A stretch of DNA of 64,000 nucleotides from the NCBI RefSeq assembly GCF_009363155.1, contig NZ_CP045302.1, positions 3,579,001 through 3,643,000 of the forward strand, written 5' to 3'. A program made the translations under genes and the position numbers. Origin of the DNA: Azotobacter salinestris. Its GTDB lineage: Bacteria > Pseudomonadota > Gammaproteobacteria > Pseudomonadales > Pseudomonadaceae. The notes under the pieces were generated by a model, which was given only the letters and a program-made list of their open reading frames with translations, did no database searches and was not told the DNA's origin. Shown here piece after piece: positions 1-64,000 of this stretch (positions are counted from its first letter, which is position 1; each line of letters opens with the position of its first letter).

Positions 1-518
1 GCCTTCTTCACCGCCAGCGAGGCCTGCACCGGACCGACGTAGCGTTCCAGCAGGTCGCCCGCGGCGCGCGGCAGGTGCTTGACCATGGCCGCGGCGATCA
101 CCTGGGCGCCCGGCGCGAGCCGGCCATGCAGGCGGATCAGCTGCTCTTCGAGCAGCGCGAGGGTCTTGGGCACGCGGATCAGCACCCGGTCGAAGGGGCC
201 TTCGGCGATCTCGCTGGCCGGCACGAAGGCCACCGCGTCCGCGGCCAGGCCGTTGCGCTGCAGGTTGTCCTGCAGGGCCAGCCAGCCCAGATGGGAGTCG
301 CCGCTGCTGGTCACCCGGGCATGGCCCGCCAGGGCGCAGGCCAGCGCGCCGAAGGCGTCGTTGAGCAACAGGACCCGCGCTTCTGCGGGCAGGCCCTGCG
401 CGTGCAGGTGCTGCAGCAGGTACTCGTCGGCGGCATCGAAGGCCTGCAGGGGATCGTCGCGCCGCGGCGGCTGGCGCTGCAGCTCGAGACGGGCGAACGG
501 GGTATCGAGAATGGGCAT
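1..518 (-). CDS. rlmG: 23S rRNA (guanine-1835-N2)-methyltransferase RlmG, 3' end outside window
   Basis: Only the first 172 codons are present; the gene runs off the left edge. The visible part is the N-terminal, non-catalytic Rossmann domain of the RlmG/RsmC family, with DPLQAFDAADEYLL near residue 22 and LLLNDAFGALA at about 50-60 in place of a working SAM loop. RlmG methylates G1835 of 23S rRNA; the catalytic NPPF region would lie outside the window. The ATG at 518 is the natural start because the protein begins directly with the conserved MPILDTPFARLEL segment. The gene is divergent from fpr across 133 bp, which contains a small GC-rich dyad at 568-584. Identity rests on the N-terminus only. 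Confidence 0.8.
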   Translation of the reverse strand, partial: MPILDTPFARLELQRQPPRRDDPLQAFDAADEYLLQHLHAQGLPAEARVLLLNDAFGALACALAGHARVTSSGDSHLGWLALQDNLQRNGLAADAVAFVPASEIAEGPFDRVLIRVPKTLALLEEQLIRLHGRLAPGAQVIAAAMVKHLPRAAGDLLERYVGPVQASLAVKK

Positions 519-651
519 GGCGGGGAGGGCGCTTGTCTATACCGAAAGAGAGGCCGGCGTCTTCGTCGGGCGGTCGAGCCGCCCGGCCGCGCGCCGGCCG
601 GACACAGTCATGGCTATCGCCCGGAGATCCGCGGCGAACGAGGAGCGAAGT

Positions 652-1428
652 ATGACCGTCAGCGAAGACAAGTTCACCCGGGAGCGGCTGCTCGAGGTCT
701 GGTCCTGGACGGATACCCTGTTCAGCCTGCGCTGCACGCGCCCGCCGGAGTTCCGCTTCCGCGCCGGCCAGTTCGCCCGCCTCGGCCTCTGCAAGGCCGA
801 CGGCGGCACCGTCTGGCGCGCCTATTCGATGGTCTCGGCGCCGGCCGAGGAGCAGCTGGAGTTCTTCTCGGTGGTGGTGCCGGGCGGCGAGTTCACCAGC
901 GAGCTGTGCCGCCTGAAGCCCGGCGACACGCTGTTCGTCGAGCGCCAGCCCTACGGCTTTCTCACCCTCGACCGTTTCCCCGACGGCCGCGACCTCTGGC
1001 TGCTGGCCACCGGCACCGGGATCGGGCCCTTCCTGTCGATCCTGCGCGATCCGGAGGTCTGGCACCGCTTCGAGCACATCCTGCTGGTGCACAGCGTGCG
1101 CACCGCGGGCGAGCTGGCCTACCGCGAGCAGATCGGCGAGCTGCCGGCGCGGATGCGGGCGCCGGGTGGCCGGGAGCAGCTGCAGTATCTGCCGCTGGTG
1201 ACCCGCGAGGCCGCGCCCGGGACCCTGCACGGGCGTATCACCACGCTGCTCGACTGCGGCGAGCTGGAGCGCGTCGCCGGTCTGGCGCTCGATCCGGCGT
1301 ACTCGCGGCTCATGCTCTGCGGCAACCCGCAGATGATCAAGGACTGCCGGGAACTGCTCAAGGCGCGCGATCTGCAGCTCAGCCTGAGCCGCAAGCCGGG
1401 CCAGGTGGCGGTGGAGAACTACTGGTAG
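652..1428 (+). CDS. fpr: Ferredoxin--NADP reductase
   Basis: A 258-residue FAD enzyme that moves electrons between NADPH and ferredoxin or flavodoxin in the cytoplasm. The FAD-binding motif RAYS is at 56-59 and the NADP-binding glycine motif GTGIGPF at 121-127. The chain ends in the aromatic -NYW typical of the bacterial subclass of plant-type reductases, in which the terminal residues stack on the flavin. The frame is open much further upstream, but the ATG at 652 has an AGGAG six bases before it and starts at the family N-terminus. Monocistronic-looking; tesB follows after 106 bp. Confidence 0.92.
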   Translation: MTVSEDKFTRERLLEVWSWTDTLFSLRCTRPPEFRFRAGQFARLGLCKADGGTVWRAYSMVSAPAEEQLEFFSVVVPGGEFTSELCRLKPGDTLFVERQPYGFLTLDRFPDGRDLWLLATGTGIGPFLSILRDPEVWHRFEHILLVHSVRTAGELAYREQIGELPARMRAPGGREQLQYLPLVTREAAPGTLHGRITTLLDCGELERVAGLALDPAYSRLMLCGNPQMIKDCRELLKARDLQLSLSRKPGQVAVENYW

Positions 1429-1534
1429 CGGAGGCGGCGTGCCTCTTGGCCCGGGCGGCCGGCGCTGGCAGAGTCGTATCCACAGAGCGGCCGCCCGGCC
1501 GCCGCCGACAAGCCTTGCGTGAGGGATACACCCG

Positions 1535-2407
1535 ATGACGGAGATTCTGGACAACCTGGTCGCCCTGCTGAGCCTCGAGCCCATCGAGGAAAACCTGTTC
1601 CGCGGTCGCAGCGAGGACCTCGGCCTGCGCCAGCTGTTCGGCGGCCAGGTGCTCGGCCAGGCGGTGTCGGCCGCCAGCCAGACGGTCGAGCCCGGCCGTC
1701 AGGTGCATTCGCTGCACGGCTACTTCCTGCGCCCCGGCGATGCCAGCCTGCCGGTGCTCTACGAGGTCGATCCGCTGCGCGACGGCAAGAGCTTCAGCGC
1801 CCGGCGGGTCACCGCGATCCAGAAGGGCCGGCCGATCTTCACCTGCTCCACCTCCTTCCAGGCCGGCGAGGCGGGGCTCGAACACCAGCAGCCGACGATG
1901 CCCGAGGTGCCGGGGCCGGAGGGGCTGGTCTCGGAAACCGAACTGGCGCGGCAGGTCGCCGACCAGCTGCCGGAGCGCATCCACGACTGGGCGATCAGCG
2001 CCAAGCCGATCGAGATCCGTCCGGTGACCCGGGTCAATCCCTTCTCGCCCGAGCCCTGCGCGCCGATCCGCTACGCCTGGTTCCGCGCCGACGGTCGCCT
2101 GCCGGACAATCCGCAGCTGCACCGCTACCTGCTCGCCTACGCCTCGGACTTCTCCCTGCTGAACACGGCGCTGCAGCCGCACGGGGTGTCGGTGTTCCAG
2201 CGCTTCATGCAGGTGGCCAGCCTCGACCATGCCCTGTGGTTCCACGGCGATCTGCGCCTGGACGACTGGCTGCTGTTCGCGGTGGAGAGCCCCTGGGCCG
2301 CCAACGCCCGCGGCTTCGCCCGCGGCCATGTGTTCGACCGCCGCGGCCGGCTGGTCGCCTCCATGGCCCAGGAGGGCCTGATCCGCCGTCGCGAGGACTG
2401 GCAATGA
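1535..2407 (+). CDS. tesB: Acyl-CoA thioesterase II
   Basis: A 290-residue double hot-dog thioesterase that hydrolyses medium- and long-chain acyl-CoA to free acid and CoA in the cytoplasm. The C-terminal hot dog carries the expected catalytic elements: D205 in ASDFSLLNTAL and Q279 in SMAQEGLIR, with the WFHGDLRLDDWLLF segment between them. Length matches E. coli TesB. A GAGGG nine bases upstream supports the ATG. Its stop overlaps the start of the HAD phosphatase gene by four bases (ATGA), so the two are probably translationally coupled. Confidence 0.93.
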   Translation: MTEILDNLVALLSLEPIEENLFRGRSEDLGLRQLFGGQVLGQAVSAASQTVEPGRQVHSLHGYFLRPGDASLPVLYEVDPLRDGKSFSARRVTAIQKGRPIFTCSTSFQAGEAGLEHQQPTMPEVPGPEGLVSETELARQVADQLPERIHDWAISAKPIEIRPVTRVNPFSPEPCAPIRYAWFRADGRLPDNPQLHRYLLAYASDFSLLNTALQPHGVSVFQRFMQVASLDHALWFHGDLRLDDWLLFAVESPWAANARGFARGHVFDRRGRLVASMAQEGLIRRREDWQ

Positions 2408-3000
2408 GGTTCGCCGCCGCCCGCCACTGGGTGTTCGACATGGACGGCACCCTGACCGTCGCCGTCCACGATTTCGCCGCCATCCGCCGTGCCCTGGACA
2501 TCCCGCCAGAGGACGACATCCTCCATCACCTGGCCGCCCTGCCGGCGGCGCAGGCGGCGGCCAAGCATGCCTGGCTGCTCGAGCACGAGCGCGCCCTGGC
2601 CCTGGACGCGCGTCCGGCCGCCGGCGCGGTCGAGCTGGTGCGCACCTTGTGCCGGCGCAGCTGCCGCCTCGGCCTTTTGACCCGCAACGCCCACGAGCTG
2701 GCGCTGCTCACCCTGCAGGCGATCGGACTGGCCGACTGCTTCGCCCGCGCGGACATCGTCGGCCGCGACGAGGCACCGCCCAAGCCCCATCCCGGCGGCC
2801 TGCTGCAGCTGGCCGCGGCCTGGGGGGTGGCGCCCGGAGAGCTGGTGATGGTCGGCGACTACCGCAACGATCTGGAGTGCGCGCGCGGCGCCGGGGCGCA
2901 CGCCGTGCTGATCTGCCCGACGGAGAATCCCTGGCCCGAGCTGACCGACTGGCAGGTGCGCGACTGTTTCGAGCTGCTGGCGCAGCTGCGGAGCGAGTGA
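2404..3000 (+). CDS. HAD-superfamily phosphatase (phosphoglycolate phosphatase-like)
   Basis: A 198-residue haloacid-dehalogenase hydrolase. Motif I is DMDGT at 12-16 (the first Asp is the nucleophile), motif II is T93 in LLTRN, motif III is K127 in PKPHP, and motif IV is GDYRND at 151-156. The helical insert between motifs I and II fits a cap-type subclass I enzyme such as Gph or beta-phosphoglucomutase relatives. The substrate cannot be read from sequence. The four-base overlap with tesB suggests one transcript. It is convergent with the ypfJ-like gene, 16 bp apart. Confidence 0.85.
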   Translation: MRFAAARHWVFDMDGTLTVAVHDFAAIRRALDIPPEDDILHHLAALPAAQAAAKHAWLLEHERALALDARPAAGAVELVRTLCRRSCRLGLLTRNAHELALLTLQAIGLADCFARADIVGRDEAPPKPHPGGLLQLAAAWGVAPGELVMVGDYRNDLECARGAGAHAVLICPTENPWPELTDWQVRDCFELLAQLRSE

Positions 3001-3016
3001 CGGAGCGCCGTCCGGG

Positions 3017-3871
3017 TCACAACCTGCTGGCCTGGAAGGTGTCGCAGCGCCCGGCCTCGCCGCTCTCGAAGCCCATCCGGAACCAGCGCACCCGCTGCTC
3101 CGAGGTGCCGTGGGTGAAGGAGTCGGGCACCACCTGGCCTCGGCCGTGGCGTTGCAGGCGGTCGTCGCCGATAGCGTTGGCGGCGCTCAGGGCTTCCTCC
3201 AGATCGCCGGGCTCCAGCCAGTCCAGGCGCCGCTGGGCATGGTGGGCCCAGACCCCGGCCAGGCAGTCGGCCTGCAACTCCTGGCGCACCAGCAGGCCGC
3301 TGGCGCCTTCCAGGCGCTCGCCGCGCTGGCGGGCGGCGCTCACCCGGGAGGAGACGCCGAGCAGGGCCTGCACGTGATGGCCGATCTCGTGGGCGATCAC
3401 GTAGGCCTGGGCGAAATCGCCGGAGGCGGCGAAGCGCCTGGCCAGCTCGTCGAAGAACGCCAGATCCAGGTAGACCCGCTGGTCGGCGGGGCAGTAGAAG
3501 GGGCCGACCGCCTGGCTGGCGAAGCCGCAGGCGGAGTTCACCCCCTGGCTGAACAGCACCAGGGCTGGGGCCCGGTACTCGCGCCCGGCCTGCTCGAACA
3601 GCGCTCGCCAGGTGTCCTCGGTGTCGCCGAGCACGGCGCGGACGAACTCGGCCTGTTCGTCGCCGGCGGGCGGTGCGCCGGCCTGCTGCGAGTCGACCGA
3701 GCTCTGGGTGGTCAGCTCGGTGAGGATCTGCCCCGGGTCCTGGCCCATCAACAGGCCGACGATCACCACCAGCGCAATGCCGCCGAGGCCGAGGCCCTTG
3801 CCGCCGATGTGCAGACCGCCGCCGCGTGCGTCCACCACGTTGTCGCTGCGTCGTGCCCGTTTCCAGCGCAT
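3017..3871 (-). CDS. ypfJ: YpfJ-family neutral zinc metallopeptidase
   Basis: A 284-residue protein with one N-terminal membrane segment (about 28-43, GGIALVVIVGLL) after a basic tail, then an extracytoplasmic domain. The zinc motif HEIGHHVQ is at 161-168, preceded by the family signature around CGFASQAVGPFYCPAD. The family (putative neutral zinc metallopeptidase, PF04228) is widespread but its substrate is unknown. Two cysteines (about 115 and 127) could form a disulfide outside the cytoplasm. Single gene, convergent with the HAD gene. Confidence 0.88.
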   Translation of the reverse strand: MRWKRARRSDNVVDARGGGLHIGGKGLGLGGIALVVIVGLLMGQDPGQILTELTTQSSVDSQQAGAPPAGDEQAEFVRAVLGDTEDTWRALFEQAGREYRAPALVLFSQGVNSACGFASQAVGPFYCPADQRVYLDLAFFDELARRFAASGDFAQAYVIAHEIGHHVQALLGVSSRVSAARQRGERLEGASGLLVRQELQADCLAGVWAHHAQRRLDWLEPGDLEEALSAANAIGDDRLQRHGRGQVVPDSFTHGTSEQRVRWFRMGFESGEAGRCDTFQASRL

Positions 3872-3962
3872 GGCGGTGCTCCCCTGGCTTGAGCGATACC
3901 CCTCAGTCTAGGCGGCCACCTCCGGGACTGCGCGATGAATCTGCCGGCTGCGGCGCGCGGGT

Positions 3963-4397
3963 TCAGCGCGCCGGGTAGTCGGCGAGCACGCGTCGCTCGC
4001 CGCCGCGGGTGACGCCGATCACCTGGTAGGCCTCCTGGCGGTCGCCGATTTCCATGCCCGGCGAGCCGACCGGCATGCCCGGCACGGCGGCGCCGATCAG
4101 CTCCGGCTGGCGCCGCAGCCTGAGGATGTCGGCGGCCGGCACATGGCCTTCGACGAACTTGCCGTCGATCACCGCGGTATGGCAGGAGCCCAGGCTGTAG
4201 GGCACGCCCAGGCGGGACTTGACCGCGCCCATGTTCGCCTCGACATGGTCGTTGACGGCGAAGCCGTTGGCCTGCAGGTGCCGGACCCAGTCCTCGCAGC
4301 AGCCGCAGCCGGGATCGCGGTACACGTCGATGGCGACGGGCTCGGCGGCCTGGATGGCGCTGGTGAAGGCAAGGGCGAGCAGGACGAAACGGCGCAT
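3963..4397 (-). CDS. DUF411 family exported metal-binding protein
   Basis: A 144-residue protein with a signal peptide (MRRFVLLALAFTSAIQA, cut before AEPV). The mature part has CGCC at 31-34 and a further Cys at 72 in SLGSCHTA, followed by the EGHVPAADILRL and GMPVGSPGME blocks typical of DUF411. Members often sit beside copper or other metal genes and are assumed to bind metal in the periplasm; that role is inferred, not shown. A CCGGAGGTT ribosome site just upstream fixes the ATG at 4397; a longer open frame upstream lacks the signal peptide and is not used. Confidence 0.8.
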   Translation of the reverse strand: MRRFVLLALAFTSAIQAAEPVAIDVYRDPGCGCCEDWVRHLQANGFAVNDHVEANMGAVKSRLGVPYSLGSCHTAVIDGKFVEGHVPAADILRLRRQPELIGAAVPGMPVGSPGMEIGDRQEAYQVIGVTRGGERRVLADYPAR

Positions 4398-4579
4398 GGG
4401 AACCTCCGGCGGGTGCGGGCGTGCAGGATAGTCCTTCCCTCCCGTCAGCCCAAGCCCGCCGCGATGTCCGGCATGGCGAACGAATGGCGCCGGCGCGGGT
4501 CTGTTGTGGGTTGACGCATGGATGGCCAAATGCCGCCCGTCCCGGGCGAAGGGCCATCCCCCTGATGGAGAGAATCGAC

Positions 4580-5083
4580 ATGCTTTTCGCCCGAATCGTC
4601 CTGCTGATCCAGGTCGTGGTCATGGGCGGCGTGGGCCTGGCCTACTGGCTGCGCCCCTACGAAATGGCCAACCTGAACGGCATGCTGCTGATGGAGGCGG
4701 TCTCGGCGAGCAATACCCGGGTCTATTACGGCGGGCTGCAGCTGGGCCTGGCACTGTTCCTGCTCTGGTCGATCCGCCGTCCGGAGCGGCTGCGCAGTGC
4801 CCTGGTGCTGCTGATCATGATGCAGGCGGCGCTGGTGCTGGCGCGTCTGGGCTCGCTCTGGCTGGACGGCGGCAGCCTGCACAGCCTGGGCCTTGGCGCG
4901 CTGGCCTACAAGGTCGGCAGCGCGCTGCTGGCACTGCTCGCCCTGTACCGGTTGAAGCCCGAGGCGGCGGCAGCGCCGCCGCTGCCGGTCACGCCGCTGC
5001 CGGGGGCCTTCGACGACGACTTCGACGGCTTGCAGCGCCGCCGGGAGCCGTTGCTCGGCCGGCCCGGCAAGGTACGGCACTGA
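4580..5083 (+). CDS. DUF4345-type small membrane protein
   Basis: A 167-residue protein with four hydrophobic segments (about 5-22, 49-66, 74-95 and 105-125) and a charged C-terminal tail rich in Asp and Arg. The block TRVYYGGLQLGLALFLLW matches the DUF4345 family of inner-membrane proteins of unknown function. The ATG at 4580 has GGAGAG eight bases upstream; an in-frame ATG at 4565 would add five residues and lacks a ribosome site. It is convergent with trmA, seven bases apart. Confidence 0.6.
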   Translation: MLFARIVLLIQVVVMGGVGLAYWLRPYEMANLNGMLLMEAVSASNTRVYYGGLQLGLALFLLWSIRRPERLRSALVLLIMMQAALVLARLGSLWLDGGSLHSLGLGALAYKVGSALLALLALYRLKPEAAAAPPLPVTPLPGAFDDDFDGLQRRREPLLGRPGKVRH

Positions 5084-5090
5084 GCGCCGC

Positions 5091-6179
5091 TCAGCGCCGC
5101 TCCAGCAGCACCCCCGACTCCATGTGATGGGTGTAGGGGAACTGGTCGAACAGTGCGCAGCGCACGATGCGGTGGCTGTCGTGGAGCTGGGCGATGTTCG
5201 CCGCCAGGGTCTCCGGGTTGCAGGAGATGTAGAGGATGCGCTCGAAGCGCCGGGTCAGCTCGCAGGTATCCGGGTCCATGCCGGCGCGCGGCGGGTCGAC
5301 GAACACGCTGCCGAAGGCGTAGCCCTTCAGGTCGATGCCGGCCAGCCGGCGGAACGGCCGCACCTCGTTGAGCGCCTGGGTCAGCTCCTCGGCGGACAGG
5401 CGCACCAGGGTCACGTTGTCCACGCCGTTGCCTTCCAGGTTGGCCAGTGCGGCGCTCACCGAGGTCTTGCTGATCTCGGTGGCCAGCACCCGGCGCACGC
5501 GGGTCGCCAGCGGCAGGGTGAAGTTGCCGTTGCCGCAGTACAGCTCCAGCAGGTCGTCGTCGCGCGCGCCGAGCGCCTCGAAGGCCCAGTTCAGCATCTT
5601 CTGGCAGACCACGCCGTTGGGCTGGGTGAAGGCGCCCTCCGGCTGGCGGTAGCGGAAGCGCCGCCCGGCCACCGTCAATTCCTCTTCCACGTAGTCGCGG
5701 CCGACGACGATGCGCTGGCCCCGCGAGCGGCCGACGATGCTCACCCCCAGCTCCGCGGCGAGCTGCTCGGCGGCGGTCTGCCAGAAGGCGTCCAGCGAGC
5801 GGTGGTAGCACAGGGTGATCAGCGCATCGCCGGCCAGGGTGGTGAGGAACTCCACCTGGAACAGCTTGAAGGCGAGCGCCGCGCTGTTCTGCCAGGCGGC
5901 CTTCAGGCGCGGCATCAGCCGGTTGATGCGCTCGCCGGCAATGGGGAAGTCGTCGAGAAGGATGGGCTGGCGCTTGTCGACGGGGTCGAACATCGCGTAG
6001 TAGCGCTCCTCGCCCTCGCGCCACAGGCGGAACTCGGCGCGCAGGCGGTAGTGCTCGCGGGGCGAGTCGAACACCGCAGGCTCCGGCGCGGCGAAGGGCG
6101 CCAGCAGTTCGGCCAGGCGCGCCTTCTTTTCGGCCAATTGGGCGTCGTAGTGCGAGGGATCGAAGTGCGGAAGGCTCAT
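5091..6179 (-). CDS. trmA: tRNA (uracil-54-C5)-methyltransferase
   Basis: A 362-residue SAM-dependent enzyme that makes ribothymidine at U54 of tRNA. Features in order: SAM loop [11 protein letters not shown] at 210-220, [11 protein letters not shown] at 295-305, nucleophile C320 in YISCNPET, and catalytic base E354 in [10 protein letters not shown]. It has no N-terminal iron-sulfur cysteines, which separates TrmA from RlmD-type relatives. Length equals the E. coli protein. The start at 6179 ([11 protein letters not shown]) was chosen over an upstream in-frame codon because it is the family N-terminus. Confidence 0.95.
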
Positions 6180-6320
6180 GGGAGTACTCGTGGGTTGCAG
6201 AGACGGATGGGTGCCGGATGGCACCGGCCGGTTCTCAGGGGGCTGCGGTAGGGGGGATGGCCAACCCGCGGGTAGCCGGCATCGACTCGGCAGGCGCGTC
6301 CAATCCGTTCGGAGTATGAC

Positions 6321-7616
6321 TCATGCGTTGAACCAGCCCAGCTTGACCGCGAACAGCCCGGCGAGGATCAACAGTGCCGGGTTCAGCTCGTGGCGACGGC
6401 CGGCAAGCAGCTTGATCGCACTCCAGGCGATGAAGCCGAAGGCGATGCCGTTGGCGATCGAGTAGGTCAGCGGCATGGCCAGGGCGGTGATCAGCACCGG
6501 CGCGGCGGTGGTCAGGTCGCTCCAGTCGAGCTCGGCGAGGGCGGAGACCATCAGCACGGCGACGAACAGCAGCGCCGGTGCGGTGGCGAAGGCCGGGATG
6601 CTGGCGGCCAGCGGGGCGAAGAACAGGCTGAGCAGGAACAGCAGGGCGACCGTGCAGGCGGTCAGCCCGGTGCGCCCGCCGGCGCTCACCCCGGCGGCGG
6701 ACTCGATGTAGCTGGTGGTGGTCGAGGTGCCGAGCAGCGAACCGCCCAGCGCGGCGGCGCTGTCGGCGATCAGCGCACGGCCCATCTTCGGCAGGCGGCC
6801 GTCCGGAGCCATCAGCCCGGCGCGGCGGGCCACGGCGATCAGGGTGCCGGAATTGTCGAACACGTCGACGAAGAGAAAGGCGAAGACCACGCTGGCCAGG
6901 CCGATCTCCAGGGCGCCGGCGATATCCAGCTGGAGCAGGGTCGGCGCCAGCGACGGCGGCAGCGCCAGCACCCCGGCGAAGGGCGTGACGCCGAGGCCGA
7001 CGGCGACCAGGGTCACGGCGAGGATGCCGAGCAGCACCGCGCCGGGCACCCGCCGCGCCTCCAGGGTGACGATCAGCAGAAAGCCCAGCGTGGCGAGGAG
7101 CGGCGGGGCCTGGGTCAGGTCGCCGAGGGTCAGCAGGGTCACCGGATGGGCGACGACGACGCCCGCGTTCTGCAGGGCGATCAGCGCGAGGAACAGGCCG
7201 ATGCCGGCACCGATGGCGAGGCGCAGCGGCAGCGGGATGCTGTCGATGATCCACTCGCGGATGCGCAGCACCGAGATCAGCAGGAACAGGCAGGCGGAGA
7301 GGAACACTGCACCGAGCCCCACCTGCCAGCTGTGGCCCATCTGCAGCACCACGGTGTAGGTGAAGAAGGCGTTGAGGCCCATGCCGGGGGCCAGTGCGAT
7401 GGGGTAGTTGGCGATCAGCCCCATCAGCGCCGAGCCGATCGCCGCGGCCAGTGCCGTGGCGACGAACACCGCGCCCTTGTCCATGCCCGTCTCGCCGAGG
7501 ATGCTCGGATTGACGAAGAGGATGTAGGCCATGGTCAGGAAGGTGGTCAGGCCGGCCAGCAGCTCGATGCGTACCGTGGTGCCGTGCGCTTCGAGTCGAA
7601 ACAGCTTCTCCAGCAT
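6321..7616 (-). CDS. NCS2-family purine permease (AzgA/PbuG type)
   Basis: A 431-residue polytopic transporter with about 12-14 membrane segments, of the nucleobase:cation symporter-2 AzgA-like branch (adenine, guanine, hypoxanthine uptake). Seen motifs include the N-terminal EllaGLTTFLTMAYILFVNP block, ALAPGMGLNAFFTYTVV, and GTSTTTSYIESAAGVSAGGRTGL with its TTTSYIES core. The start at 7616 (MLEKLFRLEAHGTT) matches the family; the upstream open frame is untranslated leader. Which purine is carried cannot be decided here. No purine riboswitch was recognised in the 147-bp gap before the receptor gene. Confidence 0.85.
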   Translation of the reverse strand: MLEKLFRLEAHGTTVRIELLAGLTTFLTMAYILFVNPSILGETGMDKGAVFVATALAAAIGSALMGLIANYPIALAPGMGLNAFFTYTVVLQMGHSWQVGLGAVFLSACLFLLISVLRIREWIIDSIPLPLRLAIGAGIGLFLALIALQNAGVVVAHPVTLLTLGDLTQAPPLLATLGFLLIVTLEARRVPGAVLLGILAVTLVAVGLGVTPFAGVLALPPSLAPTLLQLDIAGALEIGLASVVFAFLFVDVFDNSGTLIAVARRAGLMAPDGRLPKMGRALIADSAAALGGSLLGTSTTTSYIESAAGVSAGGRTGLTACTVALLFLLSLFFAPLAASIPAFATAPALLFVAVLMVSALAELDWSDLTTAAPVLITALAMPLTYSIANGIAFGFIAWSAIKLLAGRRHELNPALLILAGLFAVKLGWFNA

Positions 7617-7763
7617 GCGGATCTCCGTCGGTGCCCCCGGTGCGGGGAAAGGCAGGGCAGAGCGCGCCACGCCGCGCAAAAAGGCTGCGGATGATAGCAG
7701 CTCGACGGAGCGGCGAAAATTTGCCGCAGCAATGCGGCTCGCGGAGAGTAGCGTTGACAAGCC

Positions 7764-9659
7764 CTATGGCGACCAGGTCAGCGAGAGCAGGGCGCTGCGG
7801 CCTTCCTGTTGGTACTCGTGCAGGCCGACGCTGGTGTAGAAGGGCGTGTTGGGGCGGCTGTAGAGCACCTGCGAATATTCCTTGTCCAGCAGGTTGTCGA
7901 TCTTGACCTGCCACTGCAACGCGCCGGTCATCTGCCAGCTGCCGCGCAGGCCGAGCAGGGCGTATCCCGGTATCTCGTGCTCGTTGCCTTCGTCTTCGTA
8001 GCGGCTGGACACCGCCTGCCAGCCGAGGCCGGCGGAAAAGGCGCCGAATCGGCGGTCGAGATCCAGGCTCAGGTTGCGCCTGGCCCGGCGCGGCAGGGTG
8101 TGGCCGCTGTCGCGGTCGCGCGGGTCGACCAGGCTGGCGGCCAGTGCGGTCTGCCAGCCGAGGACGGTACGCGACAGGGCCAGCTCCAGCCCCTGCAGGC
8201 GCGCCCGGTCGATGTTCTCCGGATGGCTGGAGAAGCTGCCCGCCCGGCTGGTCTCGACGATCAGGTCGGCCACTTCGGTGCGGTAGGCGGACAGACTCCA
8301 GTGGGTTTTGCGGCGCTCGCCGCGCAGCTGGATCTCGTAGCTCTTCGAGCGTTCCGGCTCGAGCTCGGGATTACCGCCGTGGAGCGGGGTGGGCGGAAAG
8401 TAGAGTTCACTGAAGCTCGGCGCATGGAAGCCCTCGGCGTAGCTCAGGACCAGCTCGGTGGCGTGCGCCACGTCCAGGGTCAGCGCCGCGCTCCAGCTTT
8501 CCTCACTGCCGAAGCGCTGGTTGTCGTCGTGGCGCAGGCCGACTTCGGCGCCGAAGCCATCGCCCCGGTAGCTGTGGCGGACGAAGGCCGCACGGTTCCA
8601 GCGCCGGCTTTCGTCGTAGTCGAGCTCGCTGTGCAGGCGCTCCTCGTACCACTCGGCGCCGAGCAGCAGCTGCCGGCGCGCGTCGAGCCGCAGGGTGTTG
8701 AACCAGGCCAGCGAATCCCGGTAGGTGTCGAAGCTGTAGTTGTTGATGGCGTTGTAATCGTCGCGGTTCTCGATCCGGTTCTCGAAGTGACCGACTTCGA
8801 TGCGGCTGGTCCAGGCATCGCTGGGGCGGGCCTCGAGATGGGCGGCGAGGCTGCTGACGCTGAAGCGCTCATGGAGGTCACCGGGCCTGAAGCTATAGAC
8901 GTCGTCCAGTTCGCTCTCACCGCGCTGGTCGAGCAGGTTCAGACCGGCCTGCAAGCTGTCGGTGAAGCGATGCTCGAGGGTCAGGCCGAGGGCGCGGCGG
9001 CGGAAGCCATCATGGTCGGCATCGCGTCCGCGGTCGTCGGAGCTGCGGTCGAAGCCCTGGCTCTCCACCTGGCTGACGCCGAGGTCGAAGCGGGTCTGTC
9101 CGTCGCCGCCGGACAGGCCCAACTCGCGCTCGAAGGTGCCCCGGTTGCCGACCGCCAGACGCAGGCGCGGCTGCAGGCCGGCCTCACCGCGGCGGGTGGT
9201 GATCCGGATCAGCCCGCCGATGGCATCGGCGCCGTACTGGCTGGCCAGGGGACCGCGGATCACCTCGATGCGCTCGATGCGTCCGGGGTCGAGGAGTTCC
9301 AGGCGGGCCAGGCCGGTGGCGGCAGCACTGACACGCACCCCGTCGACCAGCACCAGGGTCTGGCCGGGATTGGCGCCGCGGATGAAGGCGCCGCTCAGCG
9401 CGCCGCGCCCGCCGGCCTGGGCCATGACCACGCCGGGCACCCGGTTCAGCAGCTCCGACACGCTCTGCACCTGCAGGCGTTCGATGTCGCCGCGGGTGAA
9501 TACCGTGGCGGCGGCGCTCGTCGGCTCGCTGGGCGACTGCCGGGAGCTGATTACCTGGGCCGGCAGCCGGTAGGCCTGTGGGGCGTCGCTCGAGTCGGCG
9601 GCGAGGAGAGGGCCGGGCAGCAGCAGGAGCATGGCCGGGACAAGACGGGCCAGGCTCAT
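7764..9659 (-). CDS. btuB: TonB-dependent outer-membrane receptor, BtuB-like
   Basis: A 631-residue outer-membrane receptor. A signal peptide (MSLARLVPAMLLLLPGPLLA) is followed by a TonB-box-like stretch (QVISSR), a plug domain about 50-155 (VSELLNRVPGVVMAQAGGRG, LVLVDGVRV, RIEVIRGPLASQYGADAIGG) and a 22-strand barrel ending in an aromatic C-terminus (LLSLTWSP). Length and plug resemble the vitamin B12 receptor BtuB, but cobalamin specificity is inferred. The gene lies 117 bp downstream of dxs on the same strand. The upstream gap shows no convincing cobalamin riboswitch, which is unusual for btuB. Confidence 0.75.
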   Translation of the reverse strand: MSLARLVPAMLLLLPGPLLAADSSDAPQAYRLPAQVISSRQSPSEPTSAAATVFTRGDIERLQVQSVSELLNRVPGVVMAQAGGRGALSGAFIRGANPGQTLVLVDGVRVSAAATGLARLELLDPGRIERIEVIRGPLASQYGADAIGGLIRITTRRGEAGLQPRLRLAVGNRGTFERELGLSGGDGQTRFDLGVSQVESQGFDRSSDDRGRDADHDGFRRRALGLTLEHRFTDSLQAGLNLLDQRGESELDDVYSFRPGDLHERFSVSSLAAHLEARPSDAWTSRIEVGHFENRIENRDDYNAINNYSFDTYRDSLAWFNTLRLDARRQLLLGAEWYEERLHSELDYDESRRWNRAAFVRHSYRGDGFGAEVGLRHDDNQRFGSEESWSAALTLDVAHATELVLSYAEGFHAPSFSELYFPPTPLHGGNPELEPERSKSYEIQLRGERRKTHWSLSAYRTEVADLIVETSRAGSFSSHPENIDRARLQGLELALSRTVLGWQTALAASLVDPRDRDSGHTLPRRARRNLSLDLDRRFGAFSAGLGWQAVSSRYEDEGNEHEIPGYALLGLRGSWQMTGALQWQVKIDNLLDKEYSQVLYSRPNTPFYTSVGLHEYQQEGRSALLSLTWSP

Positions 9660-9776
9660 GAGGGGGGCTTTTCCGCACGGCGCTGGCTTGCGGACTGGCG
9701 CTAGGCCGGGCTGCCGGAAGGCCGGCAGTCCGGGGATGGGCAAGGACATGGGGGCGATCCGTCGCGTCTGATCGGT

Positions 9777-11678
9777 TCAGCGCAGCAGGGCCAGGCGCCG
9801 GCGTATCGAGGCTTCGATGCCGACGGCGTCGAGGCCACATTCGGCGAGCATCTCGGCGGGTCTGGCGTGCTCCACGTAGTAGTCCGGCAGGCCCAGGTGG
9901 AGGATCGGCTTGGCGATGCCGATGCTGGCGAGGAATTCCGCCACCGCGCTGCCGGCGCCGCCCATGATGCTGTTCTCCTCAACGGTCACCAGCAGCTCGT
10001 GGCCGGCCGCCAGCTCGCGCACCAAGTCCTCGTCCAGCGGCTTGACGAAGCGCATGTCGGCCACCGTGGCGTTCAGCGTCTCGGCCACCTGCAGCGCCTC
10101 GGCCAACTGCACGCCGAACACCAGCAGGGCGACCCGCGGGCCGTCGGCCTTCCCGCCCTGGCGGCGCAGCACGCCCTTGCCGATCGACAAGGGCTCCAGG
10201 CCCGGCTCGATGGTCGCGTTCGGCCCGCTGCCGCGCGGGTAGCGTACCGCCGCCGGGCCTTCGAACAGGTAGCCGGTGGTGAGCATCCGGCGCAGCTCGT
10301 TCTCGTCGCTGGGGGTCATCACCAGCATGCCGGGGATGCAGCGCAGGTAGGAGAGATCGAAGCTGCCGGCGTGGGTCGGACCGTCCTCGCCGACCAGGCC
10401 GGCGCGGTCGATGGCGAACAGCACGTCGAGGTTCTGCACCGCGACGTCATGGATCAACTGGTCGTAGGCGCGCTGCAGGAAGGTCGAGTAGATCGCCACC
10501 ACCGGTTTGATGCCGTCGCAGGCCATGCCGGCGGCGAGGGTCACGGCGTGCTGCTCGGCGATGGCCACGTCGAAGTAGCGGTCCGGGAAGCGCTGGCTGA
10601 AGGCCACTAGGTCGGAGCCTTCCTTCATCGCCGGGGTGATGCCGGTCAGGCGCGGGTCGGCGGCGGCCATGTCGCACAGCCAGCGGCCGAAGACGCTGGA
10701 GTATTTCGGGCCCTTGGGCTTCTTCGGTTCGCTGCCTTCCGGCTCCAGCTTGGTGATCGCGTGGTAGCCGATGGGGTCGGCCTCGGCCGGGGCGAAGCCC
10801 TTGCCCTTCTTGGTCACCACGTGGAGGAACTGCGGTCCCTTGAGGTCGCGCATGTTGCGCAGGGTGGCAACGAGGGTCGGCAGGTCGTGGCCGTCGATCG
10901 GGCCGATGTAGTTCCAGCCGAGCTCCTCGAAGAGGGTGCCGGGCACCAGCATGCCCTTGGCGTATTCCTCGGTGCGCCGGGCGATCTCCCAGGCGCCGGG
11001 CAGGCGCGAGAGGATGTTCTTGCTGCCTTCGCGCATGCTTGCATAGGTGCGGCTGGAGAGGATCTTGGCCAGGTAGTTGGACAGCCCGCCGACGTTCTTG
11101 GAGATCGACATGTCGTTGTCGTTGAGCACCACCAGCATGTCGGCCTGCACGTCCGAGGCGTGGTTGAGCGCCTCGAAGGCCATCCCGGCGGTCAGCGCGC
11201 CGTCGCCGATCACGGCGATGCACTTGCGCTGCTCGCCCTTCATCCGCGCCGCGATGGCCATGCCCAGCGCGGCGCCGATGGAGGTGCTGGAGTGGCCGAC
11301 GCCGAAGGTGTCGTAGGGGCTTTCCGAGCGGCGCGGGAAGGCGGCGATGCCGTCCTTCTGGCGCAGCGTGAGCATGCGTTCGCGGCGTCCGGTGAGGATC
11401 TTGTGCGGATAGGCCTGGTGGCCGACATCCCACACCAGACGGTCTTCGGGGGTGTTGAAGACGTAGTGCAGGGCGATGGTCAGCTCGATCACGCCGAGCC
11501 CGGCACCGAAGTGCCCGCCGGTCTGCCCGACGGTGTAGAGCAGCTCCTGGCGCAGTTCGTTGGCCAGCACTTCGAGCTCCGCCTCGCCGAGCTGGCGCAG
11601 CCGGTCCGGCGTCGCGGCGCGGTCCAGCAGGGGGGTGGCGGGGCGCTCGCGGGGAATCTCGTGGAACGTCTTGGGCAT
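9777..11678 (-). CDS. dxs: 1-deoxy-D-xylulose-5-phosphate synthase
   Basis: A 633-residue thiamine-diphosphate enzyme that condenses pyruvate with glyceraldehyde 3-phosphate, the first step of the MEP isoprenoid pathway. Motifs: [11 protein letters not shown] (His of the active site), [17 protein letters not shown] through LNDNDMS (TPP/Mg site), and [15 protein letters not shown] in the pyrimidine domain. It follows ispA on the same strand across about 114 bp, so xseB, ispA and dxs form the usual isoprenoid gene group, in which the products give farnesyl diphosphate precursors. Confidence 0.97.
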
Positions 11679-11792
11679 CGGGGGATCGTTACTGGAGATA
11701 AAAAGAGGCGGTATTTTACCCGATCGTGACGGCGTCTAGAAATTCGTCGGCGCGGCCCGGGCTGCGCCGATGGTCGCAGGCCACGGCGCCGC

Positions 11793-12680
11793 TCAGTGGC
11801 GCCGCTCGACGATGTAGCGGGCGAGCGCGCGCAAGGGATCGGCCCCGGCATCGAAGCCTTCGAGAGCGGCCTGGGCCTGGTCGCGCAGGGCCAGGGCATA
11901 GGCCTTGGCGGCGTCGAGGCCGAGCAGCGCGGGGTAGGTGGGCTTGTCGTTGGCCTGGTCCTTGCCTTGGGTCTTGCCGAGGGTAACGGTGTCGCTTTCC
12001 ACGTCGAGGATGTCGTCCTGGACCTGGAAGGCCAGGCCGATGGCCCGGGCGTAGTCGGCGAGCGCGGCCAGGCTGGCTGCGTCGGCCCGGCCGCTGGCCA
12101 GGGCGCCGAGGCGCACGCTGGCCTCGATCAGCGCGCCGGTCTTGTGCCGGTGCATGGTTTCCAAGGCGTTCCGGTCGAGCGCCCGGCCGACCGCCTCGAG
12201 GTCGATGGCCTGGCCGCCGACCATGCCGGCCGGGCCGGCGGCCCAGGCCAGGGTGCGCGACATTTCCAGGCGCAGTGCGGCGTCCTGGGGATTGCGCCGG
12301 GCATCGGCGAGCACCTCGAAGGCCAGCGCCTGCAGGCCGTCGCCGGCGAGGATGGCGCAGGCTTCGTCGAAGGCCCTGTGGGTGGTCGGCTGGCCGCGGC
12401 GCAGGTCGTCGTCGTCCATCGCCGGCAGGTCGTCGTGGACCAGCGAATAGGCATGGATCAGCTCCACCGCGCAGGCGGCGCCCTCGGCCCGCTCCGGCGT
12501 GCCGCCGAGGGACTCGCAGGCGGCGTAGACGAGGAGCGGGCGGACCCGCTTGCCGCCGTTGACGACGCTGTAGCGCATCGCCCGGTAGAGCCGCTGCAGT
12601 TCGGCGCGCGGTGGCTGCAGGAGGGTTTCCAGGGCGGCGTCGACGCGAGCCTGGCACTGCTTCTGGTAGGTCGCGATCAT
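11793..12680 (-). CDS. ispA: Farnesyl diphosphate synthase (geranyltranstransferase)
   Basis: A 295-residue polyprenyl synthase making C15 farnesyl diphosphate from IPP and DMAPP. The first aspartate-rich motif is [10 protein letters not shown] after LIHAYSLVH, and the second is DDILDVESD after GLAFQVQ. GGKRVRP binds the pyrophosphate near the N-terminus. The ATG at 12680 overlaps the xseB stop by four bases, showing tight coupling; the longer open frame upstream is xseB in another frame. Confidence 0.96.
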
Positions 12681-12919
12681 GCTTGGCTGTCCGCGTCGAA
12701 GGGGACCTGTTCGAGGGTATCGCCGCGCTCCAGGAGGATCTGCACCTTCTGCTCGGCCTGGCTCAGCGCCGCCTGGCAGTCGCGGGTCAGACGGACGCCC
12801 TGCTCGAAGCAGGCCAGGGAGTCCTCCAGCGACAGTTCGCCGCCCTCCAGGCGCTCGACCAGTTGCTGCAGTTCGGCGAGGGATTTTTCGAAATCGACGG
12901 CGGCTTTCTTGCGGGCCAT
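12677..12919 (-). CDS. xseB: Exodeoxyribonuclease VII small subunit
   Basis: An 80-residue, highly charged helical protein ([34 protein letters not shown]), the small subunit that binds the large subunit XseA to form exonuclease VII. Length and the two-helix pattern match XseB exactly. It is the first gene of the xseB-ispA-dxs group; xseA is not in the window. Confidence 0.95.
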
Positions 12920-13027
12920 GGACGGGAACCTGTGTCGGCGGCACTTCTGAAAATCGCCGCGACACTAGCAGAGCCGGGGCAGGGCGGCAAACGCTAAAGC
13001 CGGTGCCCGGGCGAATGCTCTGCCGGT

Positions 13028-15427
13028 TCAGTGGCCCTGGGGCTGCAGGCCGGACGGCGACTCCTGGCTCCAGGTGCGCTCGATGTCGGCGGCCGACTGC
13101 GGGCGGCAGTAATGGTAGCCCTGCAGGCTGGGACAGCCGTTGAAGCGCAGGAAGGCGGCCTGCCGTTCGTTGCTCACCCCTTCGGCCACCACGTGCAGGC
13201 CCAGATGCCGGGCCATGGTCAGGATGCCGCGCACCAGGGCCACCGAGTGCTCGCTATCCGGGAGGCCGGCGACGAACTGGCGGTCGATCTTGATGCCGTC
13301 GAAGGGGAACTGCTGCAGGTAGGTCAGCGAGGCATAGCCGGTGCCGAAGTCGTCCAGCAGCAGCGGCATGCCGACGGCCTTGAGGCGGGCCAGAGTCTTC
13401 TGGACCTCGTCGCCGGCATCGAGCAGGGCGCTCTCGGTGATTTCCAGTTCGAGCGATCCGGCTGGGGGCTGCTCCTCCTCGAGGATGGCCAGCAGGCTGC
13501 CGGCCAGGTCGGCCTGGCGGAAGTCCAGCGGCGACAGGTTGACCGCGATGCGCAGCGCGTGGCCCTGCTCGGCCCAGCGGCGCGCCTGGCGGCAGGCCTC
13601 GCGGAACACCCAGCGGGTGGCCTCGATGATCATGCCGCTTTCCTCCAGCACCGGAATGAATTCGCCGGGCAGCACCAGTCCACGGGTCGGCGAGTGCCAG
13701 CGCAGCAGGGCTTCCATGACCTGAGGACGGCCCTGGTCGTCGACCTGGGCCTGGTAGTGCAGGACGAACTCCTGCTGGTCCAGGGCGCGGCGCAGTTCGT
13801 GCTCCAGCTGCAGGCGGCGCTCGGCGGCCTCGCCGAGCGGGCGGCTGTAGATGGCCAGGCGGTTGCGGCCGGCATCCTTGGCGGCATAGAGGGCCAGGTC
13901 GGCCTGCTTGAGCAGGTCGGTGGCGTCGCCCTGGCCGTCGCAGCCGGCGATGCCGATGCTGGGCGTGACGAAGCATTCGTACTGGCCGACCTGCAGCGGG
14001 GCCTTGAAGCCCCGCAGCAGAGCCTCGGCCAGCTCGCGGGCCTGCTCCGCCGTGCGCTTTTCCAGCAGCAGGAGGAATTCGTCGCCACCGGAGCGGGCCA
14101 CCAGGGCCTGCTCGGGAACCAGGCGAGCCAGGCGCCGGGCGATTTCCACCAGCAGGCGGTCGCCGACCTCGTGGCCGAGGGTGTCGTTGATCCGCTTGAA
14201 GTGGTCGATGTCGAGGAACAGCAGGCTCAGCGGCGTCCGGGCGGCCAGCAGCTGCTCCAGGCGCTGGACCAGGCAGTGACGGTTGGCCAGGTGGGTCAGC
14301 GGGTCGAAATGGGCGAGGAAGCGCAGGCGCTGCTCGGCCTGCAGGCGCGCGCTGATGTCGCGCAGCAGGAGCAGATAGTGCCGGGTGCCGTCGCGCATGA
14401 AGGGCGTCCAGGTGACCTCCAGCGGCAGCTCCCGCCCCTGGCGCAGGCCGGTCAGCTCGACCGGCGTGTTGGCCGGCGTGCGCAGCAGGCGCCTGAGGGA
14501 GTCGCCTTTCAGCAGATGATCGCGCGGGCGCTTGCCCGGCAGGTCTGCCGGAGCACAGCCGAACAGCGCCGCCGCTGCCGGGTTGGCCTGCTCGATGCAC
14601 AACCCGCTGCCGACCACCAGCATGCCCACCGGCGAGCTGTCGAACAGCTCGCGCATCAGTTGCTCGCTGTCCTGCAGGGCCTGCTGGCGCTCGTGCAGCT
14701 GGCTCATCATCTGGCTGAAGGTGCCGGCCAACTGGCCGATCTCGTCATGGCCCTCGACCGCCGCCGGCTGCGGTTCCTGATCGGCGGCGAAGCGCCGGGC
14801 CGCCCGGTCGATGCGCGCCAGGCGCCGGGTGATCAGGCTGTGGTAGAGGCGGTTGAGAAGCACGCCGAGCAGCAACAGCAGCACGAGGATCTGGCCGAGG
14901 TAGAGCCAGGCCTCGAAACGGGTCCGGTCGAGCAGCGGGTTGAAATCCAGATCGACCAGCAGCGCCTTGCCGCTTTCCTCGCTGCGTTGGAGGGTCTGGC
15001 CGAGGGGGAGAACGGCCAGGTAGCGCCTGCCGGCCTGCTCCAGCCAGGCGGGATGCCCGCTGGCCATCTGGGCCTGCACCTGCTCGGCGGAGATGCCGAG
15101 GTGCCGGGGGGCGAGACCCAGACGGGTGGTCGCCAGCACGCGCAGCTGCGGATCGGCCACCATGGCCCAGCGGATTCCCTGCAGGCTGGCGAAGTCGGCC
15201 AGCGCGGTTTCCAGTTCGGCTTGGCGGCCGTGGCGCAGGTGGTCGCTCAGGGTGCTCTGCAGCAGCACGAGCAACTGGTTGGTGTGGCTGCGCCAGGCGT
15301 GCAGCTCCTTGTCGATGGTGCGCGGCAGGTACAGGGTGGTCAGCAGCAGGGTGAAGATCAGGGCGAAGAAGCCGAGCACCAGCGGCAGGGATTTGCGCAG
15401 GGACAGCCGGGCGAGGCGGGTCAGCAT
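13028..15427 (-). CDS. Membrane GGDEF/EAL c-di-GMP protein with HAMP and PAS
   Basis: A 799-residue signalling protein. Order: membrane segment (about 13-32), periplasmic loop (about 33-175), second membrane segment (about 178-196), HAMP-like linker, PAS (about 255-355), GGDEF domain with an intact GGDEF at 447-451, then EAL domain with EAL at 572-574. The phosphodiesterase residues are present: NLSPLDF, EITESAL, DDFGTGYASL, KIDRQFV and the EGV tail. Both domains therefore look capable of activity. The start overlaps the stop of the upstream binding lipoprotein gene by seven bases, so the lipoprotein is the likely ligand sensor feeding the periplasmic loop. Confidence 0.9.
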   Translation of the reverse strand: MLTRLARLSLRKSLPLVLGFFALIFTLLLTTLYLPRTIDKELHAWRSHTNQLLVLLQSTLSDHLRHGRQAELETALADFASLQGIRWAMVADPQLRVLATTRLGLAPRHLGISAEQVQAQMASGHPAWLEQAGRRYLAVLPLGQTLQRSEESGKALLVDLDFNPLLDRTRFEAWLYLGQILVLLLLLGVLLNRLYHSLITRRLARIDRAARRFAADQEPQPAAVEGHDEIGQLAGTFSQMMSQLHERQQALQDSEQLMRELFDSSPVGMLVVGSGLCIEQANPAAAALFGCAPADLPGKRPRDHLLKGDSLRRLLRTPANTPVELTGLRQGRELPLEVTWTPFMRDGTRHYLLLLRDISARLQAEQRLRFLAHFDPLTHLANRHCLVQRLEQLLAARTPLSLLFLDIDHFKRINDTLGHEVGDRLLVEIARRLARLVPEQALVARSGGDEFLLLLEKRTAEQARELAEALLRGFKAPLQVGQYECFVTPSIGIAGCDGQGDATDLLKQADLALYAAKDAGRNRLAIYSRPLGEAAERRLQLEHELRRALDQQEFVLHYQAQVDDQGRPQVMEALLRWHSPTRGLVLPGEFIPVLEESGMIIEATRWVFREACRQARRWAEQGHALRIAVNLSPLDFRQADLAGSLLAILEEEQPPAGSLELEITESALLDAGDEVQKTLARLKAVGMPLLLDDFGTGYASLTYLQQFPFDGIKIDRQFVAGLPDSEHSVALVRGILTMARHLGLHVVAEGVSNERQAAFLRFNGCPSLQGYHYCRPQSAADIERTWSQESPSGLQPQGH

Positions 15428-16350
15428 CCGTAGCCCCTGCAGCTGGCGAGCAGCTCTCTTGGCCTGCTCGGGAGGGGCAGCAGACGATTTTCGACCATGT
15501 AGTGGTTCAGGCGCTCAAGGCTGTCCAGCAGGCGGCCGTCCTTGAGCATCTGCCGGTTGAGGCCGGCATCGGCCAGCACCAGTCCGGCGAGGCTGTCCTG
15601 CAGGCCCTGTGCGTTCAGCCCCAGGCGCTGCGGCAGCTGCGTGCCCGCGCATTCGGGGGATTGCTGCCAGATGTGCAGGGCCTCGTACCACAGCGACTTC
15701 AGGCGCTTGCGCTGTCCGGCATCGATGCGCCGGCGATCGACTACCAGCACGTCGACGATCTCGCCGGGCAGCTCGCGGCTGTCGAAGATGCGCCGGGCGC
15801 CGAGCGCCGCCAGCGCCGGCTCCAGGGAGGCGAAACTGACCAGCGCATCGACGCGGTTCTCGCCCAGGGCGGCGACCTGTTCGTGAACCGGCAGTTCGAC
15901 GACGGTCAACGCGTCGGCCTGCAGGCCGGCCCGGTCGAGGATGCGCGACAGGAAGAAGGCCCCGAGGGCGCCGCTTTCCACCCCGACGCGCCGTCCCCGG
16001 AGGTCGGCGGGCCGCAGGATCGGCGGGCGGGCATAGAGCGCGTCGGCACCGGCCGAGAGGTCGGCGACCAGCAGGACTTCCAGGTCCAGGCCGCTGCTCT
16101 GCAGCGTCAGGGTTTCGTCCAGGGTGAGCAGGGCGCCATCCAGCAGGCCGTTGCGGAAGGCGCGCAGCACGCCGCTGGTGTTGGGGTATTCGACCAGCCG
16201 CAGGCCGGCCGGCTCCAGCCACTGCAGTTCGGCGGCCAGATACAGCGGGGCATAGCCGGGCCAGCGGTTGCTGCCGATGCGGAGCGTGTCCGGCTCCATC
16301 TTGCAGGCCAGCAGGGTCAGGGGTATCAGTGCCAACAGGAGGATGCGCAT
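15421..16350 (-). CDS. Periplasmic-binding-type lipoprotein (SsuA/NMT1-like), partner of GGDEF/EAL protein
   Basis: A 309-residue lipoprotein with lipobox LLAC (Cys16) after MRILLLALIPLT. The mature part opens with LRIGSNRWPGYAPLYLAAEL and continues as a type-2 periplasmic binding fold, as in nitrate/sulfonate/taurine and NMT1-like proteins (DLRGRRVGVESGALGAFFLS, GENRVDALVSFASLEPALAAL). No ABC permease or ATPase is nearby. Instead the gene overlaps the c-di-GMP gene by seven bases, which suggests it works as a sensor subunit rather than in transport. Ligand unknown. An open frame extends upstream, but the lipoprotein start at 16350 is clear. Confidence 0.85.
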   Translation of the reverse strand: MRILLLALIPLTLLACKMEPDTLRIGSNRWPGYAPLYLAAELQWLEPAGLRLVEYPNTSGVLRAFRNGLLDGALLTLDETLTLQSSGLDLEVLLVADLSAGADALYARPPILRPADLRGRRVGVESGALGAFFLSRILDRAGLQADALTVVELPVHEQVAALGENRVDALVSFASLEPALAALGARRIFDSRELPGEIVDVLVVDRRRIDAGQRKRLKSLWYEALHIWQQSPECAGTQLPQRLGLNAQGLQDSLAGLVLADAGLNRQMLKDGRLLDSLERLNHYMVENRLLPLPSRPRELLASCRGYGC

Positions 16351-16500
16351 CCTGCCACTCCAACCAGGGAAGCGACACGTTAGCGAATGTGGATGGCAGC
16401 GTGAATCGCGGCATTCAAAAAAGTTGTCTGGATTCAAGAAATGATTGTCAGGCGGAAACCAGCATGCTTGGCGGATTCTGCTCGGCGTGCGGTTGTGAAA

Positions 16501-16530
16501 ATAAAAAAGCCGGCTTGTGGCCGGCTTTTC
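16501..16530 (-). terminator. Rho-independent terminator of ppa
   Basis: Perfect 6-bp GCCGGC stem (16509-16514 with 16520-16525) and a five-base loop, extended by A:T pairs. On the minus strand the hairpin is followed by a run of six T (16508-16503). It begins about 15 bases after the ppa stop. T and A runs on both sides would also let it work on the plus strand. Confidence 0.9.
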
Positions 16531-16544
16531 CAAGGAAGCTTGGC

Positions 16545-17072
16545 TTACTTCTGGTAAGCGGCGACTGCCTTGAGGATTTCAGCGCGGGCCGCTTCGGCGT
16601 TGCCCCAGCTCTCGACTTTCACCCACTTGCCCTTTTCGAGGTCCTTGTAGTTCTCGAAGAAGTGCTTGATCTGCTCCAGCAGCAGCGCCGGCAGGTCGGT
16701 GTATTCCTTCACGTCCTGGTAGAGGACGGTCAGCTTGTCGTGCGGCACGGCGATCAGCTTGGCGTCGCCGCCGCCTTCGTCGGTCATGTGCAGCACGCCG
16801 ACCGGACGGGCGCGGATCACCGAGCCGGGGGCGACCGGGTAGGGGGTCACCACCAGCACGTCCAGCGGGTCGCCGTCGTCGGCCAGGGTGTTGGGGATGT
16901 AGCCGTAGTTGGCCGGGTAGAACATCGGAGTCGCCATGAAGCGGTCGACGAACAGGCAGTCGCTGTCCTTGTCGATCTCGTACTTGATCGGCGCATGGTT
17001 GGCCGGGATCTCGATGGCGACGTAGATGTCGTTCGGCAGGTCCTTGCCGGCCGGGATCTTGCTGTAGCTCAT
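16545..17072 (-). CDS. ppa: Inorganic pyrophosphatase
   Basis: A 175-residue family I soluble pyrophosphatase that hydrolyses PPi to two phosphates and so drives biosynthesis. The signature [10 protein letters not shown] (about 65-74) carries the metal-binding aspartates, and [12 protein letters not shown] precedes it. Length equals E. coli Ppa. The gene is followed by a strong intrinsic terminator and has its own 76-bp leader, so it is monocistronic. Confidence 0.97.
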
Positions 17073-17148
17073 GGACTGACTCTCAAGGGAAGGCCAAAAA
17101 GTGGCGGAATTATAGGTAGATTCCCGGGCGGTTGCCAGGACGGCCGGC

Positions 17149-17979
17149 TCAAGCCTTGCTCACAGGCTGGGCTTCCACGCGGTACTGCGGGTCTTCGACC
17201 TGCAGGCGGCGCAATCGTGCCAGCGGGTCCTGGCGATAGAAGGCCATCAATTGGTCGTAGACCGCCGGATAGGCCTCGACGAGCAGGTCGGGGGCGCTGA
17301 AGAAGTATTCGCTGGTCACCGCGAAGAACTCCGCCGGGTTCTCGGCGGCATAGGGGTCGATCGGCGTCTCGGCGTCGGGGTCGGCCTCCAGACGGGCGTC
17401 GAGGTCGTCGTAGGCGGCCTGCAGGGCGGCAGCCCAGTCCTGCACGCGCATGTCGGCGTGCAGCGGCGGCAGGCCGTTGGCGTCGCCGTTGAGCATGTCC
17501 AGCTTGTGCGCCAGCTCGTGGATCGCCAGGTTGTAGCCGTCCCACTCGCCGCTGGCCGCGACACCTGGCCAGGCGAGGATCACCGGTCCCTGGTGCCAGG
17601 CCTCGCCGCTGCGTTCGTCATCCCACTCGTGGACCACGCCGGCGGCGTCGCGATGCTTCTGCGGGCTGAGGAAGTCGTCGGGGTACAGCACCAGCTCGTG
17701 GAAGCCCCCGTACCAGTCCAGTTCCGGCAGGTTGAGCAGTGGCAGTTCGGCCTGGGCGGCCAAGCGCAGGCGGGCGAAGGCGTCCAGCTCGACCCCCGGC
17801 AGCGCGGTGAGCCGCTTGGCGTGCAGAAAGAGCACGCAGCGCTCGCGCAGCCGCTCGGTTTCCTCGGCGCTCAGGCCGTCGAGGATCGGCAGGCTGTCCA
17901 GGACCTGGCGCCAGAGGTCGGGATCGACCGGAGAGCGGGCGAGGATGCGCCGGCGGCGCCAGGCGCTGAGGGACCACAT
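17149..17979 (-). CDS. mtfA: MtfA-type zinc peptidase
   Basis: A 276-residue cytoplasmic protease of family M90. Zinc motif HELAH is at 154-158, with the downstream Glu ligand in the [14 protein letters not shown] block. In E. coli MtfA (YeeI) binds the repressor Mlc and has aminopeptidase activity; whether that partner exists here is unknown. The basic N-terminus [13 protein letters not shown] is as in pseudomonad homologues and fixes the start; the long upstream open frame belongs to the opposite reading of the ADH gene. Confidence 0.88.
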
Positions 17980-18064
17980 CGGCAGGGCTCCAGAATACGG
18001 AGGAGCCACCTTAAGGGCGCCGCGGGCGGCGGGCAAGGCCTGCGCCGCCGGGTGCAGGCCGGGT

Positions 18065-19093
18065 TCAGGCGGCGAGGTCGAGGACGATGCGCCCCTCGAT
18101 CTGCCCCTTGTGCATGCGCGCGAAGATGTCGTTGATGTTCTCCAGCGGCTCGCTGGCGACCGTGGCCCGGACCTTGCCCTGGCCGGCGAAGTCCAGCGCT
18201 TCCTGCAGGTCCAGACGGGTGCCGACGATGGAGCCGCGCACCGTGGTGCCGTTGAGCACCATGTCGAAGATCGACAGGCTGAACTCGCCGGGCGGCAGGC
18301 CGTTGAGGACCAGGGTGCCGCCACGGCGGGTCATGCCCAGGGCCTGGGAGAAGGCCTTCGGCGAGACGGCGGTGACCAGTACGCCGTGCATGCCGCCGAC
18401 CTCCTGGCAGAGGAAGGCCGCCGCATCCTGCTGGAGGGCGTTGACGGTGAGGGTGGCGCCGAGCCGCCGGGCCAGCTCCAGCTTGGCGTCGTCCACGTCC
18501 ACGGCGGCGACGTTGAGGCCCATGGCCCTGGCGTACTGCACGGCCATGTGGCCGAGGCCGCCGATGCCGGAGATCGCCACCCACTGGCCGGGACGGGTGT
18601 CGGTCATCTTCAGGCCCTTGTAGACGGTCACCCCGGCGCAGAGGATGGGCGCGATCTCGACGAAGTCGGCGTTGTCAGGCAGATGGCCGACGTACTCGGC
18701 ATCGGCCAGGGCGTATTCGGCGAAGCCGCCGTTCACCGAGTAACCGGTATTGGTCTGCGACAGGCAGAGGGTTTCCCAGCCGCCCAGGCAGTGTTCGCAG
18801 TGGCCGCAGCTGGAGTGCAGCCAGGGAATGCCGACCCGGTCGCCTTCCTTGATGTGGCTGACGCCGGCGCCCACGGCGACCACCTGGCCCACGCCTTCGT
18901 GGCCGGGAATGAAGGGGGGATTGGGTTTGACCGGCCAGTCGCCTTCGGCGGCGTGCAGGTCGGTGTGGCAGACGCCGCAGGCGGCGATCTTCACCAGCAG
19001 TTGTCCGGGGCCGGGCGTGGGCACCGGTACTTCGCGAATCTCCAGCGGCTTGCCGAACGCGGCGACAACGGCCGCTTTCATCGTCTTGGCCAT
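18065..19093 (-). CDS. adhA: Zinc-dependent alcohol dehydrogenase (AdhA/AdhP type)
   Basis: A 342-residue medium-chain dehydrogenase oxidising primary alcohols such as ethanol to aldehydes with NAD. Catalytic zinc ligands C42, H65-E66 (GHEGVGQ) and C152; structural zinc C96, C99, C102, C110. NAD-binding GIGGLGHMA is near 175. The overall length and sequence recall P. aeruginosa AdhA. It starts at 19093, 215 bp after the iron-ADH stop, with a strong terminator between, so it has its own transcript. It acts with the iron ADH and aldehyde dehydrogenase upstream. Confidence 0.93.
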
Positions 19094-19184
19094 GATGGTG
19101 GCCCTCGTGGAGCGGATGGATGACTCAATCAGTAAATGCCCGATCGGGTCGGCTCGCCAGGGCAGGGGACGAGGGGCGAAGAAA

Positions 19185-19236
19185 AGCGAAAAAGTTGCTC
19201 CCCGCCACCAGAGGGGTAGGTCATGGCGGGGAGCAC
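19185..19236 (-). terminator. Rho-independent terminator of the iron-ADH gene
   Basis: Perfect 11-bp stem (19197-19207 GCTCCCCGCCA with 19224-19234 TGGCGGGGAGC) and a 16-base loop. On the minus strand it is followed by TTTTT (19193-19189) and further T-rich sequence. It lies about 75 bases after the iron-ADH stop and separates it from adhA. Confidence 0.9.
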
Positions 19237-19308
19237 AGTGACGGTGAAGCCGGGAACGGGAGTCCGGGCCGGCCGGAGCGGGGCAGCCGGCCCGGGCGAT
19301 CCGCCGCC

Positions 19309-20457
19309 TTACAAGGCGCTGCGGAAGATTTCCTCGATCTGCTGCTGGTCGGCCGGGCGCGGGTTGGTCAGGCCGCAGGCGTCCTTCAGGGCGTTGGCGG
19401 CGAGGACCGGGATGTCGTCGGCCTTGGCGCCCAGCTCGGCGAGGCCGCCCGGGATGCCGATGTCCTTGGACAGGGTGCGGATCGCCGCGAGGGCGGCCTG
19501 GGCGCCCTGCTCGGCGCTCATGCCCTGGACGTCGACGCCCATGGACTTGGCGACGTCGCGCAGGCGATCCGGACAGACGCTGGCGTTGAAGCTTTCCACA
19601 TGCGGCAGCAGGACCGCGTTGCAGACGCCGTGGGGCAGATCGTAGAAGCCGCCGAGCTGGTGCGCCATGGCATGCACGTAGCCCAGCGAGGCGTTGTTGA
19701 AGGCCATGCCGGCGAGGAACTGGGCGTAGGCCATGTTCTCGCGGGCGGTCATGTCGCCGCCGTTGGCCACGGCGTTGCGCAGGTTGGCGGAGATCAGCTC
19801 GACGGCCTTCAGGGCGCAGGCGTCGGTGATCGGGGTGGCGGCGGTGGAGACGTAGGCCTCGACCGCATGGGTCAGCGCGTCCATGCCGGTGGCGGCGGTC
19901 AGGCCCTTGGGCATGGCGGCCATCAGCGAGGGGTCGTTGACCGACAGCAGCGGGGTGACATTGCGGTCGACGATGGCCATTTTCACGTGGCGGGTCTCGT
20001 CGGTGATGATGCAGAAGCGGGTCATCTCGCTGGCGGTGCCGGCGGTGGTGTTGATGGCGACCAGCGGCAGCTGCGGACGGGCCGAGCGGTCGACGCCCTC
20101 GTACTCGCTGATGTGCCCGCCGTTGGCGGCGCACAGGGCGATGCCCTTGGCGCAGTCGTGGGGCGAGCCGCCGCCCAGGGAGATGACGAAGTCGCAGCCG
20201 CTGCTCTTGAGCAGGGTCAGACCGTTTTCGACGTTGCTGACGGTGGGGTTCGGCTTGGCACCGTCGTAGAGGACGGAAGCGATATCCTGCTGGGCCAGCA
20301 ACTGGGAAACCCTGTCGGCCACGCCGGCTTTCGCCAAGCCGGCATCGGTGACGATCAGCGCCTTGCGAAAGCCGTGGTTCTTGATCGCGCCCATGGCCTC
20401 ATCGAGGCTGCCGATGCCCATCATGTTCACTGCAGGGATGAAGAAGGTGCTGCTCAT
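19309..20457 (-). CDS. Iron-containing alcohol dehydrogenase
   Basis: A 382-residue group III alcohol dehydrogenase (YiaY/AdhB/ErcA-like). NAD-binding [14 protein letters not shown] is near 95-108, [12 protein letters not shown] near 137, and the iron-binding region [13 protein letters not shown] plus [19 protein letters not shown] supplies the Asp and His ligands. It probably oxidises ethanol or another short alcohol. It lies 212 bp downstream of the aldehyde dehydrogenase on the same strand, after a hairpin, and before a strong terminator. Substrate is inferred from context. Confidence 0.9.
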
Positions 20458-20636
20458 GAGGATTTCCTCTCTGTTGTTGTCTTGTTTTTAAGGCGACCTT
20501 GCACACCAGGCGGCCGCGCCGGACCGTCCCGATGCCCGCGCGGGTCGCGCACGCGGGCACTGGCGGGGAGGTGCGGCCATCGGCCAGGTTTTACCGTGAT
20601 TCGGGCGAGGGTTCGCCCTGACCGTCTCGATTCGGT

Positions 20637-20661
20637 CCCGGCCCCTGTGGCAGGGGCCGGG
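20637..20661 (-). terminator. Strong GC hairpin after the aldehyde dehydrogenase gene
   Basis: Perfect 11-bp stem (20637-20647 CCCGGCCCCTG with 20651-20661) and a three-base loop, starting nine bases after the aldehyde dehydrogenase stop. There is no T-run on the minus side, so it may be a weak terminator or an mRNA-stabilising hairpin that uncouples the aldehyde dehydrogenase from the iron-ADH gene. Confidence 0.6.
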
Positions 20662-20669
20662 GTCGTGTA

Positions 20670-22190
<1,521 letters not shown>

Positions 22191-22263
22191 GGAGGATTCT
22201 CCTGATTCTTGTGGTTCTTGGATTTTCTGGGGAGTGCGCAAGAGCACGTCTGCGAATGATTAA

Positions 22264-22279
22264 AGCAGGAGGTGTGCCA
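22264..22279 (-). promoter_or_regulatory. Sigma-54 (-24/-12) promoter of exaC
   Basis: Minus strand TGGCACACCTCCTGCT: GG at the -24 element and GC at the -12 element with the required spacing, matching TGGCAC-N5-TTGC at all but one base of the core. Predicted start of transcription is near 22252, about 60 bases before the exaC ATG. The divergent activator carries a sigma-54 contact motif, which supports the call. Confidence 0.75.
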
Positions 22280-22344
22280 AGGTGCCGCAACCCCAATGCC
22301 TGTGCGGATTTGCCGCGGTTGGCCGGGTTTGTGTCGGAGCTTTC

Positions 22345-22425
22345 TGTGACAGGGCTGAAACAGGGGCGTGACACTTTGTCCCATAAGCTTGACAGTGACG
22401 CCCGAGGTCGGACGTGACGCCATTG
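22345..22425. promoter_or_regulatory. Candidate activator-binding region upstream of the sigma-54 promoter
   Basis: Between about 65 and 160 bp upstream of the promoter lie an inverted repeat GGGCGT (22364-22369) / ACGCCC (22398-22403), an inner TGTC/GACA dyad (22377-22380 / 22391-22394) and two direct copies of GTGACGCC (from 22396 and 22414). This is the usual distance for enhancer sites of NtrC-type activators. Which copies bind is unknown. Confidence 0.4.
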
Positions 22426-22462
22426 CAAAGCCGCCCCGGCTGGACGATGCTGTGCGGTCAAC

Positions 22463-22743
22463 AGGGGGTGTTGACGTTTTGGCGTAGGCCGCGACGGAGG
22501 CCCGTTTGGCGCAGAACAAGGAACGAGGAGCGAAGTTTGGTCGTTCCAAATGAACGACGAGCGACGCCGTGCTGCGCCAAACGGACCCCGTCCCTGCGGG
22601 TGGGGCCGCCGAGGCTGCGCGTCAAATGCCGCCATGCGGCGTTGCGGGTCTTGGCAAGGGAATGACCATTGCCGGCGACCCGCGCCTTGCCTGGCGGCAT
22701 TTGACGCGGCAACGCGGCTCACGCCACAACGTCAACACCCCCT
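22463..22743. repeat. 281-bp nested palindromic element (MITE-like or structured RNA)
   Basis: Terminal inverted repeats of 31 bp (22463-22493 and 22713-22743, 28 of 31 matching) enclose two further hairpins. Hairpin A: 22502-22514 with 22572-22584, 13 bp perfect, extendable to 16 bp with one mismatch, and inside it GGAACGA/TCGTTCC (22520-22526 / 22541-22547). Hairpin B: 22618-22633 with 22693-22708, 16 bp perfect, with inner stems 22644-22650/22677-22683 and 22653-22657/22669-22673. The whole can fold as a cloverleaf. No transposase frame and no obvious target duplication were seen. It lies in the leader of the activator gene. Confidence 0.85.
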
Positions 22744-22778
22744 ACGGGAGCTGCCCGCCGATCAACGCGGAGACAACA

Positions 22779-24704
<1,926 letters not shown>

Positions 24705-24795
24705 GGCGGGCCATGTCCCAGCGCCCGGCCGCCTGCTGCGGCGCCGGGCGCTGTGCTAACCTGCCGCGCATCGCTTTCCAGGCCAGGATTCATAC

Positions 24796-26148
24796 ATGCA
24801 CATCCACATACTCGGCATCTGCGGCACTTTCATGGGCTCGCTGGCGGTTCTGGCGAAGGAGCTGGGGCATCGCGTCACCGGCTCCGACGCCAACGTCTAT
24901 CCGCCCATGAGCACCCAGCTGGAGGCCCAGGGTATCGAGCTCATGCAGGGCTATGCGGCCGGGCATCTGCAGCCCGCGCCGGACCTGGTGGTGATCGGCA
25001 ATGCCCTGTCGCGCGGCAACCCGGCGGTCGAATACGTGCTGAACCAGGGCCTGCCCTACGTCTCCGGCCCGCAGTGGCTGGCCGACCATGTGCTGCAGGG
25101 CCGCTGGGTGCTGGCGGTGGCCGGCACCCACGGCAAGACCACCACCACCAGCATGCTGGCCTGGGTGCTGGAGCACGCCGGCATGAGCCCGGGCTTTCTG
25201 ATCGGCGGGGTGCCGCAGAACTTCGGCGTCTCGGCGCGCCTGGGCGGCACGCCGTTCTTCGTGGTCGAGGCCGACGAGTACGACAGCGCCTTCTTCGACA
25301 AGCGTTCGAAGTTCGTCCACTACCGGCCGCGGACCGCGATCCTCAACAACCTGGAGTTCGACCACGCGGACATCTTCCCGGATCTGGCGGCCATCGAGCG
25401 GCAGTTCCACCACCTGGTGCGGACCATCCCCAGCCAGGGGCTGATCATCCACCCGACCACCGAGCAGGCCATCGAGCGGGTGCTGGCCATGGGCCGCTGG
25501 ACGTCGGTGCAGACCACCGGGGAGGGCGGCCAGTGGCAGGCACGCCTCCTGGCCGAGGACGGCTCGCGCTTCGAGGTGCTGTTCGAGGGCGCGCTGCAAG
25601 GCGTGGTCGACTGGGAGCTGACCGGCCGGCACAACGTCGCCAACGCCCTGGCCGCCCTGGCCGCAGCGCGCCATGTGGGCGTGCTGGCGGAGCAGGGCAT
25701 CGCCGCGCTGGCAAGCTTCCGTAGCGTGAAGCGGCGCATGGAGAAGGTCGCCGAAGTGAAGGGCGTGACCCTCTACGACGACTTCGCCCACCACCCGACG
25801 GCCATCGCCACCACTCTCGACGGCCTGCGCAAGCGGGTCGGCGAGGCGCCGATCATCGCGGTGATCGAGCCGCGCTCCAACTCCATGAAGCTCGGCGCCC
25901 ACCGCGACGGCCTGCCCGACTCGGTGGCCCAGGCCGACCAGGTGGTCTGGTATGCGCCGCCGAACCTCGGCTGGGACCTGGCGGCCACCGCCGCCGCCTG
26001 CCCGGTGCCGGCAGTGGTCTGCGACTCGCTGGAGGCGATCATCGCGCGGGTCGCGAGCCAGGCGGCGCCCGGCACCCAGGTGGTGATCATGAGCAACGGC
26101 GGTTTCGGCGGCCTGCACGGCAAGCTGGCCAAGGCCCTGGAGAGCTGA
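24796..26148 (+). CDS. mpl: UDP-N-acetylmuramate:L-alanyl-gamma-D-glutamyl-meso-diaminopimelate ligase
   Basis: A 450-residue Mur-type ligase that recycles murein tripeptide by joining it to UDP-MurNAc. N-terminal [26 protein letters not shown] is the UDP-binding fold; ATP loop [12 protein letters not shown] is near 111; then [31 protein letters not shown], and [14 protein letters not shown] in the C-terminal domain. Together these separate Mpl from MurC. It is followed two bases later by ubiX, so the two are cotranscribed. Confidence 0.96.
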
Positions 26149-26150
26149 AC

Positions 26151-26783
26151 ATGGCCGGACCGCAACGCATCACCCTGGCGATGACCGGCGCCTCCGGCGC
26201 CCAGTACGGCCTGCGCCTGCTCGACTGCCTGGTACAGGAGGAGCGCGAGGTGCACTTCCTGATCTCCAAGGCCGCGCAGCTGGTGATCGCCACCGAGACC
26301 GACGTCACCCTGCCGGCCAAGCCGCAGGCGATGCAGGCCTTCCTCAGCGAATACACCGGCGCGGCGCCGGGACAGATCCGTGTGTTCGGCCAGGAGGACT
26401 GGATGGCGCCACCGGCCTCCGGCTCCAGCGCGCCGAGCGCCATGGTGGTGGTGCCGTGCTCCACCGGCAGCCTGTCGGCGATCGCCAGCGGCGCCTGCAA
26501 CAACCTGATCGAGCGTGCCGCCGACGTCGCCCTCAAGGAGCGCCGCCAACTGATCCTGGTGCCGCGCGAGGCGCCATACTCGACCATCCACCTGGAGAAC
26601 ATGCTCAAGCTGTCGAACCTCGGCGCGATCATCCTGCCGGCCTCGCCGGGCTTCTACCATCAGCCGCAGAGCCTCGACGACCTGGTCGACTTCGTGGTGG
26701 CGCGCATCCTCAACCTGCTGGAGATTCCGCAGGACATGCTGCCGCGCTGGGGCGAGCATCATGTGGCGAGCAGCGAAGCGTGA
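26151..26783 (+). CDS. ubiX: Flavin prenyltransferase UbiX
   Basis: A 210-residue enzyme that prenylates FMN to make the cofactor of the UbiD decarboxylase in ubiquinone synthesis. Motifs: [15 protein letters not shown] at the N-terminus, [31 protein letters not shown] in two blocks, and [19 protein letters not shown]. The gene starts two bases after mpl and overlaps the following lipoprotein gene by 23 bases. Confidence 0.96.
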
Positions 26784-27069
26784 GGGAAGCCGCGGCCTGC
26801 TGCTGCTGGCCGCGTTCGCGCTGACCGGCTGCGCCACCTTCCGCACCCTGAACGCCGCCAAGCCGGATGCGCCGCTGATCTACTCCGGCACCCGCCTGGA
26901 CTGGTACGCGATCCACGGTGGCTGCTGCCCGCTCGACCGCTTCGGCGCCGAGCCGCCGCGCTATCCCGCCCTCGACCTGCCTGCCAGCGCCCTGCTCGAC
27001 ACCCTGTTCCTGCCCTTCACCCTGGCTGCCGAGCTGGGGGTGGCGCTGAGCGTGTCCGGCGGCCTCTGA
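26761..27069 (+). CDS. YceK/YidQ-family lipoprotein
   Basis: A 102-residue lipoprotein with lipobox LTGC (Cys24) after a basic, hydrophobic leader ([14 protein letters not shown]). The body has [15 protein letters not shown] and ends with the block [15 protein letters not shown], both typical of YceK/YidQ (DUF1375) proteins of unknown role. It overlaps the 3' end of ubiX by 23 bases, so it is probably the last gene of the mpl-ubiX transcript. It is convergent with the diguanylate cyclase gene. Confidence 0.8.
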
Positions 27070-27083
27070 GCCGCACTGGCCGT

Positions 27084-28646
27084 TCAATCCACCACCACCC
27101 GGTCGCGGCCACCGTGCTTGGCCCGGTAGAGCGCCGCATCGGTGCGCTTCAGCACTTCCTCGACGCTGGCGGCCGTGTCCGGCCAGTGTGCCACGCCGGC
27201 CGAGACGGTGACGCTCGGACAGTCGTCGCAGCAGGTCGCGCCCATCCTGGCCCGGACTCGCTCGGCAACCTGGCGGGCAGCCTCCAGGCTGGCGCCCGGC
27301 AGGAGCATGAGGAATTCCTCGCCGCCGCTGCGGCAGAGCAGGTCGCTGGCGCGCGAGCAGTCGCGCATCTGCTGGGCGAGGTGTTGCAGCACGCGATCGC
27401 CGAACTCGTGCCCGTGGTTGTCGTTGACCTGCTTGAAGTGGTCGATGTCGAGGGCGATGATTGCGAAGGGCTGCCGTTGCTGCTGCCACCGTTCCACCTG
27501 GGCTTGCAGGCAGCGACGGTTGCTCAGGCCGGTCAGCGGATCGGTGAGACTTTCCTGGCTGAGCTTGCCGAGGCGTTGATGGAGCAGCGCCAGGCTGGCG
27601 AGTATGGCGCGCTTGAGCTGGTCGGCCTCGAAGTACCAGGCATGGAGGCGTCGTACCTGTTCCGGCGCTTCCTCGGTATCCCAGTGCTGGGCGCTTCTGG
27701 CCAGTTGCCGGAGCGGCCGTGAGATCAGGTGCGACAGCCACCAGATACCGCCCAGCGACAACAGCAGCATCGGCAGGGACAGGCGCAGGATGTTCAGCAT
27801 CAGGCCGTCGAGTTCCCCCAGGGCGAGCTCCAGGGGCCGCTGGGCGACGATGCCCCAGCCGCTCGCCGTCACCGGCGCGAAGCCGGCGAGCATCTCGATG
27901 CCGCGGGAGTTGGTCAGCGCCTGGCTGCCGCCCTCGCCGCGGACCAGCCGCTCGACTACCGGATTGCCGACAGCGGTTTCGCCGACCCTCGCCAGGTCCT
28001 GGTGGTAGATCAGTCGGCGATTGCGGTCGACCACGTAGAGATAGGAGCCATCCTGATAGAAGTGCTCGCCGAGCAGGCTGTGCAGGATGTTCTCGTGCTG
28101 CAGGTAGATGCTGCCGCCGATATAGCCCTGGTAGCTGCCGTCGTCGGCGAAGATCGGCTGCGAGATGAATACCACCAGTCTGTTTTTGGCACTGACGTAG
28201 GGGGCGCTGATCAGCGGACGGCGCTTTTCCAGCGCCTCGCGCGCGCCTGCGCTGTCGAGCATCTGGCCGAGCAGGCCGAGGCTCTCGGGCGAGGCGGCCA
28301 GCACCTTGCCGTCGTGGCGGACCACGAAGGCCGAATTGAAATGGCGGTTCTGGTAGATCAGGCGCTCGGTCTCGTCGGCCATGCGTTCCGGCTGATCCAT
28401 CCGGCCCTTCAGCTGGTCGGCGCTGTAGGCCAGCTCCTGATGCATGGTGCCGAGCAGCTTCTCAGCGCTCAGGCGCAGCTTGGCGGCGTAGACGCGGTTG
28501 GCCTCCAGGGTATGGCGGATCAGCAGGTCGCGCTGGGTCTGGTAGCTGGCGTAGAAGCTGCTGAAGAAGCTGAACACGGCGACCGCCAGGCTGAGCAGGA
28601 GAATCAGGCGGCGGAGGTCGAGCCGGGTGTGGATCTGCATGGGCAT
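27084..28646 (-). CDS. Membrane diguanylate cyclase with dCache sensor
   Basis: About 520 residues: membrane segment near the N-terminus (LILLLSLAVAVFSFF), long periplasmic dCache-like sensor (about 40-280, with FVVRHDGKVLAASPESL and YLYVVDRNRRLIYHQD), second membrane segment (LPMLLLSLGGIWWL), linker, and a C-terminal GGDEF domain with SGGEEF (active form) preceded by ALDIDHFKQVNDNHGHEFGD. It makes c-di-GMP. Start is uncertain: a TTG at 28655, ATG at 28646 and ATG at 28640 are all in frame with no clear ribosome site; I chose 28646. It is divergent from the ftsH-like gene. Confidence 0.85.
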   Translation of the reverse strand: MPMQIHTRLDLRRLILLLSLAVAVFSFFSSFYASYQTQRDLLIRHTLEANRVYAAKLRLSAEKLLGTMHQELAYSADQLKGRMDQPERMADETERLIYQNRHFNSAFVVRHDGKVLAASPESLGLLGQMLDSAGAREALEKRRPLISAPYVSAKNRLVVFISQPIFADDGSYQGYIGGSIYLQHENILHSLLGEHFYQDGSYLYVVDRNRRLIYHQDLARVGETAVGNPVVERLVRGEGGSQALTNSRGIEMLAGFAPVTASGWGIVAQRPLELALGELDGLMLNILRLSLPMLLLSLGGIWWLSHLISRPLRQLARSAQHWDTEEAPEQVRRLHAWYFEADQLKRAILASLALLHQRLGKLSQESLTDPLTGLSNRRCLQAQVERWQQQRQPFAIIALDIDHFKQVNDNHGHEFGDRVLQHLAQQMRDCSRASDLLCRSGGEEFLMLLPGASLEAARQVAERVRARMGATCCDDCPSVTVSAGVAHWPDTAASVEEVLKRTDAALYRAKHGGRDRVVVD

Positions 28647-28882
28647 GTCTGGCAAGGGCAGGCCGTTCCCCTTCCATGCGGGTCTGGCATCGCTTCCCGT
28701 AAGGGGGAGGGCGTCGTGGGGTCCGTGCCACGCCGTCGTCGAGATAGCATAAGGCTATTCTCGATCCGGGCCGATAATGCAAAGGTCAGAAAAGCTGTCC
28801 GACTTGCCTGCTTTCCGCCCGCTGCGCAGATAATGCACGAGCGAGGCTTGCGGGAAGCGGGCGGATATCCATCGGAGGCATA

Positions 28883-30733
28883 GTGAAACAACAGGCGCAG
28901 TTTCATATCGGCTACTGGTTTCTCGCCGTGCTGGGGTTCGTGTTCATCCAGAGTCTGCTCACCGAGCAGCAGCAGGTGGCGCAGATTCCCTACAGCGAGT
29001 TCGAGCAGCACCTGAGGGAGGGGCGGGTCGAGGAGTTGGCGGTCACCGACCAGCAGATCCAGGGCACGCTCAAGGAGCCGCTGCCCGGCGGCCAGACCCG
29101 CTTCGTCGCCATCCGCATCGAGCCCCAGCTGGCCGAGCACCTGCAGCAGTTCCCGGTGCGCTATGCCGGCAAGATCGAGAGCACACTGCTGCGCGACCTG
29201 CTGTCCTGGACCCTGCCGGCGCTGATCTTCTTCAGCCTCTGGCTGTTCCTGCTCAAGCGCATCGGTGGCGGCCTCGGCGGCGGCATGATGCAGATCGGCA
29301 AGAGCAAGGCGAAGGTCTATGTCGAGACCGACATGAAGGTGACCTTCGCCGACGTGGCCGGGGTCGACGAGGCCAAGGACGAGCTCAAGGAGATCGTCGA
29401 CTTCCTCAAGGACCCGCAGACCTACGGCCGCCTCGGCGGGCGCATGCCCAAGGGCGTGCTGCTGGTCGGCCCGCCGGGCACCGGCAAGACCCTGCTGGCG
29501 CGAGCGGTGGCCGGCGAAGCGAAGGTGCCGTTCTTCTCCATCTCCGGCTCCGAGTTCGTCGAGATGTTCGTCGGCGTCGGCGCCGCACGGGTCCGCGACC
29601 TGTTCGAGCAGGCCCGGGCGCAGGCGCCGGCGATCATCTTCATCGACGAGCTGGATGCCCTCGGCCGGGCCCGCGGCGTCGGCCCGCTGGGCGGCGGCCA
29701 CGACGAGAAGGAACAGACCCTCAACCAGCTGCTGGTCGAGCTGGACGGCTTCGACACCTCCACCGGACTGGTCCTGCTGGCTGCCACCAACCGCCCGGAA
29801 ATCCTCGACCCGGCGCTGCTGCGCGCCGGCCGCTTCGACCGTCAGGTGCTGGTCGATCGTCCGGACAAGACCGGGCGGGTGCAGATCCTCCAGGTGCATC
29901 TGAAGAGGGCGCGGCTGGCGACCGACGTCGACCCGCAGCAGATCGCCGCGCTGACTCCCGGCTTCACCGGCGCCGATCTGGCCAACCTGGTCAACGAGGC
30001 GGCCTTGCTCGCCACCCGCCGGCATGCCGAGGCGGTGACCATGGACGACTTCACCGCAGCCGTGGAGCGCATCGTCGCCGGCCTGGAAAAGCGCAACCGC
30101 CTGCTCAATCCGAAGGAGCGCGAGATCGTCGCCCACCACGAGATGGGCCATGCGCTGATCGCCATGGCCCTGCCGGGGATGGACCCGGTGCACAAGGTGT
30201 CGATCATCCCGCGCGGCATGGGCGCACTCGGCTACACCATCCAGCGGCCCACCGAGGACCGCTTCCTGATGACCCGCGAGGAGCTGGAGAACAAGATGGC
30301 CGTGCTGCTCGGCGGCCGTGCGGCCGAGTGGGTCATCTACTCCCACTTCTCCACCGGTGCCGCCGACGACCTGGCCAAGGTCACCGACATCGCCCGCGCC
30401 ATGGTCACCCGCTACGGCATGTCGGAGCGACTCGGCCACGTCACCCTGGAGCGCGAGCAGCGCAGCTTCCTGGGCGTCGAGCAGGCCTACGGCCTGCCAG
30501 CCCGCCATGAGTATGGCGAGACCACGGCGACCGCCATCGACGCCGAGGTGCAGGCGATCGTCGATCGCGCCTTCCAGCGTACCGTGGCCCTGCTGGAAGA
30601 GCGTCGGGCGCTGCTCGAGCACAGTGCCCGGCGCCTGCTCGAGGAGGAGACCCTCGACGCCGAACAGCTGGCCGAGCTGGTCGGAACCGCGCAGGGTAGT
30701 CCCGTGGAATCATCCGGAGCGACATCATCATGA
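28883..30733 (+). CDS. ftsH: FtsH-type ATP-dependent zinc metalloprotease, probable second copy
   Basis: A 616-residue membrane protease: two N-terminal membrane segments (about 9-26 and 112-128) around a short periplasmic domain, AAA+ domain with Walker A GPPGTGKT and Walker [14 protein letters not shown] ([22 protein letters not shown]), and the zinc motif HEMGH with the downstream Asp region. The usual residue in the middle is Ala, but HEXGH is satisfied. It lacks the neighbours (rlmE, folP, glmM) of the main ftsH, and its short C-terminus also suggests an accessory FtsH. GTG start with GGAGG four bases upstream. Confidence 0.9.
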
Positions 30734-30927
30734 GCGAACGACAGAAAGGCGACGATCCCATTCCGCTGCCGCCCGAGCCGCCTTTCGAGGGCGAGTGCTG
30801 CGAAGGCGGCTGTGGCGAGGCCTGTGTCTGGGAAAAGTACAACGAGGCCCGGGCCGAGTACGCCCGGGCGCTGACCGACTGGCAGGCCCGCCATGCCCGC
30901 GAGCCGGAGGGGCAGGAGGCGTTCTAG
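30730..30927 (+). CDS. Cys-rich oxidoreductase-like mini-protein
   Basis: A 65-residue acidic protein resembling the 'oxidoreductase-like, N-terminal' family (PF09791): a Pro-rich start, then [20 protein letters not shown] with four cysteines (CC-x3-C-x3-C) and a short helix. Such cysteines could bind metal. It overlaps the ftsH stop by four bases (ATGA), so synthesis is coupled to FtsH. Its own stop codon overlaps that of the convergent gene by two bases. Function unknown. Confidence 0.75.
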
Positions 30928-31568
30928 CGCCGGCCCAGCCGGTGCAGCTCCTCCGCCTCGACGATGCGCACCCCGTCCTCCTCCTCCAGGGCCAGGCGCC
31001 ACAGGGCGCGGGCCAGGGCGCAGGGATCGATGGCACGGTAATGGCTAGGCGTCAGGCGCAGCAGCGGATCGCTCAGTTGGTCGAGCAGGCGCAGTTCGTT
31101 GCGCGGGCCGAGCAGCGGGGTCGGCCGGGCGATCGTCAGCTGCGGCCAGTCCTGGGCCTTGAGGCCTTCCTCCATTTCGCCCTTGACCCGGCAGTAGGGG
31201 CGCGACGCGCGGGGATCGGCGCATTGCGCGCTGATCACCAGCAGGTGGCGGGCGCCCAGCTCGCGGGCGCGGCGGCCGAAGGCCAGGACCAGGTCGCGGT
31301 CGATGGCGCCGAAGGCCTCCTGGCTGCCGGCCTGCTCGGCGCTGCTGCCGAGGCAGCAGAAGGCGGTGTCGATCGGCCCGCTCAGGCGTGGCAGCAGTTC
31401 GGCCAGCGCCCCCTGGGGGTTTTCCAGGCGCGGATGTTCGGCCAGCGCCCGAGGTGCAGGGGCCAGCACCCGGGCGATGGTCGGTTCGGTGAGCAGGCGG
31501 TCGAGCAGGTGCTCGCCGGCCAGGCCGGTGGCACCGGCAAGGAGGATGTGCTGGGGCGTCAGGTACAT
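30924..31568 (-). CDS. NAD(P)-binding Rossmann protein, TIP30/CC3-like
   Basis: A 214-residue short-chain-dehydrogenase-like protein. The dinucleotide loop is [14 protein letters not shown] near 9-22, followed by [44 protein letters not shown] (with the Tyr-x3-Lys pair) and [10 protein letters not shown]. This is the pattern of HTATIP2/TIP30-like and YbjT-like oxidoreductases. Substrate unknown. GAGGA seven bases upstream supports the ATG at 31568. It runs into the mini-protein gene tail to tail. Confidence 0.8.
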
Positions 31569-31752
31569 GGGGCGGTCCTCGCGCAAGGTGATGTCGGACA
31601 GCTGGCGCGCATGCGCTCCGTGCATCGGCCAGTACAGGCGTTTCGCTTGTTGTTATGGGTTCCAGTGTGGCCCAAACCCCCTGTCCCTGCCCGGCAGCCC
31701 TGGCAGGGGCCGGATCGGCCGTCGCGCTTTATGGCGAGCGGCCCTGCCTGCC

Positions 31753-31758
31753 TATAAT
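31753..31758 (+). promoter_or_regulatory. Probable -10 element of lrgA
   Basis: Perfect TATAAT 84 bp before the lrgA ATG in otherwise GC-rich DNA. No good -35 hexamer is visible at 16-18 bp, so an activator may be needed. Confidence 0.5.
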
Positions 31759-31841
31759 GGGCCCTTTTCCGGCCGCCTGCCCCGGGGCGCGTTCTGCTCC
31801 GGCGATATTTTCCTGGCGGCGGCCCGACCTCGGAGGTTCAT

Positions 31842-32204
31842 ATGTTGTTGCGAGGCCTCACCTGGCTGGTGATGTTCCAATTGCTCGGCACGGCCATCCA
31901 GGCGCTCTGCCTGCCCATGCTGCCGGGACCGATCATCGGCCTGCTGCTGCTGTTCGTCTATCTGGTCTGGCGCGGCGAGGTGAGTGCGCCGGTCCAGGAG
32001 GCCGCCAGCAGCCTGCTGCGCTATCTGCCGCTGCTGCTGGTGCCGCCGGCGGTGGGGGTGATGGCCTATGCCGGGGCCATCGCCGCCGACTTCTGGGCCA
32101 TCGCCGGGGCGCTGCTGCTGTCCCTGCTGGCCTCGCTGGCCTTCGTCGGCTGGTTGATGCAGCGGCTGATCGACCGTCAGGCAGGCGGGGAGGGCGAGGC
32201 ATGA
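31842..32204 (+). CDS. lrgA: Holin-like protein LrgA/CidA
   Basis: A 120-residue inner-membrane protein with four hydrophobic segments and the family signature LPGPIIGLLLLF near 26-37 and LRYLPLLLVPPAVGVM near 59-74. CidA/LrgA proteins act with LrgB in controlling murein hydrolase activity, or, in other proposals, export of small organic acids. CGGAGG five bases upstream. Overlaps lrgB by four bases. Confidence 0.9.
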   Translation: MLLRGLTWLVMFQLLGTAIQALCLPMLPGPIIGLLLLFVYLVWRGEVSAPVQEAASSLLRYLPLLLVPPAVGVMAYAGAIAADFWAIAGALLLSLLASLAFVGWLMQRLIDRQAGGEGEA

Positions 32205-32917
32205 GCTTCGACTGGCACGGGGCCTGGCAGGCGCTGGTGCAGCATCCGCTGTTCGCCTTCGGCATCACCCTCGGCGCCTACCAGTTGGCGGTGGCCGCCT
32301 ACGAGAAGACCCGCTGGGTGTTCCTGCAGCCGGTGCTGGTGTCGATGCTGCTGGTGATCGGCGTGCTGCTGGCCTGCGGGGTGGAGTATGCCGCCTATCG
32401 CGACGGCGCGAAGATTCTCACGGTATTCCTCGGCCCGGCCACGGTGGCGCTGGCCGTGCCGCTGTTTCTCAACCTGAAGCGGATCCGCCTGCTGTTCTGG
32501 CCGGTAGTGCTGACCCTGCTGGTCGGCGGCCTGTTCACCACCCTGCTGGGCATCGGCCTGGCCTGGCTGTTCGGCGCCGAGCGCCTGATGCTGATGACCC
32601 TGGCGCCGAAGTCGGTCACTTCGCCGATCGCCATGCTGGTGTCCGAGCAGATCGGCGGGGTGGCCGGCCTGGCGGCGGTGTTCGTGCTCATCACCGGCAT
32701 CCTCGGTGCGGTGTTCGGCCCTGGGCTGCTGCGTCGCTGCGGGGTGCGCCATCCGGCTGCGCTGGGTATCGCCCTGGGCCTGACTTCCCATGCGGTGGGC
32801 ACCTCGCGGGCGCTGCAGGAGGGCGAGGAGTGCGGCGCCTTCGCCGCCTTGGGGATGAGTCTGATGGGGGTGCTCACCGCGGTGCTGCTGCCCCTGAGCG
32901 TGGCCATGGTCGTCTGA
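32201..32917 (+). CDS. lrgB: LrgB-family membrane protein
   Basis: A 238-residue polytopic protein, partner of LrgA. Family blocks seen: FLGPATVALAVPLF near 75-88, LAPKSVTSPIAMLVSEQIGG near 136-155, ITGILGAVFGP, and GLTSHAVGTSRALQEGEECGAFAALGMSLMG near the end. It starts inside the lrgA stop (ATGA). The Lon-N gene follows nine bases later, so the three genes are probably one transcript. Confidence 0.92.
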   Translation: MSFDWHGAWQALVQHPLFAFGITLGAYQLAVAAYEKTRWVFLQPVLVSMLLVIGVLLACGVEYAAYRDGAKILTVFLGPATVALAVPLFLNLKRIRLLFWPVVLTLLVGGLFTTLLGIGLAWLFGAERLMLMTLAPKSVTSPIAMLVSEQIGGVAGLAAVFVLITGILGAVFGPGLLRRCGVRHPAALGIALGLTSHAVGTSRALQEGEECGAFAALGMSLMGVLTAVLLPLSVAMVV

Positions 32918-32926
32918 GGTGGCGTG

Positions 32927-33517
32927 ATGGACTTTCCGCTGTTTCCCCTGAACACCGTGCTGTTTTCCGGCTGCCGGCTGGATCTGTCGATCTTCGAGGC
33001 GCGCTATCTGGACATGCTCAGCCGCTGCCTGCGCCAGGGCACGGGCTTCGGCGTGGTGTGCATCCTCGAGGGCGAGGAGGTCGGCGAGGCGGCCAGCCGC
33101 TTCGCCGCGCTCGGCTGCGAGGCGCTGATCCGCGACTGGCAGCAGCGCCCCGACGGGGTGTTGGAGATCCGTGTCGAGGGCGCGCGGCGTTTTCGCGTCA
33201 ATCGCGCCGAGGTGCGGCGCGACCAGCTGACCGTCGCCGAAGTGGACTGGCTGCACGAGGTCCAGACGGCGCCGCTGGCCGCCGAGCACGCCGACCTGGC
33301 CACCCTGCTGCAGGCGCTGGCGGAGCACCCGCTGGTCGAGGCGCTGGGCATGGGCGGCACGCCGACGGATCAGCAGGCGCTGGCCAACCAGCTGAGCTAC
33401 CTGCTGCCGTTCGCGGCGGAGGACAAACTGAAGTTGCTGGCGATGGGCGATCCGGCACGCCGCCTGGACTACATCCGGCAACTGCTGGAGCACCTGCAGG
33501 GCGAGGCGCCGGTCTGA
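32927..33517 (+). CDS. Lon N-terminal-domain protein (substrate-binding LON)
   Basis: A 196-residue stand-alone LON N-terminal domain without ATPase or protease parts: FPLFPLNTVLFSGCRLDLSIFEARYLDM at the start (read as short blocks FPLFPLNTVLF and IFEARYLDM), and a C-terminal helical bundle (ANQLSYLLPFAAEDKLKLLA). Such YcaM/PUA-like proteins are assumed to bind substrates for proteolysis, but no role is proved. GTG at 32924 or ATG at 32927 could start it; GAGGTGG lies just upstream and I prefer the ATG. Confidence 0.82.
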   Translation: MDFPLFPLNTVLFSGCRLDLSIFEARYLDMLSRCLRQGTGFGVVCILEGEEVGEAASRFAALGCEALIRDWQQRPDGVLEIRVEGARRFRVNRAEVRRDQLTVAEVDWLHEVQTAPLAAEHADLATLLQALAEHPLVEALGMGGTPTDQQALANQLSYLLPFAAEDKLKLLAMGDPARRLDYIRQLLEHLQGEAPV

Positions 33518-33562
33518 GCCGGCTGCTGGCTCCGGTCCGGGCGCCTCTGCGAAGACGCTCGG

Positions 33563-35371
33563 TCAGAGCTGGTAGACCGTCGCCTGCCAGGGCTGCAGCG
33601 ATACGCTTGCGGCGCCGGGCTGCACCGGCTGTTGCGCGGCGCCGTTGTCCAGCAGCGTGGCGGCGATCTTCAGCCCCTCCGGCAGGTCGTAGGCGAGCGT
33701 CTCGCGGGTGAAGTTGATCAGCACCAGATAGCGCTTGTCGTCGAGCGTGCGCGTATAGGCGAAGACCTTGGGGTTGGCCGGATCGAGATCCCGGAACTCG
33801 CCATGGATGAGCGCGGGGATCTGGCGGCGCACCTCCATCAGGCGGCGATGATGGTGGTAGACCGAGCCGGCGTCGTCGACCTGAGCCGTCGCATTGATCT
33901 GCGGGTAGTTCGGATTGACCGCCAGCCAGGGCGTGCCGGTGGTGAAGCCACCGTTCGGCGCCGCGCTCCACTGCATCGGGGTGCGGGCGTTGTCGCGGCT
34001 GGTCTGGCGCAGGTGGGACAGGTATTCCTCCGCCGACACCTTGCCGCTTTCCACGAAGTCGTGCCATTGACCCTTCACTTCGACGTCGTCGTAGTCCTCG
34101 ATGCCGTGGAAGGGATAGTTGGTCATGCCCAGTTCGTCACCCTGGTAGAGGAAGGGCGTGGCGCGCTGGGTGAGCATCATGGTCGCCAGCGCCTTGGCCG
34201 AGACGGCGCGCCATTCAGGACTGTCGTCGCCGAAATGGGAGACGGTGCGGGGATTGTCGTGGTTGGTCAGGAAACTGGTGTTCCAGCCATGGCTGCCACC
34301 GGTGCGGTCGATCTGCGCATAGGTCGCCTTGAGTTCGGGCAGCGTCCAGTCCTTCTTGCGCCACCCGTCGCGATCGAGCCGGACCAGATCGAAATGGAAA
34401 ATCATGTCGAGTTCGCGGCGGCGCGCGTCGGTGAGCAGCGGGGCCTGCTCGAAGGTGATGCCGAAGGCCTCGCCGACCGTCATGGCGTCATAGCGGGACA
34501 GGACCTCGCGGTTCATCTCCTGAAGATACTGGTGGACGCGAGGGCCGTTCGCGTAGACGAACTCGGGGTGGGCCAGGGCTTCCGGGCGCAGGTCGGGCAG
34601 GCCGTCCTGCTTGGAGATGAAGGGAATCACGTCCATGCGGAAGCCGGACACGCCCTTGTCCAGCCAGAAGCGCATGATGTCGTAGACTTCGGCGCGGACC
34701 TTGGGGTTTTCCCAGTTCAGGTCGGGCTGCTTGTCGGCGAAGTAGTGGAGATAGTACTGCCCGGTGGCCTCGTCCTTCTTCCAGGCCGAGCCGCCGAAGA
34801 ACGACGGATAGTTGTTCGGCGCAGCGCCGTCCTTGCCGTCGCGCCAGACGTAGTAGTCGCGATAGGGGTTGTCCTTCGACTGGCGGCTCTCGACGAACCA
34901 GCGATGCTCGTCGCTGCTGTGGTTGACCACCAGATCGATGATCAGGCGCATGCCGCGCTTCTTCATGCCGGCGAGCATGCGGTCGAAGTCGTCCATGTTG
35001 CCGAATTCGCTCATCACCTTGCGGTAATCGCGGATGTCGTAGCCATTGTCGGCGTTGGGCGAGTCGAAATGCGGGCTCAGCCAGATCGTGTCGACGCCCA
35101 GCGTCTTCAGGTAATCCAGCTTCGCCGTGATGCCGTTCAGATCGCCGATGCCGTCGCCGTTCGTGTCGTTGAACGAGCGTGGGTAGATCTGATAGACGAC
35201 CGCCTCTTTCCACCAGGGTGTGCCGGGGCGGGCGGCCGAGGTTTCCGGAGTATCCTCTTTCGCCGTGTCGCTGCTTGTGCTCGGGGCCGGGGCCCCCATT
35301 GCCGCTTGGCATATGGCCAGAGCGCCGATCACGATGCTCAACAGGGTTTTGCAAGAGCTTGCCGTCTGCAT
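33563..35371 (-). CDS. Exported GH13 alpha-glucosidase
   Basis: A 602-residue glycoside hydrolase of the oligo-1,6-glucosidase/trehalose-6-phosphate hydrolase branch of GH13, with a signal peptide (cut near AAMGA-PAPS) and a short Thr/Ser linker before WWKEAVVYQIYPRSF. Catalytic residues are seen in GFRMDV (nucleophile Asp), MTVGEAFG (acid/base Glu) and TNHDNPR (third Asp); DTNGDGIGDLNG is the calcium-type loop. Cytoplasmic location is usual for this branch, so export is notable. AAGGA precedes the ATG. The promoter lies in AT-rich DNA unlike the surroundings, suggesting acquisition. No transporter or sugar regulator is adjacent. Confidence 0.88.
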   Translation of the reverse strand: MQTASSCKTLLSIVIGALAICQAAMGAPAPSTSSDTAKEDTPETSAARPGTPWWKEAVVYQIYPRSFNDTNGDGIGDLNGITAKLDYLKTLGVDTIWLSPHFDSPNADNGYDIRDYRKVMSEFGNMDDFDRMLAGMKKRGMRLIIDLVVNHSSDEHRWFVESRQSKDNPYRDYYVWRDGKDGAAPNNYPSFFGGSAWKKDEATGQYYLHYFADKQPDLNWENPKVRAEVYDIMRFWLDKGVSGFRMDVIPFISKQDGLPDLRPEALAHPEFVYANGPRVHQYLQEMNREVLSRYDAMTVGEAFGITFEQAPLLTDARRRELDMIFHFDLVRLDRDGWRKKDWTLPELKATYAQIDRTGGSHGWNTSFLTNHDNPRTVSHFGDDSPEWRAVSAKALATMMLTQRATPFLYQGDELGMTNYPFHGIEDYDDVEVKGQWHDFVESGKVSAEEYLSHLRQTSRDNARTPMQWSAAPNGGFTTGTPWLAVNPNYPQINATAQVDDAGSVYHHHRRLMEVRRQIPALIHGEFRDLDPANPKVFAYTRTLDDKRYLVLINFTRETLAYDLPEGLKIAATLLDNGAAQQPVQPGAASVSLQPWQATVYQL

Positions 35372-35454
35372 GAAATTTTCCTTTTCCGGGGCTTGGATTC
35401 TTGTTGTTCAGCGCTTCCCGCTTGCGGCCAAGGCCGTGCGAAGCAGACAGGGGG

Positions 35455-35530
35455 CGTCAAGCCTCCTCTTTTTCAGAGAATATACGTGGATTTCGTTATG
35501 ATAAAACGATTCAGCATAATGATATCGAGA
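35455..35530 (-). promoter_or_regulatory. AT-rich promoter pocket of the alpha-glucosidase gene
   Basis: About 75 bp with far more A/T than the region, containing minus-strand TATATT and TATCAT -10-like hexamers and a 17-bp dyad TCGTT-N7-AACGA (35493-35509) that could be an operator. No strong -35 can be chosen. Confidence 0.4.
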
Positions 35531-35616
35531 TGCCGTCGCGTTCGGGCGTCGAGCCGTTGCCCAAGCGCCTGGCTCGAGGCCTGAAGAGCGCAGGCTCTCG
35601 AGGGAAGAGGCTGTCG

Positions 35617-36936
35617 TCAGCGGTAGCGATACATCGCCAGGGCTTCGGGCAGCGCCCAGGTGGCGATGCCGCCGAGCAGCGCCAGGCACAGCGGCACGAT
35701 CAGCCACCAGATGCGGGCGTCGACTCCCTCGAGTGGCGTCTTCCGCTGCACCAGGGCCAGGCTGAGGGCGCAGAAGCCGCCGGCGAGCAGGCCGCCGGCG
35801 ATGACGTCGGTGGGCCAGTGCACGCCCAGATAGACCCGTGACAGGGCGATGGTCACTGCCGGCAGGCAGGCCAGCAGCAGCCAGGTCAGGCGCATTCGCG
35901 GCGTCTGGCCGCGGCCGGCGAGGATGCCCAGGGTGAGGAAGAAGGCGAAGGCCGCCGAGCTGTGTCCGCTGGGCAGGCTGTAGCTGTGCAGCGGCTCGAT
36001 CAGGATCTCCGGTCGGCCGCGGGCGAACAGTGCCTTCAGGCTGCCGTTGGCCAGGGCCGTGCCGAGCAGGGTCATGCCGGCGAACAGGGCCGGACGCCAC
36101 TGCCGGGTGGCCAGCAGCAACAGGCCGAGCAGCGCGCCGGCATACAGCTGGGTGCTGAAGTCGCCCAGGCGGGTGATCAGCACCATTGCCTGGTCCAGGC
36201 CGGCGTGGCGCTGCTCCTGGATCAGCGTCAGCAGTCCCTGATCGAGCTCGCGCAGGTGGTTCCAGCCCAGCAGCAGGGTGCCGAGTGCCGCCAGGCAGAG
36301 ACCGGCGGCCAGCGGTGTCGCCCAGCGCCGGCGGCGCAGGCTGGTCTGCGCGATCAGGCCGAGGACCAGCGCCAGCCCTGCCGCCATCACCCCGGCATCG
36401 CTCCAGAAGCCGTCCGGCAGCGGCAGGCGCAGGGCGGCGCCGGTGGTCCAGCCCGGCAGCAGATAGGCCACCGCCCAGCCGGCGGCGGCCAGCAGGCTGA
36501 CGGCGACGAAGCGCGGCAGGGGCATGTCGAGCATGCCGGCGATCATCGGCAGCATCGGCCGTAGCGGGCCGATGTAGCGGCCGACCAGCAGGCTGACGAT
36601 GCCGTAGCGCTGGAAGTACACCTCGGCGCTGACCAGCCATTCCGGATGATCGCGCAGTAGCGGCAGGCGCCGGATGCCCTGATGGAAATGCCGGCCCAGG
36701 GTGTAGGAAATCGCGTCGCCGAGCAGCCCGCCGGCATAGCCCAGCAGCAGGGTCTGGCCGAGGGTCAGGGCGCCGCTGCCGGCCATCGCGGCGACCGCGA
36801 ACATCAGCACGGTGCCGGGAACGATGATGCCGAGTATCGCCAGGCATTCGACGCAGGCGATCAGGAAGATGGCCAGCCCCAGCCATTCGGGGTGGGTGGT
36901 CAGCCAGCCACTCAGGCTGTCGAGCCATGCGCTCAT
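35617..36936 (-). CDS. DedA-PAP2 fusion membrane phosphatase
   Basis: A 439-residue polytopic protein joining a DedA domain (about 1-200; [17 protein letters not shown] and the [19 protein letters not shown]-type block) to a PAP2 lipid phosphatase domain (about 230-420). The phosphatase motifs are intact: [19 protein letters not shown] and [12 protein letters not shown]. Probable role is dephosphorylation of undecaprenyl pyrophosphate or phosphatidic-type lipids at the membrane. Such fusions occur in pseudomonads. AAGGAG nine bases before ATG 36936. It is divergent from proA across 187 bp. Confidence 0.88.
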
Positions 36937-37083
36937 CGGACTGCGCTCCTTGTCGTGGGCCACGGAGGGGCGGGCTGCGGGCCGTGCCGCCCGGCGGTGC
37001 ATGATAACAGCCGGCGGCAGTCGCCGGGGTGCGTGCCTGCGACCTTCTGCCCGGGCACGCTGGGCGCAGGGCGGCAGTGTCGT

Positions 37084-37089
37084 TATAAT
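37084..37089 (+). promoter_or_regulatory. -10 element of the proA-led operon
   Basis: Perfect TATAAT 35 bp before the proA ATG. The matching -35 position (TGGGCG, 17-bp spacer) is poor. This would be the promoter for proA-nadD and perhaps the genes behind them. Confidence 0.6.
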
Positions 37090-37123
37090 CAGCCGTTTCC
37101 CCCCGACTGCCAGACCCGAGACC

Positions 37124-38389
37124 ATGACCGAGTCCGTGCTCGACTACATGACCCGCCTGGGCCGCGCCGCCCGCGAAGCCTCGCGGGTGCTCGCGCGCAC
37201 CAGCACCGCGCAGAAGAACCGTGCCCTGGAAGCCGCCGCCGCGGCCCTGGACGATGCCCGCGAGGCGCTCGCCGCGGCCAACGCGCAGGATCTGGCCGCC
37301 GGCCGCGCCAGCGGCCTGGACGAGGCCATGCTCGACCGTCTGGCGCTGACCCCGGCGCGCATCGACGAGATGATCGAGGGGCTGCGCCAGGTCGCCCGGC
37401 TGCCCGACCCGATCGGCGAGATCCGCGACATGCGCTACATGCCCTCGGGCATCCAGGTCGGCAGGATGCGCGTGCCGCTGGGGGTGATCGGCATCGTCTA
37501 CGAGTCGCGCCCGAACGTGACCATCGACGCCGCCAGCCTGTGCCTGAAGTCGGGCAACGCCACCATCCTGCGTGGCGGCTCCGAGGCCATCCACTCCAAC
37601 CAGGCGATCGCCCGCTGCATCCAGCTCGGCCTGGCCGAAGCCGGCCTGCCGGCAGCCGCCGTGCAGGTGGTGGACACCACCGACCGCGCTGCGGTGGGCG
37701 CGCTGATCAGCATGCCGGAATTCGTCGACGTGATCGTCCCGCGCGGCGGCAAGGGCCTGATCGAGCGCATCAGCCGCGAGGCGAAGGTGCCGGTGATCAA
37801 GCACCTGGACGGCATCTGCCACGTCTACATCGACGTCGCCGCCGACCTCGACAAGGCCATCCGCGTCGCCGACAACGCCAAGACCCAGCGTTTCGCGCCC
37901 TGCAACACCATGGAGACCCTGCTGGTGCATGCCGCCGTCGCCGCCCGCGCGCTGCCGCCGCTCGGCGATATCTACCGGGCCAAGGGCGTCGAGCTGCGCG
38001 GTTGCCCGCGCAGCCGCGAGCTGCTCGGTGCCGGCACCCTGGAGGCGAGCGAGGAGGACTGGTCCACCGAATACAACGCGCCGATCCTCTCGGTGCGCGT
38101 GGTGGATTCGCTGGACGAGGCCATCGCCCACATCAATCATTACGGTTCGCACCACACCGACGCCATCGTCACCGAGAGCTTCACCGACGCACGGCGCTTT
38201 CTCGCCGAGGTGGACTCCAGCTCGGTGATGGTCAACGCCTCGACGCGCTTCGCCGACGGCTTCGAGTACGGTCTGGGTGCGGAGATCGGCATCTCCACCG
38301 ACAAGCTGCACGCCCGCGGTCCGGTCGGTCTGGAGGGCCTGACCAGCGAGAAGTACGTCGTGTTCGGCGATGGCCACGTGCGCGGCTGA
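37124..38389 (+). CDS. proA: Gamma-glutamyl phosphate reductase
   Basis: A 421-residue enzyme reducing gamma-glutamyl phosphate to glutamate semialdehyde with NADPH in proline synthesis. Aldehyde-dehydrogenase-like fold with [43 protein letters not shown] and the catalytic Cys in [14 protein letters not shown]. The ATG at 37124 gives the family length; the frame is open upstream without homology. Its stop overlaps the nadD start by one base (TGATG). Confidence 0.97.
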
Positions 38390-39033
38390 TGGCGAAAAAG
38401 ATCGGAATTCTCGGCGGCACCTTCGACCCCATCCATATCGGTCATCTGCGCGGCGCCCTCGAGGTCGCCGAGCAGTTCGGCCTCGATGAGCTGCGCCTGA
38501 TTCCCTGTGCCCGCCCGCCGCACCGGCAGTCGCCGCAGGTATCGGCGGCCGACCGCCTGGCGATGGTCCGCTGCGCGGTCGACGGCGTGCCGCCTTTGAC
38601 CGTGGACGATCGCGAACTGCGCCGCGAGCGGCCATCCTATACCATCGATACCCTGGAATCCCTGCGTGGCGAGCTGGCCCCGGACGACCAGTTGTTCCTC
38701 CTGCTCGGCTGGGACGCCTTCTGCGGCCTGCCGAGCTGGCATCGTTGGCAGGAGCTGCTCGACCACTGCCACATCCTGGTCCTGCAGCGTCCGGATGCCG
38801 CCAGCGAGCCGCCGGAGGCCCTGCGCAACCTGCTGGCGGCACGCAGCGTCGGTGATCCGCAGGCCCTCGCCGGACCGGGCGGGAGCATCGCCTTCGTCTG
38901 GCAGACGCCGCTGGAGGTTTCCGCCACGCAGATCCGCGAGCGTCTGGCCAGCGGCTGCTCGGTGCGTTTCCTGGTACCCGACGCGGTACTGGCCTATATC
39001 CATGCGCACGGGTTGTACCCGGCGTCGAACTGA
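38389..39033 (+). CDS. nadD: Nicotinate-mononucleotide adenylyltransferase
   Basis: A 214-residue nucleotidyltransferase that joins NaMN and ATP to deamido-NAD. [12 protein letters not shown] at 9-20 holds the HIGH-type motif (HIGH here), and [12 protein letters not shown] near 183-194 is the ISSTxxR-equivalent. Coupled to proA by a one-base overlap. The downstream rsfS starts 20 bases later. Confidence 0.96.
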
Positions 39034-39053
39034 ACAATACACACGAGCCATCC

Positions 39054-39407
39054 ATGCAAAACGAACAATTGGTCCAACTGGCGATCGACGCCCTGGAAGA
39101 TCTCAAGGCCAAGGACATCACCGTCATCGATGTGCGCGGCAAGACCAGCGTCACCGACTTCATGGTGGTTGCCAGCGGCACCTCCAGCCGCCATGTGAAA
39201 TCCCTCGCCGACAATGTCCTGGAGAAGGTCAAGGAGCAGGGCGTGCGGCCGTTGGGCAGCGAGGGTCTGGAGGGCGGCGAGTGGGCGTTGCTCGACCTGG
39301 GCGACGTGGTGGTCCACGTCATGCAGGTCGCCACCCGCCAGTTCTACGACCTCGAGCGTCTCTGGCAGGGCGCGGAGCAGAGCCGGGCCCAGCACGGCGA
39401 GGAATGA
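39054..39407 (+). CDS. rsfS: Ribosome silencing factor RsfS
   Basis: A 117-residue Iojap-family protein that binds L14 of the 50S subunit and blocks subunit joining in starvation. The signature [22 protein letters not shown] is near 19-40 ([17 protein letters not shown]), then [16 protein letters not shown]. Followed seven bases later by rlmH. Confidence 0.96.
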
Positions 39408-39414
39408 AGCTGCC

Positions 39415-39882
39415 GTGCGTCTGCGCCTGATCGCCGTGGGTTCGCGCATGCCGCGCTGGGTGGAGGAGGGCTGGCACGAGTACGCCAAGCGCCTGCCGCC
39501 CGAGCTGGCCCTCGAACTGGTGGAAATCCCCCTGCACACCCGGGGCAAGAATGCCGACGTGGCCCGCCTGATCCGCCAGGAGGGCGAAGCCATGCTGGGC
39601 AAGGTGCAGCCGGGCGAGCGCATCGTCACCCTCGAGGTGAACGGCAAGTCCTGGAGCACCGAGCAGCTGGCCGCCGAGCTGGATCGCTGGCGGCTCGACG
39701 CACGCACCGTCAACCTCATGGTCGGCGGCCCGGAAGGCCTGGCCCCGGAAGTCTGCGCGCGCAGCGAGCAGCGCTGGTCGCTGTCGCCGCTGACCCTGCC
39801 GCATCCTCTGGTCCGCATCCTCATCGGCGAGCAGATCTACCGCGCCTGGACCCTGCTGTCCGGGCATCCGTATCACAAGTGA
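39415..39882 (+). CDS. rlmH: 23S rRNA (pseudouridine-1915-N3)-methyltransferase
   Basis: A 155-residue SPOUT methyltransferase modifying pseudouridine 1915. The knot-forming block is [13 protein letters not shown], and the C-terminus [22 protein letters not shown] is nearly invariant in the family. The start is GTG at 39415, giving [13 protein letters not shown] at the N-terminus and exactly the family length. GGCGAGGAA upstream, inside the rsfS tail, supports it. Confidence 0.96.
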
Positions 39883-39897
39883 CCGCGGTTTGCGCAG

Positions 39898-41817
39898 ATG
39901 CCGGAGCCGATTCGCCTCAAAGACCACGAGAAGGACGCGCGCCTGGTGCGCGCGCGGGCCGTCGTCGGCGCCGTGGTCATCCTGCTGCTGTCGCTGGTAC
40001 TGATGGTGCGCCTGTACTACCTGCAGGTGATCCAGTACGAGCACCACTCGACCCTGGCGGAAAACAACCGCATCCACGTGCAGCCGATCCCGCCGAACCG
40101 CGGGCTGATCTTCGACCGCAACGGGGTGATCCTCGCCGACAACCGGCCAAGCTTCAGCCTGACGGTGACCCGCGAGCGCGCCGGCGACTGGCAGAAGGTG
40201 CTGGACACCATCGTTTCGGTGCTCGAACTCGGCCCCGAGGAGCGCGCCCTGTTCGAGAAGCGCGTGCGCCAGGGGCGCCGGCCGTTCGAGCCGGTGCCGG
40301 TGCTGTTCGAGCTGTCCGAGGAGCAGATCGCCCGCATCGCGGTCAACCAGTTCCTGCTGCCGGGGGTGGAGGTGGCCGCCCAGTTGGTCCGCCACTATCC
40401 GCAGGGCGAGCACTTCGCCCACTCGGTCGGCTACGTCGGGCGGATCAACGAGCGCGAGCTGAAGAAGCTCGATCCGGTCGACTACAGCGGCACCCATCAC
40501 ATCGGCAAGACCGGCGTGGAGCTGTTCTACGAGGACCTGCTGCACGGCCAGGTGGGCTACGAGGAGGTCGAGACCAACGCCCGCGGGCGGGTGCTGCGGG
40601 TGCTCAAGCATACCGATCCGGTGCCCGGCAAGGACCTCACCCTGAGCCTCGACCTGAACCTGCAGAAGGCTGCCGAGGCGGCCCTCGGCGACCGTCGCGG
40701 CGCGGTGATCGCCATCGATCCGGCCAGCGGCGGCGTGCTGGCGATGGTCAGCCAGCCGAGCTTCAACCCCAACCTGTTCGTCACCGGGATCAGTGTCAAG
40801 GACTACGCCGCGCTGCGCGACTCCGTCGACCGCCCGCTGTACAACCGGGTGCTGCGCGGCATCTATCCGCCGGGCTCGACGATCAAGCCGATGGTCGCCC
40901 TGGCCGGCCTCGACAGCGGGGTGGTGGAGCGCAGCACCCGGGTCTTCGACCCGGGCTTCTATCAGTTGCCCAACGTCAAGCACAAGTACCGCAACTGGAA
41001 CCGCGGCGGCGACGGCTGGGTGAACATGGAGCTGGCCATCGCCCGCTCCAACGACACCTATTTCTACTCCCTGGCGCACCGCATGGGCATCGACCGCCTG
41101 CATCGCTACCTGAGCCATTTCGGCATCGGCCAGCGGGTGTCCCTGGACATGTTCGAGGAGGCCGCCGGACTGATGCCCTCGCGCGAGTGGAAGCGGGTCA
41201 GCCGCCGCCAGGCCTGGTATCCGGGGGAAACCCTGATCACCGGGATCGGCCAGGGCTTCATGCTGGCCACTCCGCTGCAGCTGGCCCAGGCCACGGCCCT
41301 CCTGGCGAACAAGGGCAAATGGCACCGTCCTCGGCTGTTGATGAAGGCCGACGGCATGACGCCGGAGCAACTGATGGCGAGCGGTCTTCTGGAGGCGCGC
41401 CCGGCACCGCCGGACATCCAGCTCAAGGACCCGCACAACTGGGATCTGATCAACTTCGACATGCAGCAGGTCGTGCACGGCGCGCGCGGCACCGCGCACA
41501 AGGTCGGCGCCACGGCGCGCTACCGCATCGCCGGCAAGAGCGGCACGGCGCAGGTGGTGGCGATCCGCCAGGGCGAGAAATACGACCGCAACAAGCTGCA
41601 GGAGCGCCATCGCGACCATGCGCTGTTCGTCGCCTTCGCCCCGGCCGAGAATCCGCAGATCGCCGTGGCGGTGATGGTGGAGAACGGCGAGTCCGGCTCC
41701 GGCGTCGCCGCGCCGGTGGCCAAGCAGGTGATGGATGCCTGGCTGCTCGACGAAAATGGCCGGATGAAGGTGCAGTTCGCCGCCGCAGTGCCGCAGGAGG
41801 TCAGCCGTGAACACTAG
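39898..41817 (+). CDS. mrdA: Penicillin-binding protein 2
   Basis: A 639-residue inner-membrane transpeptidase of the elongation machinery. One N-terminal membrane segment (about 23-42), dimerisation domain, then the penicillin-binding domain with STIK at 327-330 (nucleophile Ser), SND in ARSNDTYFY, and KSGT at 547-550. It works with RodA, whose gene overlaps its end by 11 bases, and with MreBCD (not here). Ribosome site is weak. Confidence 0.97.
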   Translation: MPEPIRLKDHEKDARLVRARAVVGAVVILLLSLVLMVRLYYLQVIQYEHHSTLAENNRIHVQPIPPNRGLIFDRNGVILADNRPSFSLTVTRERAGDWQKVLDTIVSVLELGPEERALFEKRVRQGRRPFEPVPVLFELSEEQIARIAVNQFLLPGVEVAAQLVRHYPQGEHFAHSVGYVGRINERELKKLDPVDYSGTHHIGKTGVELFYEDLLHGQVGYEEVETNARGRVLRVLKHTDPVPGKDLTLSLDLNLQKAAEAALGDRRGAVIAIDPASGGVLAMVSQPSFNPNLFVTGISVKDYAALRDSVDRPLYNRVLRGIYPPGSTIKPMVALAGLDSGVVERSTRVFDPGFYQLPNVKHKYRNWNRGGDGWVNMELAIARSNDTYFYSLAHRMGIDRLHRYLSHFGIGQRVSLDMFEEAAGLMPSREWKRVSRRQAWYPGETLITGIGQGFMLATPLQLAQATALLANKGKWHRPRLLMKADGMTPEQLMASGLLEARPAPPDIQLKDPHNWDLINFDMQQVVHGARGTAHKVGATARYRIAGKSGTAQVVAIRQGEKYDRNKLQERHRDHALFVAFAPAENPQIAVAVMVENGESGSGVAAPVAKQVMDAWLLDENGRMKVQFAAAVPQEVSREH

Positions 41818-42952
41818 CTTCGACCGCACCCTGTCCGACGAGGACGTGCTGCGCCGTCGCGCCACCCTGCTGCAGCGCCTGCACATCGACGGCCCGCTGC
41901 TGCTGCTGCTGTTGCTGCTCGCCGCCGGCAGCCTGTTCGTCCTCTATTCGGCCAGCGGCAAGAACCTCGGCCTGCTGGTCAAGCAGGCCAGCTCGTTCGG
42001 CCTCGGCATGCTCGCCATGCTGGTCATCGCCCAGCTGGAGGCGCGCTTCATCGCGCGCTGGGTGCCGCTGGCCTACGTTCTGGGGGTGATCCTGCTGGCG
42101 GTGGTGGAAGTCATGGGCCACAACGCCATGGGCGCCACCCGCTGGATCAACATCCCCGGGGTGATCCGCTTCCAGCCCTCGGAGTTCATGAAGATCATCA
42201 TGCCGGCGACCATCGCCTGGTACCTGGCGCGCAACAATCTGCCGCCGGGACTCAAGCACACCGTCGTCAGCCTGGCACTGATCGGCGTGCCCTTCGTGCT
42301 GATCCTGCGCCAGCCGGACCTCGGCACCTCGCTGCTGATCCTCGCCTCCGGGGCTTTCGTGCTGTTCGTCGCCGGCCTGCCCTGGCTGTGGATCGGCGGG
42401 GCGGTGGCGGCCGTGGTGCCGGTCGCGGTCGGCATGTGGTACTTCGTCCTGCACCAGTACCAGAAGCAGCGGGTGCTGACCTTCCTCGACCCGGAGAGCG
42501 ACCCGCTCGGCACCGGCTGGAACATCATCCAGTCGAAGGCGGCGATCGGCTCGGGCGGGGTGTTCGGCAAGGGCTGGCTGCTCGGCACCCAGTCGCACCT
42601 GGATTTTTTGCCGGAAAGCCACACGGACTTTATCATTGCGGTCCTGGCCGAGGAGTTCGGACTGGTCGGCGTCTGCCTGCTGCTGCTGGTCTACCTGCTG
42701 CTGCTCGCCCGCGGGCTGGTGATCACCGTGCAGGCGCAGACGCTGTTCGGCAAGCTCTGGGCCGGCGGTCTGACCATGACCTTCTTCGTCTACGTATTCG
42801 TCAACATCGGCATGGTGAGTGGCCTGCTGCCGGTGGTGGGCGTACCCCTGCCGTTCATTAGCTACGGCGGAACTTCACTGGTGACCCTGCTGTCAGGGTT
42901 CGGGGTTTTGATGTCGATCCACACCCATCGCAAGTGGATCGCGCAAGTTTGA
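41807..42952 (+). CDS. rodA: Rod-shape glycosyltransferase RodA
   Basis: A 381-residue SEDS protein with ten membrane segments that polymerises glycan strands for cell elongation, partner of PBP2. Seen: ATRWINIPGVIRFQPSEFMKI, LRQPDLGTSLLIL, AAIGSGGVFGKGWLLGTQSHLDFLPE (in pieces) and FISYGGTSLVTLL. GTG start at 41807 with CAGGAGG six bases upstream; overlaps mrdA by 11 bases. Confidence 0.97.
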   Translation: MNTSFDRTLSDEDVLRRRATLLQRLHIDGPLLLLLLLLAAGSLFVLYSASGKNLGLLVKQASSFGLGMLAMLVIAQLEARFIARWVPLAYVLGVILLAVVEVMGHNAMGATRWINIPGVIRFQPSEFMKIIMPATIAWYLARNNLPPGLKHTVVSLALIGVPFVLILRQPDLGTSLLILASGAFVLFVAGLPWLWIGGAVAAVVPVAVGMWYFVLHQYQKQRVLTFLDPESDPLGTGWNIIQSKAAIGSGGVFGKGWLLGTQSHLDFLPESHTDFIIAVLAEEFGLVGVCLLLLVYLLLLARGLVITVQAQTLFGKLWAGGLTMTFFVYVFVNIGMVSGLLPVVGVPLPFISYGGTSLVTLLSGFGVLMSIHTHRKWIAQV

Positions 42953-42966
42953 AGAGTAGCGGATCG

Positions 42967-43995
42967 ATGCACATACGGCGTGGCCGGCTGGCCAGAACCC
43001 TGTCTTTGGCCAGCCTGGCGGGCTCCCTGGGGCTGGCCTGCGCGCTGCATGGCGGCGCGGCACTGGCCGGCGATTACGAGACTTCACCGCAGGTCGACGA
43101 ATTCATCGCGGAGATGACCCGCGACTACGGTTTCGCCAGCGAGCAGTTGCTCGGCCTGTTCCGCGAGGTGCAGCGCAAGCAGCCGATCCTCGACGCCATC
43201 TCGCGGCCGGCGGAGCGGGCCAAGCCCTGGAAGGAGTACCGGCCGATCTTCATCACCGAGGCCCGCGTCGCCCGCGGCCTGGACTTCTGGCGCGAGCACG
43301 AGGAGGCCCTGGCCCGTGCCGAGCAGGAGTACGGCGTGCCGGCCCAGGTGATCGTCGCGATCATCGGCGTGGAGACCTTCTACGGGCGCAATACCGGCAA
43401 CTACCGGGTGATCGACGCGCTGTCCACCCTGGGCTTCGACTATCCGCCGCGCGCGCTCTTCTTCCGCAAGGAATTGCGCGAGTTCCTGCTGATGACCCGC
43501 GAAGAGCAGGTCGACCCGCTCACCCTGACCGGCTCCTACGCCGGCGCCATGGGCCTGCCTCAGTTCATGCCGAGCAGCTTCCGCGCCTATGCGGTGGACT
43601 TCGACGACGACGGCCACATCGACATCTGGAGGAACCCGACCGATGCCATCGGCAGCGTCGCCAGCTATTTCAAGCGGCACGGCTGGATTGCCGGCGCGCC
43701 GGTGGCCAGCCGTGCCGAGATCTCCGGCACCGAGGCCGAAAAGGGCCTGTCCGTCGGGCTGGATCCGGTGATGAGCGTCGGCGAGCTGCGCAGCCTCGGC
43801 TGGAAGACCCGCGACCGTCTCGACGACGGGCTGCCGGTCACCGCTTTCCGTCTGGAGGGCGCGGACGGCGACGAGTACTGGATGGGGCTGCCGAACTTCT
43901 ACACCATCACCCGCTACAACCGCAGCGTGATGTATGCCATGGCGGTGTACCAGCTCTCCGACCTGCTGCTCCAGGCCCGGAGTGGTCGCCGATGA
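42967..43995 (+). CDS. mltB: Lytic murein transglycosylase B
   Basis: A 342-residue exported transglycosylase cutting glycan strands to 1,6-anhydro-muramyl products. Catalytic E136 in IIGVETFYGRNTG, then GSYAGAMGLPQFMPSSF and FDDDGHIDIWRNPTDAIGSV. The leader ends near ALA-GDYET; the LAC at 23-25 is a poor lipobox, so the protein is probably soluble (SltB1/Slt35-like). The ATG at 42967 follows rodA by 14 bases. Its end overlaps rlpA by four bases. Confidence 0.93.
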   Translation: MHIRRGRLARTLSLASLAGSLGLACALHGGAALAGDYETSPQVDEFIAEMTRDYGFASEQLLGLFREVQRKQPILDAISRPAERAKPWKEYRPIFITEARVARGLDFWREHEEALARAEQEYGVPAQVIVAIIGVETFYGRNTGNYRVIDALSTLGFDYPPRALFFRKELREFLLMTREEQVDPLTLTGSYAGAMGLPQFMPSSFRAYAVDFDDDGHIDIWRNPTDAIGSVASYFKRHGWIAGAPVASRAEISGTEAEKGLSVGLDPVMSVGELRSLGWKTRDRLDDGLPVTAFRLEGADGDEYWMGLPNFYTITRYNRSVMYAMAVYQLSDLLLQARSGRR

Positions 43996-44966
43996 CGAGC
44001 CGTGTCCTGCCGTTACCGCTGCTCCTGCTCGGCACCCTGGTGCTGCTGGCCAGTTGCTCCAGCTCGCCGCCGGAGCGCGGCACGCCGTCGAGCCCCGCCG
44101 CCAAGCCCCACTATCCGCGGCCACTCAAGGACGGTGCGCCCTGGTGGGACGTCGACGTCTCGAAGATTCCCGACGCGGTGCCCACGCCCCACTACGGGCC
44201 GGTCAAGGCCAATCCCTACACGGTGCTGGGCAAGACCTACTACCCGATGAACGACGGCCGCCGCTACAAGGCCACCGGCACCGCCTCCTGGTACGGCACC
44301 AAGTTCCATGGCCAGGCCACCGCCAACGGCGAGCCCTACGACCTCTACGGGATGAGCGCGGCGCACAAGACCCTGCCGCTGCCCAGCTATGTCCGGGTGA
44401 CCAACCTGGACAACGGCAAGAGCGTGATCCTGCGGGTCAACGACCGCGGTCCCTTCTACTCCGACCGGATCATCGACCTGTCCTTCGCCGCGGCGAAGAA
44501 GCTCGGCTATGCCGAGACCGGCACCGCGCGGGTCAGCGTGGAGGGCATCGATCCGCAGGAATGGTGGGCCCAGCAGGGCCGCAAGCCACCGCTGGTGCTG
44601 GCCCAGCCGCAGATGGCCAGGGCGCAGCCGGCGCCCCGTCCGGCGCCGCAGCCGATTGAGGAGTATTCGCCGCCGCCCGGCCAGCATGCGGCGCCCACGC
44701 TGCCCGTGGCGGTCGCCGCCGCGCCGGGCGGCGGGCTGTACCTGCAGGTCGGCGCCTTCGCCAATCCGGATGCCGCGGAACTGCTCAAGGACAAGCTGAG
44801 CCGGATCAGTTCCACCCCCGTATTCGTCAGCCCCGTGGTGCGCGACCGGCAGACCTTCCACCGCGTGCGCCTGGGCCCGATCGACAGCCAGGAAGAGGCT
44901 CTCCGGCTGCAGGACAGCGTGCGCCTGGCCAGACTCGGCCAGCCGACCCTGGTCAAGCCCGACTGA
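43992..44966 (+). CDS. rlpA: Septal lytic transglycosylase lipoprotein RlpA
   Basis: A 324-residue outer-membrane lipoprotein (lipobox LLASC, Cys22). The double-psi beta-barrel catalytic domain is at about 85-185 with ATGTASWYGTKFHGQATANG and VRVNDRGPFYSDRIIDLS, which carry the catalytic His and Asp. A Pro/Ala-rich linker follows, then a C-terminal SPOR domain (about 245-320, LYLQVGAFANPDAAELL) that targets denuded septal glycan. Starts in the mltB stop (ATGA). Confidence 0.96.
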   Translation: MTSRVLPLPLLLLGTLVLLASCSSSPPERGTPSSPAAKPHYPRPLKDGAPWWDVDVSKIPDAVPTPHYGPVKANPYTVLGKTYYPMNDGRRYKATGTASWYGTKFHGQATANGEPYDLYGMSAAHKTLPLPSYVRVTNLDNGKSVILRVNDRGPFYSDRIIDLSFAAAKKLGYAETGTARVSVEGIDPQEWWAQQGRKPPLVLAQPQMARAQPAPRPAPQPIEEYSPPPGQHAAPTLPVAVAAAPGGGLYLQVGAFANPDAAELLKDKLSRISSTPVFVSPVVRDRQTFHRVRLGPIDSQEEALRLQDSVRLARLGQPTLVKPD

Positions 44967-45027
44967 ACCCGGGCCCCTCTCCATAGCCCGCAAGGGTGTG
45001 TTCGACTAGCCAACGACCCGAGGAACG

Positions 45028-46236
45028 ATGAAAACCACCCGACTTGTGCAACGCCTTTTCCTGTCCCTCCTGATCTGCGTGCCGAGCGCCTGGGCCGCCG
45101 AGCCGCAGGCCACGCCGACGCCGACGCCGGTCCCCGCGCGGGCCGCGGAGCCCCAGGCCATCCCGGCGCCGCCGCAACTGGCCGCCACCTCCTATCTGCT
45201 GATGGATGCCGCCAGCGGTCAGATGCTGATCGAGAGCAACGGCGACCAGCGCCTGCCGCCGGCCAGCCTGACCAAGCTGATGACCGCCTACATCGCCACC
45301 CTGGAGATCAAGCGCGGGCAGATCAAGGAAGGCGACCTGGTCACCGTCAGCGAGCGGGCCTGGCGCACCGGCGGCTCGCGGATGTTCATCCAGGTCGGTA
45401 CCCAGGTGAGCGTCGGCGACCTGCTGCACGGCATCATCATCCAGTCGGGCAACGACTCCAGCGTGGCGCTGGCCGAGCACATCGCCGGCAGCGAGGACGC
45501 CTTCGCCGACATGATGAACACCACCGCCCAGCGCCTCGGCCTGAGCAACAGCCACTTCATGAACGCCACCGGCCTGCCGCATCCGGAACACTATTCCTCG
45601 GCCCACGACATGGCCAAGCTGGCCCGCGCGATCATCTACGACGACCCGGTGCATTACGCCATCTACGCGCAGAAGGAATTCCTCTGGAACAACATCAAGC
45701 AGCCCAACCGCAACCTGCTGCTGTGGCGCGACAAGACCGTCGATGGCCTGAAGACCGGCCACACTGAGGAAGCCGGCTACTGCCTGGTGGCCTCCGCGGT
45801 GCGCGACGGCCAGCGGCTGATCGCCGTGGTGTTCGGCACCAAGAGCGAACAGGCGCGCGCCGCCGAGACCCAGAAGCTTCTGACCTACGGCTTCCGCTTC
45901 TTCGAGACCCAGACTTTCTTCCAGAAGAACACCGAACTGGCCCGCTCGCCGGTCTGGAAGGGCTCCAGCCGCGAGGTCAAGGTCGGCCTGGCCCAGGACC
46001 TGACTCTCACCGTACCGCGCGGCCAGCTCAAGCAGTTGACCACCACCAGCTTCCTCGAGCCGCAGCTGATCGCACCGGTCCTGCAGGGCGCCGTGGTCGG
46101 CAAGGTCGAGGTCAGGCTGGGCGAGCAGGTGCTGCGCAGCGCCGATCTGATCGCCCTGGAAGCCGTCGAGGAGGGTGGCCTGTTCCGTCGTCTATGGGAT
46201 AGCATCCGTCTGTTCTTCTACGGTTTGTTCAACTGA
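45028..46236 (+). CDS. dacA: D-alanyl-D-alanine carboxypeptidase (PBP5/6 family)
   Basis: A 402-residue periplasmic enzyme trimming the terminal D-Ala of peptidoglycan pentapeptides. Signal peptide to AWA-AEPQ, a short TPTP-rich stretch, then SLTK at 80-83, SGN at 140-142 and KTG at 242-244. The C-terminal amphipathic helix ([17 protein letters not shown]) anchors it to the membrane. Called dacC in P. aeruginosa at this position. A GAGGAA precedes the ATG; 61 bp after rlpA. Confidence 0.95.
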
Positions 46237-46306
46237 ACCTCAGCCGACCGCCGTCCGCCGTTTCCGGCGGGCGGCCGTCTTCGCGGGCCGAATGCCCGCC
46301 GCCGCC

Positions 46307-46585
46307 ATGACCGATACCGACGTACAAGCCCCGAAAATCGAATTTCCCTGCGAGCGCTACCCGATCAAGGTGATCGGCGACGCCGGCGAGGGTTTCGCCG
46401 AACTGGTCGTCGAGGTGATCCAGCGTCATGCGCCCGATCTGGACAGCTCGACCCTGCGCCTGCGCGACAGCCGCAACGGACGCTTCCTCTCGGTGCAGGT
46501 GCTGATCACCGCCACCGGCGTCGAACAGCTGCAGGCCATCCACCTCGACCTGCGCGCCACCGGGCGCGTGCACATGGTGCTCTGA
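46307..46585 (+). CDS. ybeD: YbeD/DUF493 family protein
   Basis: A 92-residue ACT-like small protein of unknown function, found between dacA and lipB in many gammaproteobacteria. Conserved blocks [18 protein letters not shown] and [25 protein letters not shown] at 46307 chosen for family length; 46292 is a possible alternative. The stop shares one base with the lipB start. Confidence 0.93.
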
Positions 46586-47241
46586 TGCCGGGCACCATCG
46601 GCGTCCGCGAGCCGGGGCTGCTCGATTACCTGCCGACCTGGCAGGCGATGCAGCGCTTCACCAACACGCGTGGCCCGGAAACGCCCGATGAGCTCTGGCT
46701 GCTCGAGCATGCTCCGGTATTCACCCAGGGCCAGGCCGGCAAGGCCGAGCATGTGCTGTTTCCCGGCGACATCCCGGTGGTGCAGGTGGACCGCGGCGGC
46801 CAGGTGACCTACCACGGTCCCGGCCAGCTGGTCGGCTACCTGCTGCTGGACGTGCGCCGCCTGGGGATCGGCGTGCGCGAGCTGGTCAGCCGCATCGAGC
46901 GCAGCCTGATCGAGCTGCTCGCCGGCTACGAGGTCGAGGCCTATGCCAAGGCGGACGCGCCGGGGGTCTATGTCGGCGACATGAAGATCGCCTCCCTCGG
47001 CCTGCGCATCCGCAACGGCTGCTCCTTCCATGGCCTGGCCCTGAACGTGGACATGGACCTGGCGCCCTTTCAGCGCATCAACCCCTGCGGCTACGCCGGC
47101 ATGGTCATGACACAACTCAAGGATCAGGCCCGCGGGCCGGTCGAATTCGCCGAGGTGCGCAGCCGCCTGCGTGCACAGCTCGCTGCGCAGCTCGGTTACG
47201 CTGAAGCAAAGACCCTTACGGGCGGGATCGAAAGCATATGA
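46585..47241 (+). CDS. lipB: Octanoyl-ACP:protein N-octanoyltransferase
   Basis: A 218-residue transferase moving octanoate from acyl carrier protein to lipoyl domains. Motifs: [17 protein letters not shown], the catalytic Lys in [21 protein letters not shown], and the Cys of INPCGYAGM. Overlaps ybeD by one base and lipA by four, showing a coupled lipoate pathway. Confidence 0.97.
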
Positions 47242-48218
47242 GCACGACGGAAACCACGGGCAAGGGCCCGGCCAACAAGGTTGAGACCGGGGTCAAACTG
47301 CGCGGTGCGGAGAAGGTCGCCCGCATCCCGGTGAAAGTCATTCCGACCGAGGAGCTGCCGCGCAAGCCGGACTGGATCCGCGTGCGCATGCCGGCGTCCC
47401 CCGAAGTCGAGCGGATCAAGCAGTTGCTGCGCCAGCACAAGCTGCACAGCGTCTGCGAGGAGGCCTCCTGCCCGAACCTCGGCGAGTGCTTCGCCGGCGG
47501 CACCGCGACCTTCATGATCATGGGCGACATCTGCACCCGGCGCTGCCCGTTCTGCGACGTCGGCCACGGCCGGCCGAACCCGCTCGATCCGGCTGAGCCG
47601 AGGAGCCTCGCCGTGGCCGTCGCCGACCTGCGCCTGAAGTACGTGGTGATCACCTCGGTGGACCGCGACGACCTGCGCGACGGCGGCGCCCAGCATTTCG
47701 CCGACTGCCTGCGCGAGATCCGCCAGCTGAGCCCCGGCACCCAGCTGGAGACCCTGGTGCCCGACTACCGCGGACGCATGGAGATCGCCCTCGACATCAC
47801 CGCCAGCGAGCCGCCGGACGTGTTCAACCACAACCTGGAAACCGTGCCGCGCCTGTACAAGGCCGCGCGCCCGGGGTCGGACTTCGAGTGGTCGCTGGAC
47901 CTGCTGGAGGCCTTCAAGAAGCGCGTGCCGGGCGTGCCGACCAAGTCCGGGCTGATGCTCGGCCTCGGCGAGACCGACGAGGAAGTGATCGAGGTGATGC
48001 AGCGCATGCGCGAGCACGACATCGACATGCTCACCCTCGGCCAGTACCTGCAGCCCTCGCGCAGCCACCTGGCGGTGCAGCGCTTCGTCCATCCCGACAC
48101 CTTCGCCTGGTTCGCCGAAGAGGGCAAGAAGATGGGCTTCAAGAACGTCACCTCCGGCCCGCTGGTGCGCTCCTCCTACCACGCCGACGAGCAGGCCCAC
48201 GGCGCCAAGGGCGACTGA
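47238..48218 (+). CDS. lipA: Lipoyl synthase
   Basis: A 326-residue radical-SAM enzyme inserting two sulfurs into octanoyl chains. Auxiliary cluster C73, C78, C84 (CX4CX5C) and radical-SAM cluster C99, C103, C106 (CX3CX2C), with the C-terminal RSSYHAD serine. Follows lipB with a four-base overlap. The last gene of the conserved block. Confidence 0.98.
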
Positions 48219-48608
48219 TCGCCCGCTTCCGAGAGGCCTCGCAGGAGGCCTTCCCCGAGCCGGACGGCCGGGCAGGGCGGTCGGCTCGCGCCACGCGCCC
48301 TGCCTGCCTCCACGGTTGTCGCCTGCCGTCGAAAATCACGAATCTTTTCCCGGCTTCCCGGTCAAGACCTTGGTGACCCCGAGGTCCGGCCCTGGCCGTT
48401 CGTCAGCCGGCGGGCGCATGCCGCCGTCTCCCGCCACAGGCCGGATCGTCCGGCGTCCCCGGCGCGGATGACCGCCCGGGCTGCGGAAGGCCGGGCATCC
48501 AGGCGCGAAATCCTGCTTCCCCATGGCCACTTGCGTGGCAGGGGGGGAAGTGCAGTCCATCGATGGCCTGGCCCGGATCGCGGACCCTCAATTCCAGCGA
48601 GGTTTGCC
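48219..48608. other. 390-bp intergenic region after lipA
   Basis: No gene seen. It contains a GC-rich dyad GGCAGGGCG (48271-48279) / CGCCCTGCC (48296-48304) that could end the lipA transcript, though no T-run follows, and then the leader of the five-gene operon with GAGG seven bases before the TPP-enzyme ATG. No clear -35/-10 pair was found. Confidence 0.6.
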
Positions 48609-50405
48609 ATGGCAACGACAGTCGGTGACTTTCTGGTCGAACGCCTGTACCAGTGGGGTGTGCGACGCATCTACGGCTATCCGGGCGACGGCATCAACGG
48701 TGTGTTCGGCGCCCTGAGCCGTGCCCAGGAGAAGATTCGCTTCATCCAGGTCCGGCACGAGGAAATGGCCGCCTTCATGGCCTCGGCGGAGGCCAAGTTC
48801 GGCGGCGGCCTGGGTGTCTGCATCGCCACCTCGGGGCCCGGTGCATCGCACCTGATCACGGGCCTCTACGACGCCCGCCTGGACCACATGCCGGTGCTGG
48901 CGATCACCGGCCAGCAGGCGCGCACCGCCATGGGCGGGCACTACCAGCAGGAGGTGGACCTGGTGTCCATGTTCAAGGACGTGGCCGGCGCCTTCGTCCA
49001 GCAGGCCAGTGCGCCGGAGCAGGTGCGCCATCTGGTCGACCGGGCGATCCGCATCGCACTGGGCGAGCGCCGGGTGACCGCCATCGTCCTGCCCAACGAC
49101 CTGCAGGAGATGGAGTACAGCGAGCCGCCGCACGCGCACGGCACCCTGCACTCCGGCATCGGCTACAGTCGGCCCAGGAAGGTGCCCTACGACGAGGACC
49201 TGCGGCGGGCCGCCGAAGTGCTCAACGCCGGCAGCAAGGTCGCCATCCTGGTCGGCGCCGGCGCCCTTGCGGCCACCGACGAGGTCATCCAGGTCGCCGA
49301 ACGGCTCGGCGCCGGCGTGGCCAAGGCGCTGCTCGGCAAGGCGGCGGTGCCCGACGACCTGCCTTGGGTCACCGGCTCCATCGGCCTGCTCGGCACCGAG
49401 CCGAGCTACAAGCTGATGAATGAATGCGACACCCTGCTGATGATCGGCTCCGGCTTTCCGTATTCCGAATTCCTGCCCAAGGAAGGCCAGGCGCGCGGCG
49501 TGCAGATCGATCTCAAGGCCGACATGCTCAGCCTGCGCTACCCGATGGAGGTCAACCTGGAGGGCGATGCCGCCGAAACCCTGCGCGCCCTGCTGCCGCT
49601 GCTGCGGGAGAAGGAGGACCGCCGCTGGCGCGCCGACATCGAGGACTGGCGCGGCGACTGGGAGAAGAAGCTCGAGAGCCGCGCCCTGGTGTCGGCCACG
49701 CCGATCAACCCGCAGCGGGTGGCCTTCGAGCTGTCGCCGCGCCTGCCCGAGCGTGCCATCGTCACCTGCGACTCCGGCTCCTGCGCCAACTGGTTCGCGC
49801 GCGACCTGAAGATCCGCCGCGGCATGATGTGCTCGCTGTCCGGCGGCCTGGCCTCCATGGGTGCCGGGGTGCCCTACGCCATCGCCGCCAAGTTCGCCTA
49901 CCCGGATCGCACGGTGGTGGCCATGGTCGGCGACGGCGCCATGCAGATGAACAACATGGCCGAGCTGATCACCGTCGCCAAGTACTGGCGGGAATGGCAG
50001 GACCCGCGCTGGATCTGCTGCGTGTTCAACAACGAGGATCTCAACCAGGTCACCTGGGAGCAGCGGGTCATGGAGGGCGATCCGAAATTCGAGGCCTCGC
50101 AGAACATTCCCAACGTGCCCTACCACCAGTTCGCCGAATCCATCGGCCTGCGGGGCCTCTACGTCGACCGCGAGGACGCCGTGGCCGCCGCCTGGGAGGA
50201 GGCCCTGGCCGCCGACCGGCCGGTGCTGCTCGAGTTCAAGACCGACCCCAACGTGCCGCCGCTGCCGCCGCACATCACCTTCGAGCAGGCCCGGAAGTTC
50301 GCCAGCACCCTGCTGAAGGGCGATCCGAACCAGGCCGGCATCATCGCCCAGACCGCCAAGCAGGTACTCGGCAGCGTCCTGCCCAAGGGCCGGGACAAGC
50401 AGTGA
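48609..50405 (+). CDS. Thiamine-diphosphate enzyme, PoxB/acetolactate-synthase-like
   Basis: A 598-residue TPP enzyme with the three-domain layout of pyruvate oxidase and acetolactate synthase. Catalytic Glu in VRHEEMAAFMASAEA (about 51), Mg/TPP motif GDGAMQMNN from residue 441 to FNNED. Pyruvate oxidase (quinone) needs a C-terminal membrane helix, which I do not see; acetolactate synthase and glyoxylate carboligase remain possible. First gene of a five-gene operon; stop and next start share one base. Confidence 0.85.
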   Translation: MATTVGDFLVERLYQWGVRRIYGYPGDGINGVFGALSRAQEKIRFIQVRHEEMAAFMASAEAKFGGGLGVCIATSGPGASHLITGLYDARLDHMPVLAITGQQARTAMGGHYQQEVDLVSMFKDVAGAFVQQASAPEQVRHLVDRAIRIALGERRVTAIVLPNDLQEMEYSEPPHAHGTLHSGIGYSRPRKVPYDEDLRRAAEVLNAGSKVAILVGAGALAATDEVIQVAERLGAGVAKALLGKAAVPDDLPWVTGSIGLLGTEPSYKLMNECDTLLMIGSGFPYSEFLPKEGQARGVQIDLKADMLSLRYPMEVNLEGDAAETLRALLPLLREKEDRRWRADIEDWRGDWEKKLESRALVSATPINPQRVAFELSPRLPERAIVTCDSGSCANWFARDLKIRRGMMCSLSGGLASMGAGVPYAIAAKFAYPDRTVVAMVGDGAMQMNNMAELITVAKYWREWQDPRWICCVFNNEDLNQVTWEQRVMEGDPKFEASQNIPNVPYHQFAESIGLRGLYVDREDAVAAAWEEALAADRPVLLEFKTDPNVPPLPPHITFEQARKFASTLLKGDPNQAGIIAQTAKQVLGSVLPKGRDKQ

Positions 50406-51511
50406 TGGATGTGTCGGACCTCAGGATCGCCGGCGTGCGCGCCTCGGCCTATCGCATCCCCGCCGAGCGGCCCGAAGCCGACGGCACCTTCCGCTGGGAG
50501 GCGACGACCCTGGTGCTGGTGGAGGTCGAGGCCGGCGGCCGGACCGGTCTGGGCTATACCTATGCCGATGCCTCGCTGCTGCGGCTGATCGACGACAGCC
50601 TGGGCGAACTGGTCGTGGGCGCCGATCCGATGGCACCCGCCCGGGTCAGCGGGCAGCTCTGGGCGCGGGTGCGCAACCTGGGCCGCGCGGGCCTCGCCGC
50701 CTGCGCCATCTCGGCCCTCGACACGGCGCTCTGGGACCTCAAGGCCAGGTTGCTCGACCTGCCCCTGGCGACCCTGCTCGGGCGCTGCCGCGACAACGTG
50801 AGGGTATACGGCAGCGGGGGCTTTCTCTCCTACTCGGATCGCCAGCTGCGCGAGCAGCTCGGCCGCTGGGCGGCGGAGGACGGCTGCCGCTGGGTGAAGA
50901 TGAAGATCGGCGGCGAGGCCGGCCGCGAGCTGGCGCGGATCAGGACGGCGCGCGAGGCGATCGGCGGGGCCGGGCTGCTGGTCGACGCCAACGGCGCCTA
51001 CGGCAGCCGCCAGGCCATCGCCCTGGCCCGGCGCATGGCGGAGCTGGGCGTCGGCTGGTTCGAGGAGCCGGTCAACTCGGACGACCTCGACGGCCTGTGC
51101 CGGGTGCGCAGGGCCATGGATGCCGCCGGCCCGGATCTGGAGATCGTCGCCGGCGAGTACGCCTATACCCCCGACGACTTCCGCCGCCTGCTGGAGCGGC
51201 GGGCCGTGGACGTGCTGCAGGCCGACCTCACCCGGTGCGGCGGGATCAGCGGCTTCCTGCGCGCGGCGGCACTCTGCGAGGCCTTCCATGTCGATCTGTC
51301 GGCGCACTGCGCGCCGGCCCTGCACCTGGCGGTGGCCTGCGCGGTGCCGCGGCTGCGGCATGTCGAATGGTTCCACGACCACGTGCGCATCGAGGCGATG
51401 CTCTTCGACGGCGCGCCGCAACTGCGCCAGGGGCGGATCGCCCCCGACCTGACGGCGCCCGGCCACGGCCTGCGCCTGCGCCGGGCGGACGCCCAGGTCT
51501 ACGCGGTCTGA
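50405..51511 (+). CDS. Enolase-superfamily enzyme (mandelate racemase group)
   Basis: A 368-residue enzyme with an N-terminal capping domain and a C-terminal barrel. KMK-type base K165-x-K167, metal ligands D194, E220 and E251, D274 in QADLTRCGG, and H301 in SAHCAPALHL: the set used by sugar-acid dehydratases and muconate/mandelate-type enzymes. A dehydratase acting on an aldonate-like acid is the most likely role but the substrate cannot be assigned. Starts in the stop of the TPP gene; the next gene follows ten bases later. Confidence 0.85.
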   Translation: MDVSDLRIAGVRASAYRIPAERPEADGTFRWEATTLVLVEVEAGGRTGLGYTYADASLLRLIDDSLGELVVGADPMAPARVSGQLWARVRNLGRAGLAACAISALDTALWDLKARLLDLPLATLLGRCRDNVRVYGSGGFLSYSDRQLREQLGRWAAEDGCRWVKMKIGGEAGRELARIRTAREAIGGAGLLVDANGAYGSRQAIALARRMAELGVGWFEEPVNSDDLDGLCRVRRAMDAAGPDLEIVAGEYAYTPDDFRRLLERRAVDVLQADLTRCGGISGFLRAAALCEAFHVDLSAHCAPALHLAVACAVPRLRHVEWFHDHVRIEAMLFDGAPQLRQGRIAPDLTAPGHGLRLRRADAQVYAV

Positions 51512-51521
51512 GGCGGCGCCC

Positions 51522-52316
51522 ATGGTGTCCCGAACCCGACTGCAGTGGCTGGCGCTGGGTGCGGGCGGCGCGCTCGCCTGTGTCGCGCTCTGCTGGCAGC
51601 GCTGCGAGGCGCGGCGGCAGGCTGCGGCCCGGCCCGGCGGCGAGTCCCTGCAGGAGCCCCTGCGCCAGCTCGACCGGGGAGCGGGCGTGCTGGCTCTGGC
51701 CGTGGCGGCCGACAGCCCCCTGGAACATTGCCGCGGCGACTTCCGGAACCGCGCCATGTACGCCCCGCTGCTCAGCTCCGGCCTGTCGCTGCTGGCCGGC
51801 AGTCGGCGCCTGCGTGAAGCCCTGCCGCGGGCGCACCGCCTGCGCGACGCCATCGCGCTGGGCTCGGTGCTGACCGGCCTGGCCGGGACCGGCTTTCACC
51901 TCTGGAACGTCGCCAGGCGTCCGGGCGGCATCGGCTGGAGCAACCTGTTCTATGCCGCCCCGCTCGGCGCGCCGGCGGCGCTGGTGCTATCCGGTCTGCT
52001 GGGGACGTCGGCCGAGGCCGGGCTGCTGCACTTTCGCGGCGCCTTCCAGAACCCGGCCATGCTCCTGCCGGTCAGCGCCCCGCCGGTCGCCGCAGGACTC
52101 CTGGCCGGCAGCGCCCTGGCCGGGACCGGCTTTCATGCCCTCGGCGTCGCGCGCAATTGCGGCGGCTGGCGCAACTGGCGGCAGAACCTGCATGCCGGTC
52201 CGCCATTGCCGGCACCGGCCGGCTTCACCGGCCTGGCGCTGGCCGGTCTGGCCGCAGAGCTGCTGCTGGACCGGGAGCGGCGGGCCCTGGCGCACCAGGA
52301 GGAGAGGCAGGCATGA
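51522..52316 (+). CDS. Unrecognised membrane protein with internal duplication
   Basis: A 264-residue protein with about six hydrophobic segments. I do not recognise a family. It has two related halves: LEHCRGDFRNRAMYAPLL (67-84) pairs with LLHFRGAFQNPAMLLPVS (168-185), and LAGTGFHLWNVARRPGGIGW (120-139) pairs with LAGTGFHALGVARNCGGWRN (199-218). H69/H170 and H126/H205 are therefore repeated at equivalent places next to membrane segments. The gene is the third of the operon and overlaps the next by four bases. A role as membrane anchor or electron acceptor for the flavoprotein complex is inference only. Confidence 0.7.
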   Translation: MVSRTRLQWLALGAGGALACVALCWQRCEARRQAAARPGGESLQEPLRQLDRGAGVLALAVAADSPLEHCRGDFRNRAMYAPLLSSGLSLLAGSRRLREALPRAHRLRDAIALGSVLTGLAGTGFHLWNVARRPGGIGWSNLFYAAPLGAPAALVLSGLLGTSAEAGLLHFRGAFQNPAMLLPVSAPPVAAGLLAGSALAGTGFHALGVARNCGGWRNWRQNLHAGPPLPAPAGFTGLALAGLAAELLLDRERRALAHQEERQA

Positions 52317-52954
52317 GCACGCGCTATCCCGGTTACGACGTCCTGGCCAAGCGTCACAGCCTGTCCTGGAACGAGCCGACGCGCCGAGCCGTGGATGCCC
52401 GGCTGGCGCTGCCGCGCGAGCCGAGGTTCTTCGCGTCGCACGAGTGGCGCATCCTCGAAGCGGCCTGCGCACGCATCCTGCCGCAGCCGGCCGGGCGTCC
52501 GCCGGTGCCCCTGGCGGCCATGGTCGACGCCAGGCTCTTCGAGCGGCGCGGCGATGGCTATCGGGACAGCCGCCTGCCCCCGCTGCAGCAGGCCTGGCGC
52601 CGGGGCCTGGCGGCGCTGGAGGCCGAGGCGAAGGCCCGTCATGGCCAGGCCTTCGCCGAGCTGGCGGGGGGCGTGCAGGATGCGCTGCTGCGCGCCATGC
52701 AGGACGGCGAATTCGACCACCCGGCCTGGGGCGGCATGCCGGCGGCGCTGTTCTTCTACCACCGCCTGCTGCATGACATCACCTCGGCCTACTACAGCCA
52801 TCCGACGGCCTGGAGCGAGATCGGCTTCGGCGGTCCGGCCAGTCCCCGGGGCTATGTGCGGCTGGGCGCCAATGTGCGCGACCCCTGGGAGCCGGCCGAG
52901 CTCAGGACGGGCCAGGAGGGCAAGGCCCTGGAGCTGAACCGGCATGTCAGGTGA
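52313..52954 (+). CDS. Gluconate 2-dehydrogenase subunit-3-like protein
   Basis: A 213-residue protein resembling the small subunit of membrane gluconate dehydrogenases (PF13618): FASHEWRILEAACARILPQP at 40-59, and HPAWGGMPAALFFYHRLLHD (about 142-161) near the end. Characterised subunits carry a Tat signal that exports the flavoprotein; none is seen here, so this complex is probably cytoplasmic. Overlaps the upstream gene by four bases and the GMC gene by 11. Confidence 0.8.
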   Translation: MSTRYPGYDVLAKRHSLSWNEPTRRAVDARLALPREPRFFASHEWRILEAACARILPQPAGRPPVPLAAMVDARLFERRGDGYRDSRLPPLQQAWRRGLAALEAEAKARHGQAFAELAGGVQDALLRAMQDGEFDHPAWGGMPAALFFYHRLLHDITSAYYSHPTAWSEIGFGGPASPRGYVRLGANVRDPWEPAELRTGQEGKALELNRHVR

Positions 52955-54600
52955 TCCCTTCCTCGAAGCCCTGGAAATCCCGCGCGGGCGAGGCGGCCGG
53001 GCGCTGGACGTGTTCCGGCGCGGCGGCTGGGTGCCGATGCGCGAGTACCCGGAACAGGAGCCGGTGGATTTCGCCATCGTCGGCACTGGCGCCGGCGGCG
53101 GCACTCTGGCCTGCCGGCTGGCCGAGGCGGGCTTTTCCGTGGTCGCCTTCGACGCCGGCGCCTGGTGGCGGCCGCTCGAGGAGTTCGCCTCCGACGAGGC
53201 GCACCAGGAAAAGCTGTTCTGGACCGACGAGCGCCTGTGCGACGGCGACGATCCGCTCAAGCTCGGCACCAACAACAGCGGCCGGGCGGTCGGTGGCAGC
53301 ACCGTGCATTTCGCCATGGTCTCGCTGCGCTTCCGGCCCGAGTGGTTCAAGTCGCGCAGCCTGCTCGGCTACGGACTCGACTGGCCGCTCGACTGGCGGG
53401 AGATGTGGCGCTACTACGCCGAAGTCGAGCAGGCGCTGAAGATCGCCGGCCCGCTGCGTTATCCCTGGGGGCCGAAACGGCCGCGCTATCCCTACCGCCA
53501 GCACGAGGTGAACGCCCCCGGCCTGGCCCTGGCGCGCGCCTGCGAGGCCCTGGGGGTGGCCTGGGCGCCGACGCCGCTGGCCACGCTCTCCGCGCCCCGC
53601 GAGGATGCCCCGCCCTGCGTCTACCGCGACTTCTGCGTCGCCGGCTGTTCGACCAACGCCAAGCAGAGCATGCTGACCACCTGGATACCCTGGGCGCTCA
53701 GGGCCGGCGCGGAAATCCGCGACCTGGCCATGGTCGGGCGCATCGAGACCGGTGCCGACGGCCTGGTCAGCGGCCTGCACTACCACCGCGAAGGGGCGTG
53801 GCGGTTCCAGCGCGCGCCACGTGGTGGTTGCCGGCTACGCCATCGAGACGCCGCGGCTGCTGCTCAACTCGGCCTGCGCGCGCCATCCGCACGGGCTGGG
53901 CAACAGCTCCGGGCTGCTCGGCAGGAACCTCATGGTGCATACCAATCAGGCGATATGGGGACGGCTGGCGGAGGAGGTGCGCTGGTACAAGGGGCCGCCG
54001 TCGATGGCCCTGTGCGAGCACTGGAACTACGAGGACCGGGGCAAGGACTTCTTCGGCGGCTACGCCTTCATGAGCCAGGGCCCGTTGCCCGCCGCTTGGG
54101 TCGCCAGCCAGACCGGCAACCGCGGCCTGTGGGGCCAGGCCCTGGTGGACGCCATGCAGCACTACAACCACCAGGTCGGCCTGAAGATCGTCGGCGAAAC
54201 CCTGCCGCAGGCGCGCAACCGGGTGAGTCTGGCCGACGAGCGCGACCTTTTCGGCCTGCCCGTCGCCCGTGTCACCTGGTCGCTGTGCGACAACGACCGG
54301 CGTCTGGTGGCGCACGCCCTGGCGTTCATGCGCCGCGGTCTGGACGCCATCGATGCCTGCGACATCTGGGCCGGGTCCAACAACACCGCGCATCTCGCCG
54401 GCACCGCGCGGATGGGCTTCGATCCGGCCGACAGCGTGGTCGACGCCGACTGTCGCAGCTGGGACATCGGCAACCTGTGGATTTGCGACGGCTCGGTGTT
54501 TCCCACCGTGGGAGGCGTCAACCCCTCGCTGACCATCCAGGCCGTCGCCTGCCGGACGGCCGACCGGATACGCGAGCTGGCCCGGCGCGGCGAGCTGTAA
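52944..54600 (+). pseudogene. GMC-family FAD oxidoreductase, frameshifted
   Basis: Restored, a 551-residue flavoprotein partner of the subunit-3 protein. FAD loop VGTGAGGGTLACRLAEAGF is near 47-65; DFCVAGCSTNAKQSML near 228-243 is the usual Cys-rich segment; the C-terminal half has NNTAHLAGTARMGFDPADS and GVNPSLTIQA, which hold the His and Asn of the active site. The reading frame breaks at about 53809-53820, in CAGCGCGCGCCAC: the first frame gives FQRAPRGG, while the next frame continues the family (RHVVVAGYAIETPRLLL). Adding one CG to the repeat would give QRARHVVVAG. It could be a true mutation or a sequencing error. Confidence 0.85.
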
Positions 54601-54609
54601 CCCCGGCTG

Positions 54610-54629
54610 CGCCGCCCGGGCCGGGCGCT
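54610..54629. terminator. GC dyad between convergent GMC and trehalase genes
   Basis: CGCCCG (54613-54618) and CGGGCG (54622-54627) with a three-base spacer lie in the 29 bp between the two stop codons. It may help stop transcription from both sides; there is no T-run. Confidence 0.3.
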
Positions 54630-56270
54630 CTACTGGCCGGCCAGCGCCTCCTGACGGGGATAGAGGCCCAGCAGCTTCAGGGTGACGCCGTTGGTCCAGC
54701 CGAAGCCGTCCTGCAGCCGGTACTCGCCGCCGCCCCCGCCGAGGTGCTCGCCTTCCACGCTGTATTTCTCCACCAGCTTGTGCTCCCGGTCGAACAGCGC
54801 CTGCACCTGGGCGAGGAAGTTCCGGCCGACGGTCTCGGCCAGCCGCCCCTGGCCATAGCGGCGCAGACCGGACACGGCGATCCACTGCAGGGGCGCCCAG
54901 CCGTTGGGGGAGTCCCACTGCTGGCCGTTGTCGACCTGTGTGGTGTTCAGTCCACCCGGCTTGACCAGGGTCGCTTCCACCGTCCCGGCAGTGCGCTCGG
55001 CCCGCTCGGCGGAGGGCAGGCCGACGAACAGCGGATAGAGGGTGGCGGCGGTGATCTGCTTGCTGAGCCGGTTCTGCTTCCAGTCGAAGTCGGCGTAGTA
55101 GCCGGCATCGTTCCACAGGTGCTGCTCGATCGCCTGCCGGCGCCGCTCGGCCCGCGCGTCGTAGGCCTCCGTGCAGCTCACCATGGCGCTCTTCTGGCAG
55201 GCCAGGGCGATGGTGTTCTCCAGGTGGTACAGCAGGCTGTTGAGGTCGATCGGCACGATGGCGGTGGTGCGGATGGTGGTCATGCTCTTGCGGTCCTCCA
55301 GCCAGCGGGAACTGTAGTCCCAGCCGCTGGCGGCACCGGCGCGCAGGTCCCGGTAGACCTCGCTGGCCGGCCGCCCCCGGGCCTGCTCGGCGGTTTCGAC
55401 GTCCTGCATGTAGGATTCCTGGCGCGGCGTGTCGCGGTCGTCCCAGTAGCGGTTGAACAGGCTGCCGTCGGCCAGGCGCACGACATGGCGCGATGCCTCG
55501 CCGGGCTTGAGGCTCTGCGAGCCCTCCATCCAGTAGGTGTATTCCTTCTGCAGCTGCGGCAGGTAGCGGCGATAGGCCTCGTCGCCTTCCACCTGCGCCA
55601 TGAGCTCGACCATGAAGGAGAAGAAGGGCGGCTGCGAACGGCTCAGGTAGTAGGAGCGGGTGCCGTTGGGGATATGGCCGTAGGTGTCGATCAGGTAGGC
55701 GAAGTTGTCGACCATCTGCCGCGCCAACTGCTCCTCGCCGCTCTCCACCAGGCCCAGCATGGTGAAGTAGGAGTCCCAGTAGTACAGCTCGCGGAAGCGC
55801 CCGCCCGGCACCACGTAGGGGTGGGGCAGCGGCAGCTTGCTGCCGTGCGCGGGGACTTCGGCGCTCCGGCGGGTGAGCGCCGGCCAGAGCCGCTCGATGT
55901 GCTCGCGCAGGCTCACGCCCGGGCTGGTCGGCTGGGTTTCCGCTGCCGGCGCGGGTGCGAAGTTGTCCGCCACGAACTGGCGGAGGTCGAAGTCCGCCCG
56001 ATGGCGCCGGGCCAGGTAGTCGGTGCGGATGGCGGCAGGGTCGCGCCGCGGCACGGCGTCCACGAAGTGCTTCTGGTCGTCGAACAGCCACTGTCGCTGG
56101 ACGTCCTGGAAGAGTTCCGGGTAGGCCTCGTCCGGGGTGAGGGCTCGCCGAGTGCTGGCGTCCTGGTAGGTCCAGCCGTCCGCTAAGGCGCTGGTGCCGG
56201 CACTGGCGAGCAGGAGCGAAAGCGACAGGGCGAGCAGGGGGCCCGGCTGGGGGCGGGGAAGGACTTTCAT
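54630..56270 (-). CDS. treA: Periplasmic trehalase
   Basis: A 546-residue GH37 enzyme splitting trehalose into two glucose molecules. Signal peptide cut near SALA-DGWT. Both family signatures are present: PGGRFRELYYWDSYFTML near 165-182 and QWDSPNGWAPLQW near 450-462. The catalytic acid is in GWDYSSRWLED and the base in the GGGGGEYRLQDGFGWTNG block. Two LacI-type operators lie upstream (56398-56411 and 56520-56535), so it is probably induced by a sugar through a repressor encoded elsewhere. Convergent with the GMC gene. Confidence 0.96.
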   Translation of the reverse strand: MKVLPRPQPGPLLALSLSLLLASAGTSALADGWTYQDASTRRALTPDEAYPELFQDVQRQWLFDDQKHFVDAVPRRDPAAIRTDYLARRHRADFDLRQFVADNFAPAPAAETQPTSPGVSLREHIERLWPALTRRSAEVPAHGSKLPLPHPYVVPGGRFRELYYWDSYFTMLGLVESGEEQLARQMVDNFAYLIDTYGHIPNGTRSYYLSRSQPPFFSFMVELMAQVEGDEAYRRYLPQLQKEYTYWMEGSQSLKPGEASRHVVRLADGSLFNRYWDDRDTPRQESYMQDVETAEQARGRPASEVYRDLRAGAASGWDYSSRWLEDRKSMTTIRTTAIVPIDLNSLLYHLENTIALACQKSAMVSCTEAYDARAERRRQAIEQHLWNDAGYYADFDWKQNRLSKQITAATLYPLFVGLPSAERAERTAGTVEATLVKPGGLNTTQVDNGQQWDSPNGWAPLQWIAVSGLRRYGQGRLAETVGRNFLAQVQALFDREHKLVEKYSVEGEHLGGGGGEYRLQDGFGWTNGVTLKLLGLYPRQEALAGQ

Positions 56271-56397
56271 AGGCTATCCGTGGGTCTCGTTGTTGTTGTG
56301 AAGAATCCGGATGCAGCGCTTTTCGCGGAGAGCGGCCGACAGGCCGCCGCGAGGATCGGCCTGGCAGGGCCTGGGTGGCATGGAGGTCCGATCTTTG

Positions 56398-56411
56398 GGT
56401 AGCGCTATCTT
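56398..56411. promoter_or_regulatory. LacI-type operator, proximal to treA
   Basis: GGTAGCGCTATCTT with the perfect core TAGCGCTA (56400-56407). It is the inverted match of the second site. A central AGCGCT is typical of LacI/GalR-family sugar repressors. It lies about 130 bp upstream of the trehalase ATG. Confidence 0.65.
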
Positions 56412-56519
56412 TGGGCGGCGGACGCGGCCCAAGGCAGGAAGCGTCAGCGCCATCTTGTTGTTCTTGCGAGGTGCCGCAGAGGGCGCCCGAAGCGGGCAGC
56501 TGGAAAGGCCGCTTCGCCT

Positions 56520-56535
56520 AAGATAGCGCTACCTT
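56520..56535. promoter_or_regulatory. LacI-type operator, distal to treA
   Basis: AAGATAGCGCTACCTT, a 16-bp near-perfect dyad (14 of 16 positions) with core TAGCGCTA (56524-56531). Centre-to-centre distance to the proximal site is 124 bp, close to 12 helical turns, which would permit looping by one tetrameric repressor. Confidence 0.65.
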
Positions 56536-56733
56536 AACGGGCGGGTCTTGCTTTGACAAGGCGGTGCTGGGCAGGGGGGAAGGTGTCGGGGAGAGGGGAC
56601 CGCGTTCGCCTGGCAACCGGGCGGGCGGGAGTCTGTCCACGCAAGGCGCGGCCAAGGGGGCATGGGCCCTGCGTCTGCGGAGCCGGTCTGCCAGGGGAGG
56701 AGGGCAGACCGGGCCGGCGCCCGGACGCCGGCG

Positions 56734-58047
56734 TCAGTGGCGGCGCAGGGCCTCGAGCAGCTCGCTGGTCGGATAGCCGTCGGCCGGCCAGCCGAGACGC
56801 TGCTGGAAGCCGCGCACCGCCTTGCGGGTATTGGCGCCGATGATGCCGTCGGCGCTGCCGGGATCGAAGCCGTTGCTGGCCAGCAGGTTCTGCAGCTCGA
56901 TGCGTTCGCTGCGGCTCAGCGGCGTATCGCCGAGCGGCCAGGCGGCGACGATCTGCCCGCGGTTCTGGAAGCGCTCGCCGAGCAGGCCGATGGCCAGCGC
57001 GTAGGAGGTGGAGTTGTTGTACTTGAGCACGCTGCGGAAGTTGTCCAGCACCAGGAAGGCCGGACCGCGGTGTCCGGCGGGCAGCAGCAGGCTGGCCTGT
57101 TCGCCGTCCGCAACGCGGGTGACGGGCAGGGTCAGGCCCAGTTGGCGCCACTCGCCCAGCGACTTGCGGTCGGCCATGTCGGCCTGGGCGTAGTCGAAGC
57201 CCTGCGGCAACCGCACCTCGAAGCCCCAGGGCTGGCCCCGGCGCCAGCCGGACGCCTGCAGGTAGTGGGCGGTGGAGGCCAGGGCATCGGCAGTCGAGTC
57301 CCAGATGTCGCGGCGCCCGTCGCCGTCGAAGTCCACCGCGTGGCTGAGGTAGGTGGTCGGGATGAACTGGGTCTGGCCCATGGCGCCGGCCCAGGAGCCG
57401 ATCATCCGCTCCGGGCGCACGTCGCCGTTCTGCAGGATCGACAGGGCCGCCAGCAGTTGGTCGTGGGCGAACTGCGGGCGGCGTCCCTCGAAGGCCAGGG
57501 TGGCCAGCGAGCGGATCACCGACTTGTTGCCCATGACCTGGCCGAAGTTGCTTTCCATGCCCCAGACCGCCACCAGCGCCTGGCGGTCGACGCCATAGCG
57601 CGCCTCGAGCCGCTCCAGCAGCGCGGCATGCCGCTTCAGCAGGTTCTGGCCGTTGCGCACCCGCTGCTCGGCCAGGGCGCCTTCCAGGTAGGCCCAGACC
57701 GGCCGGGTGAACTCCGGCTGGCTGCGGTCCGCGGTGACCACCGCGGGATCGGGATTGATGCCGGCGAACGCCCGGTCGAAGATCAGCGGCTGGATGCCGG
57801 CGGCCAGCGCCTCGCGGCGGAAGTTGTCGCGCCAGTCCTCGAAGCTGATGGCGGCGAGCGGTGCGGTCGGCTGGGCGGGCGGTACGGCGACCGCTGGCGG
57901 CGCCACGCTGGCGGCGCTCGGGACTGGTGCGGCGACGGCCGGGGCGGAGTCGGCGGTGGGGGTGTCGACGCAGGCAGTCAGCAGGGCCAGCGCGCTGCCG
58001 GCGATCAGCTGGCGGAGGATCTGGCCGGGGGCCGGGGTGCTGAGCAT
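56734..58047 (-). CDS. Lytic murein transglycosylase lipoprotein with peptidoglycan-binding domain
   Basis: A 437-residue MltB-family lipoprotein. Lipobox LTAC (Cys26), Ala/Pro-rich linker, catalytic domain about 67-360 with catalytic E165 in VWGMESNFGQ, GSWAGAMGQTQFIPTTY and FDGDGRRDIWDSTADAL, then a PG_binding_1 domain (about 375-437, LLASNGFDPGSADGIIGANT). Related to pseudomonad SltB3/MltF-like enzymes rather than to MltB at 42967. Start at 58047; ribosome site weak, and an extended -10 (TG-N-TATGGT) is at 58081-58089 on the minus strand. Confidence 0.9.
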   Translation of the reverse strand: MLSTPAPGQILRQLIAGSALALLTACVDTPTADSAPAVAAPVPSAASVAPPAVAVPPAQPTAPLAAISFEDWRDNFRREALAAGIQPLIFDRAFAGINPDPAVVTADRSQPEFTRPVWAYLEGALAEQRVRNGQNLLKRHAALLERLEARYGVDRQALVAVWGMESNFGQVMGNKSVIRSLATLAFEGRRPQFAHDQLLAALSILQNGDVRPERMIGSWAGAMGQTQFIPTTYLSHAVDFDGDGRRDIWDSTADALASTAHYLQASGWRRGQPWGFEVRLPQGFDYAQADMADRKSLGEWRQLGLTLPVTRVADGEQASLLLPAGHRGPAFLVLDNFRSVLKYNNSTSYALAIGLLGERFQNRGQIVAAWPLGDTPLSRSERIELQNLLASNGFDPGSADGIIGANTRKAVRGFQQRLGWPADGYPTSELLEALRRH

Positions 58048-58080
58048 CGGTACATCTCGAAAGGCTGCGATCAAGCGGCG

Positions 58081-58089
58081 ACCATAACA
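58081..58089 (-). promoter_or_regulatory. Possible extended -10 promoter of the transglycosylase gene
   Basis: Minus-strand TGTTATGGT fits TG-N-TATAAT at most positions, 34 bp before the ATG. Confidence 0.35.
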
Positions 58090-58221
58090 TGCCGGGGCGG
58101 GCTTGTCCGCCCGTGCCGTCGGAAGGGGAGCGCCCCGATTGCGCCGCGTTGCCGGCGGATTGCCTGGGACCTTGCCGCCATGTCTGGTTCGCCCCCACTC
58201 AAGCGGCCAGACCCTGCGCAC

Positions 58222-59277
58222 CTAATGGTCATGCCGGTGGTGGGCGTCCGGGAAGTGTGGGTGCGTGTGACGCAGGGGCTCGTGCCGATGCGGATGCCTG
58301 TGTCTGGTGCCAGGCGCGACGGGTTCGTCATGCATGTGCTGGTGATGTTCGTCGTGGATATGTTCGTGCTCGTGCTCGTGCTCCAGCGCCTCGTGCACGT
58401 GTTCGTGTTCATGGCGTTCGGTCAGATGCAGCCCAACGCCAAGAGCCATCAGCAGTCCGGCGCCCAGCAGCGGCAGCGTGAGCGGGTCGCCCATCGCTAC
58501 CGAGAGGATCGCGCCCAGGAACGGCGCGACGGAAAAATAGGCGCCGGTACGGGCTGTGCCGAGGTGGCGCAGGCCGACGACGAACAAGGCCAGGCTGACA
58601 CCGTAGGCAAGGAAACCAACCGTCAGCGCGCCCATCAGGTTCGGCAAGGACGGCAAGTCTGCACCCAGCACGAAGGCCAGGGCCAGGTTTACCGAGCCGG
58701 CGATCAGGCCCTTGATCGAAGCAATCCACGTGGCGTCCGACAGCGATACCTTGCGTGTCAGGTTGTTGTCGAGCCCCCAGGCGAAGCATGCACCTATTAT
58801 CGCCAGTGATGGCCACAAACCGGCGAAACTGGTTTCAGCCGACCAGCTCAGAACCACCGCGCCGGCCACGATGGCTACCATGCCCAGCGCGATGCGGCGA
58901 TCGAAATTCTCCTTGAAGGCGAACCATGCAAGCAGGGCGGTGAATACGCCCTCGGCATTGAGCAACAGCGAGGCTCCCGATGCCGGCATGCCGGTCAGCC
59001 CCAGCATCAACAACACAGGGCCCGCTACGCCGCCGGCGCCGATCGCCCCGGTGAACCAGGCTACTTCGCGGCGCGGCAGGCTGACCGCCGGGGCGTGGCT
59101 CAGGCGGCGGTACAGCGTCAGCCCCACCCCCGAGCCAAGGTAGAGCAGCCCCGCCAGCAAACAGGGACTGACGCTGTCCAGCAACAGTTTCGCCAGTGGC
59201 GTTCCAGCGCCGAACAGTGCGGCGGCGCCAAGTGCCGCCAGCACGCCAGGTTGGCGCAGCCCTTCCTTCCAGTTCAC
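58222..59277 (-). CDS. DMT-superfamily (EamA) exporter with His-rich C-terminal tail
   Basis: About 351 residues: ten membrane segments in two EamA repeats, then a 68-residue cytoplasmic-side tail holding 25 histidines with many Glu and Asp (H-E-H-E type repeats). Such tails bind Ni, Co or Zn in metal exporters. Start is a GTG at 59277 (VNWKEGLRQPGVLAAL) preceded by GGGAGA; a GTG at 59307 is also open. The gene is the last of a minus-strand group with a CzcA pump. Metal export is inferred. Confidence 0.8.
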   Translation of the reverse strand: MNWKEGLRQPGVLAALGAAALFGAGTPLAKLLLDSVSPCLLAGLLYLGSGVGLTLYRRLSHAPAVSLPRREVAWFTGAIGAGGVAGPVLLMLGLTGMPASGASLLLNAEGVFTALLAWFAFKENFDRRIALGMVAIVAGAVVLSWSAETSFAGLWPSLAIIGACFAWGLDNNLTRKVSLSDATWIASIKGLIAGSVNLALAFVLGADLPSLPNLMGALTVGFLAYGVSLALFVVGLRHLGTARTGAYFSVAPFLGAILSVAMGDPLTLPLLGAGLLMALGVGLHLTERHEHEHVHEALEHEHEHEHIHDEHHQHMHDEPVAPGTRHRHPHRHEPLRHTHPHFPDAHHRHDH

Positions 59278-59337
59278 TCCGTTCGTCTCCCTGGTGTGCA
59301 AGGCCACAGCCTGCGGTCTTGCCTTGCCATGTGCCGG

Positions 59338-59574
59338 TCAGGGCCTGGCGACGGCCTTCTTCTCGGCATCGCAACGCGCTTTCAATGCCTTGATCTCGGG
59401 ATTGCTCGGGTCGTTCGAATAATGGTGAGTATCGGCGAGTTGCTTGCAGGTTGTCGGCACCGGCTTGGGCTGATCGGCATCGAATGACTTCGAATGGTCG
59501 TGGGCGCCGGCGGACAACGCGACCAGGCTGGCCGAGGCGGCCACGATGGAAAGGACAGTCAGACGTACGTTCAT
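59338..59574 (-). CDS. Small exported protein, metal cluster
   Basis: A 78-residue protein with a signal peptide (cut after SAGA) and a short mature part starting HDHSKSFDAD, with two cysteines (C43, C68) that may pair. I do not recognise a family. GGAG lies upstream of the ATG. Position between the membrane-anchored protein and the exporter suggests a periplasmic accessory role in metal handling. Confidence 0.6.
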   Translation of the reverse strand: MNVRLTVLSIVAASASLVALSAGAHDHSKSFDADQPKPVPTTCKQLADTHHYSNDPSNPEIKALKARCDAEKKAVARP

Positions 59575-59637
59575 TGCATTACTCCAGGTGGTGAATCAAA
59601 GCCGGTCGTGAGCCGGCAGGGTGAGAAAAATGGCCGC

Positions 59638-60246
59638 TCATTCATGGTCGGGACGGAACAGCTCCTGCTGGAAGCCGCTCACTTCGAGCTGCACGGTCAC
59701 CGGTTCGCTGCCGCGATTGAGCCAGTACCAGCCGTGCGTGCCATCGAACGGGGCGGTGAATGTGCCGGAGGCCTCGCGCTGGGAGCGCTCGATCCAGTAG
59801 CTGGTGTATTCGTCTTCGGCCGCCCCGGTGCGTTCGCCATGCATGTCGACCGCGACGTTACCGCTCGCCGTCCAGTGGAACACCAGGCCATCGCCGGATT
59901 TCATAGCGGCCTTGATCTCGGCGCCTTCGCCCGGAGCCAGGAGCAACGACTGCATGTCGCGGCGATACGCGCCCGCGCGTTTACTGACCACGTTCGCCTC
60001 CGCCGGCTCGAGCGGCTGTCCGGGCGCCTCCGCGACAGGGTCCGCTGCAGCGGACGGCCCGGCGGCCTTGGCCGTCTCCGCCAGCGCATCGAGTCCCAAA
60101 CGGGCCCCGATGCCCGTGGGGTCGATGCCGTATTCGGCCGGCAGGACGGTGGTCACCAGAATGACGCCGGCTGCACCGAAGGCGATGAGGGTTGCCTTCA
60201 GCAGGCGCTGGGTCGAAGGCAGGGATTGGGGTTGGAAACTGGACAT
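59638..60246 (-). CDS. Membrane-anchored periplasmic protein, metal cluster
   Basis: A 202-residue protein with one membrane segment (about 18-36, TLIAFGAAGVILVTTVLPAE) and a periplasmic beta-type domain (LLAPGEGAEIKAAMKSGDGL, FHWTASGNVAVDMHGE, FTAPFDGTHGWYWLNRGSE). Proteins of this type ('transmembrane anchor protein') stand next to HupE/UreJ proteins and RND pumps in metal-resistance clusters. The long frame upstream in the track belongs to the HupE gene. Function unknown. Confidence 0.7.
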   Translation of the reverse strand: MSSFQPQSLPSTQRLLKATLIAFGAAGVILVTTVLPAEYGIDPTGIGARLGLDALAETAKAAGPSAAADPVAEAPGQPLEPAEANVVSKRAGAYRRDMQSLLLAPGEGAEIKAAMKSGDGLVFHWTASGNVAVDMHGERTGAAEDEYTSYWIERSQREASGTFTAPFDGTHGWYWLNRGSEPVTVQLEVSGFQQELFRPDHE

Positions 60247-60257
60247 GGAGGCCTCGA

Positions 60258-64000
<3,743 letters not shown>

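Follow-up and report, generated by a model that had tools for sequence, protein, structure and literature searches.

What is a 281-bp nest of palindromes doing immediately ahead of a regulatory gene? The element occupies positions 22463..22743 (A to T inclusive, as bounded by its repeats, its genome copies and an empty-site comparison) of the window, the whole 64,000-nucleotide stretch of Azotobacter salinestris DNA that was analysed. A first-pass annotation had placed it between a sigma-54 promoter and its activator gene and had offered two explanations: a non-autonomous mobile element (MITE) with its transposase elsewhere, or a structured 5' leader that controls the activator. It had proposed BLAST within the genome, inspection of syntenic strains for an empty site and folding with covariation analysis as checks, and had named a single-copy sequence without compensating changes as the outcome that would speak against both.

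A multicopy element upstream of a sigma-54 activator gene

Protein search identified the downstream gene (22779..24704, plus strand) as a sigma-54 dependent activator with GAF, AAA+ and Fis-type HTH domains. Between the end of the right arm (22743) and the ATG (22779) lie the 35 bp originally reported, and the element is probably placed just upstream of this gene, in its leader. On the other side, a divergent aldehyde dehydrogenase gene (20670..22190, minus strand; ORF and protein search) is preceded by a sigma-54 (-24/-12) type promoter-like site at 22264..22280 on the minus strand. This site, TTGGCAC-N5-CTGCT, was the only zero-mismatch match of the pattern scan in the window; with up to one mismatch the scan returned 2 matches compared to 1.0 expected, and is not significant alone. 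The described placement was borne out with this proviso on the promoter.

The terminal inverted repeats (TIRs) are 31 nt long and 90% complementary (22463..22493, plus strand, pairing with 22713..22743, minus strand). They enclose two pairs of inner arms, 22499-22517/22569-22587 (19 nt, 89% complementary) and 22618-22637/22689-22708 (20 nt, 95% complementary), reproducing the repeats that had been claimed. Folded as single-stranded DNA, the 281 nt reached -110.9 kcal/mol compared to -66.0 +/- 4.1 for shuffled sequences (z -10.8), and as RNA -185.1 compared to -124.6 +/- 5.5 (z -11.1), with 0/200 shuffles as good in either case. Mechanical ORFs run across the element, and the activator frame stays open upstream as far as 22569; full-length copies differ by 14-15 bp insertions, so any reading frame through the element would be shifted.

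BLAST against the A. salinestris genome (5.29 Mb, 3 contigs; G000 in locus labels) returned 15 full-length copies of 266-296 bp with 85-100% identity, besides many partial ones. The other 14 full-length copies are located elsewhere, in both orientations. At the window locus the site was empty in all three congeneric genomes (G001, G002 and G003), each of which retains the intergenic region and the activator gene; the empty sequence reads GGTCAC-TA-CGGG in G001 and G002 and GGTCAG-TA-CGGG in G003. Evolution as a structured leader RNA for control of the activator would agree with the position 35 bp upstream of the ATG and with the very stable RNA fold. However, the same leader lacks the element in every congener although the gene is present, the sequence recurs at 14 other places, and no Rfam family came near its gathering score (the best match, to an animal miRNA family, scored 25.7 bits compared to 100). 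We regard a leader evolved for this gene as hardly credible, and this half of the original proposal was not supported.

For ten further copies the flanks were joined in silico and searched against genomes of the genus. Alignments spanning the junction were obtained for eight of them (L002, L003, L004, L009, L010, L011, L013 and L014). The junction was gap-free in every alignment for four (L002, L003, L010 and L013), and short gaps or imprecise junctions occurred in at least one alignment for L004, L009, L011 and L014. No empty site for L006 or L008 was found among the genus genomes searched with joined flanks, and the L013 site is occupied in G003.

TA is found at both ends of 10/15 full copies, and the remaining five have one of the four bases changed. 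At clean empty sites the join matches their length when exactly two bases are counted as duplicated. The empty site is TA at the window locus (3/3 genomes), L002 (2/2), L013 (2/2) and L014 (1/2). It is not TA at L003 (TG, 3/3) or L010 (GC or GA, 3/3), nor in the alignments of L009 and L011, where the junction is partly gapped or imprecise. A 2-bp TA is the best reading of the target, allowing that the site has changed in certain lineages or that some targets were other than TA. Judged by the empty sites of the congeners, the left target dinucleotide of the window copy (22462..22463) has decayed from TA to CA, the right one (22743..22744) remains TA, and the element proper, given a TA duplication, spans 22464-22742. 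At the L013 junction the target TA apparently belongs to a stop codon lying upstream (CGC TAA GGAG..ATG); the element begins GGG after TA, so insertion there would regenerate a TAG stop.

The feature is short and multicopy, carries TIRs and no transposase gene, has empty orthologous sites and a target duplication, and shares its ends with an autonomous partner (described below). On these sequence features, its mobility as a non-autonomous element is well supported, and the mobile half of the original proposal, including a transposase located elsewhere, stands.

The folded interior and its distribution

The two internal hairpins had been described as independent. Two hairpins are indeed present, but consensus and model comparisons indicate that they are homologous, the interior being an inverted dimer of one module of ~90 nt. 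Arm A (22499..22587, plus strand; covariance model R1) has the inner-part family consensus AAGGCGCGAGGAG..TTTGGTCATTCCAAATGAACGACGAGCAACGC. Arm B (22617..22710, minus strand) is a second, inverted copy of the same module, recognised by consensus similarity and by an arm A model match. In the alignment of copies they are separated by a central linker (22588..22616) with a small CCCGTCCCTGCGGG hairpin; a 14-bp insertion in this linker (22602-22615) is present in some Azotobacter-type copies and absent from others.

The consensus of arm A scored 69.5 against the reverse complement of arm B, compared to 30.7 +/- 6.4 for shuffled sequences (0/5000), and the inner parts of the two consensus sequences scored 48.5 compared to 12.3 +/- 5.4 (0/5000). 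In the window copy alone the signal was weak (45.5 compared to 27.2 +/- 6.5, largest shuffle 49.0). A model of a palindromic arm inevitably scores that arm's opposite strand as well, which for R1 sets a baseline of 27-35 bits. In the window copy R1 scored 54.0 bits on arm B (E 1.9e-10); of 10 loci searched, 6 gave arm B matches of 48-54 bits, and there was one further match of 20.8 bits. The arm B model (R2) did not discriminate, matching arm A at 42-52 bits compared to its own baseline of 33-47. The arm A model also matched a neighbouring opposite-strand arm in 51/69 loci (E up to 1e-4), usually 17 nt away, which makes the inverted dimer the usual form. These 69 loci were chosen from L164-L243, retrieved with an exact arm A pattern so that conservation of that stretch is partly ascertained, and from L284-L302, which come from the covariance model and are free of the exact-pattern bias, not of the model's own.

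The arm A model detected the module in 58/148 genomes and 13/19 genera of the family (E up to 1e-3), in 60/369 genomes and 51/272 genera of the class (E up to 1e-4), and in 76/398 genomes and 38/213 genera of a phylum sample, including families outside the class; these samples overlap, and the counts follow E-value cut-offs with strict filters. The exact arm A motif occurred, among the matches listed, in Pseudomonas, Azotobacter (including A. chroococcum DSM 2286), Chromohalobacter, Salinicola and Porticoccus, and in metagenome bins of Candidatus Thiodiazotropha, Nevskia, Exilibacterium, Cellvibrionaceae and Salinisphaerales. Four plasmid records matched (two from Azotobacter, one each from Pseudomonas aeruginosa and Halomonas), the Azotobacter chroococcum plasmid at 88% over the full length. 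Phage records and E. coli genomes gave no match, nor did IMG/VR viral contigs searched with the exact pattern.

Shortened forms accompany the full element. The window genome contains single-arm forms of 180-197 bp, one of which (185 bp) has arm B without arm A, as well as a 118-bp form and TIR-only forms of 58-69 bp, and the shortened forms end near the hairpin bases. Elsewhere, G898 has a 58-bp TIR-only form, G703 a 153-bp single-arm form and G517 forms with an extra nested hairpin. Whole-arm loss would fit slippage at hairpins formed in vivo. In G517, a distant genome (loci L350-L360), one end type was matched 227 times with no more than 2 mismatches; the element forms there measure 228-229, 267, 294 and 321 bp, and in the longer ones the extra hairpin is nested inside an arm.

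Constraint on the fold was assessed in BLAST matches that spanned 180 or more positions of the query, one per identical core (47 copies). These were reduced to 14 below 93% identity, and L012 and L112 were added, giving 16 representatives. In this alignment (A1) 95.9% of 1615 cells were paired, and sliding the partners by 1-3 columns lowered pairing to 36-40%. Two-sided changes affected 60/101 pairs and 224 cells, compared to 31.4 and 58.5 +/- 6.7 in shuffles. Together with the stability of the RNA fold, this answered the proposed covariation check positively, and the outcome named as adverse was found on neither count, the element being multicopy and its stems compensated.

A larger set, 82 of 100 sequences that passed limits on k-mer redundancy and on length, gave 6254 cells, divided into 5681 Watson-Crick, 241 G-T, 117 A-C and 215 other. 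Three pairs contribute 114 G-T and 12 A-C cells; without them the counts, 127 compared to 105, are nearly equal, so that no single RNA strand is clearly favoured. Such near-equal mispairs fit folding on both strands or a DNA cruciform, which would point to DNA; RNA from either strand is still compatible with them. The core could alternatively have been kept for an RNA function, both strands being transcribed from flanking genes and processed, for example by RNase III. The very stable RNA fold and the precedent of the Correia/NEMIS elements, as far as the accessible text of the reports describes them (PMC2229807; PMC2649163), speak for this possibility. However, no sigma-70 promoter- or terminator-like site was found in 22200-22800, and the marked G-U excess over A-C expected if one RNA strand were selected is not seen outside the three G-T-rich pairs. 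We consider an RNA function unlikely, though still to be reckoned with, and favour retention of the core as DNA.

How pairing is maintained was approached through 21 recent copies (G000-G003), in which paired columns vary less than unpaired ones (80/4367 compared to 72/1236 letters). Their private stem changes comprise 21 one-sided, 3 compensated and 1 other. Mostly one-sided private changes mean that pairing erodes in copies at rest, whereas those that spread retain it, and we infer that pairing is kept by selection during propagation. The same private changes rule out fast self-correction of the palindrome, by gene conversion between the arms, as the principal process; a better fit is that unpaired variants are lost as the element spreads.

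Two further candidates were set aside. Complementarity for a kissing interaction between the arm loops (GGTCATTCC and GGAATGACC) is kept in some A1 elements and not in others (e.g. L111 from G005, L072 and L073). A strand preference within the stems (G-T over A-C) did not hold up either: on the plus strand arm A has more G-T and arm B more A-C, and the excess comes from a few, possibly inherited pairs.

Exchangeable ends and candidate partner insertion sequences

Elements of the window genome end in (T)AGGGnCTGTTGACGTTT, with 16/18 bases identical to a co-resident IS5-family element. A scan with the end pattern recovered element-sized pairs of 859 bp (C2:192327-193185 and C2:4415280-4416138) and five of 819 bp, while an end pair of 1921 bp proved to be an 819-type element interrupted by another transposase-like gene. 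In that locus (L083, G000:C3:243846-245766) the second element has a transposase-like frame of ~349 aa, IS630-like by eye. The 859- and 819-bp elements encode IS5_3-type transposases (NF033580, E 1.9e-79 and 4.5e-83; PF13340 and PF01609), and their ends read AGGG[CG]CTGTTGACG or AGGTTCTGTTGACG. Of the first 18 bases of the window copy, 16 agree with the right end of the 859-bp insertion sequence (IS) and 14 with its left end, the two ends of this IS being unlike each other; agreement is 13 and 11 for the 819-bp ends, and 11-12 for ISs of other genomes. For the element consensus the corresponding values are 16 and 15 for the 859-bp IS (right and left), 15 and 13 for the 819-bp ends and 11-14 for foreign ISs.

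A similar correspondence was observed in two other genomes. The prevalent subfamily of G003 ends in AGGGCCTGTTAACACTACTC, and an 829-bp two-frame IS of the same genome has AGGGCCTGTTAACACTACCG, an 18/18 match. In the distant genome G290, elements with AGGGCCTGTTAACACTA lie beside five pairs of 809-810 bp with AGGGCGTGTTAACACTA; the element end there matches its own IS at 16/18 and the G003 IS at 17/18 positions. All three of the 809-810-bp pairs that were read contain IS5-type frames, and against NF033580, with its cut-off of 110, one G290 piece fell short at 103.9 bits and another passed at 129.2. In two of the G290 ISs (L347 and L348) the transposase frame continues past the IS end, so a TA target would supply the stop codon, as the available text describes for ISPsp10 (PMC4133298). 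The matching of elements to local partners would rest on these 3 genomes; among the places listed, no IS-sized pair with the local end type was noticed in G005 or in four Pseudomonas genomes.

Three further juxtapositions were recorded. In G003 an arm match (L128 515-602) stops 35 bp short of the 829-bp IS, perhaps another IS that inserted beside or into a MITE. An 819-bp IS5-type element (L081, G000:C2:818051-818869) abuts a full MITE copy starting at 818870, as if the TA of the MITE end had been its target. The window itself contains a lone degenerate end of another end type at 7746-7765 (G000:C2:3586746-3586765), AGGGCTTGTCAACGCTACTC with 3 mismatches, perhaps a remnant.

The cross-genus alignment joined one core to at least five different subterminal repeats, among them GACGTTTTGGCG, AACACTACTCC, CCCGCTTCAAACG, CCTGTTTCATTACC and CTCAATTAGTTTC. 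The terminal decamer is of the type AGGGnCTGTT, with variants including AGGGGGCGTT, AGGGTCTGAT and AGAGCCTGTC; this type is widespread across the phylum sample, while the next ~10-15 bp of the TIR are subfamily-specific. Ends were counted in 53 of the 69 loci, the others being omitted by hand, mostly as repeated same-score Pseudomonas copies. Within 2 mismatches, 94/106 ends fit AGGGNCTGTT, compared to 7/106 for the reversed pattern; both ends fit in 44 of these elements, which come from many taxa, and one end in 6. Two of the 53 (L170 and L297) have identical end sequences.

Could the element be a classical MITE, an internal deletion derivative of one IS with a neutral interior? Its ends and TA-type target are those of IS5-family elements, and other bacterial MITEs are thought to come from ISs, according to the text available of a review (PMC10969869). 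Against this, BLAST of three elements against six ISs returned the ends (up to 26 bp) and short matches at chance level only, and the arm A model found no arm within the IS sequences, its sole match (L128, 48 bits) being external and separated by 35 bp from the IS end at 637. Moreover, one core with compensatory changes recurs with different subterminal repeats across the phylum sample. We consider such an origin improbable.

REPINs and BIMEs are inverted pairs of hairpin units. The inverted pair of hairpin modules found here recalls two inverted REPs, and an element of that kind would be replicated by a REP-associated tyrosine transposase (RAYT). However, the modules measure ~90 nt, not 20-40, and are flanked by IS5-type ends and TA, which makes a REPIN-type element very improbable and sets REPINs and BIMEs apart in unit size, ends and flanks.

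The reading that we prefer, with a probability of roughly 0.86, is that the feature is one copy of a MITE mobilised in trans by IS5-family transposases of the IS427-type, TA-duplicating branch. TA flanks and a two-frame transposase, as the accessible portion of PMC4133298 describes them, suggest that the partner ISs belong to the IS427 group, and end similarity singles out particular resident IS5-type transposases as those likely to move the element.

A proposed mode of spread and comparison with known systems

In the mechanism we propose, a resident IS transposase would recognise the ~18-bp ends and insert the element at TA. The interior is not a deleted transposase gene; it consists of two inverted copies of a hairpin module that is widespread in Pseudomonadota, and a single strand would fold into a cloverleaf closed by the paired ends. 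Past the terminal decamer the outer repeat varies by lineage, resembling local IS ends in the three genomes in which an IS was found, while the core is kept. Most likely the core serves, folded on both strands or as a cruciform, as a structural DNA signal and is retained since efficient spread requires folded DNA; it could act by pairing the ends, by exposing the element as a hairpin in replication, or by binding a host protein through conserved motifs. At the window locus the copy would lengthen the activator leader by a strong double-stranded stem, and transcripts across it may be processed at the stem, by analogy with Correia elements as the available text presents them (PMC2229807).

A wider proposal is that these elements are phylum-wide parasites of transposases: their folded core, kept as a DNA structure on both strands, would be the heritable unit, and their ends would be repeatedly swapped to fit the IS5-type transposase of the host. 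We hold this tentatively, at a little short of even odds. If true, the element would outlast and outspread any single IS by changing 'engines', and the conserved module would be a functional DNA signal, read by a host protein or through recognition of the folded strand, of a kind not yet described for bacterial MITEs. The usual view of bacterial MITEs is that each derives from one IS and does not spread far. Here a core with conserved inner motifs, compensated stems and ends that can be exchanged recurs across the Pseudomonadota sample, which suggests that a MITE interior can be under selection, and the same core with different ends and transposases would offer a ready model system for the role of a folded interior in transposition. 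Locally, the case shows how, within one lineage, a sigma-54 activator gene can come to have 281 bp of structured sequence immediately upstream.

No described family had been recognised at first inspection, and this held in the collections searched: no Rfam family scored above its gathering threshold, and no description of the element family was found in the literature and RNA-family collections searched, papers outside that literature being possible. The strings AGGGCCTGTTAACA, AGGGTCTGTTGACG, GGTCATTCCAAATGA and AACGACGAGCAACGC were not found in that literature, and TGTTAACACTA occurred only in papers on unrelated subjects, judged by title and start of abstract. The word 'cloverleaf' has 0 occurrences in the available text of the review of prokaryotic MITEs (PMC10969869). 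The element is widespread, a MITE by testable features and apparently undescribed, the nearest systems having been compared mainly by description.

Among Pseudomonas MITEs, the accessible part of PMC3189936 describes two from Pseudomonas syringae: MITEPsy1, of 100 bp, with ends GGAAGGTCTGAAAAAGCC, a 4-nt CTAG/YTAA duplication and a tie to an IS5-family element, and MITEPsy2, of 228 bp, with ends GGGGGTGTAAGCC.. like those of a Tn3-family IS. By eye, the printed ends of neither match AGGGnCTGTTGACG. Coxiella QMITEs (PMC5896051) and the P. fluorescens repeat families (PMC2718517) differ in sizes, repeats or hosts, as reported in the text available of each, and are set apart by description.

ISPsp10 and other IS427-group members of the IS5 family share more. 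According to the available text of PMC4133298, they duplicate TA and have a two-frame fusion transposase, with a target-supplied stop in ISPsp10. The TA duplication, the two-frame transposase of the partner ISs and the target-supplied stop in G290 are alike by this description; those ISs, however, are autonomous, whereas the element here has no gene and an unrelated interior.

CIR repeats, as PMC2229807 describes them in the portion available, occur in Caulobacter and relatives. Like the present element, they have two long hairpin arms with a linker and are conserved between species; they are set apart by their description as ~110 bp long, without TIRs, containing GANTC and alphaproteobacterial. 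The Correia/NEMIS elements of Neisseria (107 and 155 bp) are, in the accessible text of PMC2229807 and PMC2649163, likewise small, with TIRs, TA at the ends and, in Correia transcripts, a stable stem-loop closed by the TIRs and processed by RNase III. Unlike them, judged by the description in PMC2229807, the element analysed here carries two homologous inverted arms and is spread over the phylum sample.
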